Source: Thermomonas sp. XSG
GTDB taxonomy: Bacteria; Pseudomonadota; Gammaproteobacteria; Xanthomonadales; Xanthomonadaceae
Assembly: GCF_014678725.1 (NCBI RefSeq)
Contig: NZ_CP061497.1
Span: 2,496,001-2,560,000 of the forward strand
Length of the DNA: 64,000 nucleotides
Direction of reading: 5' to 3'
Shown here piece by piece: positions 1 through 64,000 of this stretch; position 1 is the first letter of the stretch, and each line of letters begins with the position of its first letter. The translations under genes and the position numbers were made by a program. The notes beneath the pieces are model-generated. The model was not told the DNA's origin and ran no database searches. It saw nothing but the letters and a program-made list of their open reading frames with translations.

Positions 1-714
<714 letters not shown>

Positions 715-766
715 GTGCGTTTCCAATAGGTTCTTTCGAGTCCATCCCCTGCGGGGATGGAGAAAA

Positions 767-2212
<1,446 letters not shown>

Positions 2213-2223
2213 GGGGGTGTTCC

Positions 2224-2673
2224 TCAGACCTGCGCCAGGCGGGCGGGGATGCGCCCGCGCGCGGGTCGTTGCGGTGGTTCCAGCATCTGCGCCAGCGAGA
2301 TGTTGCCCAGCGCTTCGGCCACCACGTCGTTGATGCGGCGCCAGTTGGCCTGCACGCCGCAGCTGTGCGCGATCCCGCACTGGCCGCTGGGCACGCTGCA
2401 CTCGGTCATACCCAGCGGGCCTTCCATCGCCTCGACGATCTCGACCAGGCTGATCGCAGCGGCCGGGCGGGCAAGCCGGTAGCCTCCATTGGCGCCTCGG
2501 AAGCCCGCCACCAGCCCGGCGGCGGCCAGCGGCTTGAGCACCTTGGCCACGGTGGGCGCTTCCAGTCCGGCACGCTCGGCCAGTTCCGGCGCGCTCATCA
2601 CCGCATCCGGCCGGGCGGCGAGCACGGTCAGGACGACGGTGGCGTAGTCGGTCAGCCGGGTGACGCGGAGCAT
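2224..2673 (-). CDS. Rrf2-family SUF operon regulator with Fe-S cysteines
   Basis: This 149-residue DNA-binding protein probably senses iron-sulfur status and controls the suf operon it heads. The start [15 protein letters not shown] is typical of Rrf2/IscR proteins and is preferred over an extension reaching 2733, because a good promoter lies inside that extension. The N-terminal winged helix includes [21 protein letters not shown] and [11 protein letters not shown]. Three cysteines near residues 93-107 (ECSVPSGQC then SC) correspond to the cluster ligands of IscR. The position directly before sufB matches the gammaproteobacterial SUF regulator family. Autoregulation is inferred from family knowledge, not seen directly. 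Confidence 0.93.
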
Positions 2674-2704
2674 GGCGGGACAGGGCAGGGGAATCTGGAC
2701 TGAA

Positions 2705-2733
2705 ATTGTACGTTTTAGGGCCGCTGCCGCCAA
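2705..2733 (-). promoter_or_regulatory. Sigma-70 promoter of the suf operon
   Basis: On the minus strand, TTGGCG (2728-2733) and TACAAT (2705-2710) are separated by exactly 17 bases. That is a 4/6 match to the -35 and a 5/6 match to the -10 consensus. The predicted transcript would start near 2698, about 25 bases before the regulator's ATG at 2673. The promoter fits in the 63-base gap after the upstream esterase gene, so the suf operon probably does not depend on esterase transcription. Confidence 0.7.
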
Positions 2734-2736
2734 GTT

Positions 2737-3693
2737 TCAGCGCCTGACTTGCATCAAGACCCGTTCGATCCAGGCCTGGACCGCATCGGTATAGCTAGAA
2801 GGCTGGCCCAGGCTGTCGTTGATCTCCGAATGCGACAGCGCTTCCGGCAGCACCTGCATCGGCACCTGCAGGCTGGCAGCGCGGCCGGCGAACTTGCGGG
2901 CTTCGGCGCAGGGTGCGGTGGGGAAGCTCCGGGTGCTGGAACAGACCAGCAGCATCAGCAGTGCGCTGCGTTCAAGCTGCTGTTGCGGCGAAACCGATGC
3001 CCAGTAGGCGGGGTCGGTGCCGAACGCATCGCGGTAGAGCTGCGGCAGGCGCGGCTGGCCCATCAGCGCGGGGACATCCAGCGCGCCGCTGTCCAGCGAC
3101 ACCACGCCGAGCGGGCGATGCGCGCCGGCTTGCCGCAGCAGGCCTTGGGGATTGCTGCCCAACAGCGCCACCAGGTGCGCGCCGGCGGAATGGCCCATCA
3201 GGATCGTCTTCGCCGGATCGGCGGACCACTCGCGGGCGCGCCGCTGCACCGAAGCCAGCGCGGCGGCGACGTCGCCGGCTTGCACGAGCGGATCCGCATC
3301 GGGTTCCATCCGGTAGTTGGCGGACACGAATACGAAGCCGCGCTGCAGCCAGTACGCCGCCTTGTTGCCGACGACGTTGGACATGCGTTTGTCGCCTCGG
3401 CGCCAGCCGCCGCCATGGACCATGAACAGGATCGGCGCATCCGGCCGTGCATGAGCGGGCAGGTAGACGTCGTAGCGCTGCCTTGGGTCCGGGCCATAGG
3501 CGATATCGCGTTCGACGCGCACACCCGGCGGCAGTGGCGCGCGTTCGCCATGCCCGGCGGCTTCGATTTGCGGCTGCATCCGCTGCAGGATGCGATCGCG
3601 AAGTCGCTGCTTCGCCGGTGGCGCCGCTGCGGCGGCCGTGGCGATCAGGCAGAGTGCAAGCAGGCCGGTCGGGATCGGGGAGCGCTGGGACAT
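2737..3693 (-). CDS. Secreted alpha/beta-hydrolase (esterase/lipase, BD-FAE type)
   Basis: Probably a periplasmic carboxylesterase. The 318-residue product begins [20 protein letters not shown], a typical Sec signal peptide ending near ATAAAAA. The oxyanion-hole motif HGGGW follows the strand ILFMV, the nucleophile elbow is GHSAG, and a late SHSEIN can supply the histidine; this is the hormone-sensitive-lipase/feruloyl-esterase-like layout. An in-frame ATG at 3702 exists, but AGGA lies 9 bases before 3693, so I chose the latter. It lies upstream of the suf regulator on the same strand but appears functionally unrelated. The substrate cannot be told from sequence. Confidence 0.85.
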
Positions 3694-3874
3694 GTCGGGC
3701 ATTCCTGCGTCGGTGACACAGCGGCAACGCATCGACGCCAGCGGCGGTTGACGCGCGTGGCGCGCGGCCTCCTCGGGTGACAGCTGTCAGTCGCGATGGC
3801 TGACGACGTTCCCTGCCGCCGGCAACACGGCTGCGGAAAATGGGCGGCGTCCAATCCGGACGCAGGAGAGCCCC

Positions 3875-4126
3875 ATGCAGACCCAGACCCGATCCCGCAC
3901 GGCATTCGCCGACCAGCTGCAGGCCAGCGTGGGAGAACTGATGGAACGCGCGGCCCGCGCCGCCCCCGGTCCGGAGCGGTCGCGGCTGTTGCGCTGGCTG
4001 CTGGTGGGCGGCGCCCTCTTCCTGCTCTGGCGGATGGGGCGCGGTGCGAAAAAGTTGTTCTGGACGCTGTTCGGCATCGGCATGGCGCTGTACTGGAGCG
4101 GCGCCGCCGGCTGGCTGCTGCGCTGA
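3875..4126 (+). CDS. Small membrane protein of unknown function
   Basis: I do not recognise this 83-residue protein beyond its architecture. A polar, charged N-terminus (residues 1-39, probably helical) is followed by two hydrophobic segments, LLRWLLVGGALFLLW and FWTLFGIGMALYWSGAAGWLL, joined by a basic GRGAKK turn. The shape recalls small inner-membrane proteins that bind ribosomes or tune envelope stress, such as the DUF883/ElaB group, but no family signature is clear. AGGAG lies about 5 bases before the ATG, which supports translation. It ends a few bases before the convergent cytochrome gene; both stop codons sit in a short CTGAGC/GCTCAG inverted repeat. Confidence 0.75.
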   Translation: MQTQTRSRTAFADQLQASVGELMERAARAAPGPERSRLLRWLLVGGALFLLWRMGRGAKKLFWTLFGIGMALYWSGAAGWLLR

Positions 4127-4133
4127 GCAGGGC

Positions 4134-4666
4134 TCAGCCGGCGGGTGGCGGCAGGACCAGCTGCAGGTAGGGCGGTGCCGGCCTCTGCCCTGGCGGCAGG
4201 AACCCGGGCGCCTTGGTCCCGGCCGGGCCCAGCGCACGCAGGAAGCGGTACAGGGCAAGGCGGTCTTCCGCGGTCATGTCGCGCACGCTGTAGTCCGGCA
4301 TCAGCGGGCGGGTGTGCAGGTTGGCGGTGTATTCCATCCACCCCGCCTCATCGATGTCCGCGGCCTTCAGGCGCAGGTTGGCGGGATAGGTGGTGCCCCA
4401 GGGGCCGTGGAATCCCACCGGCGAGCCGGTCAGCCACTCCTCCTTGGGCACGTTGCCGCCGCGTTCGCCGTAGGCGGGCGTGTGGCAGTCGTTGCAGCCG
4501 GCGATGCGGACCAGGTATTCGCCGCGCGCGCTCAGGGCCGCCCCCTGGTTGTCGGCCGGCGGGGGAATGGGGGGGCGAGCGAGGTTTCCTGCGCCGGAAC
4601 GGTGCAGGCGGCAAGCGCGGACATGGCGGACAGGACTAGCGCGGTGCGGAACAGGGGCTGGAACAT
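4134..4666 (-). pseudogene. Class I cytochrome c lipoprotein, reading frame broken in a C7 tract
   Basis: The gene starts at 4666 with a lipoprotein signal peptide (MFQPLFRTALVLSAMSALAAC, lipobox LAAC), but that frame hits a stop after 43 residues. The mature part continues in another frame, with GCNDCHTP (CxxCH heme motif), HGPWGTTYPANL, and RPLMPDY, whose Met is the likely axial ligand. The two frames meet at seven C's on the coding strand (4569-4575 on plus); adding one C joins them into one protein of about 177 residues. The rest of the gene looks intact, so this is a recent frameshift, a slippage-prone tract, or a sequencing error. If functional, it would be a membrane-anchored periplasmic electron carrier. 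Confidence 0.8.
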
Positions 4667-4782
4667 GGCGGTTCGGTATCGGGAGGTAGCCGGAAAGACG
4701 CAGCTTTCGCGGATGGCCGGCCACGCGGTGACGGGAATCGTTCAGCTGGCACAATGGCCCCTCCCCAAGCCGCGCCGCACCG

Positions 4783-5247
4783 ATGCCGAAGAAGATCGCC
4801 ACCCGCAAGTCCGCCATCCACGGCAACGGCGTGTTCGCCGCGCTGCCGATCGACAAGGGCGAGCGCCTGATCGAATACAAGGGCCGCCGCCGCACCCATG
4901 ATGAGGTGGACGCGGGCGACAGCGGCGATATCGAAAGCGGCCACACCTTCCTGTTCACCCTTAACGAGGACTGGGTGATCGATGCCAACTTCGAGGGCAA
5001 CGATGCGCGCTGGATCAACCACAGCTGCGCGCCCAACTGCGAAGCGGTGATGGTCGAGGACGAGGCCGATCCGAAGAAGTCTCGCGTGTTCATTGAGGCG
5101 ATCCGCGCCATCAGCCCGGGCGAGGAATTGACCTACGACTACGGCATCACCCTGGCCGAGCGCCACACCCCGCGGCTGAAGAAGATCTGGGCCTGCCGCT
5201 GCGGCTCGAAGGACTGCACCGGCACGATGCTCAAGCCCAAGCGCTGA
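4783..5247 (+). CDS. SET-domain protein lysine methyltransferase
   Basis: A compact 154-residue SET-domain enzyme, predicted to transfer a methyl group from S-adenosylmethionine to lysine in a protein. All landmarks are present: GNGVFAALPIDKGE at the N-terminus, the pseudoknot motif INHSCAPNC, GEELTYDYG with the catalytic tyrosine, and a post-SET zinc site CRCGSKDC. The family is best known from eukaryotic histone methylation, but short versions occur in many bacteria, including xanthomonads and Chlamydia; the bacterial substrates are mostly unknown. The ATG at 4783 opens the domain directly. It is divergent from the cytochrome gene, with 116 bases between them. Confidence 0.92.
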   Translation: MPKKIATRKSAIHGNGVFAALPIDKGERLIEYKGRRRTHDEVDAGDSGDIESGHTFLFTLNEDWVIDANFEGNDARWINHSCAPNCEAVMVEDEADPKKSRVFIEAIRAISPGEELTYDYGITLAERHTPRLKKIWACRCGSKDCTGTMLKPKR

Positions 5248-5377
5248 GTGGGCGCGCCACACCGGCGATGCGCCTGCGCTGTGGAAGGTTTACATGACCA
5301 ATGCCAGCTGTTCGCACGGCAAAGGTGGTGGACCCTGAGGCACCGGCCCCGGCACCGGCAAACGGAGCTTCCCCGCC

Positions 5378-6286
5378 ATGCGTATCCCCGTCCTGCTGGT
5401 GTCCGCTTTCCTGTCGATGCCCTGCGCTGCATCCGTTCCGCAAGCGCCGGGGGCCGATGCGTCCCCGGATGCGCCCATCGCCACCCTGAGGCTCGAGCCG
5501 TACCGGAAGAGTGTCGCCGTGCGGGTGGAGGCCAACGGTCGGCAGGGATTGTTTTCCTTCGACACGGCCGGCGGGCATACCGTCATATCGCCGGAGTTCG
5601 CCGCGCACGTCGGCTGCACGTCCTGGGGCCGCCTGGGCGGCTACAACATGACCGGCACCAGGCTGGACATGGCCCGATGCGACGACGTGCGGTTCAGCGT
5701 GGATGGGTTCCCACTGGCCGCGCCGGTCGTCGGCGTGATGCAGGTGGCGCCGCTGATTGCGGCGAACGCGGCGCCGATCGACGGCCTGCTGGCGCTGGAC
5801 GTCTTCGCTGGCCGGACCATCACGCTGGATTTCGCCGGTGGGCACCTCCACGTCGAGTCGCCCGGCAGTGCGGCGAAGCGCGTCGCCGGGGCCCGGGAAA
5901 TGCCGGTGCGCCTGTCAAGGGAGGCGCAGGGGCTCGCGCTGGCCGTCAATCTGGAGGTGCCGACGCCGAAAGGCATCGTGCGGTTCGAAATCGACAGTGG
6001 CAACGGTGGCACCTTGCTGGTATCCAAGGAATACGCCGCCCAGTTCGGGCTTGATCCCGCGAAGGACGGGCCGCAGGCGGCACGGATCCCGCTGGGTGGC
6101 GGCATCGTCGCGGAGGGGCTGGCATTCACCCCCGCGCTGAACATCGACGGCAACCTCGGGATGCCGTTCCTCAAGGACTGGGTGGTGACCCTGGATCTGG
6201 CCGCCGGTCGCATGTGGCTGCGCCGCAGCGACGTGCCCGCTCCACCGGGGATGGGGGTGCCACCGGTCCCCGCCGCCGCGCAATGA
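5378..6286 (+). CDS. Retropepsin-like aspartyl protease family protein (secreted)
   Basis: The 302-residue product has a signal peptide (MRIPVLLVSAFLSMPCAAS) and two retropepsin-like lobes. The first lobe has FDTAGG around Asp62 and the second IDSGNG around Asp206, each followed by a strand-rich segment, as in single-chain aspartyl proteases. DGLLALDVFAGRTITLDF and GNLGMPFLKDWVVTLDL are the matching lobe ends, showing internal duplication. It is probably periplasmic. The first motif (DTAGG) departs from the canonical D-T/S-G, so proteolysis is likely but unproven. A proline-rich tail ends the protein. No operon partner is evident. Confidence 0.82.
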   Translation: MRIPVLLVSAFLSMPCAASVPQAPGADASPDAPIATLRLEPYRKSVAVRVEANGRQGLFSFDTAGGHTVISPEFAAHVGCTSWGRLGGYNMTGTRLDMARCDDVRFSVDGFPLAAPVVGVMQVAPLIAANAAPIDGLLALDVFAGRTITLDFAGGHLHVESPGSAAKRVAGAREMPVRLSREAQGLALAVNLEVPTPKGIVRFEIDSGNGGTLLVSKEYAAQFGLDPAKDGPQAARIPLGGGIVAEGLAFTPALNIDGNLGMPFLKDWVVTLDLAAGRMWLRRSDVPAPPGMGVPPVPAAAQ

Positions 6287-6339
6287 GGTGAGGTCAGGGC
6301 GTTGGGGCTGCCTGCGCGAGTGGCAGGCGGCGGGTCGGC

Positions 6340-6963
6340 CTACTGCTTCGCCAGCGTCGCGCGCTCGATCCGCCAGTCGGGGTTGCCGCCTTCCACCACG
6401 CTGCGATGCAGGACGTAGCGGCCGGCGTAGCGATCGACGCGGCCGTCCTGCTGGGTGGCGTCCAGCCTCACCGGGATTTCGATGAAGCGCTGGCCGGCAC
6501 CCGCATCGATGGGCCCCGGCGCGCCGATCTCGACGCTGACGCCGGCGGTGCCGGCGAAGCCGTCGGCGAACTGCGCCACCGTCTGCGGGTTCTGCCGCCA
6601 CAGCGCATGCGCGCGTGCGAAGTCATGGGCGTTGATGGCGGCGTAGTAGTCGCGCAGTACCGCGATCGCGGCTTCGGCCCCGGGCTCGTTCGGCGCGATG
6701 GGCGCGTCGGTGGCCGGCTGCGCGATGCCGTCGGCGGACGTGGCCGGGGCGGCCGCGAGGTCTTCGACGCGGCCGGGATCGGGCGTCGATGCGCCAGGCG
6801 CGGGCATGCCGGTCGCCGAGCCGCCGGTCGCCTCCGGCCTGGGCAGGGCTTCTTCGGCGACGGTGGTGTCCTCGCCGGCGGGTTTGCGGTCGCCACAGGC
6901 AACCAGCAGCGCGGCCAGCAGCGCGGCCAGCAACATGGCGGACAGGAAGCGGAAACGGTGCAT
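6340..6963 (-). CDS. Lipoprotein of unknown function
   Basis: A 207-residue predicted lipoprotein. The signal peptide MHRFRFLSAMLLAALLAALL ends in the lipobox LVAC. A proline/alanine/glycine-rich linker (about residues 30-95) leads to a globular domain of about 110 residues starting at AAIAVLRDYYAAINAHDFARAHALW, which resembles the NTF2/SnoaL-type fold where a long helix begins a cone-shaped barrel. No catalytic residues can be named. The first ATG of the open frame (6990) would put nine polar residues ahead of the signal, so 6963 is preferred. It is convergent with the aspartyl protease gene. Confidence 0.78.
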   Translation of the reverse strand: MHRFRFLSAMLLAALLAALLVACGDRKPAGEDTTVAEEALPRPEATGGSATGMPAPGASTPDPGRVEDLAAAPATSADGIAQPATDAPIAPNEPGAEAAIAVLRDYYAAINAHDFARAHALWRQNPQTVAQFADGFAGTAGVSVEIGAPGPIDAGAGQRFIEIPVRLDATQQDGRVDRYAGRYVLHRSVVEGGNPDWRIERATLAKQ

Positions 6964-7030
6964 GGCATGGTCCGGTAATCGGATGCGCACACGATAGCGC
7001 GCATCCGTGAACCCGGCCGGGACGGGCTGC

Positions 7031-9079
7031 TCAATCCTCGTCGTGGCGGGGTTTGTACGCCTCCGCCAGCTTCTTCTGCACCTGGGCCGGCACCGGTTCG
7101 TAATGGCTGAAATCCAGCGCGTAGCGGCCGCGCCCGGCGGTGGCGGATTTCAGCTCCGCGGCATAGCCCTCCAATTCCGACAGCGGCACCTGGGCGCGCA
7201 CGACGATCTCGCCGCTGCGCAGGGCGTCGGTGCCGCTGATGCGGGCACGCTTGGACGCCAGCCCGCCGCTGACATCGCCCATGTGCTGTTCGGGTGCGCT
7301 GACTTCGAGCTCGACGATCGGTTCCAGCACCTGTGGCTGCGCCTTGCCGATGGCATCGAGGAAGGCGCGCTTGCCGGCGGCGATGAAGGCGACTTCCTTG
7401 CTGTCCACCGGATGGTGCTTGCCGTCATAGACCACCACCCGCACGTCCTGGATGGGAAAGCCGGCCACCGCGCCGCCAGCCAGCACCTGCCGCACGCCTT
7501 TTTCCACGGCCGGCAGGAACTGCCCGGGGATGGTGCCGCCCTTCACCTCGTCCACGAACTCGAAGCCGCCGCCGCGCGGCAGCGGCTCGATGCGCAGGAA
7601 CACCTCGCCGAACTGGCCGGCGCCGCCGGTCTGCTTCTTGTGCCGGTGGTGGCCCTCGGCCCTGCCGCTGATGGTTTCGCGGTAGGCGATACGCGGCGGA
7701 TGGGTGCTGACCTCCACCCCGTACTTGTCTTTCAGCCGGCGCAGCATGATCCGCAGGTGCAGGTCGGACAGGCCGCGGATCACCGTTTCGTTGGTCTCTT
7801 CGTTGTGCTCGACCGCGAATGCCGGATCCTCTTCGGCCAGCTTGTGCAGCGCGGTCGCCAGCTTCTGTTCCTGGCCCTTGCTGGCCGGCTCCACCGCCAG
7901 CCCGAACATCGGCTTCGGGAACGCCATCGGCGCCAAGTGGATGTGGTCCTCGTCGTGCGAATCGTGCAGCACCGCATCGAAATGCAGTTCATCGATCTTC
8001 GCCACCGCGGCGATGTCGCCGGGGATGGCCTGGCTGATCTCGATATGGTCCTTGCCCCTGAGCCGGAACAGGTGCGCGACCTTGAAGGGCTTGCGGCCGT
8101 CGTCGACGAACAGCTGCATGTCCTTGCGCACGGTGCCCTGGTAGACGCGGAAAATGCCCAGCTTGCCGACGAAGGGATCGTTGACGATCTTGAACACGTC
8201 GGCGATGACGTGTGCGTCCGGGTCGGGACGCGCCTCCACCGGTCGCGCGTCGTTGCCATGGCCCTTCACGAACGGTGGTGGATTGGCTTCGCCGGGGTGC
8301 GGGAACAGTGTCTCGGCGATGTCCAGCCATTCCGGCACGCCCACGCCGCTGCGCGCGGAGACGAAGCACACCGGCACCAGGTGGCCTTCGCGCAGGCACT
8401 GCTCGAAGGCGTCGTGCAGTTCCGCGCCGGACAGGCCGCCCTCACCGACGTCGAGGTAATGGTCCATCACCGTTTCGTTGATCTCCACCACCTGGTCGAT
8501 GATCTTCTGGTGCCAGTCCGCCACCGGGCCCAGGTCACTGTCGCCCTGCTGGCTGCCGAAGCAGTCGACCACGCGGGCGCCGTCCCCCGCCGGCAGGTTC
8601 AGCGGCAGCACCTCGGGGCCGAACTCCACCCGCAGCATATCCAGCAGCGCGCCCAGGTCGTGGCCGGCATGGTCGATCTTGTTGACCACGATGGCGCGGC
8701 ACAGGCCGCGTTGCTTCGCGTACTCCATCATCCGGCGGGTGCCGTGGCCGATGCCGGTGTCGGCATCGACCACGATCGCCACGGTTTCCGCCGCCGCCAG
8801 CGCACCCAGCGCGGGTCCGCGGAAATCGGGGTAGCCGGGGGTGTCGATGAGGTTCAGGTGCAGGCCGCCACGCTCCACGCTGGCGATGCCGGCGTCGATG
8901 GAATGGCCGCGTTCGCGTTCAAGCGGATCGAAATCGGACACGGTATTGCCGCGCTCGACGGTGCCTGCCGTCTGGAGTGCGCCACCGGCATGCAGCAGGG
9001 CTTCGAAAAGGGTGGTTTTGCCGGCGCCGGGGTGGCCCGCCAGGGCCACGTTGCGGATCTGCTGGGTCGAATAGGACAT
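7031..9079 (-). CDS. Elongation factor G-like GTPase
   Basis: A 682-residue translational GTPase of the EF-G-like (EF-G2) branch. Domain I has the P-loop GHPGAGKT (15-22), the switch II motif DTPGYPDF (79-86) and the specificity motif NKID. Domains II-V follow, including the EF-G-type stretch HKKQTGGAGQFGEV and a C-terminal APEQHMGDVSGGL region. The catalytic histidine of EF-G (DTPGH) is tyrosine here, a known trait of this branch, so normal fast GTP hydrolysis is doubtful. The start at 9079 is fixed by AGGAGG about 8 bases upstream. Paralogues coexist with the true fusA; their role is poorly defined. Confidence 0.9.
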   Translation of the reverse strand: MSYSTQQIRNVALAGHPGAGKTTLFEALLHAGGALQTAGTVERGNTVSDFDPLERERGHSIDAGIASVERGGLHLNLIDTPGYPDFRGPALGALAAAETVAIVVDADTGIGHGTRRMMEYAKQRGLCRAIVVNKIDHAGHDLGALLDMLRVEFGPEVLPLNLPAGDGARVVDCFGSQQGDSDLGPVADWHQKIIDQVVEINETVMDHYLDVGEGGLSGAELHDAFEQCLREGHLVPVCFVSARSGVGVPEWLDIAETLFPHPGEANPPPFVKGHGNDARPVEARPDPDAHVIADVFKIVNDPFVGKLGIFRVYQGTVRKDMQLFVDDGRKPFKVAHLFRLRGKDHIEISQAIPGDIAAVAKIDELHFDAVLHDSHDEDHIHLAPMAFPKPMFGLAVEPASKGQEQKLATALHKLAEEDPAFAVEHNEETNETVIRGLSDLHLRIMLRRLKDKYGVEVSTHPPRIAYRETISGRAEGHHRHKKQTGGAGQFGEVFLRIEPLPRGGGFEFVDEVKGGTIPGQFLPAVEKGVRQVLAGGAVAGFPIQDVRVVVYDGKHHPVDSKEVAFIAAGKRAFLDAIGKAQPQVLEPIVELEVSAPEQHMGDVSGGLASKRARISGTDALRSGEIVVRAQVPLSELEGYAAELKSATAGRGRYALDFSHYEPVPAQVQKKLAEAYKPRHDED

Positions 9080-9302
9080 GAGCCCGTTCCTCCTTCGCGT
9101 GCGAATGGACGTGGCGTCATGGCTGTCCGCGCTTCGCGCCGGAGCGGTGGGCGCTCGGCGGGCGGTCATGGCGGGCGTTCACCTTAGCGCAGCCGTGGCG
9201 ATTGTCCTCTTGCGCTGCAGCATCCCGCAGCCGTGGGCGACCGCATGCGGCCGGAACCGGGTCAGGCGTTGCACCCCGTATGGCGGCCCTCTACTCCGGC
9301 CG

Positions 9303-9336
9303 AAAAAAAGGCCGGGAAGGACTTGCCTTCCCGGCC
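9303..9336 (-). terminator. Rho-independent terminator of the Gln-rich protein gene
   Basis: A perfect 11-bp stem (9310-9320 with 9326-9336) closes a 5-base loop and, read on the minus strand, is followed directly by seven T's (9309-9303). It lies 17 bases past the stop of the 57-residue gene and is a textbook intrinsic terminator. Confidence 0.92.
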
Positions 9337-9352
9337 GCACCATTCCGCGCGA

Positions 9353-9526
9353 TCAGCGGCGGCTCTGGCTGTCACCCTGACGCTGCTCCTGGTTGCTGCG
9401 GCCTTCCTGGCGTTCCTGCTGGCCACGGCCTTCCGTGCGCTGGGTCTGGCTCTGGCTGCCGTCCTGGCGCTGGTTCTGGTTCTGGGCCTGGTTGCCGTCC
9501 TGACGCTGGTTCTGCTTGTTGTTCAT
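9353..9526 (-). CDS. Small disordered Gln/Arg-rich protein
   Basis: A 57-residue hydrophilic protein starting MNNKQNQRQDGNQAQNQNQR. It consists almost only of Q, N, R, E, G, S and D, with near-repeats of NQRQDG and QQERQEG, and has no hydrophobic core. It is therefore probably disordered and highly charged. Reality is supported by a GAGAGGA ribosome site before the ATG at 9526 and by a strong terminator just after the stop; a chance frame would not have both. The function is unknown; the composition resembles small stress-induced hydrophilins. The longer frame upstream to 9685 is not supported. Confidence 0.78.
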   Translation of the reverse strand: MNNKQNQRQDGNQAQNQNQRQDGSQSQTQRTEGRGQQERQEGRSNQEQRQGDSQSRR

Positions 9527-9829
9527 CACGTCCTCTCCATGAGTCGCCGGGAGCATCCCCGGCACTGTCGACCTTGCGCCCGCCACCGGAACGGCGACGT
9601 GATGCGGAACCACGCTGGATGGTGGAATCGGGGAACAACTGCAGGCCGATGCAGGATGTGCCTGGTCATGCCGCACAACCAGCATCGAGATGCGCCCTGC
9701 GGGCCTCCCGGCTGTCGCGGCGCTAAACGGATCCAGCCGGGCCGGTCCGGTTCAGGTCCGCGTCAAGCATGTCTGCGCAATGTGCAAGCCGCGCCGGCCC
9801 TTTCCCTTTCCCGGCGACCGGAACCTGCC
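9527..9829. other. Divergent intergenic region, 303 bases, no gene seen
   Basis: This is the region between the Gln-rich protein gene (minus) and the glycine-zipper gene (plus), so it must carry both promoters. I cannot pick out a convincing -35/-10 pair on either strand, an inverted repeat of operator quality, or a coding frame with its own ribosome site. Confidence 0.5.
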
Positions 9830-10513
9830 ATGAAGCGCCTCCTTGCCAGCCTGCTCGCCCTCGGCCTTGCCGCCGGCGGCAATATCGCCTTCGCCCAGTC
9901 CGCAGGCTACGGCCGCTATGACGGCACCGGTTACGCCGAAGGCGACCGCTATTACGACTATGCGCGGGTGATCCGGGTCGATCCTGTGCTGGGTGGCAGC
10001 GGCTACCGCCAGACCTATGGCAGCGATCGCCGCTGCTACGAAACCACCACCGCCGGCGGCTATGGTGACGGGTATCGTGACGACGGCCGCTACGATGCTT
10101 ACGATGGCCGCTACGACCGTCGCTATGGCGGTTACGACGGCCGCAGTGGCTACGGCAGCGAGACCGGGCGCAATGTCGCCACGGTGGTCGGCGGCATCGC
10201 CGGCGCGGTGCTCGGCAGCAAGGTCGGCGGCGGCAGCGGCGCCTACGCCGCGGCGGCAGTGGGTTCGATGCTCGGCGGGATGGCCGGGCGCGAGATCTAC
10301 GACCAGAACCAGCGCAATCGCCGGCAGGTCGGCACCGTGCGGGTCTGCGATCCCGAGCCGGTGCGCAGTGGCTACCCGGGCCCGGGTTATCGCGATGGCG
10401 GTGCCGGTGGCTATGACGTGACCTACGAGTACAACGGCCGGCGCTACACCCGGCGCATGGACTACCACCCGGGCGAGCGTGTACGCGTGCTGGTCGGGGT
10501 GGAGCCGCAGTAA
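9830..10513 (+). CDS. Glycine-zipper 2TM-domain envelope protein
   Basis: A 227-residue exported protein. The signal peptide MKRLLASLLALGLAAGGNIAFAQ is followed by a Tyr/Gly/Asp/Arg-rich segment with YDGRYDRRYGGYDGR-type repeats (about residues 65-105). Next comes the glycine-zipper domain VATVVGGIAGAVLGSKVGGG...AVGSMLGGMAGREI, and then a C-terminal part ending RVRVLVGVEPQ. Glycine-zipper 2TM proteins are outer-membrane or periplasmic proteins of the SlyB/RcnB-associated kind. The ATG at 9830 is the one that gives the signal peptide. The Gly/Tyr repeat insert is unusually long. The gene ends in a perfect terminator. Confidence 0.85.
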   Translation: MKRLLASLLALGLAAGGNIAFAQSAGYGRYDGTGYAEGDRYYDYARVIRVDPVLGGSGYRQTYGSDRRCYETTTAGGYGDGYRDDGRYDAYDGRYDRRYGGYDGRSGYGSETGRNVATVVGGIAGAVLGSKVGGGSGAYAAAAVGSMLGGMAGREIYDQNQRNRRQVGTVRVCDPEPVRSGYPGPGYRDGGAGGYDVTYEYNGRRYTRRMDYHPGERVRVLVGVEPQ

Positions 10514-10532
10514 GCGCCCCGGTCGCGCGCAT

Positions 10533-10560
10533 GAAGAAGGGGCCTTGCGGCCCCTTCTTC
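10533..10560. terminator. Bidirectional intrinsic terminator
   Basis: A perfect 12-bp stem (10533-10544 with 10549-10560) closes a TTGC tetraloop. A short T-containing tail (CGTTT) follows on the plus strand and a CTT-rich arm is present on both strands. It lies between the convergent glycine-zipper and response-regulator genes and can serve both. Confidence 0.85.
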
Positions 10561-10600
10561 GTTTGCGCCGGCCTCGTTTACGCCGGCGATGGGATGCGCC

Positions 10601-11212
10601 TCAGCGCGTGGTCGCAGCGACCTCGGTGCGGCGGCTGGCGTGGCGCGGAACGCCCTGTTCGTCCAGCAGGTGCTCGATGCGGCTGAATACCTCCGCGCGC
10701 GAAAACGGCTTCTTCATGAAATCGTCGGCGCCGATGCGCTGCACGTAGAACTGTTCCGTGGCCTGTGCATTGCCGCTGATCATGATGATCGGCACGTCGC
10801 GGGTCGCCTCGTCGCGCCGGAGTTTGCGCAGCGCGCTGAACCCGTCGATGCCGGGCAGCACGATGTCGAGGAAGATCAGGTCGGGACGTTCACGGCGGGC
10901 GATCTCCAGCGCGCTCTCGCCGTCGTAGGCCACCAGTACCTCGAAATGGTTCTGCACCAGCATCCGCTTGAGCAGGGCGACGATCGTGGGTGAATCGTCG
11001 ACCACCAGGATGCGGGTGCCGGGGCGGGCATTGCGGCGCTCACGCTCGCGCCGCTCGTGCACGTCGCCGTGACCGCCCTCGCCATCACCTGTACCGGCCT
11101 GCGGCCGTGGCGGATGTTCCGCGTCGGTCGCGCCCTGCGCCTGCCTGGCGGGCAGGGTGACCGACTCGCCCACCGGCGGGCGGTTGCGCTTGAACAGGTC
11201 GAAAAATCCCAC
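10601..11212 (-). CDS. Response regulator with C-terminal receiver domain
   Basis: A 203-residue signalling protein with no output domain. Residues 1-65 form a charged linker starting MGFFDLFKRNRPPVGE. The receiver domain follows (about 67-190), with the acidic pair in VDDSP, phospho-acceptor Asp116 in LIFLDIVLPG, the Thr/Ser position in IIMISG, and the lysine in MKKPF. Single receivers of this kind act by protein contact, for example in twitching or chemosensory pathways. The unusual feature is the long N-terminal extension before the receiver, possibly a docking arm. No kinase gene is adjacent. Confidence 0.9.
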   Translation of the reverse strand: MGFFDLFKRNRPPVGESVTLPARQAQGATDAEHPPRPQAGTGDGEGGHGDVHERRERERRNARPGTRILVVDDSPTIVALLKRMLVQNHFEVLVAYDGESALEIARRERPDLIFLDIVLPGIDGFSALRKLRRDEATRDVPIIMISGNAQATEQFYVQRIGADDFMKKPFSRAEVFSRIEHLLDEQGVPRHASRRTEVAATTR

Positions 11213-11265
11213 GCTCCGGCTTCCCCAGGTTGCCCCGGGGCCATCTTACCGTGAACCCCGCCGGC

Positions 11266-12156
11266 TCAGCGGCGGGCGTGGGCATCCTCGGCCAGCGCGC
11301 GCAGGGCGAACAGGCGCGCCACCTTGCCCCAGGCCAGCGCAGCGGCCATGGCGCAGCCCAGCAGCAGCGCCAGCAGGAACCCGGTCATGTCGCTGGCATC
11401 CACGCGCTGCCGCAGGGCCAGCAATCCGGCCGCCAGCGCGAGCGCCAGTACGGTCGGCAGCACATAGGCCGACAGCACCGCGATCGGCCGCCGGCACAGC
11501 AGCCTGGTGCCGCGCCACCAGGCCTTGAAGGCCGAGCGCAGGCGGGCGTCGGCGGCCAGCCAACCGCGGCCGGCTTCGATGCCGGCGTGGGCGAGCAGCA
11601 GCAGGATGCCGCCGACGACCAGCGCGATGTTGCGGCCACGCTCCACGTCGGTGGCGAGGATGGCGTGCTCGTGGGCCTTCTCGTTGAAGCCAATCGCGCC
11701 CATCAGGATCGCAGCGGCCACGCCCAGCGGAATCACCGACCACAGCAGCAGGCGCAGCATCGGACCGTAGTCGCCGACGCCCCCGCGCAGCAGGTCGCCA
11801 AACCCCAGCGCAGCACGGCTGCGCGCTGCGGCCACAGTAGCGCCGGCCAGCAGCGGCGACAGCAGCAGCATCAGCAGGGTGCTGGCCAGGAGGCTCCCGG
11901 ACAGGATGCCCATCGGCGTGGTGCGGGCGGTCAGCGCCTCCATCAGCAGCCCGGGGGCGCGGCCTTCGGCGATCGCCGGGGCCTGCACGGCGTGGTCGAG
12001 CAGGCTGGCCAGCCAGTTCCACACGGGCAGGGCGCCGACCAGCGCGCACAGCAGGGTGGCGGCAATCCACAGCAGCAGCAGTCGCCACTGCAGGGCACCG
12101 GTGAGGGCACGCGGGACGGAGGTGCGGGCGCGGAGCGGACGATTGATCGTGTTCAT
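11266..12156 (-). CDS. Integral membrane protein of unknown function
   Basis: A 296-residue polytopic membrane protein with about six hydrophobic segments: LLLLWIAATLLCALVGALP, ILSGSLLASTLLMLLLSPL, LLLWSVIPLGVAAAILMGA, IALVVGGILLLLAHAG, VLSAYVLPTVLALALAAGLL and FLLALLLGCAMAAALAW. I recognise no family motif. It starts 9 bases after the stop of the M1-type peptidase gene and runs in the same direction, so the two are almost certainly co-transcribed. The membrane protein could anchor or assist the peptidase, or export something related; that is inference from position only. Confidence 0.8.
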   Translation of the reverse strand: MNTINRPLRARTSVPRALTGALQWRLLLLWIAATLLCALVGALPVWNWLASLLDHAVQAPAIAEGRAPGLLMEALTARTTPMGILSGSLLASTLLMLLLSPLLAGATVAAARSRAALGFGDLLRGGVGDYGPMLRLLLWSVIPLGVAAAILMGAIGFNEKAHEHAILATDVERGRNIALVVGGILLLLAHAGIEAGRGWLAADARLRSAFKAWWRGTRLLCRRPIAVLSAYVLPTVLALALAAGLLALRQRVDASDMTGFLLALLLGCAMAAALAWGKVARLFALRALAEDAHARR

Positions 12157-12165
12157 CGGGGCGCC

Positions 12166-14364
12166 TCAGACGGTGGCCAGCAGGGCGAAGAAGGACTGCA
12201 GCAGCGCGGCGAAATCACCGAACCAGCGGCGCGAGGCGGCCGGCTGTGCTTCGAGCATGCGGCTGTCGTTGAGCTTGTTGGCGTCCATCCACACCAGGTG
12301 GTCGGGGTCCAGCTCGGCGGAGACGGCCTTGGCCCGCGTGGTGACCACGATGCGCTGCCAGCTTTCCTGCGAGGTCACCGGGAAATCGCGGTGGCTGCCG
12401 TCGGCGAAGCGGATGCGCAGCACCTGTGGCGGCTTGGCCGCGTCGCGCCGTACCACCACCACGGTGCGGTACGGGAACGCGCCCTTGCCGGCCTTGGCAT
12501 CCGGGTGCTTGTCCTTCCAGGCCTTGCGGTGCTTCTCGATCGCCTTGTCGATGGCCTTGCTGCCGACCAGCACCTGCCGGCCCTGGTACTCGTAATAGCC
12601 GGGCAGCGGCAGCACTTCGTTGCTGGACAGGCTTTCCACCCGGTCGTCGGTGCGGCCGGTACCGTAGATGTAGGCATCGAACGCCGCATTGACGATCGCC
12701 GGCTTGCCGGTCCCTTCGGCCAGCGTGTCGCGCAGGTCCGCCAGCGACGGATGGCGGAACTTCCAGCGCTCGTAGTACAGCTTCATCGCGCGTTCCATCG
12801 CCGGGGTGCCGACCAGTGCCTCGATCTGGCGCATGGTGGTGGCGGTGCGCGAGTACACCGTGCCGTAGCTGCCGCTGGACAGGCGCGTCCACGAGTTGCG
12901 GCCCAGCGGATCCGCCGGGTCGGCCAGACTGGCGCCCAGGCGCTCCATCTGGAACGGCGGGATGCGGAAGCCGATGTTGAACCAGCGGGTCCACGGGCGC
13001 TCCAGCGCCAAGTGCTGCCCCCGCGCGCTCATCATCCGCTGGTCCCAGTACTCGTTCATGCCCTCGTCGAGCATCGGTTCCTCGAACTCGTTGGAGGCAA
13101 GGATCCCGTAGAAGTAGCCGTGGCCGAACTCGTGCACGGTGACGAAGTCCAGCATCCAGCGGCCGATGCTGCCCGCTTCCACCATCTTGGTGCTGTCGGC
13201 GGTGAAGAAGGTCGGGTATTCCATGCCGCCGGCTTCGTCGGCGCCATAGGGCGGCACCACCGCGGTGGCGGTCTTGTACGGGTACGCGCCGAGCGTCTTC
13301 GAGAAGTAGTCCAGCGAATCGATGGTTGCCTGCAGGACGGGTTCCGCGTTGCTTTCGTATTCCGGGGTGTAGAGCACCTTGACCTCGACCGGGCCCAGCG
13401 GGCCGTTCCAGGTCTTCACCAGCGGCTTGGCATAGCGCTTGTCGGCGGTCCAGGCGAAGTCATGCACGTCGTGCTGGACGTAACGGTGGGTGACCTTGCC
13501 GCCCCGTTCGGCCGGCTTGCCGGTGAGCTGGCCGGTGGCGCCGACGGTGTAGTCCTTCGGCACGGTGATGCGCACGTCGTAGCTGCCGAAATCAGCGAAG
13601 AACTCGCTGTGCAGGTGGAACTCGTGGGCGTTCCAGCGCGGCGCGGTGGCACCGCGCTCGCCCGGCAGTTCCAGCACGCCGATCTTCGGGAACCACTGCG
13701 CCACCAGGTGGAAGCTGCCGTAGTAGCCGGTGCGTGCCACCACCCGCGGCAGCTGGTCGAAGAAGTCGATGTCCAAGGTGGTGGTGGCGCCCGGCGCCAC
13801 CGGCTGCGGCAGGTCGATGCGGACCACGCTGCGGTCGGTTTTCGGGCCGTTGTCGGGCTGCACGAACGTCCACTTCGCCGGCTGGCCGCCCTGCGCCACC
13901 TTGTCCAGGCGGATGTAGCCGTATTCGCCATCCCTGGTGGCGACGTTGCTGCGGAAGCCCTGCTCGCTGGCCCGCTGCTCGGTCATGAAGGTGCTGCCCG
14001 GGCCCTCGAAGGCGTTGAGGTACAGGTGCACGTAGACGCTGCACACCGGCTGCGCGCTGCGGTTGCGCCAGGTCAGCTGCTGCTTGCCGCGCAGGGTGTG
14101 CTTGGCGGGATCCAGCTCGGCGTCGATGGAGTAAGAGACCACACGGTCGGAGAGGGTGGCGGCATCGGGCCTGCGCGGGCCGCCCCAGGCGTCCGCCGCG
14201 CTGGGCGCGCGCACCGCGCTGGCATCGGCTGCGGCCAGCGGGATGGCGGGGCAGGCGGTGGCGGGCGACAGGGGCGCAGCCGCTGCCGGAGTCTTGGCCA
14301 GCAAGGGAGCCGATGACAGCGCGAGCAAGATGGACAGGGCGACTGATACCCGGTGGCAAGGCAT
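12166..14364 (-). CDS. M1-family zinc metallopeptidase (secreted)
   Basis: A 732-residue exported aminopeptidase-like enzyme. It starts with a signal peptide (MPCHRVSVALSILLALSSAP). The gluzincin zinc site is complete: HEFGH at 411-415 and the third ligand Glu434 in LDEG, exactly 18 residues on. The GAMEN-like exopeptidase segment appears as AGGMEYPTFF, about 50 residues before. The N-terminal beta-rich domain (about 70-290) is typical of M1. It likely trims peptides in the periplasm or outside the cell. The membrane protein gene follows after 9 bases. Compared with aminopeptidase N, the family match is to the shorter bacterial M1 branch. Confidence 0.9.
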   Translation of the reverse strand: MPCHRVSVALSILLALSSAPLLAKTPAAAAPLSPATACPAIPLAAADASAVRAPSAADAWGGPRRPDAATLSDRVVSYSIDAELDPAKHTLRGKQQLTWRNRSAQPVCSVYVHLYLNAFEGPGSTFMTEQRASEQGFRSNVATRDGEYGYIRLDKVAQGGQPAKWTFVQPDNGPKTDRSVVRIDLPQPVAPGATTTLDIDFFDQLPRVVARTGYYGSFHLVAQWFPKIGVLELPGERGATAPRWNAHEFHLHSEFFADFGSYDVRITVPKDYTVGATGQLTGKPAERGGKVTHRYVQHDVHDFAWTADKRYAKPLVKTWNGPLGPVEVKVLYTPEYESNAEPVLQATIDSLDYFSKTLGAYPYKTATAVVPPYGADEAGGMEYPTFFTADSTKMVEAGSIGRWMLDFVTVHEFGHGYFYGILASNEFEEPMLDEGMNEYWDQRMMSARGQHLALERPWTRWFNIGFRIPPFQMERLGASLADPADPLGRNSWTRLSSGSYGTVYSRTATTMRQIEALVGTPAMERAMKLYYERWKFRHPSLADLRDTLAEGTGKPAIVNAAFDAYIYGTGRTDDRVESLSSNEVLPLPGYYEYQGRQVLVGSKAIDKAIEKHRKAWKDKHPDAKAGKGAFPYRTVVVVRRDAAKPPQVLRIRFADGSHRDFPVTSQESWQRIVVTTRAKAVSAELDPDHLVWMDANKLNDSRMLEAQPAASRRWFGDFAALLQSFFALLATV

Positions 14365-14461
14365 GGGTTCTCCGGCGGAATGCGGGCAAAGTTGTCACCA
14401 CGATGTGCGAAGCGCCGGGACGTGGCAACATGCCGGTAGTCACGTCCGACGGGAGGCAGGC

Positions 14462-14815
14462 ATGACGGTCCACCAGGGCAGCTGCCATTGCGGCGCCATC
14501 GCGTTCACGGTCGAGGGGCCGATCGAAACGGCCATCGACTGCAATTGCTCGCTGTGCCGCCGCCGCGGCGGCCTGCTTGCGTTCTTCCCGCGCGCCGCGC
14601 TGGTGCTGCGCACGCCGGAAGCGGACATGGCGACCTACACCTTCAATACCCATGCCATCCGCCACCACTTCTGCCCCACCTGCGGGGTGGCGCCCTTCAG
14701 CGACGGCACCGATCCAGCCACCGGTGCGCCGATGGCCGCGGTCAACCTGCGCTGCCTGCCGGACCTGGACCTGGCGGCCCTGAAGGTCCTTGCCTACGAC
14801 GGCGCAAGCCGGTAA
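14462..14815 (+). CDS. GFA family (CENP-V/GFA zinc-binding) protein
   Basis: A 117-residue protein of the GFA fold, named after glutathione-dependent formaldehyde-activating enzyme. Zinc-binding cysteines are visible as CHCG near residue 8, CNCSLC near residue 28 and CPTCG near residue 72. Family members bind zinc, and a few react with small thiol adducts, but most are uncharacterised, so no substrate is assigned. The ATG at 14462 is the domain start, preceded by GGGAGGCAGGC. It precedes the TPR-sulfotransferase gene on the same strand with a 40-base gap; a functional link is not obvious. Confidence 0.88.
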   Translation: MTVHQGSCHCGAIAFTVEGPIETAIDCNCSLCRRRGGLLAFFPRAALVLRTPEADMATYTFNTHAIRHHFCPTCGVAPFSDGTDPATGAPMAAVNLRCLPDLDLAALKVLAYDGASR

Positions 14816-14855
14816 CGGCCGGGCGACGAGCCGCAGACATGGCATGGGGGCAGGC

Positions 14856-16901
14856 ATGGAAACACTGATCGCGCCGGCCCCGACCGCCGGCGTGGAGGCC
14901 GCGCTGGCCCACGCCTTGCGCCTGCTGTCAGCCGACCCGGCGCTGGCCGCGGAACAGGCCCGCGAGGTGCTGGCGGCCGCGCCCGGGCATCCCGGCGCCG
15001 AACTGGTATTGGGCATGGCCGACGCCGCGCAGGGCGATTTCGACGCCGCGCAGCGGCGGCTCGACCGGCTGGCGCGCGCGCAGCCGCGTTCGGCCATGAC
15101 CTGGCTGGAACTGGCCCGGGCGCAAGCCGGTGCAGGGCGGCGGGTAGATGCGCTGGCCTGCGCAGAACGCGCGGTGGCGCTGCAGCCGGCCCTGCCCGGG
15201 GCGTGGCTGGCGCTGGCCGACCTGCGCTTCGCCGCCGGCGACGAGGACGGCGCCAATGCCGCCTATCTCCAGCATGTGCGACACAGCGCACGCGATCCCG
15301 CGCTGATGGTGGCCGCCGACGCGCTGGCGCGTGGCGACCTGCCGGAGGCCGAAACCCGCCTGCGCGCGCGGCTGGCGCGCCAGCCCGGCGACGTGGCGGC
15401 GCTGCGGATGCTGGCCGAGCTGGCGGTGCGGCTGGGTCGCAATGAAGAAGCCGCACTGTTGCTGGAACATGCGCTGGAGCGCGCGCCTGGGTTCGATGCC
15501 GCGCGCCAGAACTACGCCGCCGTGCTCAACCGCGGCAACCGCCACGCCGAGGCCCTGGCCGAGATCGATCGCCTGTTGGAGCGCGATCCCGGTAACCAGT
15601 CGCTGCGCAACATGCGCGCGGTGGTGCTGGGCAAGCTGGGCGACTTCGACGGCGCGATCGCCACCTACGAAGCCGTGCTGGCGCGCGCGCCGGGGCAGTG
15701 GCAGGTCTGGCTGGGCTATGGCCATGCGCTCAAGACCGCCAACCGCAGCGCCGACGCGGTGGCCGCGTACCGTCGCGCGATTGCGCTGAACCCCGGCTTC
15801 GGCGGCGCATGGTGGAGCCTGGCCAACCTCAAGACGGTGCGCTTCGATGCCGCAGACATCGAGGCGATGCGCGCGCAGCTGCGCCGCGATGACCTCGACG
15901 ACGACGCCCGTCTGCATTTCGAGTTCGCGCTCGGCAAGGCGCTGGAAGACGCCGGCGACCACGGCGAGGCGTTCGGCCACTACGCCCGCGGCAACGCGCT
16001 GCGGCGCAGCCAGCTGCCCTATGACGCCGCGCTGGGGCGCGAGCGCACCCGCCGCGCCATCCGCACCTATACCCGCGACTTCTTCGCCGAGCGCGAAGGC
16101 GCGGGCTGCACGGCCCCGGATCCGATCTTCGTGGTCGGCATGCCGCGCGCCGGCTCCACCCTGATCGAGCAGATCCTCTCCAGCCACCCGCAGGTGGAAG
16201 GCACGATGGAGCTGCCGGCGCTGATCGCGATCACCCGCGAGCTGCGCCAGCGCGACGGCAACCCGGAGACCACGTCCTACCACGACGTGCTGGCCGGTCT
16301 GGATCGGGCCGAGCTGGAAGCGCTGGGCCGGGACTACCTGCGCCGGGCGCAGCCGCACCGGCGCGAGGGACGGCCGCTGTTCATCGACAAGATGCCGAAC
16401 AACTTCGCCCACGTCGGCCTGATCCGGGCGATCCTGCCGAACGCGAAGATCATCGACGCGCGCCGCCATCCGCTGGCCTGCTGCTTCTCCAACTTCAAGC
16501 AGCATTTCGCCCGCGGCCAGGCCTTCAGCTACGGTCTGGCGGACATGGGCCACTACTACGCCGACTACGTGGCGCTGATGGCGCACTTCGACGAGGTGCT
16601 GCCGGGCCGTGTGCACCGCGTCATCTACGAGGACATGGTGGCCGACACCGAAACACAGGTGCGCGCGCTGCTGGACTACTGCGGGCTGGAGTTCGACGAC
16701 CGCTGCCTGCGCTTCTTCGAGAACGAGCGGGCGGTCCGCACCGCCAGTTCCGAACAGGTGCGCCGGCCGATCTACCGCGACGGGCTGGACCAGTGGCGGC
16801 ATTTCGCGCCGTGGCTGGGCCCGCTGGAAGAAGCGCTGGGGCCGGTACTGGCCCGTTATCCGGCCGTGCCGCCGGCGGAGGAATTGCCGGCCCGGCGCTG
16901 A
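14856..16901 (+). CDS. TPR-repeat sulfotransferase
   Basis: A 681-residue fusion. Residues 1-400 are tetratricopeptide repeats, recognisable as serial A-x-x-x-Y/A-x-x-x-L units with P at repeat ends. From about residue 424 a sulfotransferase domain begins with the PAPS 5'-phosphosulfate loop VVGMPRAGSTLIEQIL, followed by FIDKMPNNF and the 3'-phosphate site ARRHPLACCFSNF. It would transfer sulfate from PAPS, with the TPRs presenting a protein or peptide substrate. The TonB-dependent receptor gene follows after 84 bases. This pairing recurs in proteobacteria, suggesting modification linked to the receptor or its ligand; that is inference. Confidence 0.93.
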   Translation: METLIAPAPTAGVEAALAHALRLLSADPALAAEQAREVLAAAPGHPGAELVLGMADAAQGDFDAAQRRLDRLARAQPRSAMTWLELARAQAGAGRRVDALACAERAVALQPALPGAWLALADLRFAAGDEDGANAAYLQHVRHSARDPALMVAADALARGDLPEAETRLRARLARQPGDVAALRMLAELAVRLGRNEEAALLLEHALERAPGFDAARQNYAAVLNRGNRHAEALAEIDRLLERDPGNQSLRNMRAVVLGKLGDFDGAIATYEAVLARAPGQWQVWLGYGHALKTANRSADAVAAYRRAIALNPGFGGAWWSLANLKTVRFDAADIEAMRAQLRRDDLDDDARLHFEFALGKALEDAGDHGEAFGHYARGNALRRSQLPYDAALGRERTRRAIRTYTRDFFAEREGAGCTAPDPIFVVGMPRAGSTLIEQILSSHPQVEGTMELPALIAITRELRQRDGNPETTSYHDVLAGLDRAELEALGRDYLRRAQPHRREGRPLFIDKMPNNFAHVGLIRAILPNAKIIDARRHPLACCFSNFKQHFARGQAFSYGLADMGHYYADYVALMAHFDEVLPGRVHRVIYEDMVADTETQVRALLDYCGLEFDDRCLRFFENERAVRTASSEQVRRPIYRDGLDQWRHFAPWLGPLEEALGPVLARYPAVPPAEELPARR

Positions 16902-16985
16902 GGGTGCGTCATCGGTCGAGCGGCCAGGGGGGGCGCGGAACCGCACAACAACAATTCGATTGCCACAACTGGAGGGGAGTCCACG

Positions 16986-19511
16986 ATGCAAGCAAGCAGA
17001 CGCTGTCGCCAACGCAAGGGCGACACACACAGGAGTTTCCGCAGGATCCCGCTGGCCGCCGCGGTGGCGCTGGCGTTCGCCGCGCCGGCATGGGCGCAGG
17101 AGGCCGCACCGCCGCAGAAGGACCGCGAGGCGCGCACCCTCGATACCGTCACGGTGACCGCGCAGAAGCGCGAGGAGAACCTGCAGAAGGTGCCGATCAG
17201 CCTGCAGGTGCTGGGCAACCAGCAGCTCGAGCAGCAGAACGTCGCCTCGTTCGCCGATTACGCCAAGATGATCCCCAGCCTGAGCTACGGTACCGCCGGC
17301 GGTGGCGTGTTCTCCGGGCCGGGCTTCGTGCAGGTGTACATGCGCGGCGTGGCCAGCGGCGGCGACGGCAACCATTCCGGTTCCCAGCCCAGCGTGGGCA
17401 TGTACCTGGACGAGCAGCCGATCACCACCATCCAGGGTGCGCTCGACATCCACATGTACGACATCGACCGGGTCGAGGCCCTGGCCGGTCCGCAGGGCAC
17501 GTTGTACGGTGCCAGCTCGCAGTCGGGCACGGTGCGCATCATCACCCGCAAACCCGATCCGTCCGGGTTCTCGGCCGGCGCCGCGATGGAGGTCAATGCC
17601 ATCGACGGCGGCGGCATCGGCCACGTGCTGGAAGGCTTCGTCAACCTGCCGATCAAGGAGAACACCGCGGCGGTGCGCCTGGTGGGCTGGCAGAAGCATG
17701 ACGCCGGCTACGTGGACAACCTGTACGGCACCCGCACCTACCCGACCTCGGGCATCGTCGACGACAACGCCGACCTGGCCGAAAAGAACTACAACACCGC
17801 CGACACCGTTGGCATGCGCGCGGCGTTGCGCTTCGACATCAACGACCGCTGGACCATCACCCCGCACGTCATCGCGCAGAAGCAGAAGGCCTACGGCAGC
17901 GCCGGCATCGACCCGCTGGTGGGCAGCGCCGACGCCGGTTACGACGCGTCCAGCGGCGAGATGGCGGTCAAGCACTTCTATCCCGAGTTCTCGGACGACC
18001 GCTGGTACCAGGCGGCGATGACGGTGGAAGGCAAGATCGGCAACTTCGACCTGACCTATGTGTTCTCGCACCTCAAGCGCGACGTCGACTCCGCGTCCGA
18101 CTACAGCGACTACGGCTACTGGTACGACGCACTGGCCGGTTATGGCGCCTACTTCTATGACGACAACGGCGACCTGATCAACCCGGCCCAGCACATCGAT
18201 GCCAAGGACGGTTACAAGCGCACCAGCCACGAGCTGCGCATCGCCTCGCCGCAGGACAACCGCGTGCGGATGGTGGCAGGCGTGTTCTGGCAGCAGCAGA
18301 GCCACGACATCGAACAGCGCTACCGCGTCGACGGCTTGGCTAGCGACCTGTCGGTCAGCGGTTGGCCGGAGACGATCTGGCTGACCCAGCAGGACCGCCG
18401 CGACCGCGACCAGGCGGTGTTCGGCCAGGTCAGCTTCGATGCCACCGACAAGCTCGAACTGACGGCGGGTGGCCGCTGGTTCCGGGCCGAGAACGGGCTG
18501 AAGGGCTACTTCGGTTTCGCCAACGGCTATTCCTCGGGCAGCAGCCTGGATCCGGCCGACCGCTACGGTGAGGCCGGCTGCCTGGCGCAGTACGGCGCGC
18601 CCTCCAACTGGGAGCCGTACGACGGCGCCCCATGCAAGGTGGTGGACAAGCAGGTCAAGGAGAACGACGCCACCTACCGGCTCAATGCCACCTGGAAGAT
18701 CGACGACAAGAAGCTGGTGTACGCGACCTGGTCGCAGGGCTACCGGCCCGGCGGCATCAACCGTCGCGGCACGCTGCCGCCGTACGTCTCCGATTTCCTG
18801 ACCAACTACGAGGCCGGCTGGAAGACCTCGTGGGCGGACGGCACGCTGATCTTCAACGGCGCGGTGTTCCGCGAGAACTGGAAGGACTTCCAGTTCTCTT
18901 ATCTTGGCCAGAACGGCCTGACCGAGATCCGCAACGCCAACCAGGCGCGGATCGATGGCATGGAGCTGGACCTGAGCTGGGCGGCCACGTACAACCTGCA
19001 GTTCACCGGCAGCTTCGCCTGGTATGACGCCAAGCTGACCGAGAACTACTGCGGTTGGCTGAAGCCGGACGGCAAGCCGGAAACCGTGTGCCCGTCGGGC
19101 ACGGAGGATCCGAACGGCAACGTCGTCGACGGCCCGCAGGCCGCGGCAGGCACTTCGTTGCCGGTGACCCCGCGCTTCAAGGGCGCGCTGAGCGCCCGCT
19201 ACAGCTTCGAGATGGGCTCGGGTGAAGCGTACTGGCAGGCCTCGCTGTCGCATGCGGGCAAGCGGCGGGTGGACATGCGCACGGCGGAAACCGCCCTGCT
19301 GGGCCAGCTCGATGGCTACACGCTGGTCGATCTGTCGGCGGGCTGGCGCAGGGACAGCTGGTCGGTGGACCTGTTCCTGAAGAACGCCTTCGACGAGCGC
19401 GCGCAGATGAGCCGGTTCGCCCAGTGCGCCGCGCTGACCTGCGGCAACGAGCCGTACACGGTGATCGCGCAGCCGCGCACGTTCGGGGTGCGGGTCAGCA
19501 GGGAGTTCTGA
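16986..19511 (+). CDS. TonB-dependent outer-membrane receptor
   Basis: An 841-residue TonB-dependent transporter that would import a scarce, large substrate across the outer membrane using the proton-motive force. It has a signal peptide (ending AFAAPAWAQ) and a plug domain with DTVTVTAQKREENLQKVPIS, YMRGV and the conserved EALAGPQGTLYG. A long beta-barrel follows, ending in the C-terminal phenylalanine signature FGVRVSREF. The ribosome site GGAGGGGAG before 16986 sets the start. The substrate is unknown. Adjacency to the sulfotransferase is the only contextual clue. A strong terminator ends the unit. Confidence 0.94.
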   Translation: MQASRRCRQRKGDTHRSFRRIPLAAAVALAFAAPAWAQEAAPPQKDREARTLDTVTVTAQKREENLQKVPISLQVLGNQQLEQQNVASFADYAKMIPSLSYGTAGGGVFSGPGFVQVYMRGVASGGDGNHSGSQPSVGMYLDEQPITTIQGALDIHMYDIDRVEALAGPQGTLYGASSQSGTVRIITRKPDPSGFSAGAAMEVNAIDGGGIGHVLEGFVNLPIKENTAAVRLVGWQKHDAGYVDNLYGTRTYPTSGIVDDNADLAEKNYNTADTVGMRAALRFDINDRWTITPHVIAQKQKAYGSAGIDPLVGSADAGYDASSGEMAVKHFYPEFSDDRWYQAAMTVEGKIGNFDLTYVFSHLKRDVDSASDYSDYGYWYDALAGYGAYFYDDNGDLINPAQHIDAKDGYKRTSHELRIASPQDNRVRMVAGVFWQQQSHDIEQRYRVDGLASDLSVSGWPETIWLTQQDRRDRDQAVFGQVSFDATDKLELTAGGRWFRAENGLKGYFGFANGYSSGSSLDPADRYGEAGCLAQYGAPSNWEPYDGAPCKVVDKQVKENDATYRLNATWKIDDKKLVYATWSQGYRPGGINRRGTLPPYVSDFLTNYEAGWKTSWADGTLIFNGAVFRENWKDFQFSYLGQNGLTEIRNANQARIDGMELDLSWAATYNLQFTGSFAWYDAKLTENYCGWLKPDGKPETVCPSGTEDPNGNVVDGPQAAAGTSLPVTPRFKGALSARYSFEMGSGEAYWQASLSHAGKRRVDMRTAETALLGQLDGYTLVDLSAGWRRDSWSVDLFLKNAFDERAQMSRFAQCAALTCGNEPYTVIAQPRTFGVRVSREF

Positions 19512-19532
19512 TTCAGGGCCACCGGCTGGAAT

Positions 19533-19564
19533 GGAAAAGGCGGCCTCGGCCGCCTTTTCCTTTT
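19533..19564 (+). terminator. Intrinsic terminator after the TonB receptor gene
   Basis: A 12-bp perfect stem (19533-19544 with 19549-19560) around CTCG is followed by TTTT on the plus strand. It lies 21 bases past the receptor stop, between convergent genes, so it may also stop minus-strand transcripts through the T's inside its own arm. Confidence 0.88.
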
Positions 19565-19594
19565 GCGTCCCCGGGGCATTCCCCGGTGCGTGCC

Positions 19595-19888
19595 TCAGCC
19601 TTCGTCCTCTTCGAATTCCGCCACCACGTCGAGATCGAACGCCAGCGCCTCCACCGTCTGCCGGACCTTCTGCGCGGTCGCGGCGTTGGGCGCGTCGATT
19701 TCCAGTTCGTGGGTATCCGGGCCCTCGACGTCGCTCAGGCCTGCCGAACTGGAATCGGCGTCGTCCATGTGCGGCATCAGGTCATCGATTTCCTCGACGT
19801 GCTCGATGCCGTCCAGGCTCTGCAGCAGGTTGGTGATCGCGCGGACATCGTCCTCGCTGCCGGTCAGGCGGATGCGCATCATGGGCAT
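19595..19888 (-). CDS. Small conserved acidic protein, function unknown
   Basis: A 97-residue acidic protein starting MPMMRIRLTGSEDDVRAITN. The pattern of an N-terminal strand, a helix (AITNLLQSLDGIEHVEEI), an acidic linker rich in D and S, a second strand (HELEIDAP) and a second helix suggests a small ferredoxin-like alpha/beta domain split by a loop. I recognise no named family. The ATG at 19888 is chosen because the frame further upstream encodes arginine-rich shadow sequence. It ends in the shared terminator region. It follows the cyclophilin gene after 70 bases on the same strand and may be co-transcribed with it. Confidence 0.72.
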   Translation of the reverse strand: MPMMRIRLTGSEDDVRAITNLLQSLDGIEHVEEIDDLMPHMDDADSSSAGLSDVEGPDTHELEIDAPNAATAQKVRQTVEALAFDLDVVAEFEEDEG

Positions 19889-19958
19889 GGTGTCGGTTTC
19901 CGGGGGAAGGAAAGCGCAGGCTAGGGGGAGGCAGGCGAACGCCGGGTGATGGCGCCGC

Positions 19959-20876
19959 TCACGGCGCCGGGCGCACCGGCAGGCTGACGTTGCACAGGTC
20001 GATGTGGCCGGCCGGCTGGGTGTAGAAGTCGTCCACCCGGTTGCGGCGCGCCTCGGTGGCATCGATGAACGCCTGGCTGTCGGTGCGCAGCAGCTGCAGC
20101 GGGGTGCGCTGCGCCTCGGGCACCTCGCTGGCCAGCTTGATCGACAGGATCGGCGCGCGCTGTTCGGGCTTCTCGTAGAAGCCCATCGGCGCCGGTCCGC
20201 GCGGGATCACGCTGAGCAGCTCCATGCCCTTGACCACCCGGCCCACCACGGTCAGCTGGTGGTCCAGCGCGCGCGGGGCCTGGCCGATGACGACATAGAG
20301 TTCGGCGCCGATGCTGCTGTCGGGCGCGCTGTTGCGGCCGGCGCCGAGAACGCCATAGCAGTGCGCCATCCACAGCCTGCCGGTCTTCGGGTCGCGCGCG
20401 GCCGGCATGCCGTCAACGAAGCCGACCTGCGGCGCCCAGCCGTCGACGTCGGGCAGGCGGTCGAAGCGCACGCCCTTGTCGCTGCGGGTGAATTCCGCGG
20501 GCAGGTGGGTGCGGGTGCCGGTCGGGTAGGGCTTGGCCTTGCCGGCCTCCTCGCCGTCGGGATCGCCGAACTGGACCACGAAGTTGTCCTGCGAGCGGTA
20601 GATGGTCAGCCCATCCCAGAAGCCGCCCTGGGCCATCGTCCTGATGTTCGCCACATGCGCGGGCGCGAAGCCCGGCGCCAGCTCGATCACCACCCGCCCG
20701 GTCGGCAGTTCCATGTACAGGGTGTTGGCCGGATCCAGGTCGCGCCAGGCGCTGGCCGGGGCGGCGTCGATGATGTCCTGCGCCGACTTGCGCTTGGGTG
20801 GCTGGGCACCGTCCGCCGCAACGGCGGGCGCCGCGATGAGGGCGGCTACGGCGAAGGCGAGCAGGGCGTGGCGCAT
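19959..20876 (-). CDS. Cyclophilin-type peptidyl-prolyl isomerase (periplasmic)
   Basis: A 305-residue exported protein predicted to speed proline isomerisation during protein folding in the periplasm. The signal peptide [20 protein letters not shown] is followed by a cyclophilin domain starting [34 protein letters not shown] and the late [14 protein letters not shown] are recognisable cyclophilin landmarks. An insert of about 45 residues ([12 protein letters not shown] through AHCYGV) and a C-terminal extension make it longer than E. coli PpiA. The usual active-site region FHRVI is altered to IYRSQDN, so activity may differ. GAGG, 9 bases ahead of 20876, supports this start. Confidence 0.88.
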
Positions 20877-20942
20877 GGCGGTCATCCTCGGCGAAAGCGG
20901 CAAGCATAGCCGCCGCGCGCCGAGGGTGCCGCAGCCAGCCGG

Positions 20943-21128
20943 CTAGTGCTTCGTGTCCTTGCGGCCGCTGCCGGACTGCTTGCCGCCGCCGTCCTGCTTG
21001 TTGACCGTGGCCCAGGCGATGCGCTCGGCGTCTTCCTGCGAGCGGCCTTCCTTGCGTTCGCTGCTTTCGATGTGCGCCGCCTGGCGCTTCTGCTTGTCGG
21101 TGTAGGCCGATTTATCGCCGCGGGGCAT
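20943..21128 (-). CDS. Small basic protein annotated in relatives as plasmid stabilisation-like
   Basis: A 61-residue hydrophilic protein starting MPRGDKSAYTDKQKRQAAHI, with AERIAWATVNKQDGGGKQSG near its end. This pattern is shared by a widespread proteobacterial family often labelled plasmid stabilisation protein; that label has no visible support here, since there is no partner toxin and no plasmid context. It is predicted mostly helical, then disordered. A GGAGAA ribosome site lies 6 bases before the ATG. It lies 80 bases downstream of phaZ on the same strand, and the stop is 66 bases short of the cyclophilin start. Confidence 0.82.
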   Translation of the reverse strand: MPRGDKSAYTDKQKRQAAHIESSERKEGRSQEDAERIAWATVNKQDGGGKQSGSGRKDTKH

Positions 21129-21208
21129 GACCGTTCTCCAGCCGGGAAGGTCGAGACTGGAGCGGCAGCCGTTGCCGGCATGTGAATGACGCGCTGAATG
21201 CGGCGTGG

Positions 21209-22498
21209 TCAGCGGCGCCCGGGCGCGGACTTGCGGGCGGGCGCCTCCGGCTTGCCCGCATGCGCGGCGATGAAGTCGCGCACCTGCGGATACACCTGGG
21301 TCCGCCAGCGACGGCCGCTGAAGATGCCGTAGTGGCCGGCGCCGGCCACGGTCAGGTGCTTGCGGTCTTCGTCGGCGATGCCGGTGCACAGGGCGTGCGC
21401 GGCGCGCGTCTGGCCCTGCCCGGAAATGTCGTCCAGCTCGCCCTCGATGGTCAGCAGCGCGCAGCCCCTGATCTTCGAAGGATCGACCCGCTCGCCCGCC
21501 ACGTCCCACAGGCCGCGCGGCAGCAGGTGCTGCTGGAACACGGTGCGGATGGTGTCGAGGTAGTACTCGGCGGGCATGTCGAGCACCGCGTTGTACTCGT
21601 CGTAGAACTTGCGGTGCGACTGCGCGGAGCTGAGGTCGCCCTTGACCAGGTCCTGGTAGAAGTCCCAGTGCGAAGTCGAGTGCCGCTCCGGGTTCATCGC
21701 CACGAACCCGAGGTGCTGCAGGAAGCCCGGGTAGACGCGGCGGCCGGCCCCGGGATAGTTGGCCGGTACGGTGTGGATGACGTTGTTCTCGAACCACCAC
21801 AGCGGCTGGCGGGTGGCGAGGTTGTTGACCGAGGTGGGCGACTGGCGGGTGTCGATCGGCCCGCCCATCATCGTCATCGACTTCGGCAGCGCCTCGCCGC
21901 GCGCCGCCATCAGCGAGATCGCGGCCAGCACCGGCACGGTGGGCTGGCAGACGCTGATCACGTGCAGGCGCTCGACGCCGATGTGGCGGATGAATTCCTG
22001 CACGTAGGCGATGTAGTCGTCGAGGGTGAACGCGCCCTCGGCCGCCGGCACCATGCGCGCGTCGGTCCAGTCGGTGATGTAGACCTTGTGGTCGGCCAGC
22101 AGGGTGCGCACGGTGTCGCGCAGCAGGGTGGCGTGGTGGCCGGACAGCGGCGCTACCACCAGTACGGTGGGGTCGTCCTTCATTCGCGCCAGGCCGTCGG
22201 CCTGGTCGTGGTAGCGCTTGAAGCGCAGCAGCCGGCAGAACGGCTTCTCAAGCGCCACCCGTTCGACGACCGGGATCGACAGACCTTCCACCTCGATCTG
22301 GTGGATGCCGAATTCGGGCTTCTCGTAATCCTTGCCCAGCCGGTACATCAGCTCGAACGCGGCCGCCGTGCGGGGTGCACCGGGCAGCGCCGACAGCCAG
22401 CTGTCCTGCGCGGAATACATCTTCGCGCCGGCGTCGGCCCAATAGGTATAGGGCGCAAGGCCCGCCCGCCAGAATTCGTGCAGTTGGTACAGCAGCAT
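21209..22498 (-). CDS. phaZ: Intracellular polyhydroxybutyrate depolymerase PhaZ
   Basis: A 429-residue cytoplasmic depolymerase that mobilises stored polyhydroxybutyrate granules. It has no signal peptide. It shows the PhaZ-type alpha/beta-hydrolase layout, with APLSGHHATLLRDTV forming the oxyanion region and Cys184 in VCQPT as nucleophile, replacing the usual serine as in Ralstonia PhaZa1. A late GAGHYGIFSGRRWR supplies the histidine. Length and start (MLLYQLHEFWRAGLAPYTYW) match the family. No PHA synthase or phasin gene is nearby, so synthesis genes, if present, are elsewhere. Confidence 0.93.
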   Translation of the reverse strand: MLLYQLHEFWRAGLAPYTYWADAGAKMYSAQDSWLSALPGAPRTAAAFELMYRLGKDYEKPEFGIHQIEVEGLSIPVVERVALEKPFCRLLRFKRYHDQADGLARMKDDPTVLVVAPLSGHHATLLRDTVRTLLADHKVYITDWTDARMVPAAEGAFTLDDYIAYVQEFIRHIGVERLHVISVCQPTVPVLAAISLMAARGEALPKSMTMMGGPIDTRQSPTSVNNLATRQPLWWFENNVIHTVPANYPGAGRRVYPGFLQHLGFVAMNPERHSTSHWDFYQDLVKGDLSSAQSHRKFYDEYNAVLDMPAEYYLDTIRTVFQQHLLPRGLWDVAGERVDPSKIRGCALLTIEGELDDISGQGQTRAAHALCTGIADEDRKHLTVAGAGHYGIFSGRRWRTQVYPQVRDFIAAHAGKPEAPARKSAPGRR

Positions 22499-22585
22499 GG
22501 TGAGTCTTGGGTCGCCCCGGATTGCGGCACTGCAGCATAACCCATGGGCATGACGGGGCCGTGATCGCTATCCCGGTTCTGCCGA

Positions 22586-23179
22586 TCAGTCCGGAAGCTC
22601 CAGCGCGGTCGCGTGCGGCACCAGTGCCGGTGACAGCCAGCAGTGCGAGCCCAGCGGACGCAGCCCGAGCGCGCGCAGGCGCTCGCGGTAGAACGCGGCG
22701 CTGCGCTGCTTGAAGTCGTGTTCGTCGCCCTCGGCGCCGTCGCCGCGCGCGAACACCTCGATGAAGGCCACGCCGCCGCAGAGCTCGGCCAGCGCGGGCA
22801 GGCCACGGTCGAGTTCGCGGGTGTCGAGGTAATGCAGCACGTCGCTGCAGACCAGCAGATCGACGGGCGGGCAGGGGCGCAGGTGGGCGAAATCGGCGAA
22901 ACGCGCGTGGTGCAGGTTGCGGCGGCGGCCATGGCGGGCGATGGCGTAGTCGCTGCTGTCGAAGCCCAGGTACTGCGCGTTCGGGCGCAGCTTCAGCAGC
23001 GGCGCGCGCCAGGCGCCCTCGCCGCAGCCGATGTCCAGCACGCTGCGGATCGGCCGCTCCAGATGGTATTCGGCGGTGGCCACCGCCAGCGCCACCTTGC
23101 GCGCCAGCCGCGCGGCGTGGCCGATGCCGCCGTGGCGGTACCAGCGGTCGAAGTAGGCGCGGTCATAGGTCTTGGTCAT
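22586..23179 (-). CDS. Class I SAM-dependent methyltransferase
   Basis: A 197-residue methyltransferase with the class I fold: the SAM-binding motif LDIGCGEGAWRAPLL is followed by the acidic end of strand 2 (LGFDSSDYAIARHG) and the motif IV region VDLLVCSDVLHYL. The N-terminal MTKTYDRAYFDRWYRHG is a recognisable feature of a family of small methyltransferases of unknown target. The substrate cannot be named; small molecule and protein are both possible. It is divergent from hemJ, with 117 bases between them, and upstream of phaZ in the same direction. Confidence 0.88.
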   Translation of the reverse strand: MTKTYDRAYFDRWYRHGGIGHAARLARKVALAVATAEYHLERPIRSVLDIGCGEGAWRAPLLKLRPNAQYLGFDSSDYAIARHGRRRNLHHARFADFAHLRPCPPVDLLVCSDVLHYLDTRELDRGLPALAELCGGVAFIEVFARGDGAEGDEHDFKQRSAAFYRERLRALGLRPLGSHCWLSPALVPHATALELPD

Positions 23180-23296
23180 CGTGTGCGTATCATCCGCCGG
23201 TTGTCATCGTCGAGGGTCGCGCCAGCGGCAGCGGCGAAGGCGCATCGGCCAGCGCCCGCGCGGGCATGGCGAATTGAAACATTCCGGAGCGACCGC

Positions 23297-23746
23297 ATGG
23301 CCTACCTGCTGACCAAGACCTTCCACCTCGTGTTCGTGATCGCCTGGATGGCGGCGGTGTTCTACCTGCCGCGGATCCTGGTCAACCTCGCCGAAGCGGG
23401 CGAGTCGCAGGAGGTGCGTGCGCGGCTGCTGCTGATGGGGCGGCGGCTGTACCGCTTCGGCCACGTGATGTTCGGCATCGCCTTCGTGCTGGGCCTGGTG
23501 CTGTGGTTGGGCTACCGGGTGCTGCCGGCGTTTCCGACCATGGTCGGCGCGGGCACCGCGTGGCTGCATGCCAAGCTGGGTCTGGTGGTGGCGTTGTTCG
23601 CGTTCTACATCGTCACCGGGCGCTGGTTGAAGGGCGTGGAGCGCGGCCGGCCCCTGCCGTCGGGCAGGGCACTGCGCTGGTTCAACGAGCTGCCGCTGCC
23701 GGCGCTGGTCGCGATCGTCTGGCTGGTGCTGGCCAAGCCGTTCTGA
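23297..23746 (+). CDS. hemJ: HemJ-type protoporphyrinogen IX oxidase
   Basis: A 149-residue four-helix inner-membrane protein matching the HemJ/UPF0093 family, which oxidises protoporphyrinogen IX in the penultimate step of heme synthesis. Diagnostic segments are KTFHLVFVIAWMAAVFYLPR at the N-terminus, HAKLGLVVALFAFY in the third helix, and RWFNELP before the last helix, which ends LVLAKPF. The conserved histidines and lysine of the family are in place. The ATG at 23297 is chosen because the longer frame upstream is a shadow of the divergent methyltransferase. It stands alone on the plus strand. Confidence 0.87.
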   Translation: MAYLLTKTFHLVFVIAWMAAVFYLPRILVNLAEAGESQEVRARLLLMGRRLYRFGHVMFGIAFVLGLVLWLGYRVLPAFPTMVGAGTAWLHAKLGLVVALFAFYIVTGRWLKGVERGRPLPSGRALRWFNELPLPALVAIVWLVLAKPF

Positions 23747-23799
23747 TCCGCACTCGGGCTTCGCGAGCGCTGTCGGTGCGCCGCGAAGCCGGATCCCGG

Positions 23800-25515
23800 T
23801 CAGGGACCGGGTGGCGGCTGGCGGAAGGTTTCGATCCGCGGCAGTTCCACCGGCACGCCGTTGCCGTCGCACAGCTGCTTCGCGCACAGCGCCGCGCGCA
23901 GGCGCGGGGTGGCCTGCACGAGGATGTGGTGAAGTGCGTTCTGTTCCAGCGAGCCGCGGACCGCGACGCTTCCGGGACCGCGCGCCCACACCCCCACGTC
24001 GTCGCCGCCGTGGCTTTCGTTGGACAGCGGCACCAGTGCTTCCTGCAGGTAGTCGGGATGCGCGGTGTCCACGTGGGTCAGGTCGGGGCGGCCGTCGGCC
24101 GGCTGGTATTCCCTGCCGAAGTGCGGGAAACGCTTCGGCCCGGCCGGCTGCGAGCCACTGGCGCCTGTATAGCCGGGGCCGTTGGCGTAGCTGAGGGTGG
24201 TGTAGGGCAGGCCGGTGCCGTCGTTGACCAGGCCGCCGCCGTCCTCTTCGCCGCTGCTGCCGCGGACCTTGTCGAGGATCGGATTCCCGCGCTGCGGATA
24301 GCCGACGAAGTTCAGGGTATGCGAATGGTCGGCGGTCACCAGAATCAGGGTGTCGGCGGGATCGGTCGCTTCGCTGGCGGCACGCACGGCATCGCTCAGG
24401 GCCACGGTATCGGTGAGCGCGCGGTAGGCGTTGCCGTAGTGGTGGGCGTGATCGATGCGGCCGCCTTCCACCAGCAGTACGTAGCCCTCGGGCGCCCGCG
24501 ACAGCCGGGCGATCGCCGCGCGGGTCATCTCGGCCAGCGAGGGCTCGCCTGCGCGGTCCTGCGGGCGGTCATGCTCGAACTGCATGTGGTCGGGTTCGAA
24601 CAGGGCCAGCAGCGGCCGGTCGAGGGGCGCGGCATCGAGTTGGCGCTTGTTCCAGACATAGACGCCGCCGGCATGGCGCTGCTGCCACTCGCCGACCAGG
24701 TCGCGCCCGTCGAGGCGTTCGCCGACCTTGTCGTCGTACTCCGGGTCGCGCTGCGACACCGGCATGAAGTTCTTGCGGCCGCCGCCCATCAGCACGTCGA
24801 AGCCATGCGCGAACGGCGTTTCCACCAGCTGGCGGGCGATGTCGGTGCAACCGGCGCGCTTCGCCTCGTCGGGCAGGTCGGTGTCGTTTTCCCAGTTGCG
24901 GTCGGCCGAGTGGGTGAACGTCGCACCCGGGGTGGCATGGGTGACGCGGGTGGTGGTGACCACGCCGGTGGCCATCCCGGCGCTGGAGGCCAGCTCCCAC
25001 AGCGTCAGCATTGGCGCCGCCAGCGCGCCCGCGCAGTCGCGGCGCCGGGCCTGCTGGCCGATGCTGAGCACGCCGGCGCGGGTCTTCACCCCGGTGGCGA
25101 TCGCGCTCATCGTGCCCGCGGAGTCGGGCGTCTGCGAGTCGGTGTTGTAGGTCTTGGCCAGCGCGGTGGCGGGGAATACCTCCCAGGCGAGCCGGTTCTC
25201 CTCACCGCTGCCGCCATTGCGCTGGCCCTCCAGGATGCGCGCCGCGGCCACCGTGGTCAGGCTCATGCCATCGCCGAGGAAAACGATCACGTTCTTCGCG
25301 CGCCCGGCGAGGGCGCCGCGTTCGCCCGCCTGGGCGGCGCCGTCGCGGTACCACCATTGAGCGGTCTCGCCGTCGGGGTGGCGTACCGGCGGGACGGACA
25401 CCGCCACGCTGGCGGCCTGGGGCGGCAGGGAGGGCGGAGCCGGCGGGGTGCTGGCGCAGGCGGCGAGGGTCAGGCCGCAGGCAAGCGGCAGCAGGCGCAG
25501 ATGCAGTTTCTTCAT
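23800..25515 (-). CDS. Alkaline phosphatase (lipoprotein)
   Basis: A 571-residue alkaline phosphatase of the PhoA superfamily, predicted to release phosphate from organic esters in the periplasm. The lipoprotein signal MKKLHLRLLPLACGLTLAAC gives a membrane-anchored enzyme. The active-site metal motif IVFLGDGMS and the nucleophile serine in DSAGTMSAIATGVKT are clear, and GGRIDHAHH and ADHSHTLNF supply further zinc ligands. The start at 25515 yields the signal peptide. The Pst phosphate-uptake genes lie at the far end of the window; shared PhoB control is plausible, but I could not see a Pho box in the 104-base gap upstream. Confidence 0.92.
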   Translation of the reverse strand: MKKLHLRLLPLACGLTLAACASTPPAPPSLPPQAASVAVSVPPVRHPDGETAQWWYRDGAAQAGERGALAGRAKNVIVFLGDGMSLTTVAAARILEGQRNGGSGEENRLAWEVFPATALAKTYNTDSQTPDSAGTMSAIATGVKTRAGVLSIGQQARRRDCAGALAAPMLTLWELASSAGMATGVVTTTRVTHATPGATFTHSADRNWENDTDLPDEAKRAGCTDIARQLVETPFAHGFDVLMGGGRKNFMPVSQRDPEYDDKVGERLDGRDLVGEWQQRHAGGVYVWNKRQLDAAPLDRPLLALFEPDHMQFEHDRPQDRAGEPSLAEMTRAAIARLSRAPEGYVLLVEGGRIDHAHHYGNAYRALTDTVALSDAVRAASEATDPADTLILVTADHSHTLNFVGYPQRGNPILDKVRGSSGEEDGGGLVNDGTGLPYTTLSYANGPGYTGASGSQPAGPKRFPHFGREYQPADGRPDLTHVDTAHPDYLQEALVPLSNESHGGDDVGVWARGPGSVAVRGSLEQNALHHILVQATPRLRAALCAKQLCDGNGVPVELPRIETFRQPPPGP

Positions 25516-25619
25516 GCGCACATTATGAATGGTCACCATGTCCGCAGTGTTGCGCGGATGGCGCTGACGCCGCGACGGCGCTCCGGTATCGTTCGACGGT
25601 CTTTCCCGGGGTTACGCGC

Positions 25620-26945
25620 ATGTTCGACTGGTGGTTCCGCATCAAGTTCTGGAAGCGCGTGGTGCTGGGTTTCGTGTTCGGTGCGCTGGCCGGCTGGGCC
25701 TTCGGCAAGGATGCGGAAACCTGGTTCGGGCCGATCGGCGACCTCTACGTCACCCTGATCATGATGATCGCGGTGCCGCTGGTGTTCTTCGCGGTGATCA
25801 ACGCGGTGGCGTCGCTGAGCGGGCAGAAGTCGATCGCCGCGCTGGCCGGCCGCACCTTCGCCTGGTTCGCCATCACCGCCGCGCTGGCGGTGGGCGTGGG
25901 CCTGCTGTTCGGCTGGATCATCCAGCCCGGCAGTGGCGTCGGCGTGCTGCAGGTCGCCTCCGACTACAAACCCAAGGACGTGCCGGGCGCGCTGGACATG
26001 CTGCTCAACCTGGTGCCGGCCAACCCGTTCCAGGCGCTAGGTGGGGCCGCCACCGCCAAGCTGGCCGACGGCACCAAGGTGCTGGTCCCGCGCAGCGGCA
26101 CCGTGCTGCAGGTGATCTTCTTCGCCGGCCTGGTCGGTTTTGCGATGGTCAAGCTGGGCGAGAAGGTGGCCGGCGTGCGCAAGCTGGTCGGCGAAGCCAG
26201 CGACGTGATGATCCAGGTGACCCGCTACGTGCTGGAGTTCACCCCGTTCGGCACCTTCGGCCTGATCGCCGCGCTGGTGGGCGGTTATGGTTTCGAGCAG
26301 CTGCGCCCCCTGCTGAACTTCGTGTTCGCCCTGTACGCCGCCTGCGCCTTCCACATCGTGGTGGTCTATGGCGGGCTGCTGCTGGCGCACGGGCTGAATC
26401 CGCTGAAGTTCTTTCGCGGCGCCGCGCCCGGCATGCAGGTGGCGTTCGTGGCCTCGAGCAGCTTCGCCGCGCTGCCGGTGTCCCTGCGCAGCGCGACCCA
26501 CAACCTCGGCGTGGACAAGGATTACGCGGCGTTCGCGGTGCCGCTGGGCGCGACCATCAAGATGGACGGCTGTGGCGCGATCTACCCGGCGCTGGCGGCG
26601 GTGTTCATTTCGCAGTACGCCGGCATCGAGCTGTCGCTGTCGCAGTACCTGATCATCGCGCTGGCCTCGGTGCTGGGCAGCTTCGGCACCGCCGGCGTGC
26701 CCGGCACCGCGGTGATCATGGCCACGGTGGTGCTGAGCGCGGCCGGGCTGCCGCTGGAAACCATCGGCTACCTGTACGCCATCGACCGCGTGCTGGACAT
26801 GATGCGGACCATGACCAACGTGACCGGGCAGATGCTGGTGCCGGTGCTGGTGGCGCGGGAAACCGGGTTGCTGGACCGGAAGGTGTTTGATGCCGCCCCG
26901 ACCAATGTCGGCGTGCGCGAGGGCGACCTGGCCGACGCGGAGTGA
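25620..26945 (+). CDS. Dicarboxylate/amino acid:cation symporter (DAACS family)
   Basis: A 441-residue inner-membrane symporter of the glutamate/dicarboxylate family (SLC1-type, relatives DctA and GltP). It uses Na+ or H+ gradients to import C4-dicarboxylates or acidic amino acids. About eight transmembrane helices and two re-entrant hairpins are recognisable. The serine-rich hairpin AFVASSSFAALPVSL, the motif GATIKMDGCGAIYPAL, GSFGTAGVPGTAVIM and the late IDRVLDMMRTMTNVTG are the binding-site signatures. The precise substrate cannot be fixed from these. It is divergent from the alkaline phosphatase gene. Confidence 0.92.
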   Translation: MFDWWFRIKFWKRVVLGFVFGALAGWAFGKDAETWFGPIGDLYVTLIMMIAVPLVFFAVINAVASLSGQKSIAALAGRTFAWFAITAALAVGVGLLFGWIIQPGSGVGVLQVASDYKPKDVPGALDMLLNLVPANPFQALGGAATAKLADGTKVLVPRSGTVLQVIFFAGLVGFAMVKLGEKVAGVRKLVGEASDVMIQVTRYVLEFTPFGTFGLIAALVGGYGFEQLRPLLNFVFALYAACAFHIVVVYGGLLLAHGLNPLKFFRGAAPGMQVAFVASSSFAALPVSLRSATHNLGVDKDYAAFAVPLGATIKMDGCGAIYPALAAVFISQYAGIELSLSQYLIIALASVLGSFGTAGVPGTAVIMATVVLSAAGLPLETIGYLYAIDRVLDMMRTMTNVTGQMLVPVLVARETGLLDRKVFDAAPTNVGVREGDLADAE

Positions 26946-26991
26946 ACATCGCCATCAAGCATCGGCATCTGCCAGCCGTTAAGCTTGCTTG

Positions 26992-27753
26992 ATGAGCGAA
27001 GTTCCGCCCCCTTCCGAGCTGGACGCGGCCGACCTGGACGGCTACTACGACAAGTTCTACGTCCACGACCTCGGCGAGATCCGCCACCACCTGCAGCGGC
27101 TGGCAGGGGAGCGCTGCGCGCTGACCGTGCGCGCGGAAGGCAGCGCCGACAGCATGGCGACCATGCTGCTGCGGGTGGACGAGGGCTCCCTGTGGATCGA
27201 CGTGCCGTCCACCCGCAAGCTTCTGGACGCCTGGCTGGGCGCGCACCAGCTGCGCATCGAGGGCAGCATCGACCGCGCCGCGCTGCGTTTTTCCGCCGGC
27301 CCGGCCTGGCTGGACAGTTTCGAGGACAAGCCGGCGCTGCGGCTGGCCCTGCCTGCCCGCATGCTGTATCTGCAGCGCCGCGAATTCATGCGGCGCGAGC
27401 CGCCGGCTGGCAGCCTGGTCTGCCACCTGCGCCTGCCCGAGAGCGACCGCGAAATCCAGGCCAGCATCCGCGATATCGGCGGTGGCGGCCTGGCGATCGT
27501 GGCGACCCGCTCGGAAGTCACCTTCAAGACCGGTGACGTGCTGAAGGGCTGTCGCATCGAGTTGCCCGAGTTCGGCGAGGTGGAGGTGAACCTGCAGATC
27601 CGCCACGTGCTGGTGCGCGGCCATATCGGCTATGACGCGGCGCAGGCCGGCTGCGAGTTCGTCGACCTGACTCCCGCTGCGCAGCGCAAGCTGTTCCGCT
27701 ACCTGATGCAGCTGGATCGCGACCAGCTGGCGCGCCGGCGCGGGCTGGAGTAG
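26992..27753 (+). CDS. PilZ-domain flagellar brake protein YcgR
   Basis: A 253-residue c-di-GMP receptor of the YcgR type, which binds the flagellar motor and slows swimming when c-di-GMP is high. The N-terminal YcgR-N beta domain spans about 20-120. The PilZ domain then begins with the arginine motif RREFMRREPP and continues to SIRDIGGGGLAI, the partner (D/N)xSxxG site, altered here to DIGGGG. A TTG directly ahead of the ATG could extend it by one residue. An 8-bp inverted repeat (26953-26960 with 26987-26994) covers the start codon and could hinder initiation. Confidence 0.88.
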   Translation: MSEVPPPSELDAADLDGYYDKFYVHDLGEIRHHLQRLAGERCALTVRAEGSADSMATMLLRVDEGSLWIDVPSTRKLLDAWLGAHQLRIEGSIDRAALRFSAGPAWLDSFEDKPALRLALPARMLYLQRREFMRREPPAGSLVCHLRLPESDREIQASIRDIGGGGLAIVATRSEVTFKTGDVLKGCRIELPEFGEVEVNLQIRHVLVRGHIGYDAAQAGCEFVDLTPAAQRKLFRYLMQLDRDQLARRRGLE

Positions 27754-27983
27754 CCCGGCCACAGGCGCATCCACCTGCGCGCCTGCGCCATTTCATTCGT
27801 GACGCCGGTGGAAGCGGTTGTCGCCACCCGCCCCCGAATCCGGGAATTTCCTGCATTGACGTGTAAAAGTTGCGTGGGCCCGTATTTCCGGCCCCATTCC
27901 GGTTGGATTCCGGTCATCTCCGCCTCTCCACAATCCGCGGAACAGGGAGTGATCCGGGACAGCGCCGACGACGAGGAAAAGGA

Positions 27984-29123
27984 ATGATGCCAACGCTGCG
28001 GCAGCAGGAGACAAGGACGACGGCGATCCGGTGGTCGGCACTGCCGGTCGAGATCTCGGTGGCTGAAATCGGCGGCGGGCGGGATCCGCATGAGGTGGCG
28101 GTGCTGCACTGCGCCGCCGGGCGGTTGGCCGAGCTTTTCGGGGCCCGACGGGTCGCGGCGGCTGCCGCCCCGCCGCCCTGCGGCCGCTACTGGATTCCCT
28201 CTTCCACCCTGTCGCGGCGCGAGGCCGCGGCGCTCGGCATCAGCGACGGCAGCCAGCTGTGGGGCGGCATCGTGCCGGCCGGCTATGTCGCGACCAAGCT
28301 GGTCAGCCATCCGCGGTCGGGCCGCCGCGCCGCGGCCCCGAAGGGATGGATCGACATCATCGGGCTGGAGGACTGCACCCTGCCGGGCTGGTCGGTGTTC
28401 TCGCGCGCGGACGCGCTGGCCGCGGGCGCCGAGCTGTTGCGCGGCGGCCCGGTGCGGGTGAAACCGCCGCGTGAGCGCGGTGGGCGCGGCCAGCGCGTGG
28501 TGCGCAGCGAGGAGGAGCTTGGCAACTGGCTGGATGCGGCATCTCCGCGGGCGCTGGAGGAAGGGCTGGTGCTGGAGCGGGACCTGGTGGAATCGACCAC
28601 CTACAGCGTCGGCTTCAGCGTGCTCCCCGGCGGGCACCGCATCGCCTATGTCGGTACCCAGCGTACCGTCATCACCCCGCAGGGCGTGGCGGCCTACGGC
28701 GGTTCACGGCTGGAGGTGGTGCGCGGCACTTTTGCGGACCTGGAGGCCACCCTGCGGCCCGGCAAGCCGCGCGCCGCGGTGCAGGCCGCCAGCCGCTACG
28801 ATGCGGTGATCCGTCACGCCTACGGGGTTGTGGCGACCCGCTGCAACTACGACGTGATCGCCGGCATCGACCGTCTGGGCCGGCGCCATCTCGGCGTGCT
28901 GGAGCAGTCGTGGCGGTTCGGCGGCGCGAGCATGGCCGAACTGCTGGCGATCGAACGCTTCACCCGGATGCCGGGGCTGCAGCGCGTGGTCGCAGAAACT
29001 GTGGAGACCTTCGCCGGCGAGCGCGTTCCGGCGGAGGCGGTGATGGCGTGGCGGGGCGATGCGCGTTCGCCTTGCAAGTACGCGCGGATCGTCGAGGAGG
29101 CCAGCGCGGGAATGGCAGCCTGA
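27984..29123 (+). CDS. DUF3182 family protein (ATP-grasp-like)
   Basis: A 379-residue protein of the DUF3182 family, recognised by RYWIPSSTLSRREAAALGIS, GGIVPAGYVATKLVSHP, VLERDLVESTTYSVGFSV and GVLEQSWRFGGASMAE. The layout resembles an ATP-grasp enzyme, with KPPRERGGRGQ as a lysine-containing nucleotide site and ERDL as an acidic metal-binding stretch; no reaction has been assigned to the family as far as I know. The start MMPTL at 27984 has GAGGAAAAGG upstream. It lies ahead of the trehalose operon; a REP-like hairpin after its stop separates them. A ligase joining amino or carboxyl groups is a guess only. Confidence 0.85.
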   Translation: MMPTLRQQETRTTAIRWSALPVEISVAEIGGGRDPHEVAVLHCAAGRLAELFGARRVAAAAAPPPCGRYWIPSSTLSRREAAALGISDGSQLWGGIVPAGYVATKLVSHPRSGRRAAAPKGWIDIIGLEDCTLPGWSVFSRADALAAGAELLRGGPVRVKPPRERGGRGQRVVRSEEELGNWLDAASPRALEEGLVLERDLVESTTYSVGFSVLPGGHRIAYVGTQRTVITPQGVAAYGGSRLEVVRGTFADLEATLRPGKPRAAVQAASRYDAVIRHAYGVVATRCNYDVIAGIDRLGRRHLGVLEQSWRFGGASMAELLAIERFTRMPGLQRVVAETVETFAGERVPAEAVMAWRGDARSPCKYARIVEEASAGMAA

Positions 29124-29124
29124 T

Positions 29125-29146
29125 TCCCGCGCCTGCCTGCGCGGGA
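29125..29146. repeat. REP-like palindrome
   Basis: An 8-bp perfect inverted repeat, TCCCGCGC with GCGCGGGA around a CTGCCT loop, immediately follows the DUF3182 stop and continues ATGAC. The TCCCGC...GCGGGAATGAC type of palindrome is scattered in many proteobacterial genomes. Only one copy occurs here, so its dispersed nature is from general knowledge. It may also act as a weak transcript-end hairpin. Confidence 0.5.
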
Positions 29147-29214
29147 TGACATTTCCTCGACATCCGCGCGGGTACAACGGGAGTCGCGTGCCGCTGGCCG
29201 TATCGGCGCGCAGC

Positions 29215-29994
29215 ATGTTTCCTCCCGGTACCTCCATGCCCGCTGCCGAGTTCCACGCACCGCTTCCCGCACCACCACCGCTGTCCGCCGACTGGGCGCT
29301 GTTCCTGGACGTGGACGGCTGCCTGCTTGAATTCGAGGAGGATCCCGACCGCGTGCGCGCACCGGCATCGCTGTCGGTGCAGCTCGCGGCGGTGTCGCGA
29401 CGGCTTGGCGGCGCGCTGGCGCTGGTCAGCGGACGCGGCATCGCCGGCGTCGACCGGGTGTTCGCGCCGGCGCGGTTCCCGGTTGGCGGTCTGCACGGGT
29501 TGGAGCGGCGCGGTGCGCCGATGCCGGATGCGGATACCGGCGCCGCGATCGATCCCGCCACGTGGGGCGGCTTGATCGCCGATGCGCGCGTCTGGATGGC
29601 CACGCATCCGCTGGCGCGGGTAGAGGACAAGGGACGGGCGCTGGCGCTGCACTGGCGCGCCGATGCGTCGGCGGAGGCGCGCGCGCGCGCGTTTGCATCA
29701 ACGGCATTGGCCGCGCTGCCGGGCTACCGGTTGCAGCCGGGCGACTGCGTGCTGGAACTGCGGCCGGAGGGCGCGGACAAAGGTGCGGCGATTGCCGCGT
29801 TCCTGGACGAGCCGCCGTTCGCCGGGCGGCGGCCGGTATTCGCCGGCGATGACCTGACCGACGAACACGGCTTCGCGCTGGTCAACCGGCGCGACGGCAT
29901 CAGCATCGTGGTCGGCGACCGTCGGCCGACGCTGGCGACGCACTGGCTGGCCAATCCGGCCGCCGTGCGTCGTTGGTTGGAGGAGGTGGCATGA
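29215..29994 (+). CDS. otsB: Trehalose-6-phosphate phosphatase OtsB
   Basis: A 259-residue HAD-family phosphatase that removes phosphate from trehalose 6-phosphate, the last step of OtsA-OtsB trehalose synthesis. HAD motif I is FLDVDGCLLEF, with Cys in place of the usual Thr after DG. Motif II is LVSGR, the lysine is in GADKGAAI, and motif IV is AGDDLTDEHGF. Two starts are possible (29215 and 29236) and neither has a strong ribosome site. The stop overlaps the next ATG as ATGA, so translation is coupled to the GH15 gene. Trehalose protects against osmotic and drying stress. Confidence 0.92.
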   Translation: MFPPGTSMPAAEFHAPLPAPPPLSADWALFLDVDGCLLEFEEDPDRVRAPASLSVQLAAVSRRLGGALALVSGRGIAGVDRVFAPARFPVGGLHGLERRGAPMPDADTGAAIDPATWGGLIADARVWMATHPLARVEDKGRALALHWRADASAEARARAFASTALAALPGYRLQPGDCVLELRPEGADKGAAIAAFLDEPPFAGRRPVFAGDDLTDEHGFALVNRRDGISIVVGDRRPTLATHWLANPAAVRRWLEEVA

Positions 29995-31787
29995 ACAACG
30001 ACCGCCCACCCGTGCACACGCTCGACCTGGGCGTGGTCGGCAATGGCAGCTTCGCGGCGCTCATCGATGCGCGGGCGCGGGTGGTCTGGGGCTGCCTGCC
30101 CGCGTTCGATGGCGATCCTGCGTTCTGCGCGCTGCTGTCGCCGCGTCAACACCCCGGCGGCGACTTCGCCATCGAACTGGAAGATTTCGAGCGCGCCGAG
30201 CAGCACTACATCGCCAATACCGCGGTGCTGCGCACGGTGCTGCACGACAGTCGCGGCGGCTCGGTGGAGATCCTCGACTTCGCCCCCCGCTGGCGCCAGA
30301 ACGGGCGGTTCTACCGGCCGGTGTCGCTGCTCCGCCGGCTCACCCCGCTGGCCGGCACGCCGCGCATCCGCGTGCGCGCACGGCCGCTGGCGGACTGGGG
30401 GGCACGCGTCCCGGACAGTACCTGGGGCAGCAACCACATCCGCTGGCTGCTGCCGCAGATGACCCTGCGGCTGACCACCGACGTGCCGGTCCGCTTCGTC
30501 CGCGAACAGCTGCCGTTCGTGTTGAACCACCGTCTGCACCTCGTGCTGGGGCCGGACGAGCCGCTGGCGCGCTCGATCGACGGCTACGTGGAGGAAGCGC
30601 TGAACCGCACCCTGGACTACTGGCGCGAATGGGTGCGCTACCTGTCCATCCCGCTGGAGTGGCAGGACGCGGTGATCCGCAGCGCCATTACTCTGAAGCT
30701 GTGCCAGTACGAGGACAGCGGCGCGATCATCGCGGCGATGACCACCTCGATCCCGGAGGCGCCGGGGTCGTCGCGCAACTGGGACTACCGCTATTGCTGG
30801 CTGCGCGACGCGGCCTTCGTGGTGCGCGTGCTCAACCGGCTGGGCGCGACCCGCAGCATGGAGGAGTTCCTGCGCTACATCTTCGACATCGCCACCCACG
30901 ACGGCAGCCTGCAGCCGCTGTATGGGATCGCCTTCGAGACCGCGCTGCACGAGGAGGAAGTGGCGTCCCTGGACGGGTACCGCGGCTGCGGCCCGGTGCG
31001 GCGCGGCAACCTGGCCTGGCTGCAGAAGCAGCACGACGTGTACGGCAGCGTGGTGCTGGCGACCACCCAGCTGTTCTTCGACCAGCGCCTGGCCGACCCC
31101 GGCGACATCGCCACCTTCGCCCGGCTGGAGCCGCTGGGCGAGCGCGCGTTCGCCCTGCACGACGTGCCCGACGCCGGGCTTTGGGAGTTCCGCGGCCGCG
31201 CCGAGGTGCATACCTACACCGCCGCGATGTGCTGGGCGGCCTGCGACCGGCTGGCGCGTGTGGCGGCGAAACTGGGCCTGGCCGAACGCTCGGGGTACTG
31301 GCGCGAACGCGCGGAAATCGTCCGTGCCCGCGTGCTGGCGCGCGCATGGCGCGAAGATGTCGGCTGGTTCAGCGCCTCCTTCGACAGCACCTACCTGGAC
31401 GCCTCATTGCTGCTGCTGGCCGACATCGGCCTGCTGCCGGCGGAGGACCCGCGCTACGTCGCCACGGTGGAGGCGATCGGGCGCGAGCTCAAGCGCGGCG
31501 ACGGGCTGTTCCGCTACGTCGCGGCGGACGACTTCGGCGTGCCGGAAACCAGCTTCACCATCTGCATGTTCTGGTACATCGACGCGCTGGCGGCGATCGG
31601 CCGGCACGACGAGGCGCGGCAACTGTTCGAGCGCGTGCTGGCGCGCCGCAACCACCTCGGCCTGCTGTCGGAGGACATGGCGTTCGAGGATGGCGAGGCC
31701 TGGGGCAACTTCCCGCAGGCGTATTCGCACGTCGGGCTGATCATGGCGGCGATGCGCCTGTCGCGGCCGTGGACGGAGGCGCTGTGA
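29991..31787 (+). CDS. Glycoside hydrolase family 15 (glucoamylase/trehalase-like)
   Basis: A 598-residue cytoplasmic GH15 enzyme starting MNNDRPPVHTLDLGVVGNGS. GNGSFAALIDARARVVWGCLP is the usual N-terminal beta-sandwich opening (shown as 20 residues or fewer: GNGSFAALIDARARVVWGC). SSRNWDYRYCWLRDAAF carries the barrel's first catalytic region, and LSEDMAFEDGEAWGNFPQAYSH the second, trimmed here to GEAWGNFPQAYSH. Family members cleave starch-type glucans or trehalose. Lying between otsB and otsA with 4-base overlaps on both sides, it is most likely tied to trehalose turnover, but which glucoside it uses cannot be decided here. Confidence 0.9.
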   Translation: MNNDRPPVHTLDLGVVGNGSFAALIDARARVVWGCLPAFDGDPAFCALLSPRQHPGGDFAIELEDFERAEQHYIANTAVLRTVLHDSRGGSVEILDFAPRWRQNGRFYRPVSLLRRLTPLAGTPRIRVRARPLADWGARVPDSTWGSNHIRWLLPQMTLRLTTDVPVRFVREQLPFVLNHRLHLVLGPDEPLARSIDGYVEEALNRTLDYWREWVRYLSIPLEWQDAVIRSAITLKLCQYEDSGAIIAAMTTSIPEAPGSSRNWDYRYCWLRDAAFVVRVLNRLGATRSMEEFLRYIFDIATHDGSLQPLYGIAFETALHEEEVASLDGYRGCGPVRRGNLAWLQKQHDVYGSVVLATTQLFFDQRLADPGDIATFARLEPLGERAFALHDVPDAGLWEFRGRAEVHTYTAAMCWAACDRLARVAAKLGLAERSGYWRERAEIVRARVLARAWREDVGWFSASFDSTYLDASLLLLADIGLLPAEDPRYVATVEAIGRELKRGDGLFRYVAADDFGVPETSFTICMFWYIDALAAIGRHDEARQLFERVLARRNHLGLLSEDMAFEDGEAWGNFPQAYSHVGLIMAAMRLSRPWTEAL

Positions 31788-33151
31788 GCCGGCTGGTGGT
31801 GGTCTCCAACCGGGTCGCGCTGCCGGGCGAAAGCGCGCCAGGCGGGTTGGCGGTGGGGCTGCAGGCGGCGCTGGCGGCGCGCGGCGGGCTGTGGTTCGGG
31901 TGGAGCGGCAAGACCGCGCGCGAGGACAGCGGTGCGCTGCACGAACAGCGGGATGGCGAGATCCGCTACGTCACGCTCGACCTGTCGCGGCAGGACGTGG
32001 CCGCCTACTACAACGGCTTCTCCAACCGCACGCTGTGGCCACTGCTGCATTTCCGCCTGGACCTGGTGGACTACGCGCGCGAAACCCGCGCCGGCTACCG
32101 CCGCGTCAACGCGCTGTTCGCCGACCGGCTGGCGCCGCTGCTGCGCGACGACGACACCGTGTGGATTCACGACTACCACCTGATCCCGCTGGCCGCGATG
32201 CTGCGCGAACGCGGGGTGGGCTGCAGGATGGGCTTCTTCCTGCACGTGCCGATGCCGTCGGCGGACATCGCCGCCTCGTTGCCGGACCACGCCCAGCTGT
32301 TCGGCGCGCTGTTCGCGCACGACCTGGTGGGTTTCCAGACGCAGCGTGATGCCGAACGGTTCCGCAGCTACGCGCGGCTGTTCGGCGGCGCGACCCTCGT
32401 CGGTGACGACGGCCTGCGCCTGCCCGACGGGCGCAGCGTCTGCGTCGGTGCCTTCCCCATCGGCATCGATGCCGCGCGCATCGCCGGGCAGGCCCGGGCG
32501 GCCGCCGGCAAGCCGGCCGTGCGCCAGCTGCAGGCCAGCCTGAGCGGCCGCAAGCTCGCCATCGGTGTGGACCGGCTGGACTATTCCAAGGGGCTGCCCG
32601 AGCGCTTCCGCGGCTTCGCGCGCTACCTCGAACGCTACCCGCAGGAGCGCGGGCGGCTGACCTTCCTGCAGATCGCGCCGGTGTCGCGCGGCGAAGTGCA
32701 GGAGTACCGCCTGCTGCGCGACCAGCTGGAAGGCATCGCCGGGCACATCAACGGCACCCATGCCGACCCCGAATGGACCCCGCTGCGCTACGTCAACCGC
32801 AACTTCGCCCATGCCACCCTGACCGGGTTCTACCGGCTGGCCGCGATCGGCGTGGTCACGCCGCTGCGCGACGGCATGAACCTGGTGGCGAAGGAATACG
32901 TGGCTGCGCAGGACCCCCAGAACCCGGGCGTGCTGCTGCTGTCGATGTTTGCCGGTGCCGCCGCCGAGCTGGAGCAGGGCGCGCTGCTGGTGAACCCCTA
33001 CGACCTGGACGGCGTGGCCGATGCCTTCGCACGTGCCGCGGCGATGCCGCTGGCGGAGCGGCGCGAACGCTGGCAGTCGATGATGGCGCCGGTGTCACGC
33101 TACGACATCCACGCCTGGTGCGAGGACTTCCTCGCCGCGCTGCGCAGCTGA
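31784..33151 (+). CDS. otsA: Trehalose-6-phosphate synthase OtsA
   Basis: A 455-residue GT20 glycosyltransferase that joins UDP-glucose and glucose 6-phosphate into trehalose 6-phosphate. It begins with a GTG start (SRLVVVSNRVALPG) overlapping the GH15 stop as GTGA. Conserved elements are GGLAVGLQAAL, the WIHDYHLIPL acceptor region, FFLHVPMPSADI, the donor-site RLDYSKGLPERF and DGMNLVAKEY. Its length is typical. Gene order otsB-GH15-otsA with two 4-base overlaps means one polycistronic, translationally coupled operon. An osmotic- or stationary-phase promoter is expected upstream but was not identified. Confidence 0.95.
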   Translation: MSRLVVVSNRVALPGESAPGGLAVGLQAALAARGGLWFGWSGKTAREDSGALHEQRDGEIRYVTLDLSRQDVAAYYNGFSNRTLWPLLHFRLDLVDYARETRAGYRRVNALFADRLAPLLRDDDTVWIHDYHLIPLAAMLRERGVGCRMGFFLHVPMPSADIAASLPDHAQLFGALFAHDLVGFQTQRDAERFRSYARLFGGATLVGDDGLRLPDGRSVCVGAFPIGIDAARIAGQARAAAGKPAVRQLQASLSGRKLAIGVDRLDYSKGLPERFRGFARYLERYPQERGRLTFLQIAPVSRGEVQEYRLLRDQLEGIAGHINGTHADPEWTPLRYVNRNFAHATLTGFYRLAAIGVVTPLRDGMNLVAKEYVAAQDPQNPGVLLLSMFAGAAAELEQGALLVNPYDLDGVADAFARAAAMPLAERRERWQSMMAPVSRYDIHAWCEDFLAALRS

Positions 33152-33167
33152 AGGTGCCTAGGAGGCG

Positions 33168-33971
33168 CTAGCGGCCCTGCCCGGCGCGGCGCTGCTGCTT
33201 GTCGTCGCGCACCTTGTCGGCAGCGATCATGTTGCGTGCGCCGACGATCATTTCCGTCATCCACGCTTCCAGCACCTCGGTGTACTGGCGCTGCGCAGGC
33301 TTGCCGCTGAAGCCGTGGTCGGCCCCTGGGATCAGGCGCCGGGTCAGCGAGCGTGCCGAATGGAAGGCGCGTGCGTAGTTGTCGATGACCGGCTGCGGCA
33401 CGATCTCGTCGTGTTCGGCCTGCACCAGCAGGACATCGCCGGTGAAGCCGGCACAGGCACGCAGGGCGCGGTTGTCGTCCGCGTCCACCTCGCGGCGCCG
33501 GTAGCGGAACAGCTCCGGGTCATCGTGCAGGCGCGCCTTCGGCTGGTCCCAGTCGCGATCCAGGTACAGCGCCGGGGAACGCAGCGCCAGCCAGCGCACC
33601 GGACGCAGTTGCGACAGCAGCGCAGCCAGGTATCCGCCGTAGCTCACGCCGACGAGGGCGACGGCGCCGGCATCGACCTGCGGCTGTGCGACCAGCCAGT
33701 CGTAGGTAGCGCAGAGGTCGTGCAGGTTCTGCGCGCGGGTGATGGTTTCCTTGCGGGTGGCGTTGGCCCGGTGGCCGCGCAGGTCGAAGGTCAGGCAGAC
33801 GCTGCCCAGGCCGGCCAGCAGCTTGGCGCGGCTGAGATCCTGTTCCTGGTTGCCGCCCCAGCCATGCACGAACAGGATGCCGGGCAGTTCCGGCCGCGGC
33901 GCCAGCACGGTGGCGTCCACCGCGTCCCCGGGTTCGACCGCCAGCGAGAATCGGTTGAGGTGTATGTCCAT
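33168..33971 (-). CDS. Cytoplasmic alpha/beta-hydrolase (dienelactone hydrolase/S9-like)
   Basis: A 267-residue hydrolase without a signal peptide, starting MDIHLNRFSLAVEPGDAVDA. The oxyanion strand ILFVHGWGGNQ, the nucleophile elbow GVSYGGY, an aspartate in LLVQAEHDEIVP and the histidine in ADHGFSG form a complete Ser-Asp-His arrangement. The likely activity is esterase or peptidase on small substrates. The longer frame upstream to 34580 is a shadow of the next gene. It is convergent with otsA (16 bases between stops). The C-terminus is basic (RDDKQQRRAGQGR). It lies 32 bases after the YflT-like stress gene on the same strand. Confidence 0.85.
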   Translation of the reverse strand: MDIHLNRFSLAVEPGDAVDATVLAPRPELPGILFVHGWGGNQEQDLSRAKLLAGLGSVCLTFDLRGHRANATRKETITRAQNLHDLCATYDWLVAQPQVDAGAVALVGVSYGGYLAALLSQLRPVRWLALRSPALYLDRDWDQPKARLHDDPELFRYRRREVDADDNRALRACAGFTGDVLLVQAEHDEIVPQPVIDNYARAFHSARSLTRRLIPGADHGFSGKPAQRQYTEVLEAWMTEMIVGARNMIAADKVRDDKQQRRAGQGR

Positions 33972-34003
33972 CGCCGGTTCGGAGGCAGGTCGCCGCGTGC
34001 GGG

Positions 34004-34501
34004 TCACTTCGCCCCGAGGGGGGCCACGTAGTCCAGGCAGGTGGCGCCCGCCTCGGCCATCGCCTCGCGCATCGGCGCCAGCTGCGACTCTGCGATATCG
34101 ACCAGCACCAGGATCCGTCCGGCCTCGATCTCGCCTTCGAACTGCTGGCGCACCGGGTCGGGCAGGGCGGCGCCCATCAGTGCCGACGACCAGCCGCCCA
34201 TCAGCGCGCCGACTACGCCGATGGCCGCGGCGCCGGCGAGGGTGACGCCGAGAGGGGTGAATGCCACCGCGGCCAGGCCGGCCAGAAGGCCGGTCGCACC
34301 GCCCAGCCCCATGCCCCGCACGGCAGCCGGCACCGTGTCGGTATCGGCTTCCTTGAGCGAGTCCGGGATGCGTTCGAGTTCGATGTCGGCGCGTGCCACC
34401 AGCGAGATCGCGTCGTTGCCGATCCCGCGCATGTGCAGCGCGGCGATGGTTGCGCGTGCATGCGCCATGTCGCGCGTGCTGTAGACGTGTCGGTGCTTCA
34501 T
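34004..34501 (-). CDS. YflT-like general stress protein with glycine-zipper hydrophobic core
   Basis: A 165-residue protein starting MKHRHVYSTRDMAHARATIA. The N-terminal 65 residues resemble the heat-induced YflT/DUF1269-type domain. The middle is a hydrophobic stretch of glycine-zipper type, GMGLGGATGLLAGLAAVAF and LAGAAAIGVVGALMGGW, and the C-terminal part (GRILVLVDIAESQLAPM) is a small alpha/beta segment. Proteins of this layout are membrane-associated stress proteins of unknown mechanism. The start at 34501 is taken over an upstream ATG (34543) because it opens the domain and has GGGAGACGCCG ahead. Confidence 0.8.
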   Translation of the reverse strand: MKHRHVYSTRDMAHARATIAALHMRGIGNDAISLVARADIELERIPDSLKEADTDTVPAAVRGMGLGGATGLLAGLAAVAFTPLGVTLAGAAAIGVVGALMGGWSSALMGAALPDPVRQQFEGEIEAGRILVLVDIAESQLAPMREAMAEAGATCLDYVAPLGAK

Positions 34502-34711
34502 CGGCGTCTCCCTGCCATGCGGATTCCGAAACATGCGCCGCAAGCGGTGAAGGCGATGTCAGCCGCAGCGCATGCCGCACGTTCCGGGGCAGGCTGGTGC
34601 TGCGCCGATCGGGAACACCCTTGCCTGCGGTGGCAGGTGCGTCGGCCCAGCGCGCAGATGGTGTCTGGAGCGTAGGGGCGCCGAGCAGCCACCTCGCGCA
34701 AGGCTGGCGGG

Positions 34712-34753
34712 AAAAAGGAAACCCGCCACGCCATGCAGGCGCGGCGGGTTTCC
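34712..34753 (-). terminator. Intrinsic terminator of the CBS-domain gene
   Basis: An 11-bp perfect stem (34717-34727 with 34743-34753), extended by an inner CGCC/GGCG pairing, is followed on the minus strand by TTTTT (34716-34712). It lies about 30 bases past the CBS gene's stop. The 282 bases from 34502 to 34783 hold this and the start region of the YflT-like gene; nothing else is evident. Confidence 0.88.
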
Positions 34754-34783
34754 CTCGGAAGGCCCGGGGCGGGGTGGCGGTGG

Positions 34784-35215
34784 TTACTGCGGCAGGCCCG
34801 GCTTCGACACTTCGCTGACCACCTCAGCGGTGGCGGCGTCCTTGCCCGCCCGTGCCAGATCGGCGATCGACACGATCCCGGACAGGCGGCCGTCGTCATC
34901 CACGATCGGCACGCGGCGGATCTTCGCGGACTCCATCAGCTGGGTGCATTCCTCCACGCTGGTGTTCGCATTCACCGTCTTGCATGGCGCGGTCATCGCA
35001 TCGCCCGCGATGCTGGAGGCTTCGAAGTGACCCGCGGCGACGATGCGCACGGCGACGTCGCGGTCGGTCACGAAGCCCAGCGGCTTGCCCTCCATGTCGA
35101 CTACCGGAATGCCCCCGCAATCGTGATCGACCATCAGCCTTGCCACCGCGTCCAGGGGTGTGTCGATGCGGCAGAAGGCGGGGTTGCTGGTCATGAGGGA
35201 ACTGACGTTCTGCAT
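34784..35215 (-). CDS. Tandem CBS-domain protein
   Basis: A 143-residue stand-alone CBS pair, starting MQNVSSLMTSNPAFCRIDT. CBS1 covers about 7-62, with DHDCGGIPVVDMEGKPLGFV and DRDVAVRIV. CBS2 covers about 70-128, with SAKIRRVPIVDDDGRLSGIV and SIADLAR. Such pairs bind adenine nucleotides or related ligands and act as energy or redox sensors by contacting partner enzymes; the partner is unknown. AGGAG lies 6 bases before the ATG at 35215, which rules out the 45-residue upstream extension. It belongs to a run of stress-type genes. Confidence 0.9.
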   Translation of the reverse strand: MQNVSSLMTSNPAFCRIDTPLDAVARLMVDHDCGGIPVVDMEGKPLGFVTDRDVAVRIVAAGHFEASSIAGDAMTAPCKTVNANTSVEECTQLMESAKIRRVPIVDDDGRLSGIVSIADLARAGKDAATAEVVSEVSKPGLPQ

Positions 35216-35601
35216 GGAGGTGCTCCTGGTCGATGGGCGGGCCAGAATCGCGCGGTCCGGGTTGCATCGACGTGAACATCGCGCGCGCAGCCGCCATGCA
35301 TTCAGCGGGGCTTGCGTCACGCGCAATTTCGGCGTGAAGGCGCTGCGCACTGGTGCACCGGATTCACGCGGCCGGGCGGAGCGGCAAGCGGCACCGGTTC
35401 AATGCGCAGGAAGCGCGCGAGGTTGGGCGCAAGGGCGGCCATGCGGTCACCAGCAATCTTCGCCCTGCGGCCAGGATCGACGGCAGTGGCGGCAATGCGC
35501 GCGCAACCGAAGCCGTGGCGGCGCTCTTCGATCACGCATTGATCCTGCCTACACGTCCGCAGGATTACAACCGGTTCTCCCACCCCCACAGGAGATACAC
35601 C
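35216..35601. other. Divergent intergenic region with a KGG-stress-motif remnant
   Basis: This 386-base region separates the CBS gene (minus) from the ferritin-like gene (plus). From a GTG at 35353 the plus strand stays open in the frame of the ferritin-like gene, and residues 14-31 read RHRFNAQEAREVGRKGGH, close to the R-x-x-G-x-K-G-G repeat of GsiB/KGG stress proteins. There is no ribosome site at the GTG, and the ferritin-like gene has its own good one, so I regard this as a decayed or very short KGG coding piece rather than a fusion. No promoter was identified with confidence. Confidence 0.4.
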
Positions 35602-36204
35602 ATGGCCAAGCAGGCAGAGAGCAGCCAGGTCCACGAACTGTTGTTGCAGGCACTGGAAACGGAACGTGGCGGCATCCAGATCTATACCGCCGCCATCGAG
35701 GCTGCGCAGAACGACGACCTGCGCAAGGAATGGGAGCACTACCTCGAGCAGACCACCAACCACGAACGCATCCTGACCGACGTGTTCGCGCAGTTGGGCA
35801 TGGACACCGAGGAGATGAGCCCCGGCCGTGAAGTGGTAGCGGGGCTGGGCGCCGCGCTGGTGGATTCGATCAAGGCCGCGATCGCGACCGCCGATCCGGC
35901 CGCCGCCGAGATCGTCGCCGCCGAGTGCGTGGTGCTGGCCGAAAACAAGGACCACATGAACTGGGAACTGATCGGCAAGGTGGGCGAAACCCGCTTCGCC
36001 GGGGCCAAGGTGCTGAAGCAGGCCTACGAGGAAGTGGAGAACGAGGAAGACGAGCACCTCTACCACACCAAGGGTTGGTGCCGCGAGCTGTGGATCCAGG
36101 CCTTGGGCATGCCGGCGGTGCTGCCGCCGCCGGAAGAAGTGAAGAAGGTGAAGACCGCCATCGGCGCGGCGCGGGCGGAACACGCGCGCGACGAGATGAT
36201 GTGA
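35602..36204 (+). CDS. Ferritin-like/rubrerythrin-like four-helix protein
   Basis: A 200-residue helical protein starting MAKQAESSQVHELLLQALET. Metal-ligand spacing typical of ferritin-like diiron proteins is visible: Glu in QALETERGGIQIY, EWEHYLEQTTNHERIL (E-x-x-H-type), VAAECVVLAENKDHMNWEL, and EEVENEEDEHLYH near the C-terminus. It therefore probably binds two iron atoms and may detoxify peroxide or store iron under stress. AGGAG lies 8 bases before the ATG. ligD begins 10 bases after its stop, so the two genes are likely co-transcribed, linking oxidative-damage avoidance with break repair. Confidence 0.82.
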   Translation: MAKQAESSQVHELLLQALETERGGIQIYTAAIEAAQNDDLRKEWEHYLEQTTNHERILTDVFAQLGMDTEEMSPGREVVAGLGAALVDSIKAAIATADPAAAEIVAAECVVLAENKDHMNWELIGKVGETRFAGAKVLKQAYEEVENEEDEHLYHTKGWCRELWIQALGMPAVLPPPEEVKKVKTAIGAARAEHARDEMM

Positions 36205-36214
36205 TGCCGCGGGC

Positions 36215-38725
36215 GTGAGCCTCGTCGAATACCGGCGCAAGCGCGAGTTCTCGCGGACGCGGGAACCCGCGCCCGGCCGGGTCCGTGTCCCCGGCGATCG
36301 CGCGATCTTCGTGGTCCAGTTGCACCACGCCTCGCGCCGGCATTACGACTTCCGCCTGCAGGTGGGTGGCGTGCTGAAGAGCTGGGCGGTGCCGAAGGGG
36401 CCCAGCTTCGACCCTGCGGTCAAGCGGATGGCAGTGGAGGTCGAGGACCATCCGCTGGATTACGCGGGCTTCGAGGGCGACATCCCCAAAGGCCAGTACG
36501 GCGGCGGCCACGTCGCCCGGTTCGATGCCGGCTACTGGTCCACCGACGGCGATGCGCAGGCGCAGCTGGCCAAGGGTCATCTGCGCTTCGAGCTGTTCGG
36601 TGACAAGCTCAAGGGCGGATGGCACCTGGTGCGTTCCGGCAAGCCGGGGCGGCAGGTGCAGTGGCTGCTGTTCAAGGACAAGGACGTCCACGCGGGCACG
36701 CTGGAAGCGGATGACCTGCTCGGTGATGTCACGTCGGCGCCGGCCGCCGACGTGCAGCGCGCCGGTGCGGGGAAGCGCGAAAAAGCGCAGCGCACCGCGG
36801 CGCCGCCGGCAAAGGCACGGCGCCGACGAGACTGGTCGAAGCGCGCGCTGCAGTTGCCCGGGGCGAGCAAGGCGCGGTTCCACGGCGGCTTCTTCGCGCC
36901 GCAGCTGGCCCAGCTGGGCGATGCGCCGCCGGACGGCCCGGCGTGGCTGCATGAACTCAAATGGGATGGCTACCGGCTGCTGGTCGCGGTGGTCGACGGC
37001 AAGGCGCGGCTGTATTCCCGCAACGCGCTGGACTGGACACCTAAACTGCCGGACATTGTTGCCGCCATCGAGGCGCTGAAGCTGGGCCATGCCGCGCTGG
37101 ACGGCGAGCTGATTGCCGGCAGCGGCACCAAGGCCGACTTCAACCTGCTCCAGGCCACCCTGTCCGGGGAAAAGAACGCCAGCCTTTCGCTGGTGCTGTT
37201 CGACCTGCTGCACCTGGATGGCGTGGACATCTCCGCGGCGCCGCTGCTCCAGCGCAAGGCGCTGCTGGAGACGGTGCTGGGGACGCCGCCACCACACCTC
37301 GCCTACAGCTCGCACGTGCTGGGCGAGGGCGTGCACGCCTGGCAGCTGGCCGGTGAACAGGGGTTCGAAGGCATCGTCTCCAAGCGCGCCGACCGCGGCC
37401 ACCATGCGGGACGCTCGCCGGAATGGCGCAAGACCAAGCATGTCCACGCCGACGAGTTCGCGGTGGTGGGCTTCAGCGCGCCGAAGGGCAGCCGCGTCGG
37501 CATCGGGGCGCTGCTGCTGGCCACGCCGGAAGGCCGGGGTTGGCGTTACGTCGGCCGGCTCGGCAGTGGTTTCAGCGATGCCTTGCTGCGCCAGCTGGCA
37601 ACGACGCTGGGCGAAGGGCAGCCCGAACCGACCGCACGGGTGGAGGTGGCGGATCCGGCCCTGCGTCGCGCGCGCTGGGTGGCGCCGCAGATGGTGGTGG
37701 AGGCCTACTATCGCGGCATCGGCGGCAATGGCCTGCTGCGGCAGGCGTCGCTGAAGGCGGTGCGTTCCGACAAATCCGCGTCCGACCTGCGCGACAGCGA
37801 CCGCGCACCGGCTGCCAGGAGGAAGGGCAAGGCGATGGCCAGCAAACCGGCAACCGACGAAATCGTCGTCACCCACCCGGAGCGGGTGGTGTTTCCCGAT
37901 GCCGGCATCCGCAAGGGGGAGGTGTTCGACTACTACCGCGACATGCTGCCTTGGCTGCTGCCGGAGGTCGTCGATCGACCGCTGTCGATCGTGCGCTGCC
38001 CGCAAGGAGCGGCGCGCCCGTGCTTCTTCCAGAAGCACACCGGCGCCGGCATGCAGCACGTGGACAGCCTGCGCCTGCGCGAGGAGTCCGGCGCGGAAGA
38101 GGACTACCTGGTGGTGCGCGATGCCGCCGGCCTGCTGGAACTGGTGCAGTTCAACGCGCTGGAATTCCATCCCTGGGGCGCGCAGGCCGCCGGCGCCGAC
38201 CTTGCCGATCGCCTGGTGTTCGACCTTGATCCCGGCCCCGACGTTGCGTGGCGGGAGGTCGTCGCCGCGGCGCGCACGCTGCGCAGGCGCTTGCAGGAGC
38301 TCGGTCTGCAAAGCTGGCTGCGCACCTCCGGCGGCAAGGGCCTGCACGTGGTGGTGCCGCTGCGCCCGGCGTGCCCGTGGGAGCAGGCGAAGACGTTCGC
38401 GCATGGCTTCGCCGACGCGCTGGCCGCTGCCGAACCACTGAAGTTCGTCGCCACCGCGGCCAAGCGGCTGCGCAAGGGCCGGATCTTCGTGGACTACCTG
38501 CGCAACGGCCGCGGTGCCACCAGCGTGGCCTCGTTCTCGCTGCGCGCGCGTGCCGGCGCGCCGGTCGCCATGCCGATCCGCTGGGAGGAACTGGGGCGGG
38601 TGAAGAGCCCCGCGCAGTTCAACCTGCGCAACGCTCCGGCGCGGATGCGGCGGCTGCGTTCGCACCCATGGGCGGGCATCGACGAGGTGGAGCAGGACCT
38701 GTCCGGGATCGTCGGTCCCGGCTGA
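36215..38725 (+). CDS. ligD: LigD, multifunctional ATP-dependent DNA ligase for end joining
   Basis: An 836-residue enzyme that repairs double-strand breaks with Ku. The order of domains is phosphoesterase (about 10-165; HHASRRHYDFRLQ), then ATP ligase with catalytic Lys249 in ELKWDGYR and GFEGIVSKRAD, then the archaeo-eukaryotic-primase-type polymerase (about 545-836; LVFDLDPGPDV and LRTSGGKGLHVVVPL). Polymerase at the C-terminus is the Pseudomonas-type order. A basic linker (about 500-540) joins ligase and polymerase. The start is GTG at 36215, 10 bases after the ferritin-like gene. The Ku partner lies about 6 kb downstream (44998-45951), not adjacent. Confidence 0.96.
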   Translation: MSLVEYRRKREFSRTREPAPGRVRVPGDRAIFVVQLHHASRRHYDFRLQVGGVLKSWAVPKGPSFDPAVKRMAVEVEDHPLDYAGFEGDIPKGQYGGGHVARFDAGYWSTDGDAQAQLAKGHLRFELFGDKLKGGWHLVRSGKPGRQVQWLLFKDKDVHAGTLEADDLLGDVTSAPAADVQRAGAGKREKAQRTAAPPAKARRRRDWSKRALQLPGASKARFHGGFFAPQLAQLGDAPPDGPAWLHELKWDGYRLLVAVVDGKARLYSRNALDWTPKLPDIVAAIEALKLGHAALDGELIAGSGTKADFNLLQATLSGEKNASLSLVLFDLLHLDGVDISAAPLLQRKALLETVLGTPPPHLAYSSHVLGEGVHAWQLAGEQGFEGIVSKRADRGHHAGRSPEWRKTKHVHADEFAVVGFSAPKGSRVGIGALLLATPEGRGWRYVGRLGSGFSDALLRQLATTLGEGQPEPTARVEVADPALRRARWVAPQMVVEAYYRGIGGNGLLRQASLKAVRSDKSASDLRDSDRAPAARRKGKAMASKPATDEIVVTHPERVVFPDAGIRKGEVFDYYRDMLPWLLPEVVDRPLSIVRCPQGAARPCFFQKHTGAGMQHVDSLRLREESGAEEDYLVVRDAAGLLELVQFNALEFHPWGAQAAGADLADRLVFDLDPGPDVAWREVVAAARTLRRRLQELGLQSWLRTSGGKGLHVVVPLRPACPWEQAKTFAHGFADALAAAEPLKFVATAAKRLRKGRIFVDYLRNGRGATSVASFSLRARAGAPVAMPIRWEELGRVKSPAQFNLRNAPARMRRLRSHPWAGIDEVEQDLSGIVGPG

Positions 38726-38936
38726 GGGTCAGACACCTGTCTGCGAACAGCGGCGCCCTCCGCTGTGCGTTCGGTGATGCCGTTCCTGTCTGATCCGGGC
38801 TGCCGACCCGTATTAACGGAAGAATCTGCATGCGAATGAAAAATCTTCGCTGAACCGGCACTGCCGGCCGAGGTGGCGCGTGCATGGATGGTGTGATGAT
38901 GCCTGTTCAGGGGAGAACGGCAAGGATGGGACGCAC

Positions 38937-39302
38937 ATGCGCGATCTTCTTGGACTCCGCGTTTTGGTGGTGGAACCGGACAGGACATTGGCCTGCGTGT
39001 TGGCTGACGCCCTGACCTTGGCGGGCGCGAGCGTGGTGGCGATGTGCTCGGATCTGGCCGAGGCCGCGCGCTCCCGCTGCATCGAGGCGCCGCAGGCGCT
39101 GGTGGTGGGCACGCGCCCCAATCACGATCCGGAAGCCACCGTGCAGTCCGCCCGGGGATGGGGGTTGCCGTTCCTGCTGACCTGTGACCGGCCCGTGTCG
39201 GTGGGCGGTACGCACAATGCGCGCTGCCTGATCAAACCGTTCTGCTACCACGAGCTGGTGGAGGGGTTGATCGGTTGTGCATCCGGCGAGGGCGCTCCGT
39301 GA
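38937..39302 (+). CDS. Degenerate receiver (pseudo-receiver) domain protein
   Basis: A 121-residue protein with the CheY-like fold pattern: strand LRVLVVEPD, helix RTLACVLADALTLAG, strand and helix ASVVAMCSDLAEAARS, strand QALVVGTRPN, and late CLIKPFCYHEL with the conserved lysine (Lys100) and Pro. The phospho-acceptor position at the end of strand 3 is Gly58, not Asp, although the acidic pair Glu13/Asp15 is partly kept. It cannot be phosphorylated in the usual way and may act as a fixed-state binding partner. The ATG at 38937 begins the fold. It precedes an NtrC-type regulator by 315 bases and could modulate the same pathway. Confidence 0.75.
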   Translation: MRDLLGLRVLVVEPDRTLACVLADALTLAGASVVAMCSDLAEAARSRCIEAPQALVVGTRPNHDPEATVQSARGWGLPFLLTCDRPVSVGGTHNARCLIKPFCYHELVEGLIGCASGEGAP

Positions 39303-39617
39303 ACCTTTCTTGCGCGGCGCATGGTGAGGCGCTGATGCCACTGATGCCCGGCGTCCGGCAGCTGCTTCGAGTTGAAACCGGAGCTTGCAGGCAGGTGGTG
39401 CCCGGCGATGGTGGCGCGGAGCATGGCGCGGTCGCCTTGGCATGACTGCCGTGCCCTCGCATTCAAGGACGCGTGCGCGCTGAGCTTCACTGGAGGGTGG
39501 CGCCAGACGCCGCCGGCGCCTGCACGACATGAATCCGCAGCGATACGCTCGGGTGCGGTTCAGCTGCGTGAGCAAATCCGGAAGGGGCCTTAACCACCCC
39601 GATGCAGAATTGCTTCC
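39303..39617. other. Intergenic region, 315 bases, no gene seen
   Basis: This region lies between the pseudo-receiver and the NtrC-type regulator. Short open frames occur on both strands, but none has a ribosome site or a plausible protein. A near -24/-12 element (TGGCATG at 39437) has the wrong spacing, so no sigma-54 promoter is claimed. The promoter for the NtrC gene is presumably here. Confidence 0.5.
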
Positions 39618-40969
<1,352 letters not shown>

Positions 40970-40973
<4 letters not shown>

Positions 40974-41185
40974 GCGGATTGTCCGAGGCTGCGGAGCGCG
41001 ACCACGCGCTTCGCAATGCGTGGAACGTGCTGGAACTGTCCTTGTCCATCGCCCGCGATGCGCTGGAGCAGGACGATGCCGCACGCGCCGCGGAATTCAT
41101 CGCCCGGGCCGAGCACGCCAGCCTGCAATGCCGGCGGTTGCTCTATGCGCCGCTGGCCGCGGCCGGGGATCATCGTGCGGCCTGA
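40970..41185 (+). CDS. Small helical protein coupled to the NtrC regulator, possible phosphotransfer (DHp-like) domain
   Basis: A 71-residue, all-helical protein starting MSGLSEAAERDHALRNAWNV. The ATG lies inside the stop of the NtrC-type gene (ATGA), so translation is coupled. Residues 11-19 (DHALRNAWN) resemble the H-box H-D-L-R-N-x-x-N of histidine-kinase dimerisation domains, with His12 at the phospho-site position. Residues 20-58 could form the two-helix hairpin. If so, it is a stand-alone phosphodonor or docking protein for the regulator. No ATP-binding domain follows, so it could not phosphorylate itself alone. Homology is a pattern judgement only. Confidence 0.6.
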
Positions 41186-41342
41186 CGGAACTGCATCAAG
41201 CGGAAGGAGTTGCCTGCGTGCTGTCCGCATGGCAACACCGGAAGCCGCATGGGAGCACGCTTGCGTGGATGGCACGGCATTTGCGTAGTGATTGGGGCGG
41301 GCCGTCGTGGCCCGCGCCATTCGCAATCACGAGGAGGACACC

Positions 41343-42584
41343 GTGCGCAATTCCATTCCCGGCGGACATTCGACCACGACCGGTACCGGCGAACTGAAGG
41401 CGGTCGCGAGGGCGGCGTGGGATGTGGGCGCGCATGCCCTGCACGTGGCGGGCGATTGGCTGGACAACATGAGGACATCCAGGATGAGCAATCGCAACCA
41501 GGACAACCAGGGACAGGACGTGCGCGGGCAGGCCGGCTATCGCAATGGCAGTCGATCAAGCGGGCGATCCCTGTATTACGGGCAGTACGGCGAATACGCG
41601 TCCGCCAACACCCGTGACGACTTTGCCCAGCGGCACGCCCCGTGGCGTGAACAGGGCCTGGGCAGCGGCGATTATCCCTATGACGACCATGGCCGCCGCG
41701 CCGAGGCGATCCGCGGTGGCTACGGTATGGATGAAGCCGAGCGCACCTACGGCCGCGAGCAGGAGCGCGGCAGCGGGTTCGGCAGCAGCCAGCAGTACGA
41801 AGACATGCGCGGTATCGGCAGCACCGGTGCTACCGGCTACGAAGGTGCCTACGGCCAGCGCGACCCCTCGCAGGGCGGCTATGCGCAGCAGGGGTACGGA
41901 CAGGGCCGCTATCCGCAGCAGGGCTTCGGCCATGTGCAGGGTCGTGGTTACGGTCAGGACTACAGCCAGGAAAGTCGTGCGCAACAGGGCTACGCCCACG
42001 CCGGGGGCCGCGGCGACAGCCAGCCGGGCTACAGCCATGGCGGCTATGCACAGCAGAGCTATGCACAGGGCAGCTACCCGCAGCAGGGTGGTTATCCATC
42101 GTCCCAGCAGGGCCATGTGTACGGCCGTGGATACGGATACGGGTCAGGCGAGCAGGGCGGGATGCGTTCCGGCTACGGCGGGCGGGAGCGCCAGTACGAT
42201 CAGGGCCGCAGCTTCCAGAGCCGGCGCGGACTGGGGCCCAGCAGCTATACGCGCAGCGACGAGCGCATCCGCGAGGATCTCAACGAGCGGCTGATGGACG
42301 ATGACCTTGTCGACGCCCGCAACATCACCGTGGAGGTGCAGAACGGTACCGTGAACCTGAGTGGCAGCGTCGACGAACGCTGGGAGAAGCATCGCGTCGA
42401 GGACATCGCCGACGCCTGTGGCGGCGTGCGCGAGGTGCGCAACAACATCCGCGTCGGCTCCGGTACCACGCCGCCGTCTCCGCAGTCCGACATGCGCACG
42501 TCAGCCACCACCGGCAGCGGGAACAAGAATGGTGGTGCGGCGAAGTCCTCCGGCACGAGTACTGGATCGGGTTCGCTTTCCTGA
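41343..42584 (+). CDS. BON-domain protein with long Gly/Tyr/Gln-rich low-complexity tract
   Basis: A 413-residue protein whose C-terminal part (about 305-375) is a BON domain: DERIREDLNERLMDDDLVD, then ITVEVQNGTVNLSGSVDERW and GGVREVRNNIRV. BON domains bind phospholipid or envelope surfaces and recur in osmotic-stress proteins such as OsmY. The N-terminal two-thirds is disordered; residues about 175-270 hold near-repeats such as GYAQQGYGQGRYPQQGF. The start is GTG at 41343, backed by AGGAGG 5 bases upstream; an ATG at 41484 (MSNRNQDNQ) is an alternative. No Sec signal is seen. It probably belongs to the stress response. Confidence 0.8.
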   Translation: MRNSIPGGHSTTTGTGELKAVARAAWDVGAHALHVAGDWLDNMRTSRMSNRNQDNQGQDVRGQAGYRNGSRSSGRSLYYGQYGEYASANTRDDFAQRHAPWREQGLGSGDYPYDDHGRRAEAIRGGYGMDEAERTYGREQERGSGFGSSQQYEDMRGIGSTGATGYEGAYGQRDPSQGGYAQQGYGQGRYPQQGFGHVQGRGYGQDYSQESRAQQGYAHAGGRGDSQPGYSHGGYAQQSYAQGSYPQQGGYPSSQQGHVYGRGYGYGSGEQGGMRSGYGGRERQYDQGRSFQSRRGLGPSSYTRSDERIREDLNERLMDDDLVDARNITVEVQNGTVNLSGSVDERWEKHRVEDIADACGGVREVRNNIRVGSGTTPPSPQSDMRTSATTGSGNKNGGAAKSSGTSTGSGSLS

Positions 42585-42929
42585 CGGCAGTCGTGGTGGT
42601 GGGTTGCGCCCGGCTGCGAGAGCGCTGGCTGCGGGGTACTGCCGACGACGTTGCGCTTCGTGATCGGCCACGCCCTGTCCAACCGGGGCGTGGTTTTTCC
42701 GCCGTCAGAGCGTGCGATGCGAATGTCGGTGCTGGCGTGCAGAGTGCCCGGGGGAACCGGATATGCAGCTTGAATGCCGCGGTGAACACAGGCGGTGCCG
42801 CGTGAAAACGCTGTCCACCGGGCGCCTTGCAGAATGCATTGGCGTGGAAGGCGTTGCGCAACCCTGATCCGAGGCCGGCGCAGGCTTGCACGGCCGCCAC
42901 TCCCGCGAACCATCGAGCAAAGGACAGCC
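42585..42929. other. Intergenic region, 345 bases, terminator plus upstream region of the RES gene
   Basis: The first part ends the BON gene with an intrinsic terminator (42668-42698, listed separately). The remaining about 230 bases should hold the promoter of the RES-domain gene; I cannot identify it. No further coding sequence with a ribosome site is visible. Confidence 0.5.
42668..42698 (+). terminator. Intrinsic terminator after the BON gene
   Basis: An 8-bp perfect stem (42668-42675 CCACGCCC with 42686-42693 GGGCGTGG) closes a 10-base loop and is followed at once by TTTTT. It lies 84 bases past the BON stop and separates that gene from the RES-domain gene. Confidence 0.88.
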
Positions 42930-43514
42930 ATGAACAGGAATCTGGACGAAGCGCTTGAGGACAGTTTCCCGGCAAGCGATCCTCCGGCATTCACCACGTC
43001 GTCGACCGCCACCGCGGCATCCGATGTGCTGCCCGCCAGCAAGGACGATGCCGCCAGGGACGGCAGGATCCACGTTTACCGCATCGTGGAGGACAGGAAG
43101 TCCGCCCAGGCCTTCAGCGGCACCGATGGCGTCGCTGAAGGGCGCTGGACCTCGCGCGCAGGCCAGGTCATCTATACATCGATGTCGCCGGCTGGCGCCA
43201 TGCTCGAGTTCATGGCCCACCTCGAGGGCCGCACGCCAGAGGCGCTGGTGATGGCGGTGGCCAGCCTGCCGGTGGACGATGTGCTCGTGCAGGCCGAACT
43301 GCTGGACGATTGGGACCAGCGTCCCTACCGCGCGCACGTGCAGGCCATCGGCGATGCCTGGCGCGCGGCCGGCAAGTCGCTGGCGCTGCGGGTGCCGAGC
43401 GCGCTGTGCCCCGACGAATGCAACATCCTCATCAATCCAGAACATCCGCATTTCGCGCACCTGGTGGTGGTCCGGCTGCATCCGGTCACCGTCGATGAAC
43501 GCATCCGCACCTGA
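42930..43514 (+). CDS. RES-domain protein (toxin-like NAD-targeting fold)
   Basis: A 194-residue protein with a RES domain (about 46-190), named for conserved Arg, Glu and Ser. Here these are Arg51 in HVYRIV, Glu93 in GAMLEFMAHL and Ser157 in LRVPSALCP, and the late NILINPEHPHF is the usual family ending. RES toxins degrade NAD+ and normally pair with a Xre/MbcA-type antitoxin encoded directly upstream. No such gene is here. Instead the first 45 residues carry LDEALEDSFPASDPPAFT, a motif found in small xanthomonad stress proteins, then a Ser/Thr/Ala linker. Ribosome site AAAGGA precedes 42930. It may be a non-toxin RES relative. Confidence 0.82.
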   Translation: MNRNLDEALEDSFPASDPPAFTTSSTATAASDVLPASKDDAARDGRIHVYRIVEDRKSAQAFSGTDGVAEGRWTSRAGQVIYTSMSPAGAMLEFMAHLEGRTPEALVMAVASLPVDDVLVQAELLDDWDQRPYRAHVQAIGDAWRAAGKSLALRVPSALCPDECNILINPEHPHFAHLVVVRLHPVTVDERIRT

Positions 43515-43536
43515 ATCCAAGCGCAAGGAGGCGCCC

Positions 43537-43929
43537 ATGGCCGGTTTCCGCCGGTTCGCCCAGACCACGTCCCGCTGGGCGGGAAATCCCATCGCCTTCG
43601 GCATTGCCGCGACCATGGTCCTGGTCTGGGCGGTGTCCGGACCGATGTTCGACTACTCCGCCGAATGGCAGCTGGTGATCAATACCGGCACAACCATCGT
43701 CACCTTCCTGATGGTGTTCCTGATCCAGAACGCGCAGAACCGCGATACCGAAGCGATCCAGATCAAGCTGGACGAGCTGATCCGCGCGGTAAAGGACGCC
43801 GACAACGCGATGATGGACCTGGGGCGGATGGAAGAGGCCGAGCTGGAAGCGCTGCGCGAGTACTACGAGCGGCTTGGACGCGATGCCGGCTGCGCACTGG
43901 AGAAGCGGCGCGGACACGAGCGGAAGTGA
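43537..43929 (+). CDS. Low-affinity iron permease-like membrane protein
   Basis: A 130-residue membrane protein of the low-affinity iron permease family. Two transmembrane helices, PIAFGIAATMVLVWAVSG and INTGTTIVTFLMVFLIQ, frame the motif YSAEWQLVINTGTTI, and NAQNRDTEAIQIKLDELI begins a charged cytoplasmic coiled-coil tail. The name comes from fungal homology; in bacteria transport has not been shown, so the role is open. AAGGAGG lies 6 bases before 43537. It follows the RES gene by 22 bases and is likely co-transcribed with it. Confidence 0.85.
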   Translation: MAGFRRFAQTTSRWAGNPIAFGIAATMVLVWAVSGPMFDYSAEWQLVINTGTTIVTFLMVFLIQNAQNRDTEAIQIKLDELIRAVKDADNAMMDLGRMEEAELEALREYYERLGRDAGCALEKRRGHERK

Positions 43930-44002
43930 CGCCCGGGCGGACGCCTTCTTCACGGCGCGTCGGGCACCGTCTACGCAAACGGATGAAACAGGCGATGCAG
44001 CC

Positions 44003-44983
44003 ATGAGCAGCCGAGCAGACACCACCGCGCGCCGCCAGCGCCAGTTGCAGGCCGAGGCGGACGCCGCGCCCCGCAGGAAGGCCGCAAAAAAGGCCGGCGG
44101 CAAGAAGAAGGCCGTGCAGGCCGGCGCGCGGCGGCAGCCCCAGAACCCGATGCCGGCGCAGCACCTGCGCAAGCCCGGCAGCGAGGCCGAGCTGGAACTG
44201 CAGCCGCGCTGGCAGGCGCCGGATTACGTCGGCAGCGGCAAGCTGGAGGGCATGGCCGCGCTGGTGACAGGTGGCGATTCCGGCATCGGCCGCGCGGTGG
44301 CGGTGCTGTACGCGCGGGAAGGCGCGGACGTGGCGATCCTCTACCTGAGCGAACACGAAGATGCCGAGCGCACCCGCAAGGCGGTGGAAACCGAGGGGCG
44401 CCGCTGCATCGCCATTGCCGGCGACGTGCGCGACAGTGCCTTTTGCGCGCGCGCGGTCGACGAGGTGCGCAAGACGTTCGGCCGGCTCGACGTGCTGGTC
44501 AACAATGCCGCGTTCCAGCTGCACGCCGATCGCATCGAAGACATCGACGATGCGCGCCTGCAGGAAACCCTGCAGACCAATATCGCCGGCTATTTCCACA
44601 TGGCACGCGCGGCCGTCCCGCACCTGCCACGGGGTGGCAGCATCATCAATACCGGTTCGGAAACCGGGCTGTTCGGCAGTCCTAAGCTGCTGGACTATTC
44701 GGCCACCAAGGGCGCGATCCATGCCTGGACCAAGTCGCTGGCCAGCCACCTGCTGGAACGCGGCATCCGGGTGAACTGCGTGGCGCCCGGGCCGGTGTGG
44801 ACGCCGCTCAATCCCGCCGACAAGCCGGCGGAGGACGTGGCGAAGTTCGGCGAGGACAGCGACATGGGCCGGCCGGCGCAGCCGGAGGAGATTTCTCCCG
44901 CCTACGTGTTTCTGGCCTCGCCGGTCACCGCCTCGTACGTCAACGGCGTGGTCCTGCCGGTGATGGGCGGGCCGCGCGGCTGA
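44003..44983 (+). CDS. Short-chain dehydrogenase (general stress protein 39 type)
   Basis: A 326-residue NAD(P)H-dependent oxidoreductase. Residues 1-45 are a lysine/alanine-rich tail (RRKAAKKAGGKKKAVQAG). The Rossmann fold begins at about 80 with VTGGDSGIGRAVAVLYARE (TGxxxGIG), followed by NNAAF and the catalytic Tyr-Lys in DYSATKGAIHAW; VAPGPVWTPLNPAD is the usual late loop. It matches the YhdF/GSP39 branch of stress-induced dehydrogenases. The substrate is unknown. The basic N-terminal tail is an addition to that family and could bind nucleic acid. The ku gene starts 15 bases after its stop. Confidence 0.9.
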   Translation: MSSRADTTARRQRQLQAEADAAPRRKAAKKAGGKKKAVQAGARRQPQNPMPAQHLRKPGSEAELELQPRWQAPDYVGSGKLEGMAALVTGGDSGIGRAVAVLYAREGADVAILYLSEHEDAERTRKAVETEGRRCIAIAGDVRDSAFCARAVDEVRKTFGRLDVLVNNAAFQLHADRIEDIDDARLQETLQTNIAGYFHMARAAVPHLPRGGSIINTGSETGLFGSPKLLDYSATKGAIHAWTKSLASHLLERGIRVNCVAPGPVWTPLNPADKPAEDVAKFGEDSDMGRPAQPEEISPAYVFLASPVTASYVNGVVLPVMGGPRG

Positions 44984-44997
44984 CGCGGGGGACGACG

Positions 44998-45951
44998 ATG
45001 CCACGCCCGATCTGGTCCGGTTCGCTGTCCTTCGGCCTGCTCAATATCCCGGTGCAGCTGATGGCCGGCACCCGCGGCACCGACCTGTCATTCCGCATGC
45101 TGGATGCGCGCGACAAATCGCCGATCCGCTACGAGCGCGTCAACGCCGAAACCGGCGAGGAAGTGCCGTGGAAGGAGATCGTCAAGGCATTCGAATACGA
45201 CAAGGGCAGTTACGTGGTGCTGGAGCAGGAGGATATCCGCTCGGCCGCGCCTGAAAGCCACGATGCCATCGAGGTGGAGGCGTTCGTCGACGTGGAGGCG
45301 ATCGGCCCGCAGTATTTCGAGAAACCCTACGTGCTGGTGCCTGCGAAGAAGGCGGAGAAGGGCTACGTACTGCTGCGCGAAACCCTCAAGCGCACCGGCC
45401 GCATCGGGATCGCCCGCATCGTGATCCGCAGCAGGGAGAACCTGTGCGCGCTGTTGCCGCAAGGCGATGCGCTGCTGCTGGTGATGATGCGCTACCCGCA
45501 GGAGCTGGTGGATGTCGGCGATTACGCCATTCCCGCCGGGCAGGCTGGCGACTACCGGGTCAGCCCGCGCGAGCTGGAGATGGCCGAGGCGCTGATCGCC
45601 TCCATGGAAAGCGACTGGAAGCCGGAAGCCTACAAGGACGAGTTCCGCGCCCGCCTGCAGAAGGTGATCGAGAAGCGCATCAAGGCCAAGGGCGGCAAGG
45701 TCCGCAAGCCGCTGGACGAGCCCGCGCTGCGCGACGACGACGCCACCAACGTGGTCGACTTCATGTCGCTGCTGCAGAAGAGCATCGACGCCAAACGGCG
45801 CACGCCGGCAACCAGGGCCGCCAAACCGGCAAAAGCGGACAAGCCGGCGAAGGCGGCGAAGGCGGCGAAGGCCGCCAAGACGGCCAGGAAGGCCGCGCCC
45901 GCAAAGCCCAAGCCGGCCAAGCGCGCGGCCAGGACCAAGGTGGCGCGCTGA
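44998..45951 (+). CDS. ku: Ku, DNA-end-binding protein for non-homologous end joining
   Basis: A 317-residue bacterial Ku that forms a ring on broken DNA ends and recruits LigD. It opens MPRPIWSGSLSFGLLNIPVQ and has VPWKEIVKAFEYDKG, EAIGPQYFEKPYVLVP and RYPQELVDVGDY, all typical of the Ku core (about 1-255). The C-terminus (about 260-317) is a long Lys/Ala/Pro tail with repeats of AAKAAKAAK, known in other Ku proteins to aid DNA binding. It lies in one probable unit with the upstream short-chain dehydrogenase gene, and about 6 kb from ligD. Confidence 0.96.
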   Translation: MPRPIWSGSLSFGLLNIPVQLMAGTRGTDLSFRMLDARDKSPIRYERVNAETGEEVPWKEIVKAFEYDKGSYVVLEQEDIRSAAPESHDAIEVEAFVDVEAIGPQYFEKPYVLVPAKKAEKGYVLLRETLKRTGRIGIARIVIRSRENLCALLPQGDALLLVMMRYPQELVDVGDYAIPAGQAGDYRVSPRELEMAEALIASMESDWKPEAYKDEFRARLQKVIEKRIKAKGGKVRKPLDEPALRDDDATNVVDFMSLLQKSIDAKRRTPATRAAKPAKADKPAKAAKAAKAAKTARKAAPAKPKPAKRAARTKVAR

Positions 45952-46072
45952 AGCGTCGCTGCACGGAGCAGGAGCGTCCATGCACAGCGCATGGACCTGC
46001 GCCTGCTGGGCACAGCGGGTCAAGGCGTGGCAGTGGTTATCCGGCGCATGCCGAAGGCGGCGCGATGCAGTG

Positions 46073-47190
<1,118 letters not shown>

Positions 47191-47194
<4 letters not shown>

Positions 47195-47754
47195 CCGCGT
47201 CCAAGCCCGAAGGGGGCGCGCCGGCCGCGGCTTGTCGCCACCTCGGCGCCGCAGGTGTACCGCAGCAGGTGCATGGCCGCTTGCTGGAGCGCCGGCGTGC
47301 GCGCAGCCGTGCAGTCGCCCGGTACCCACAGCCTGTAGCCCCGCATGTGTGCGTCCAAGGCGGTGGCCAGCACGCAGGAATCGGTGGCGATGCCGGTGAT
47401 CGCCAGCTGTTCCACGCCCAGCTGTTGCAGCAGGATCGGCAGTGCGGTGGCGCGGAAGGCGGAGTGCTTCGGCTTCAGCAGGTGGAAGTGTCCGGCTTCC
47501 GGTGCCAAGCCTTCCGCCAGCTGCGCCGATGCCCCGCCGCGTTCGCGGCAGGACGCCACCAGTTCCGCAAAGCCGCCCTGCCAGCGCGTCCAGTTGTCGT
47601 TGGCATAGACCACCGGGCAGCCGGCGGCGTCGAAGCGGCCGCGCAGTGCCCGCAACGGCGCGCAGATCGCCCTAGCCGCAGCCGCAAGCGGGCGCGCACC
47701 TTCGAAGGCGAAGTGGTTGATGACATCGACGATGAGCAGCGCGGGCCCGGCCAT
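47191..47754 (-). CDS. Isochorismatase-family cysteine hydrolase
   Basis: A 187-residue hydrolase of the isochorismatase/nicotinamidase-like fold. The catalytic Asp is in LLIVDVINHFAF, Lys in LLKPKHSAF, and Cys in GIATDSCVLATALDAHMRG. Members cleave amides or isochorismate; the substrate here is unknown, and a role in siderophore synthesis has no support nearby. It overlaps the topoisomerase IB gene as ATGA and is divergent from lexA2, 97 bases apart. The operator palindrome at 47835-47850 lies in that gap, so SOS control of this operon is possible. Confidence 0.88.
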
Positions 47755-47834
47755 GGGCAAGACGCTCGCACGCGGTCCGTCAACGCGGCTTGAAACCCGC
47801 CCGCCGTGCGGATCTGGCGGAATGCCGGCGTTTG

Positions 47835-47850
47835 GGATACAAATGTATCC
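47835..47850. promoter_or_regulatory. Palindromic operator at the lexA2 start, probable LexA2 box
   Basis: GGATACA and TGTATCC form a perfect 7-bp inverted repeat around AA, ending one base before the ATG at 47852. It is the only strong palindrome in the 97-base gap between lexA2 and the divergent hydrolase gene. LexA2-type repressors of imuAB-dnaE2 cassettes autoregulate, so this is the natural candidate site. The sequence is unlike the E. coli CTGT-N8-ACAG box. Confidence 0.68.
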
Positions 47851-47851
47851 T

Positions 47852-48460
47852 ATGGCCAGTCTTCCTCCCCGCCGCGCAGCCGTCCTCGGCTTCATCCGTG
47901 ACCGCGTGGCCGGCCACGGCCAGCCGCCGACCCTGGCCGAGATCGCTGCCGCCTGCGGGCTGGCGACGCGTGCATCCGCGCGGAAGCACGTGCTGGCGCT
48001 GGCCGAAGCCGGGCTGGTGGAAGTCACCCCCGGGCAGGCGCGCGGCATCCGCCCGGCCGGGATGCGGGCGCGCGCCGACCTCCTGCGAGTGCCGGTGCTG
48101 GGCCGGGTGGCGGCGGGCGTGCCGATCGGCGCCGATGCCGGGCTGGCCGACACCCTGACCCTGGATACCCGGCTGTTTTCGGCCACGCCGGACTATCTGC
48201 TGCGGGTGCAGGGCGATTCGATGATCGAAGACGGCATCCTCGATGGCGACCTGGTCGGGGTGAAGCGCACCCCGGAGGCCCGCGACGGGCAGGTGGTGGT
48301 GGTGCGGCTGGACGGTGAGCTGACCATCAAGCGGCTGGCGCGCGCCGCGGGCACGCTGTGCCTGCTGCCGCGCAATCCGGCCTATGCGCCGATCGAAGTC
48401 CAGCCGGGGCAGGATTTCGCGGTCGAAGGCGTGTTCTGCGGCCTGGTCCGGCGGGGATGA
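47852..48460 (+). CDS. lexA2: LexA2-type SOS repressor
   Basis: A 202-residue self-cleaving repressor. The N-terminal winged helix (1-70) is followed by the cleavage site Ala88-Gly89 in GRVAAGVP. Ser123 in GDSM and Lys160 in DGELTIKRLAR form the catalytic dyad, spaced 37 residues as in E. coli LexA. RecA filaments would trigger autocleavage after DNA damage. An alternative ATG at 47843 (MYP...) lies inside the operator and has GGGA upstream, so the start is not certain. It heads a four-gene cassette and is separated from imuA by one base. Confidence 0.92.
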   Translation: MASLPPRRAAVLGFIRDRVAGHGQPPTLAEIAAACGLATRASARKHVLALAEAGLVEVTPGQARGIRPAGMRARADLLRVPVLGRVAAGVPIGADAGLADTLTLDTRLFSATPDYLLRVQGDSMIEDGILDGDLVGVKRTPEARDGQVVVVRLDGELTIKRLARAAGTLCLLPRNPAYAPIEVQPGQDFAVEGVFCGLVRRG

Positions 48461-48461
48461 C

Positions 48462-49076
48462 ATGGGCGCGGTGGTTGCGATCGATGCGCTGCTGCACCAG
48501 CGGCGCGTCTGGAAGGGACAGCCGGCACCGTTGCCGCCGAGCGCACAGCCCACCGGGCATGCCGCGCTGGACGCGGCGCTGCCCACCGGTGGCTGGCCGG
48601 AGGCGGCGCTGAGCGAGCTACTGATCCCGGTAGACGGGGTGGGTGAGCTGCAATTGCTGTGGCCGGCGCTGGCGCGGCTGTCGCAGGCCGGCGAACGCAT
48701 CGTGCTGGTGGCGCCGCCCTACATCCCGTTCGCGCCGGCCTGGCAGGCAGCGGGAATCGAATTGCGCCAGCTGCAGGTGGTCGAGGCCGGGTCGCCCCGT
48801 GATGCCCTGTGGGCGGCCGAACAGTGCCTGCGTTCGGGCAGCTGCGGCGCGGTGCTGTGCTGGCCGCTGGCCGCCGACGACCGCGCGCTGCGGCGGCTGC
48901 AGGTGGCCGCAGAATCGGGGCGCACTCTGGCGTTCGCAATCCGGCCGCTCACCGCCGCGCGCAATCCCTCGCCGGCGGCGCTGCGCATCGCCATCGACGC
49001 GCGCCCGGCGCAGCTGCGCGTGCTCAAGTGCCGCGGCGGGTTGGCACCGCCGCGGCCGATCCCGCTTGCAGGCTAG
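48462..49076 (+). CDS. imuA: ImuA, SOS mutagenesis accessory protein
   Basis: A 204-residue RecA/SulA-like accessory protein of the ImuA-ImuB-DnaE2 mutasome. Typical elements are ALDAALPTGGWPEAALSELL near the N-terminus, then LLWPALARLSQAGERIVLVA and RLQVAAESGRTLAFAIRP. In Caulobacter and Pseudomonas ImuA is needed for damage-induced mutagenesis but has no known enzyme activity; it resembles RecA without a full Walker A, and none is visible here. It is one base after lexA2 and three bases before imuB. Confidence 0.9.
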   Translation: MGAVVAIDALLHQRRVWKGQPAPLPPSAQPTGHAALDAALPTGGWPEAALSELLIPVDGVGELQLLWPALARLSQAGERIVLVAPPYIPFAPAWQAAGIELRQLQVVEAGSPRDALWAAEQCLRSGSCGAVLCWPLAADDRALRRLQVAAESGRTLAFAIRPLTAARNPSPAALRIAIDARPAQLRVLKCRGGLAPPRPIPLAG

Positions 49077-49079
49077 GCC

Positions 49080-50509
49080 ATGCGCTGGGCCTGCATCCTG
49101 CTGCCGCAGCTCGCGCTGGACGGCGTGCTGCGGCGCTGCGCCGAACCCGATGCGCCGCTGGCGCTGGTCGCGGGTCCATCGCAGCGGCGCGTACTGCATG
49201 CGGTCAATCCGGCTGCCCGCGCGCTCGGCCTGCGCCGGGGCATGGGCCTGGCCGCAGCGCAGGCGCTCGCCGGCAGCTTTGCCATCATCGAACACGACCC
49301 GCACGAAGAGGCCCGCTGGCACCGTTTCCTTGCTGCCTGGGCCTACCGCTTCAGTTCGCAGGTCAGCGCCCAATACGGCCATGCGTTGATCGTCGAGATC
49401 GAAGGTAGCCTGGGCCTGTTCGGGCCTTGGCCGCGTTTCGAGGCCCGGCTGCGGGAAGAGCTGGCGCAGCTGGGCTTCCGCCACCGCATCGTCGCCGCGC
49501 CGAACCCGGCGGCAGCACGGGCGCTGGCCAATGTCCACGACGGGCTGGCGGTAGCCGGCATCGCGCCGATGCGCCATGCCCTCGGGCAACTGCCGGTGCA
49601 GCGCGCCGGTTTCGCGCCCGAGGTCGCCACTGCCTTCCAGCGCATGGGCCTGCGCACGCTGCGGCAGGTCATGGTCCTGCCACGCGCCGGGCTGGCGCGG
49701 CGCTTCCCGGTCGATGTCCTGCGGCACCTGGATGCGTTGCTGGGCGAGCGCGAACTGGCGTTGGCCTGGTACCTCCCGCCGGACCGGTTCGCCATGCGGA
49801 TCGAACTGGGCTACGAAGTCGAATCCTCGCAGGCGCTGCTGTTCCCGCTGAAGCGGCTGACCGCGGACCTTGCCGCATTCCTGGCCGGCCGCGATGGCGG
49901 TGTGCAGCGGTTCGCGCTGCATCTGGAACACGAGGGGTGTGCGGACACCGTGGTGCCGGTCGGATTGCTGGCACCCGAGCGCGAGCCCGCGCTGCTGTTC
50001 GAACTGGCGCGCGGCCGGCTGGAGCAGGCGCAGGTGGCCGCGCCCGTGCGCGCGCTGGCGCTGGTGGCGGAGGAGTTGCCGCCGTTTATCCCGGCGCACC
50101 GCGAGCTGTTCGATGCGCGCCCGCAGCAGGCGACATCGTGGGAACAGCTGCGCGAGCGCCTGCGTGCACGGCTGGGGGAAACGGCCGTGCACGGCCTGTC
50201 CGCCCATGACGACCACCGCCCGGAGGCGGCGTGGCGCGAGGTCGCGGCGCCTCCCTCCCGTCACGGCGAGGCCCGGCTTGCCGCGCAGGCACTGCCGCCG
50301 CAGCGCCCGGGCTGGCTGCTGGCCCGGCCGATCCCGCTGCGCGGCCCGACGCCGCGCCTGCTGACGGGCCCAGAACGCATCGAGTCCGGCTGGTGGAACG
50401 GCGACATCCGCCGCGATTACGCCATCGCCCAGCTGGCCACCGGCCAGCGCGCCTGGGTGTACCGGCCGGTGGGCGACGACGGCGACTACTGGCTGCACGG
50501 CTGGTTCGC

Positions 50510-50513
<4 letters not shown>
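49080..50513 (+). CDS. imuB: ImuB, catalytically inactive Y-family polymerase homologue
   Basis: A 477-residue protein with the Y-family polymerase layout, serving as the hub of the mutasome by linking DnaE2 to the beta clamp. It opens [18 protein letters not shown] where active polymerases have an acidic D-x-D motif, and the later catalytic S-I-D-E segment reads [11 protein letters not shown]; both catalytic aspartates are missing, as known for ImuB. The C-terminal region (about 350-477) is the ImuB-specific tail, ending YWLHGWFA. It lies three bases after imuA and its stop overlaps dnaE2 as ATGA. Confidence 0.93.
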
Positions 50514-53596
<3,083 letters not shown>

Positions 53597-53664
53597 GCGC
53601 GCGGCAGGCCGTCGACCCGTGATCGTGCCGGCATCGAGGCCACTGCGCGGCTTGCGACAGGCAA

Positions 53665-53689
53665 CAAAAAAGCCCGCTTGCGCGGGCTT
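53665..53689 (-). terminator. Intrinsic terminator of tRNA-Leu
   Basis: An 8-bp stem (53670-53677 with 53682-53689) around a TTGC loop is followed on the minus strand by a run of six T's (53670-53665). It ends the tRNA transcript shortly after its CCA. On the plus strand it may also stop dnaE2 transcripts through the TTCTTC stretch. Confidence 0.88.
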
Positions 53690-53703
53690 CTTCAGAACCA
53701 CTG

Positions 53704-53788
<85 letters not shown>

Positions 53789-53804
53789 CGGTGGTGAGCC
53801 GCGC

Positions 53805-53833
53805 ATTCTCCAGAGATGCGCCTGGGCTGTCAA
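53805..53833 (-). promoter_or_regulatory. Promoter of tRNA-Leu
   Basis: On the minus strand, a perfect TTGACA (53828-53833) and GAGAAT (53805-53810, 4/6 match) are spaced 17 bases apart. The start would fall about 10 bases before the mature tRNA 5' end at 53788. The hexamer quality fits a strongly expressed tRNA gene. Confidence 0.78.
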
Positions 53834-53885
53834 CAGTTATTTGTGGCTGCGCGTGCGGTTCACGCCGGGCCTGTACCATCGCGGG

Positions 53886-56297
53886 ATGAGTAAACCTCCC
53901 AGCAAGCGCGGCCAGGGCCGCGGCAAGGGGGCCGGCACCGTCAAAGGTGCCGGCAAGACCAGTGGATCACCGGCCAAGGGTGCCGGCAAGCGGCCGGGTT
54001 GGATGCCCGAACCGCCAGCGGGCGGCCCGGGCCGACGCGCGCCGCGGCCGACGTCGGCGCCCGTCGCCGATCCGCACGCGCATCGCGAAGCGCAGCGCTA
54101 CGAAAAACCGATCGCCAGCCGCGAAATGATCCTGCAGGTGCTGGCTGCGCAGGACGGGCCGATGGACGACCAGGCGCTCGCGCAGAAGCTCGAGCTGACT
54201 GAGCCGGACCGTTTCGAGGCCCTGCAGAAGCGCCTCGGCGCCATGCTGCGCGCCGGCCAGCTGCTGCAGAACCGGCGCGGCGGCTATGTGCCGGCGGCGC
54301 AGGCCGAACTGATCGCCGGCAGCGTGATCGCCAACCCCGACGGCTTCGGCTTCCTGCGCCCGGAGAAGGGCGGCGACGACCTGTTCCTGCCGCCGTACGA
54401 GATGCGCAAGGTCAGCCACGGCGACCGCGTGCTGGTCAGCCTCACCGGCATGGACCGGCGCGGGCGCGGCGAAGCGACCATCGTCGAGGTGCTGGAACGC
54501 CGCCTGACCCGGCTGCTGGGGCGCTATACCGAGGAGCTGGGCATCGCCTACGTGGTGCCGGACGACAAGCGCATCCAGCGCAACGTGATGGTGCCGCAGG
54601 ACGCGCGCAACGATGCGAGGGCGGGCCAGCTGGTGGTGGTGGAAATCACCACCCCGCAGGACGCGCACCGCCCGCCGATCGGCCGCGTGCTGGCGGTGCT
54701 GGGCGACAAGCTCACCGCCTCGCAGGCGGTGGAGGCGGCCATCCACGGCCATGACATCCCGCACGAGTTCCCCCCCGAGGTGCTGGCGCAGGCCACTGCG
54801 GTGCCGCTGGAGGTCCAGTACGACGAAACCGCCTCGCGCGTCGACCTGCGGCGCGTGCCGCTGGTGACGATCGATGGCGAGGACGCCAAGGATTTCGACG
54901 ATGCGGTGTGGTGCGAACCCAACGCAGACGGCTTCCGCCTGATCGTCGCGATCGCCGACGTTTCGCACTACGTGCGGCCCGGCACGCCGCTTGACGACGA
55001 GGCGCAGCTGCGCGCGACCTCGGTCTATTTCCCCGGCTTCGTGGTGCCGATGCTGCCGGAAACGCTCAGCAACGGCATCTGCTCGCTCAACCCGGCGGTG
55101 GACCGGCTGTGCTTCTGCTGCGACATGCAGGTGGGCCGCGACGGCATCGTCACGTCGAGCCGGTTCTACGAGGCGGTGATGCACTCGCACGCGCGCCTGA
55201 CCTACACCGACGTGTGGAACGCGGTGGGCGAGGGCATCCCGGAGGACGAACACGACGCCGCGCTGGCGAAGATCGGCCCCCTGCTGCCGCAGGTGCAGCG
55301 CCTGCACCAGCTCTACAAGGTGCTGGACAGGGCGCGTGCCAAGCGCGGAGCGATCGAGTTCGAGAGCAGCGAAGTGCGCTTCGTGCTGGACGCCAAGGGC
55401 GTGGTGACCCAGGCCGGCATGCTCCAGCGCAACGACGCCCACAAGCTGATCGAAGAGTGCATGATCGCGGCCAACGTGCAGGCCGCGCTGTACCTGATGC
55501 AGGCGCGCGTCCCCGCGCCCTACCGCGACCACGACAGGCCGCCGGAATCCAAGTACGCCGACCTGGAGGAATTCCTCAAGGAATTCCAGCTGCGCGTCCC
55601 GCCGTGGGCCAAGGTGCGGCCGAAGGACCTGCGCGCACTGCTCGAGAAGATCCGCGAACGCCCCGACGCCGCGCTGCTGGAGTCGGTGATCCTGCGCAGC
55701 CAGTCGCTGGCGGTGTACGCGCCGGACAACATCGGGCACTTCGGCCTGGCGCTGGAGGCCTACGCGCACTTCACCTCGCCGATCCGCCGCTACCCGGACC
55801 TGCTGGTGCATCGCGCGATCAAGCACGCGCTGGCCGGCGGCCGGCCGGAAGCCTACGAATACTCGCCGCACGAAATGGCCAGCCTGTCGCTGCAGTGCTC
55901 GGAGCGCTCGCGCCGCGCCGACGAGGCCCAGCGCGAGGTCGACGAGCGCTACCGCGCGGCGTGGATGGAAAGCCATGTCGGCAAGGAGTTCGACGGCACC
56001 ATCAGCGGCGTCACCAGCTTCGGCCTGTTCGTGGAACTGGACGATTCCAAGGTGAACGGCCTGGTCCACGTGACCCAGCTGCCGCGCGACTTCTACCACT
56101 TCGATGCGGTGCGCAAGACGCTCACCGGCGAGCGCCGCGGCCGCGAGTTCCGGCTCGGCGACCGCGTCCGCATCGTGGTGCTGAAGGCCAGCGTGGAAGA
56201 GCGCAAGATCGACTTCCGCCTGGCCGAGGAAGACGCCGGCCTGCCGGCGCTGCCGGAACGCGGCAAGCCGGCCAAGCGGCAGAAGAAGCGGTACTGA
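53886..56297 (+). CDS. rnr: Ribonuclease R
   Basis: An 803-residue 3'-to-5' exoribonuclease that degrades structured RNA. The N-terminus (1-60) is a basic, Gly/Lys/Pro-rich tail with GKGAGTVKGAGK. A winged-helix/cold-shock region (70-260) follows, including GSVIANPDGFGFLRPEKGG. The catalytic RNB domain has DGEDAKDFDDAVWC, which carries the metal-binding aspartates, and HFTSPIRRYPDLLVHR. The S1 domain near the end reads GKEFDGTISGVTSFGLFVEL. A basic C-terminus (KPAKRQKKRY) completes it. The start at 53886 removes a shadow extension through the tRNA. rlmB follows, as in many gammaproteobacteria. Confidence 0.96.
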   Translation: MSKPPSKRGQGRGKGAGTVKGAGKTSGSPAKGAGKRPGWMPEPPAGGPGRRAPRPTSAPVADPHAHREAQRYEKPIASREMILQVLAAQDGPMDDQALAQKLELTEPDRFEALQKRLGAMLRAGQLLQNRRGGYVPAAQAELIAGSVIANPDGFGFLRPEKGGDDLFLPPYEMRKVSHGDRVLVSLTGMDRRGRGEATIVEVLERRLTRLLGRYTEELGIAYVVPDDKRIQRNVMVPQDARNDARAGQLVVVEITTPQDAHRPPIGRVLAVLGDKLTASQAVEAAIHGHDIPHEFPPEVLAQATAVPLEVQYDETASRVDLRRVPLVTIDGEDAKDFDDAVWCEPNADGFRLIVAIADVSHYVRPGTPLDDEAQLRATSVYFPGFVVPMLPETLSNGICSLNPAVDRLCFCCDMQVGRDGIVTSSRFYEAVMHSHARLTYTDVWNAVGEGIPEDEHDAALAKIGPLLPQVQRLHQLYKVLDRARAKRGAIEFESSEVRFVLDAKGVVTQAGMLQRNDAHKLIEECMIAANVQAALYLMQARVPAPYRDHDRPPESKYADLEEFLKEFQLRVPPWAKVRPKDLRALLEKIRERPDAALLESVILRSQSLAVYAPDNIGHFGLALEAYAHFTSPIRRYPDLLVHRAIKHALAGGRPEAYEYSPHEMASLSLQCSERSRRADEAQREVDERYRAAWMESHVGKEFDGTISGVTSFGLFVELDDSKVNGLVHVTQLPRDFYHFDAVRKTLTGERRGREFRLGDRVRIVVLKASVEERKIDFRLAEEDAGLPALPERGKPAKRQKKRY

Positions 56298-56454
56298 GCG
56301 GGCTGGGGGTGCGCGGCGCGGGGCGGCGGACTGCTGCTCCGCCTCCGCGCGCGTTCCGTTCGGGGCGCGGCTGCCGGCCGTCGATGGCCGGCATTCCGCA
56401 ATTTCCCGCCCCGCGCCGGGTGCGCCGGATTTGCGCGTGCATCACAATAGCCGC

Positions 56455-57201
56455 ATGAGCAAATCCTCCCAATGGATCGTCGGCCTGAACGCGGTGGCTT
56501 CCGCGCTGGAACACGACGCCGAACACGTGCGCGAAGTGCTGCTGGAAGCCGGCGGCAAGAATCCGCGCATCACCGAAATCGAGCAGCAGGCGCGGCGCAA
56601 GGACATCGACGTGCGCCGGGTCGCCCAGCAGGCGCTGGACGGCGTGGCCGGCGGCGTGCGCCACCAGGGCGCGGCGGCGCGCTACGCGGCGGCGAAGACC
56701 TGGGACGAGCATGAGCTGCCGGCGTTGATCGAAGCCGCCGAAGGCAAGGCGCTGCTGCTGGTGCTGGACGGCGTGCAGGACCCGCACAACCTCGGCGCCT
56801 GCCTGCGTAGCGCGGCGGCGGCGGGCGCGACCGCGGTGGTGATTCCCAAGGACAAGGCGGTGCAGGTCAACGCCACCGTGCGCAAGACTTCGGCCGGCGC
56901 GGCTGACACCCTGCCGATCTTCAGCGTGACCAACCTCTCGCGCACCCTGCGTGACCTGCAGAAGGCCGGCGTGTGGATCTACGGGTTGGCCGGCGAGGCG
57001 GACGCGTCGCTGTACGCCATCGACCTGAAGGGCAACGTGGCCCTGGTGATGGGCAGCGAGGGCGAAGGCCTGCGCCGGCTCACCCGCGAGAACTGCGACC
57101 AGCTGGTGAAGATCCCCATGCCGGGCGGTTTCGAGAGCCTCAACGTGTCGGTCGCCAGCGGCGTGGCGCTGTTCGAAGCCGTGCGGCAAAGGAGCGCGTG
57201 A
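56455..57201 (+). CDS. rlmB: RlmB, 23S rRNA 2'-O-methyltransferase (G2251)
   Basis: A 248-residue SPOUT-fold enzyme that methylates the ribose of G2251 in 23S rRNA. The N-terminal substrate-binding domain starts MSKSSQWIVGLNAVASALEH. The SPOUT knot motifs are LDGVQDPHNLGACLRSAAAA, MGSEGEGLRRL and GGFESLNVSVASGVALFE, the last two forming the SAM site. The rnr-rlmB order is conserved in gammaproteobacteria. Its stop overlaps the next gene's start (TGATG). The ATG at 56455 is chosen over an upstream frame with no family match. Confidence 0.95.
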   Translation: MSKSSQWIVGLNAVASALEHDAEHVREVLLEAGGKNPRITEIEQQARRKDIDVRRVAQQALDGVAGGVRHQGAAARYAAAKTWDEHELPALIEAAEGKALLLVLDGVQDPHNLGACLRSAAAAGATAVVIPKDKAVQVNATVRKTSAGAADTLPIFSVTNLSRTLRDLQKAGVWIYGLAGEADASLYAIDLKGNVALVMGSEGEGLRRLTRENCDQLVKIPMPGGFESLNVSVASGVALFEAVRQRSA

Positions 57202-57467
57202 TGGCCTTGAACCTGATGTGGTACGACTGGGTAGGCATCGCCGGGACACTGGCGGTGCTGGTGGCGTTCTTCCTGCTGCAGGCCGGCAAGCTGTCCGGCA
57301 CCGGCATCGTCTACCAGCTGCTGAACCTGTTCGGCTCCGGCGGTGTGCTGGTGTCGCTGCTGGGCAAGTTCAACGTGTCGGTGTTCGTGCTGGAAGCCGT
57401 GTGGATGGCGATCAGCGCCTACGGGATCGTGCGGACGCTCAGGGCGAAGCGTCCTGGGCCCCAGTGA
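57201..57467 (+). CDS. CBU_0592-type small membrane protein
   Basis: An 88-residue membrane protein with three hydrophobic segments: VGIAGTLAVLVAFFLLQ, GIVYQLLNLFGSGGVLVSLL and VFVLEAVWMAISAYGIV. Motifs QAGKLSGTGIVYQLLNLFG and KFNVSVFVLEAVWMAIS match a widespread small family named after Coxiella CBU_0592; the function is unknown. AAAGGAG lies 7 bases ahead and the ATG overlaps the rlmB stop, so it is translated with rlmB. Its conserved Q-L-L-N core suggests helix packing, perhaps as an accessory to a larger membrane complex. Confidence 0.85.
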   Translation: MALNLMWYDWVGIAGTLAVLVAFFLLQAGKLSGTGIVYQLLNLFGSGGVLVSLLGKFNVSVFVLEAVWMAISAYGIVRTLRAKRPGPQ

Positions 57468-57555
57468 GCCGCCGGGCGACGCGCCCGTAGCGAGCGCAGG
57501 GACAATCCGTGCCGTGGATGGCGCCGATTCGCCTAGATAGGTGAGGCAAGCGTTT

Positions 57556-57607
57556 GCGAAGCATCGCTTCGCGTGCAGCCGAACGCCTGCGATGTTCCAT
57601 CGCAGGC
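57556..57607. repeat. Two tandem hairpins between convergent genes
   Basis: GCGAAG-CATCG-CTTCGC (57556-57572) is followed by GCCTGCGATG-TTC-CATCGCAGGC (57585-57607), a perfect 10-bp stem. They lie in the 160 bases between the small membrane gene (plus) and rnt (minus). Neither has a T-run, so they look like REP-type palindromes or a stable RNA end rather than a classical terminator. Confidence 0.55.
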
Positions 57608-57627
57608 CGGCCCCACGGCGTGGGAAT

Positions 57628-58296
57628 TCACGGCGTGTCCCCAGCCGCTGCGGGTACGGCGTTCGGCGACGGGGCAGGACGAACCCAGCTGTTTGCAATC
57701 GCACAGAACAACTTCGCGGTCTGCTCGGTGTCGTATACCGCCGAATGCGCCTGGCTGGGATCCCAGCCAAGCCCGGCAGCCATTGCCGCGCGCGCCAGCA
57801 CGGTCTGGCCATAGGCCAGGCCGGCCATCGTCACCGTGTCGAACACGCTGAATGGATGGAACGGGTTGCGCTTGTGCTGGACGCGGGCGACCGCGGCATT
57901 GAGGAAATTGAGGTCGAAATGGGCGTTGTGGCCCACCAGGATGGCGCGCTGGCAGCCGTGCTTCTTCACTGCGGCGCGCACCGGCACGAAGATCGCGTCC
58001 AGCCCGGTGCGCTCGTCCACTTCGCCGCGCAGAGGATGACCGATCTTGATGCCGGTGACCTCCAGCGATTTCGGGTCGATGCTGGTGCCGGGCGCAGGGG
58101 CGATGTGCGCATGCGCGACTTCGCCCGGCACGTAGTTGCCGGCCGCATCCAGTTCGATCGGGATTGCCGCGATCTCCAGCAGGGCGTGCTTGTTCCAGTC
58201 GAAGCCGCCGGTTTCCACGTCCACCACCACCGGCAGGTAGCCGCGGAAGCGCTCGGCCATCGCCGCGAAGGCGGGTGCGTCTTGCGTATCGGTCAT
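57628..58296 (-). CDS. rnt: Ribonuclease T
   Basis: A 222-residue DEDDh exonuclease that trims tRNA 3' ends and matures stable RNAs. Motifs are [19 protein letters not shown] (Exo I), [17 protein letters not shown] (Exo II) and [14 protein letters not shown] (Exo III, with the catalytic His). [20 protein letters not shown] is also typical. The start at 58296 (MTDTQD) is preferred over a TTG six bases earlier. The proline-rich end ([14 protein letters not shown]) is an addition. It lies downstream of the hvf-like cluster on the same strand, with a 41-base gap. Confidence 0.94.
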
Positions 58297-58337
58297 CGAC
58301 AAAGCCTAGCAGAGCGAGCCGCTGGCCCCCGTTGCGT

Positions 58338-59087
58338 TCACCGCGCGGGCGGCGCGGTGCCCAGTAGCACGCCTTCGTCGCGCAGCCGTTCCAGCATCGG
58401 CAGTGCCTCGCCGAGGAACGCATCGAAATCGGGGTGGCCGGCTTCCTCCGCCAGCTGGCGCAACAGTGCCCGGCCGCTGCGCCCTTCGTTGGCGGAAACC
58501 AGCGCCAGCAGGCGGTACAGCAGCGGGGACAGCATCGAGAAATGGACGCGGCCGCCGGGATCGCGGCGCAGCAGCACCAGCGTGGGTGCGGGCGGTGGTT
58601 CGGTGGGCTGGCAGTCCGGGCCGAGCCGGTGCACCGGCCAACGGTAGGCCAGCGGCCACGCCAACGGCGACACCAGTGGCACGCCGCCCAGCAGATCGCC
58701 ATCGGGATCGTGCGCAGGCAGCGCGGCGTCGCTGAGCTGCAGGCCCAGCTCGGCCCATTCGTAGTGCGCCAGCTCGGCCAGCCATGGCCGCGCGGGCGCT
58801 TCCGCGGCCTCGAGGAAGGCGATGAACTCCAGTCCCAGCCGGGTGAACAGCGGGGTTTCGCTGCGGTGGTTGATGAGGAGGCGGCGCAGCAGCGCCTGCC
58901 AGTCGGCATCGCCCAGGGTCCTGCGGATCACCGGGAAGGTGCCGGCCAGCAGGCCGTCCAGGTTGTTGGCCACCAGCTCGCGATAGACCGCCAGCCGCCG
59001 GTCCTCGATGCCGGGCGGCCCGGGGTGCGTGGCCGGATCGCGCACGTGCGCGGCCAGCGCGTGCAGCTGGTCGTGCAGCGCGCTCAT
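58338..59087 (-). CDS. hvfC: HvfC/BufC-type MNIO partner protein (DUF2063)
   Basis: A 249-residue partner protein of the DUF692/MNIO enzyme in Hvf and bufferin RiPP loci. The N-terminal DUF2063 domain is clear: [40 protein letters not shown] and [13 protein letters not shown]. The remaining part (about 100-249) is the helical C-terminal region of the family. In characterised systems this protein binds the precursor's leader region (a RiPP recognition element) and delivers it to the MNIO enzyme. Its ATG overlaps the stop of the MNIO gene (ATGA), so the two are made together. Confidence 0.9.
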
Positions 59088-59905
59088 GCCGCGGCCTGCA
59101 GTGCACGGATGCGCGCCACCTCGTCCAGCAGCACCGGCAGCGGCGGGAAGTTGAAGTCGCGCTCCAGCAGGGTGGGGCGCACGCCGTGGGTGGCGTAGGC
59201 GAAGCTGAGCAGCGCCCACACGTCGTCCTTCACCGCCGTGCCGTGGGTGTCGATCTTGAGGTCGTCGGCCTCGTCGAAGTGGCCGGCGACGTGGTAGCTG
59301 GCGATGCGCTGCGTCGGCATCGCCGCGATGAAGGCGCGCGCGTCGTAGCCGTGGTTGATCGCGTTGACGTAGACGTTGTTGACGTCCAGCAGCAGGTCGC
59401 AATCGGCTTCGGCCAGCACCGCGTTGACGAAATCGGTTTCGGCAAGCTGCCGGTGCGGCGCCGCGTAATAGCTGACGTTCTCCACCGCGATGCGCCGGCC
59501 CAGTGCGTCCTGCACCTGGCGGATGCGCGCGGCGACGTGGCGAACGGCTTCTTCGGTGAACGGCAGCGGCAGCAGGTCGTAGAGATGGCCGTTTGCTGCG
59601 CAGTAGCTCAGGTGCTCGCTGTAGAGCGCGACGCGGTGGCGATCCAGGAAATCGCGGGTCTGGCGCAGGAACGCGTGGTCCAGCGGATCCGGGCCGCCCA
59701 GCGACAGCGACAGGCCGTGGCAGCTCAGCGGATGCCGCGCCGTCAGCGTTTCCAGCTGCCCGCCGAGCGCGCCACCGACGCCGATCCAGTTGTCCGGCGC
59801 GCATTCCAGAAAATCGAAGGCGCCCGCAGGCGCCCCGATCAATTCGTCCAGCAGCGCGCGGCGCAGGCCAAGCCCGGCGCCGTGCTGGGGCAGGGCCTCA
59901 GCCAC
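59084..59905 (-). CDS. hvfB: HvfB/BufB-type MNIO enzyme (DUF692, multinuclear iron oxidase)
   Basis: A 273-residue DUF692 (MNIO) enzyme of the TIM-barrel type. These iron enzymes oxidatively rearrange cysteines of precursor peptides. Recognisable segments are [91 protein letters not shown] and [11 protein letters not shown], which carry the His, Asp and Glu iron ligands. The start is GTG at 59905, three bases after the precursor gene's stop. Order precursor-MNIO-partner matches known hvfABC and buf loci. Predicted to act on the EGKCG cysteines before export. Confidence 0.94.
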
Positions 59906-59908
59906 GGC

Positions 59909-60373
59909 TCACATGCTGCCGCCGCACTTGCCCTCGCCGCATTTGCCTTCCCCGCACTTGCCTTCGCCGGCGGCCTTGCCGTCCTTCTTCATGGCAGCAT
60001 GGTGCGCGTCCATTTCGGCCTGGCTGATGAAGCCGTCGCCGTCGGTGTCGATCTTCGGGAACATCGTGTCCTTGCCGGCGTGGGCAGCGGCGAACTCGGC
60101 GCGGGAGATGCGGCCGTCCTTGTCGGTGTCCTTCTGCGCCATGCCGCAGCTGCCTTCCTGCTTGGCCTTGTCGGCCTTGGCGGGCTTGTCGGCGCCCATC
60201 ATCCCGGCGCCGCACTTGCCTTCCCCGCACTTGCCCTCGCTGGCGGCGGCCTTGGGCGGATCCTGCAGGTAGCCGTGGGCCATCGCGTCCATCGAGAACA
60301 GCGGGCCGGCGAGCGCGCCGGTGGCAACGGCGGCGCCGATCACCAGCGCCAGGGGATTGCGGGATTGCGACAT
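59909..60373 (-). CDS. hvfA: HvfA-like RiPP precursor with six EGxCG motifs and two EF-hands
   Basis: A 154-residue predicted RiPP precursor. A signal-like segment (1-32) is followed by EGKCG at 46-50 and 51-55, EGSCG at 73-77, two EF-hand loops starting at Asp82 (DTDKDGRISRAE) and Asp109 (DTDGDGFISQAE), then EGKCG at 137-141, 142-146 and 147-151. All six cysteines sit in EGxCG. HvfA-type precursors carry EGKCG motifs whose cysteines become oxazolone/thioamide groups that bind copper; here two calcium-binding loops sit between the motif blocks. AAGGAG precedes 60373. The MNIO gene starts three bases after the stop. Copper protection is the likely role. Confidence 0.88.
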   Translation of the reverse strand: MSQSRNPLALVIGAAVATGALAGPLFSMDAMAHGYLQDPPKAAASEGKCGEGKCGAGMMGADKPAKADKAKQEGSCGMAQKDTDKDGRISRAEFAAAHAGKDTMFPKIDTDGDGFISQAEMDAHHAAMKKDGKAAGEGKCGEGKCGEGKCGGSM

Positions 60374-60470
60374 GGTCGACTCCTTGCGCGAATGCGCCTG
60401 ATGGTGGGGCGATCCTACCGCTTGCGGCACGGGGCGGCCAGTCGCCGGCAGGCGCGCTGTCCCGGGTGGT

Positions 60471-61175
60471 TCAGACGGCGGTGGTGTTGCTTTCGTCGCG
60501 CTTGTCGCGCTGCGGCAGCAGCTCCTCGCCGTGGATCAGGAACCAGGCGTTCTCGGCGATGTTGGTGGCGTGGTCGCCGATCCGCTCGATGTTCTTGGCC
60601 ATGAACAGCAGGTGGGTGCAGGCGGTGATCGCGCGCTGGTCCTCCATCATGTAGGTCAACAGCTCGCGGAACAGCCCGGTGTAGAGGGTGTCCAGCTCGG
60701 CGTCGCGCGCGCGCACGCGCAGCGCGGCCTCGCCGTCGCGTTCGCGGTAGGCCTCCAGCACGTCGCGCACCTGCTGCACCGCCATCCTGCCGAGGGTGCC
60801 GAGCCCGCGCGTATGCGGCAGCGGCGGCAGCTGGTTCAGCACCAGCGAGCGCTTGGCGATGTTCGCCGCGTAGTCGCCGATCCGCTCGATGTCCGAAGCC
60901 ACCCGCAGCGCGGCCAGGATCATGCGCAGGTCGGTGGCCATCGGGCCGCGCCGGATCAGGTGGATCACGTCGTGGTTGACCTGCTGTTCCAGCGCGTCGA
61001 TGGCTTCGTCGTTGGCGACCACCCGCTCGGCGGCGCCATCGTCGCGGCGTTCCACCACTTCGAGCGCTGCTTCCAGCTGGGAGGCGGCCATCAGGCCCAT
61101 GCGGATCAGTTCGCCCTGCAGCGCGTGCTGCTCGGCGTCGTAGCTCCGGACGATGTGGCTGTGCTGTTCGTTCAT
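60471..61175 (-). CDS. phoU: PhoU, phosphate-uptake regulator
   Basis: A 234-residue helical protein, two PhoU repeats, that links the Pst transporter to the PhoR kinase and represses the Pho regulon when phosphate is plentiful. Repeats appear around AALRVASDIERIGDYAANIA and FMAKNIERIGDHATNIAENA, each with the E-R-I-G-D metal-binding motif. GAAGGAG lies 8 bases before the ATG at 61175. It follows pstB by 80 bases on the same strand and ends the pst operon; the hvf-like cluster begins 97 bases further on. Confidence 0.96.
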   Translation of the reverse strand: MNEQHSHIVRSYDAEQHALQGELIRMGLMAASQLEAALEVVERRDDGAAERVVANDEAIDALEQQVNHDVIHLIRRGPMATDLRMILAALRVASDIERIGDYAANIAKRSLVLNQLPPLPHTRGLGTLGRMAVQQVRDVLEAYRERDGEAALRVRARDAELDTLYTGLFRELLTYMMEDQRAITACTHLLFMAKNIERIGDHATNIAENAWFLIHGEELLPQRDKRDESNTTAV

Positions 61176-61255
61176 GTCTTGCTCCTTCTTCCCGATGGCC
61201 GGGGAAGTGCCCCGCAAGGGGACGAGGGTCGTTACGTGTGCGTGGACTGGCCTGG

Positions 61256-62092
61256 TCAGCCGAAACGACCGGTGATGTAGTCCTCGGTCTGCTGCTTGGC
61301 CGGGTTGGAGAAAATCTGCGAAGTCGCGCCGTGCTCGACCATGTCGCCCAGGTACATGAAGGCGGTGTAGTCGGACACGCGCGCGGCCTGCTGCATGTTG
61401 TGGGTGACGATCATGATGGTGAACTCCTGCTTGAGTTCCTCCACCAGCTGCTCGATGCGGCCGGTGGAGATCGGGTCCAGCGCGGAGGTCGGCTCGTCCA
61501 GCAGCAGCACGTCGGGCTTCAGCGCCACCGCGCGGGCGATGCACAGACGCTGCTGCTGGCCGCCGGACAGGCCCAGCCCACTTTCCTTCAGCTTGTCCTT
61601 CACCTCGTCCCAAAGCGCGGCCTGGCGCAGCGCCTGCTCGACGCGCACGTCCAGCTCGGCCCTGCCCAGGCGTTCGTGGTGGCGGATGCCATAAGCCACG
61701 TTCTCGTGGATGGTCATCGGGAACGGCACCGGCTTCTGGAACACCATGCCCACCCGGCTGCGCAGGCGGTTCATCGGGTACTTCGGATCGAGGATGTTCT
61801 CCCCGTCCAACAGCACCTCGCCTTCGGCACGCAGCTTGGGATAGAGCGCGTAGATGCGGTTGAACACCCGCAGCAGGGTGGACTTGCCGCAGCCGGACGG
61901 GCCGATCAGCGCGGTGACGCGCTTCTCGGGGATGTCGAGGTTGATGTTCCGGACCGCCAGGGACTTGTCGTACCAGAAGTTCAGCCCGCGGGCGGACAGC
62001 TTCACCGGCGGCGACTGGGGCAGGGCGGCATCGTGCGGCGCTTGCATGGCGGCTTGGGCATAGTTCATCGGAATGGTCCGGAGGTCAGTCAT
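61256..62092 (-). CDS. pstB: PstB, phosphate ABC transporter ATPase
   Basis: A 278-residue ATPase that powers phosphate import through PstC and PstA. It has Walker [11 protein letters not shown]-loop [13 protein letters not shown], signature [14 protein letters not shown], Walker [14 protein letters not shown] and H-loop [14 protein letters not shown]. The first 28 residues are a variable extension. Starting at 62092, it overlaps pstA by eight bases; an alternative ATG at 62068 would give 270 residues. Phosphate starvation through PhoB would be expected to induce it, but no Pho box is visible inside the operon. Confidence 0.96.
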
Positions 62093-62948
62093 GGGCGGCG
62101 CGCTTGCGCAGGAGGATGAAGCGGGCCAGCAGGCTGGTGGCCAGCACGAACAGGGTGACCAGCAGCGCGCCGGCCCAGGCCAGCTGCTCCCAGTTCTCGA
62201 AGCCCGAGCCGGCGAACTTGTACATGGTCAGCGGCACCGCGCTCATCGCGCCGCCGATGTCGAGGCTGAAGAACTCGTTGCCGAACGCGGTGAACAGCAG
62301 CGGCGCGGTTTCGCCGCTGATCCGCGCCAGCGCCAGCAGCACGCCGGTGACGATGCCGGGCAGCGCGCTGCGATAGAGCACCTGCAGGGTGACCTTCCAC
62401 TGCGGCACGCCCAGCGACAGCGCGGCTTCGCGCATCTGCACCGGCACCAGCCTCAGCATCTCGTCGGTAGTGCGCACCACCACCGGCAGCACGATGAAGG
62501 CCAGCGCCAGCGCGCCGGCGAAGGCGGAGAAATTGCCGCCGGTGTTCATCACGAAGGCCGCGTACACGAACAGGCCCAGCACGATTGATGGTGCCGACAG
62601 CAGGATGTCGTTGACGAAGCGCACCGCGGTGCCGAGCTTGCGATGGCCGCCGACCTCCGCCAGCCAGGTGCCGGCGGCGATGCCCAGCGGGGTGCCGATG
62701 GCCACGCCCATGCCGCACATCAGCAGGCTGCCGACGATGGCGTTGCGCAGGCCGCCGGCCTCCATCGGCGGCGGCTGGTCCTGGGTGAACAGCGCCAGGT
62801 TCAGGTGCGCCAGGCCCTTCGCCAACAGGGTCCACAGGATCCAGCCGAGGAAGGCCAGGCCGAACAGCGCGGCCGCGCAGGCCAGGCCGATGGCCACGGC
62901 GTTCTTGATGCGGCGATTACGGTACAGCGATGCGGACGGGGCGTTCAC
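62085..62948 (-). CDS. pstA: PstA, phosphate ABC transporter permease
   Basis: A 287-residue inner-membrane permease with about six transmembrane helices and the ABC-permease loop [19 protein letters not shown] (EAA motif). Its start is a GTG at 62948 ([12 protein letters not shown] follows) overlapping the pstC stop as GTGA. Other typical segments are [20 protein letters not shown] and [18 protein letters not shown]. With PstC it forms the phosphate channel. The end overlaps pstB's start, so the three genes are translationally linked. Confidence 0.95.
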
Positions 62949-63916
62949 CGGTTGCCCTCCTTGCGCGCGAGGTTGAGCAGCATCAGCCGGGCCAGCGCCA
63001 GCACGATGAAGGTGACGATGAACAGCACGAAGCCGAGCAGCAGCAGGGCGGCGCGATAGGTCTCGGTGGCCTCGCCGAAATCGTTGGCGATGAGCGCGGC
63101 GATGGTGGTCGACGGCTCCAGCAGCGACGCAGTGAAAGACACGCTGTTGCCGATCACGAAGGCCACCGCCATGGTTTCGCCCAGCGCGCGGCCCAAGCCC
63201 AGGAACACGCCGCCGATCACCGCCGAGCGGGTGTAGGGCAGGACGATGTCCCAGCTCACTTCCCACTTGGTCGCGCCGAGCGCGTAGGCCGATTCCTTAA
63301 GCCGCGCCGGCACGGTCAGGAACACCTCGCGCATGGTCGAGGAGATGAACGGGATCACCATGATCGACAGCACAAGGCCGGAGGTCAGCATGCCGGCGCC
63401 GATCGGCGGGCCCTGGAACAGCGGGCCGATCACCGGCAGCGGGCCCAGGTGCGCGTCCATCCACGGAATCAGGTGCTCGCGCATCACCGGCATCAGCACG
63501 AAGAAGCCCCACATGCCGTAGATGATCGAGGGGATGCCGGCCAGCAGTTCGATGGCGGTGCCCACCGGCGTGCGCAGCCAGCGCGGCGCCACCTCGGTGA
63601 GGAAGAAGGCGATGCCGAAGCTCACCGGCACCGCGATCACCATCGCGATCAGCGCGGTGACCAGCGTGCCGTAGATCGGCACAAGCGCGCCGTACTTGTT
63701 CTCCACCGGGTTCCAGTCGGTGGAGAAGAAGAAGCCCAGGCCCTCGTGCGACAGGACGCTGCGCCCGCCCCACAGCATCGAGAGGGCGGCGCCGGCCAGG
63801 CTGAACAGGACGAAGACCGCGGTGGCGGTCAGCAGCCAGCGGAACCAGCGGTCGTGGCGCGAATCGGCCGCATCACGGCGGCTGGCGATCGGAAGGTCGG
63901 AGGTGGTGGCGCTCAT
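62945..63916 (-). CDS. pstC: PstC, phosphate ABC transporter permease
   Basis: A 323-residue permease partner of PstA. Segments LKESAYALGATKWEVSWDIV (EAA-type loop), GRALGETMAVAFVIGN and AGIPSIIYGMWGFFVLMP are family signatures, and six transmembrane helices are visible. The start MSATTSDLPIASRRD at 63916 puts a polar 25-residue tail before the first helix. A phosphate-binding PstS gene should lie upstream, past the window edge. The pst genes run pstC-pstA-pstB-phoU on the minus strand. Confidence 0.96.
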   Translation of the reverse strand: MSATTSDLPIASRRDAADSRHDRWFRWLLTATAVFVLFSLAGAALSMLWGGRSVLSHEGLGFFFSTDWNPVENKYGALVPIYGTLVTALIAMVIAVPVSFGIAFFLTEVAPRWLRTPVGTAIELLAGIPSIIYGMWGFFVLMPVMREHLIPWMDAHLGPLPVIGPLFQGPPIGAGMLTSGLVLSIMVIPFISSTMREVFLTVPARLKESAYALGATKWEVSWDIVLPYTRSAVIGGVFLGLGRALGETMAVAFVIGNSVSFTASLLEPSTTIAALIANDFGEATETYRAALLLLGFVLFIVTFIVLALARLMLLNLARKEGNR

Positions 63917-64000
63917 TCGGTCTGCTCGTCAGGCCCGCGGGGCGGGCACTGTGGGAATCGGGGGCGGTCCGCGGCGGCGTCAGGCGGGCTGCCCGGCCCA
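63917..64000. other. Edge region upstream of pstC, possible pstS tail
   Basis: These 84 bases hold a run of open minus-strand codons from the window edge (W-A-G-Q-P-A) to a TGA at 63980-63982, which could be the last residues of PstS. That is too short to prove. The remaining about 60 bases would be the pstS-pstC gap; no promoter is evident. Confidence 0.3.

Follow-up and report, generated by a model that had tools for sequence, protein, structure and literature searches.

The window analysed here is a stretch of 64,000 nucleotides from Thermomonas sp. XSG. Three minus-strand genes form an operon at positions 60373-58338, encoding a precursor protein, an MNIO (DUF692) enzyme and a DUF2063 partner, and are located between phoU and a 3′-5′ exonuclease gene (window positions 57628-61175, Pfam). 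The features of the operon are as follows.

59909-60373, minus strand: precursor of 154 aa with a signal peptide, two EGKCG, one EGSCG, an EF-hand pair and three EGKCG (ORF, Pfam and NCBIfam)
60278-60373, minus strand: putative Sec signal peptide, residues 1-32, ending in AMA (sequence by eye)
60269-60274, minus strand: GY motif, residues 34-35, after the signal peptide
60209-60238, minus strand: N-side EGKCGEGKCG, residues 46-55
60143-60157, minus strand: EGSCG, residues 73-77
60095-60130, minus strand: EF-hand loop 1, DTDKDGRISRAE, residues 82-93 (Pfam)
60014-60049, minus strand: EF-hand loop 2, DTDGDGFISQAE, residues 109-120 (Pfam)
59921-59965, minus strand: C-side EGKCGEGKCGEGKCG, residues 137-151
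59084-59905, minus strand: HvfB-family MNIO (DUF692) enzyme, GTG start at 59905 (Pfam, NCBIfam and structure match)
58338-59087, minus strand: HvfC-family partner, DUF2063 + NGO1945_C (Pfam, NCBIfam and structure match)

The precursor gene is separated from the MNIO start by 3 bases, and the last 4 bases of the MNIO gene (59087-59084) are shared with the start of the HvfC gene. The five EGKCG motifs occupy residues 46-50, 51-55, 137-141, 142-146, and 147-151, with EGSCG at 73-77, and all six cysteines of the precursor (Cys 49, 54, 76, 140, 145, and 150) are inside an EGxCG motif. The two canonical EF loops sit between motifs 3 and 4, and Cys76 is 6 residues ahead of the first Ca ligand of EF1. 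The precursor scored 37.8 bits with Pfam EF-hand_5 in two stretches (cut-off 25.9) and passed the NCBIfam motif-domain model KCGExKCG_twice (NF050137; 27.7 versus a cut-off of 19.5). With the full-length HvfA equivalog model (NF050188), it reached 22.9 bits against a cut-off of 95, and the operon was therefore filed as HvfB/HvfC-type, not as HvfA itself.

The MNIO gave 346 bits with Pfam MbnB_TglH_ChrH and 429 bits with the NCBIfam HvfB family (cut-off 360), and was the sole PF05114 match in a profile search of the genome. The partner gave 80.9 bits for DUF2063, 101.5 bits for NGO1945_C and 277 bits for the NCBIfam HvfC family (cut-off 142). Among solved structures, the best sequence match was 3BWW for the MNIO and, weakly, 3DEE for the HvfC partner. 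The MNIO carries DVNN and DTHG; across 237 MNIO rows, DVNN-like motifs were found in 236 and DTHG-like motifs in all 237. By spacing, these motifs would correspond to N175, D242, and H244, which were reported to be essential in HvfB (PMC13419390). The closest MNIO among the named relatives was that of a Proteobacteria MAG (L122, 95% identity), followed by that of T. beijingensis (81%). An EGKCG-type precursor is followed here by an HvfB-family MNIO and an HvfC-family partner, as in HvfA-type captophorin operons. The original prediction of an Hvf-type operon was borne out by the Pfam and NCBIfam matches and the intact MNIO motifs, and the ORFs confirmed its sequence details, namely the 154 residues, the six EGxCG motifs holding all cysteines, the two EF loops, and the gap and overlap between the genes.

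The checked neighbours of the operon are phoU, an ABC transporter ATPase and permease, and the exonuclease gene. No two-component gene was seen by eye in the ORF list for 54000-64000, and no Rfam match reached the gathering score in 56000-62200. A scan of 57500-60700 returned 0 promoter-like sites and 3 terminator-like sites versus 1.6 expected. Upstream of the precursor start, TAGGATCG is present at 60410-60417 (minus strand); in an alignment of 8 same-genus-type sequences, 6 had it ahead of the precursor gene (counted by eye), and it is possibly a promoter element.

Of 192 distinct precursors, with or without EF-hands, 169 had a GY motif no more than 45 aa ahead of their first EGxCG motif; it may be part of what HvfC recognises. 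In the structure model, which is weak as a whole (mean pLDDT 58, pTM 0.42), the EF pair (mature residues 51-90) had a pLDDT of 82-86 per ten-residue block, the blocks before and after it had 61 and 69, and both arms were below 50. A 4-residue entering helix directly follows EGSCG, in the block with a mean pLDDT of 61. When the model was compared with the PDB by Foldseek, the top matches were calmodulin-like and other EF-hand proteins with a best E of 0.059, and no match was found at E ≤ 0.001.

The locus was compared with several known families. The DUF2282 and BufB models did not point to a bufferin (Buf1/Buf2): there was no DUF2282 match, and the BufB model gave 275 bits against 310, while the HvfB model was passed. 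XopAW was rejected (38.1 bits versus a cut-off of 120), and its best stretch, residues 57-127, was the EF-hand part. Lanmodulin is an EF-hand protein too, but was rejected on score, as the LanM model gave 19.6 bits against a cut-off of 135. The hallmark of lanmodulin is Pro at loop position 2, whereas the window precursor has Thr there.

Two systems already in print resemble the window locus. Antoine et al. (2025) describe EGKCG|EF-hand_5 chimaeras and name EfhP as an example in their discussion (PMC12452194). Like the window precursor, these chimaeras carry an export signal or helix at the N-terminus, two EF-hands, and EGKCG motifs but no 17-residue repeats, and their loci include genes for an MNIO and a DUF2063 protein; the window locus thus has the EGKCG domain, the two EF-hand_5 stretches and the MNIO neighbour of the Buf_EGKCG/EF-hand_5 type. 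The gene order EfhP-DUF692-DUF2063 of P. aeruginosa has been in print since 2014 (PMC4053335), and EfhP (PA4107) with PA4106 and PA4105 resembles the window in its EGKCG motifs, two canonical EF-hands, and adjoining DUF692 and DUF2063 genes. The suggestion in the original prediction that this architecture may be undescribed is refuted by these two reports. However, in the published chimaeras the EF-hands are C-terminal to the EGKCG domain; the window precursor likewise has an N-side block ahead of the EF pair, but also three further EGKCG motifs after it. In the abstracts and passages of the literature consulted, no description was met of motifs on both sides of an EF pair, although supplements may count such proteins, and no report was met of an EF-hand chimaera tested for thiooxazoles. 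The window locus is, therefore, a flanked subtype of the described chimaera, real and mostly explained.

To see how the motifs, the EF-hands and the MNIO are distributed, loci were collected at several levels. The family has at least 150 HvfB places; from the 150 listed, the top 30 and each alternate place below them were taken, giving 90 loci, and the even-step family sample comprised 75 loci. The named loci were the best 80 of 533 relatives, with flanks of at most 2.5 kb. Outside the family, 70 loci were examined of the 115 places over the cut-off in the class; one of them, G561 from the same order, was entered manually to replace a truncated locus. In the even-step sample, 36 precursors combined two strict EF loops with motifs on either side, 8 had two strict loops preceded but not followed by motifs, 24 had no EF loops, and 7 belonged to small or empty classes. 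Among the 70 class-level loci, 5 had EF-hands and 52 had a motif ORF without EF-hands, including two (L249 and L270) with a single motif only. No motif ORF was present upstream of the MNIO in 13 of the 70 class-level and 3 of the 80 named loci. Two rows should be read with care: L040 has a masked stretch inside its precursor, so that its EF-free label may be wrong, and L069 has little DNA upstream.

In the window's genus, HvfB was over the cut-off in 18 of 25 genomes, and all 18 loci, the window's included, had the flanked form with two EF-hands and motifs on both sides, which argues that the window architecture is more than chance. None of the 12 weaker MNIO loci of the genus had an EGxCG gene upstream. 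Two strict Ca loops were kept in 18/18 of the same-genus loci, which had been chosen by MNIO alone, so the two complete EF-hand loops of the original prediction are supported. Likewise, of the loci with at least one strict loop, 44 of 49 in the even-step sample and 58 of 66 among the named ones had both loops strict. No cysteine was present inside the EF pair in 102 of 103 tabulated pairs. Ligand positions 1 and 12 were the same in 103/103 pairs, largely by construction, as the search pattern required position 1 and limited position 12 to D, E or Q.

The motif and the MNIO were found to travel together. All of the best 30 precursor matches in the family, one of which is the window's own, were followed on their strand by genes for an MNIO and an HvfC protein; the original prediction was to fall if every close homologue lacked a DUF692 neighbour, and it survived this check, as none of these 30 lacked one. 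Of 30 loci kept from a search of the phylum, 11 had EGxCG motifs and 10 of these had an MNIO (window included), versus 0 of the 19 loci without EGxCG motifs. One motif-free row of this search (L299) had no readable EF loop either. The one motif-bearing locus without an MNIO, L286, has a chimaeric precursor and no MNIO or HvfC match within 1.5-kb flanks. On the MNIO tree (193 rows), the precursor type changed 18 times versus at least 75 times in 200 shuffles, indicating that the precursor type follows the MNIO tree.

We then compared the EF-bearing precursors with each other, in a set of 104 distinct EF-pair precursors to which the family, named and class loci all contributed. EGxCG motifs flanked the EF pair in 69, as in the window, and were on the N-side only in 35, as published. 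Of the 69 flanked forms, 56 had their last N-side motif Cys 6 residues ahead of the first Ca ligand, whereas in 34 of the 35 N-only forms this Cys was 9 residues ahead; as the pooled rows are mutually related and favour relatives of the window, the ratio and the spacing counts are not independent draws. Outside the window's genus, whose rows were taken out via a hand-made list, the 6-residue spacing was found in 53 of 62 distinct flanked forms. On the other side of the pair, EF2 and the first C-side Cys were separated by 20 to 41 residues. Within the genus, just 9 of 18 loci had the 6-residue spacing and the EF1-adjacent Cys was absent in the other 9, so a tight coupling of calcium and copper is not general, and a universal lock between this Cys and EF1 is ruled out. 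In one same-genus precursor (L321), the EF1-adjacent motif is EGSTG, with Thr in place of Cys.

The two subtypes also differed in their location and their enzymes. Among the named loci, phoU and/or the exonuclease gene adjoined 34 of 35 flanked forms and all 11 EF-free precursors, but none of the 30 N-only forms with the 9-residue spacing; both genes adjoin the single N-only form with a spacing of 6 (L152). The MNIO tree gathered 35 of the 36 N-only rows in one clade of 37 (support 92) together with two flanked rows, L163 (a Lysobacter) and L092, and the remaining N-only row (L080) was outside it. L163 and L092 combine the EfhP-type 9-residue spacing with a C-terminal EGKCGEGKCG block and are thus intermediate between the subtypes. 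The slot and clade data indicate that the window's type and the EF-free precursors are alternatives at one locus and that the EfhP type is a separate operon. The window precursor and its locus differ from the EfhP-type rows, which have N-side motifs only, a Cys 9 rather than 6 residues ahead of EF1, a longer tail, and an MNIO clade and locus of their own. A P. aeruginosa PA7 protein taken to be EfhP (L169) was 52% identical to the mature window protein over 86 residues. Flanked forms outside the family fell in three places among EF-free ones on the MNIO tree, a pattern that several independent insertions of EF-hands could produce; a tree of the short EF domain, with 139 rows and 6 switches between the chimaera and EF-only states, lacks the strength to settle this, and one of its rows (L277) is the window's own locus mislabelled as EF-only.

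The chemistry to be expected is known from oxazolin/HvfA and fontiphorin/FonA, captophorins that share with the window an EGKCG substrate and HvfB/HvfC-family enzymes (PMC13419390, PMC13097082). FonBC and HvfBC convert the Cys of EGKCG to 5-thiooxazoles (PMC13097082), a modification also established in PMC13419390, and FonA binds Cu (PMC13097082). The term EF-hand has 0 occurrences in the main text of both papers. Whereas hvf has a DoxX-like gene, a PF07681 profile search of the window genome gave 0 matches.

We infer modification of the window precursor, an order of events, a copper-buffering role and a role for the EF pair. The likeliest product of the three genes is a copper-binding peptide that has a calcium-binding core. 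We consider it fairly probable that this is a captophorin/oxazolin-type operon in which modified Cys blocks lie on either side of an EF pair that folds after export in a Ca-dependent manner. In the cytosol, HvfB and HvfC would oxidise the EGKCG cysteines of the still unfolded precursor to 5-thiooxazoles, and might modify the isolated EGSCG as well; a single isolated EGKCG was left unmodified by FonBC in vitro (PMC13097082), so Cys76 may stay a thiol. The Sec system would then export the modified precursor, periplasmic Ca2+ would fill both EF-hands, and the core would fold, leaving two flexible copper-binding arms. The EF pair would thus serve as a Ca-dependent scaffold that holds both arms on one compact protein. 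EfhP is predicted to be periplasmic and binds Ca2+ with an affinity of 13.7 μM (PMC9132961), which suggests that such sites are usually filled after export. Among possible roles of the EF pair, Ca-dependent folding after export appears the likeliest. Considering that EF-free precursors occupy the same chromosomal slot, the EF pair is not needed for the basic job of the operon.

The other readings are not mutually exclusive with this one or with each other, and their probabilities should be taken in that sense. The shared phoU/exonuclease slot of flanked and EF-free named loci (34/35 and 11/11) would also fit an EF pair that is a neutral or stabilising spacer, gained and lost at one locus, with Ca2+ not tied to copper. 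The C-side spacing of 20 to 41 residues and the missing EF1-adjacent Cys in 9 of 18 same-genus precursors agree with such a spacer. However, the two strict Ca loops in every same-genus locus and in most EF-bearing loci elsewhere, and the 6-residue spacing in 53 of 62 distinct flanked forms outside the genus, speak against it, and we regard it as somewhat unlikely. It is less probable still, and in our view unlikely, that the protein is first of all a calcium sensor like EfhP, with an EF pair that signals in response to Ca2+ in the periplasm and with Cys blocks, modified or not, that either detect iron or copper or serve to anchor a partner. Responses to Ca2+ are mediated by EfhP, whose surface hydrophobicity increases with Ca2+ (PMC9132961); dual Ca/Fe sensing through its four EGKCG repeats was proposed by its authors (PMC11559002); and BfmR, which controls the efhP operon (PMC8025907, PMC4148453), is the response regulator that activated efhP most strongly of all genes in one RNA-seq study (PMC8025907). 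But the window protein differs from the EfhP type in its MNIO lineage and its chromosomal slot, does not have the tail of the aligned EfhP-type rows, and has phoU, ABC transporter and exonuclease genes as its checked neighbours, with no two-component gene seen by eye in 54000-64000.

The original prediction went further and proposed a Ca-gated copper buffer, in which Ca2+ occupancy switches copper binding or release. Most members from outside the genus have a Cys at a fixed distance ahead of the entering helix of EF1, which would suit such a switch, as would the rearrangement of EfhP on binding Ca2+ (PMC9132961). However, periplasmic Ca2+ is reported to reflect or exceed outside levels, and the affinity of EfhP is 13.7 μM (PMC9132961), so that such sites would be filled in most settings. 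Moreover, most of the cysteines are in the arms, which are disordered in the model, and a general requirement is disfavoured by the same-genus loci, half of which lack the EF1-adjacent Cys. We consider gating improbable, the least probable of the ideas discussed here. Slightly less doubtful, yet still far from expected, is that the last modified N-side Cys is part of the EF-hand itself, placed directly ahead of the EF1 entering helix at a constant 6 or 9 residues from the first Ca ligand, and that Ca2+ binding thereby sets the geometry of a copper-binding thiooxazole. If this were true, such proteins, EfhP included, would be dual-metal RiPP proteins with mutual effects between Ca2+ and copper, and an MNIO modification that has gone unrecognised would underlie the Ca2+ and iron phenotypes published for EfhP.

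The preferred reading, modified copper-binding arms around a calcium-binding core, touches on two literatures that barely meet, one treating EfhP as a Ca2+ sensor and the other treating EGKCG peptides as copper-binding RiPPs. EfhP studies report Ca signalling and iron phenotypes, and in PMC11559002 (mBio) the word copper has two occurrences, both within the reference list. The flanked subtype, the spacing between Cys and EF1, and the EF-free alternatives at the same locus provide a natural comparison for asking what a calcium-binding core does in a copper-binding RiPP.
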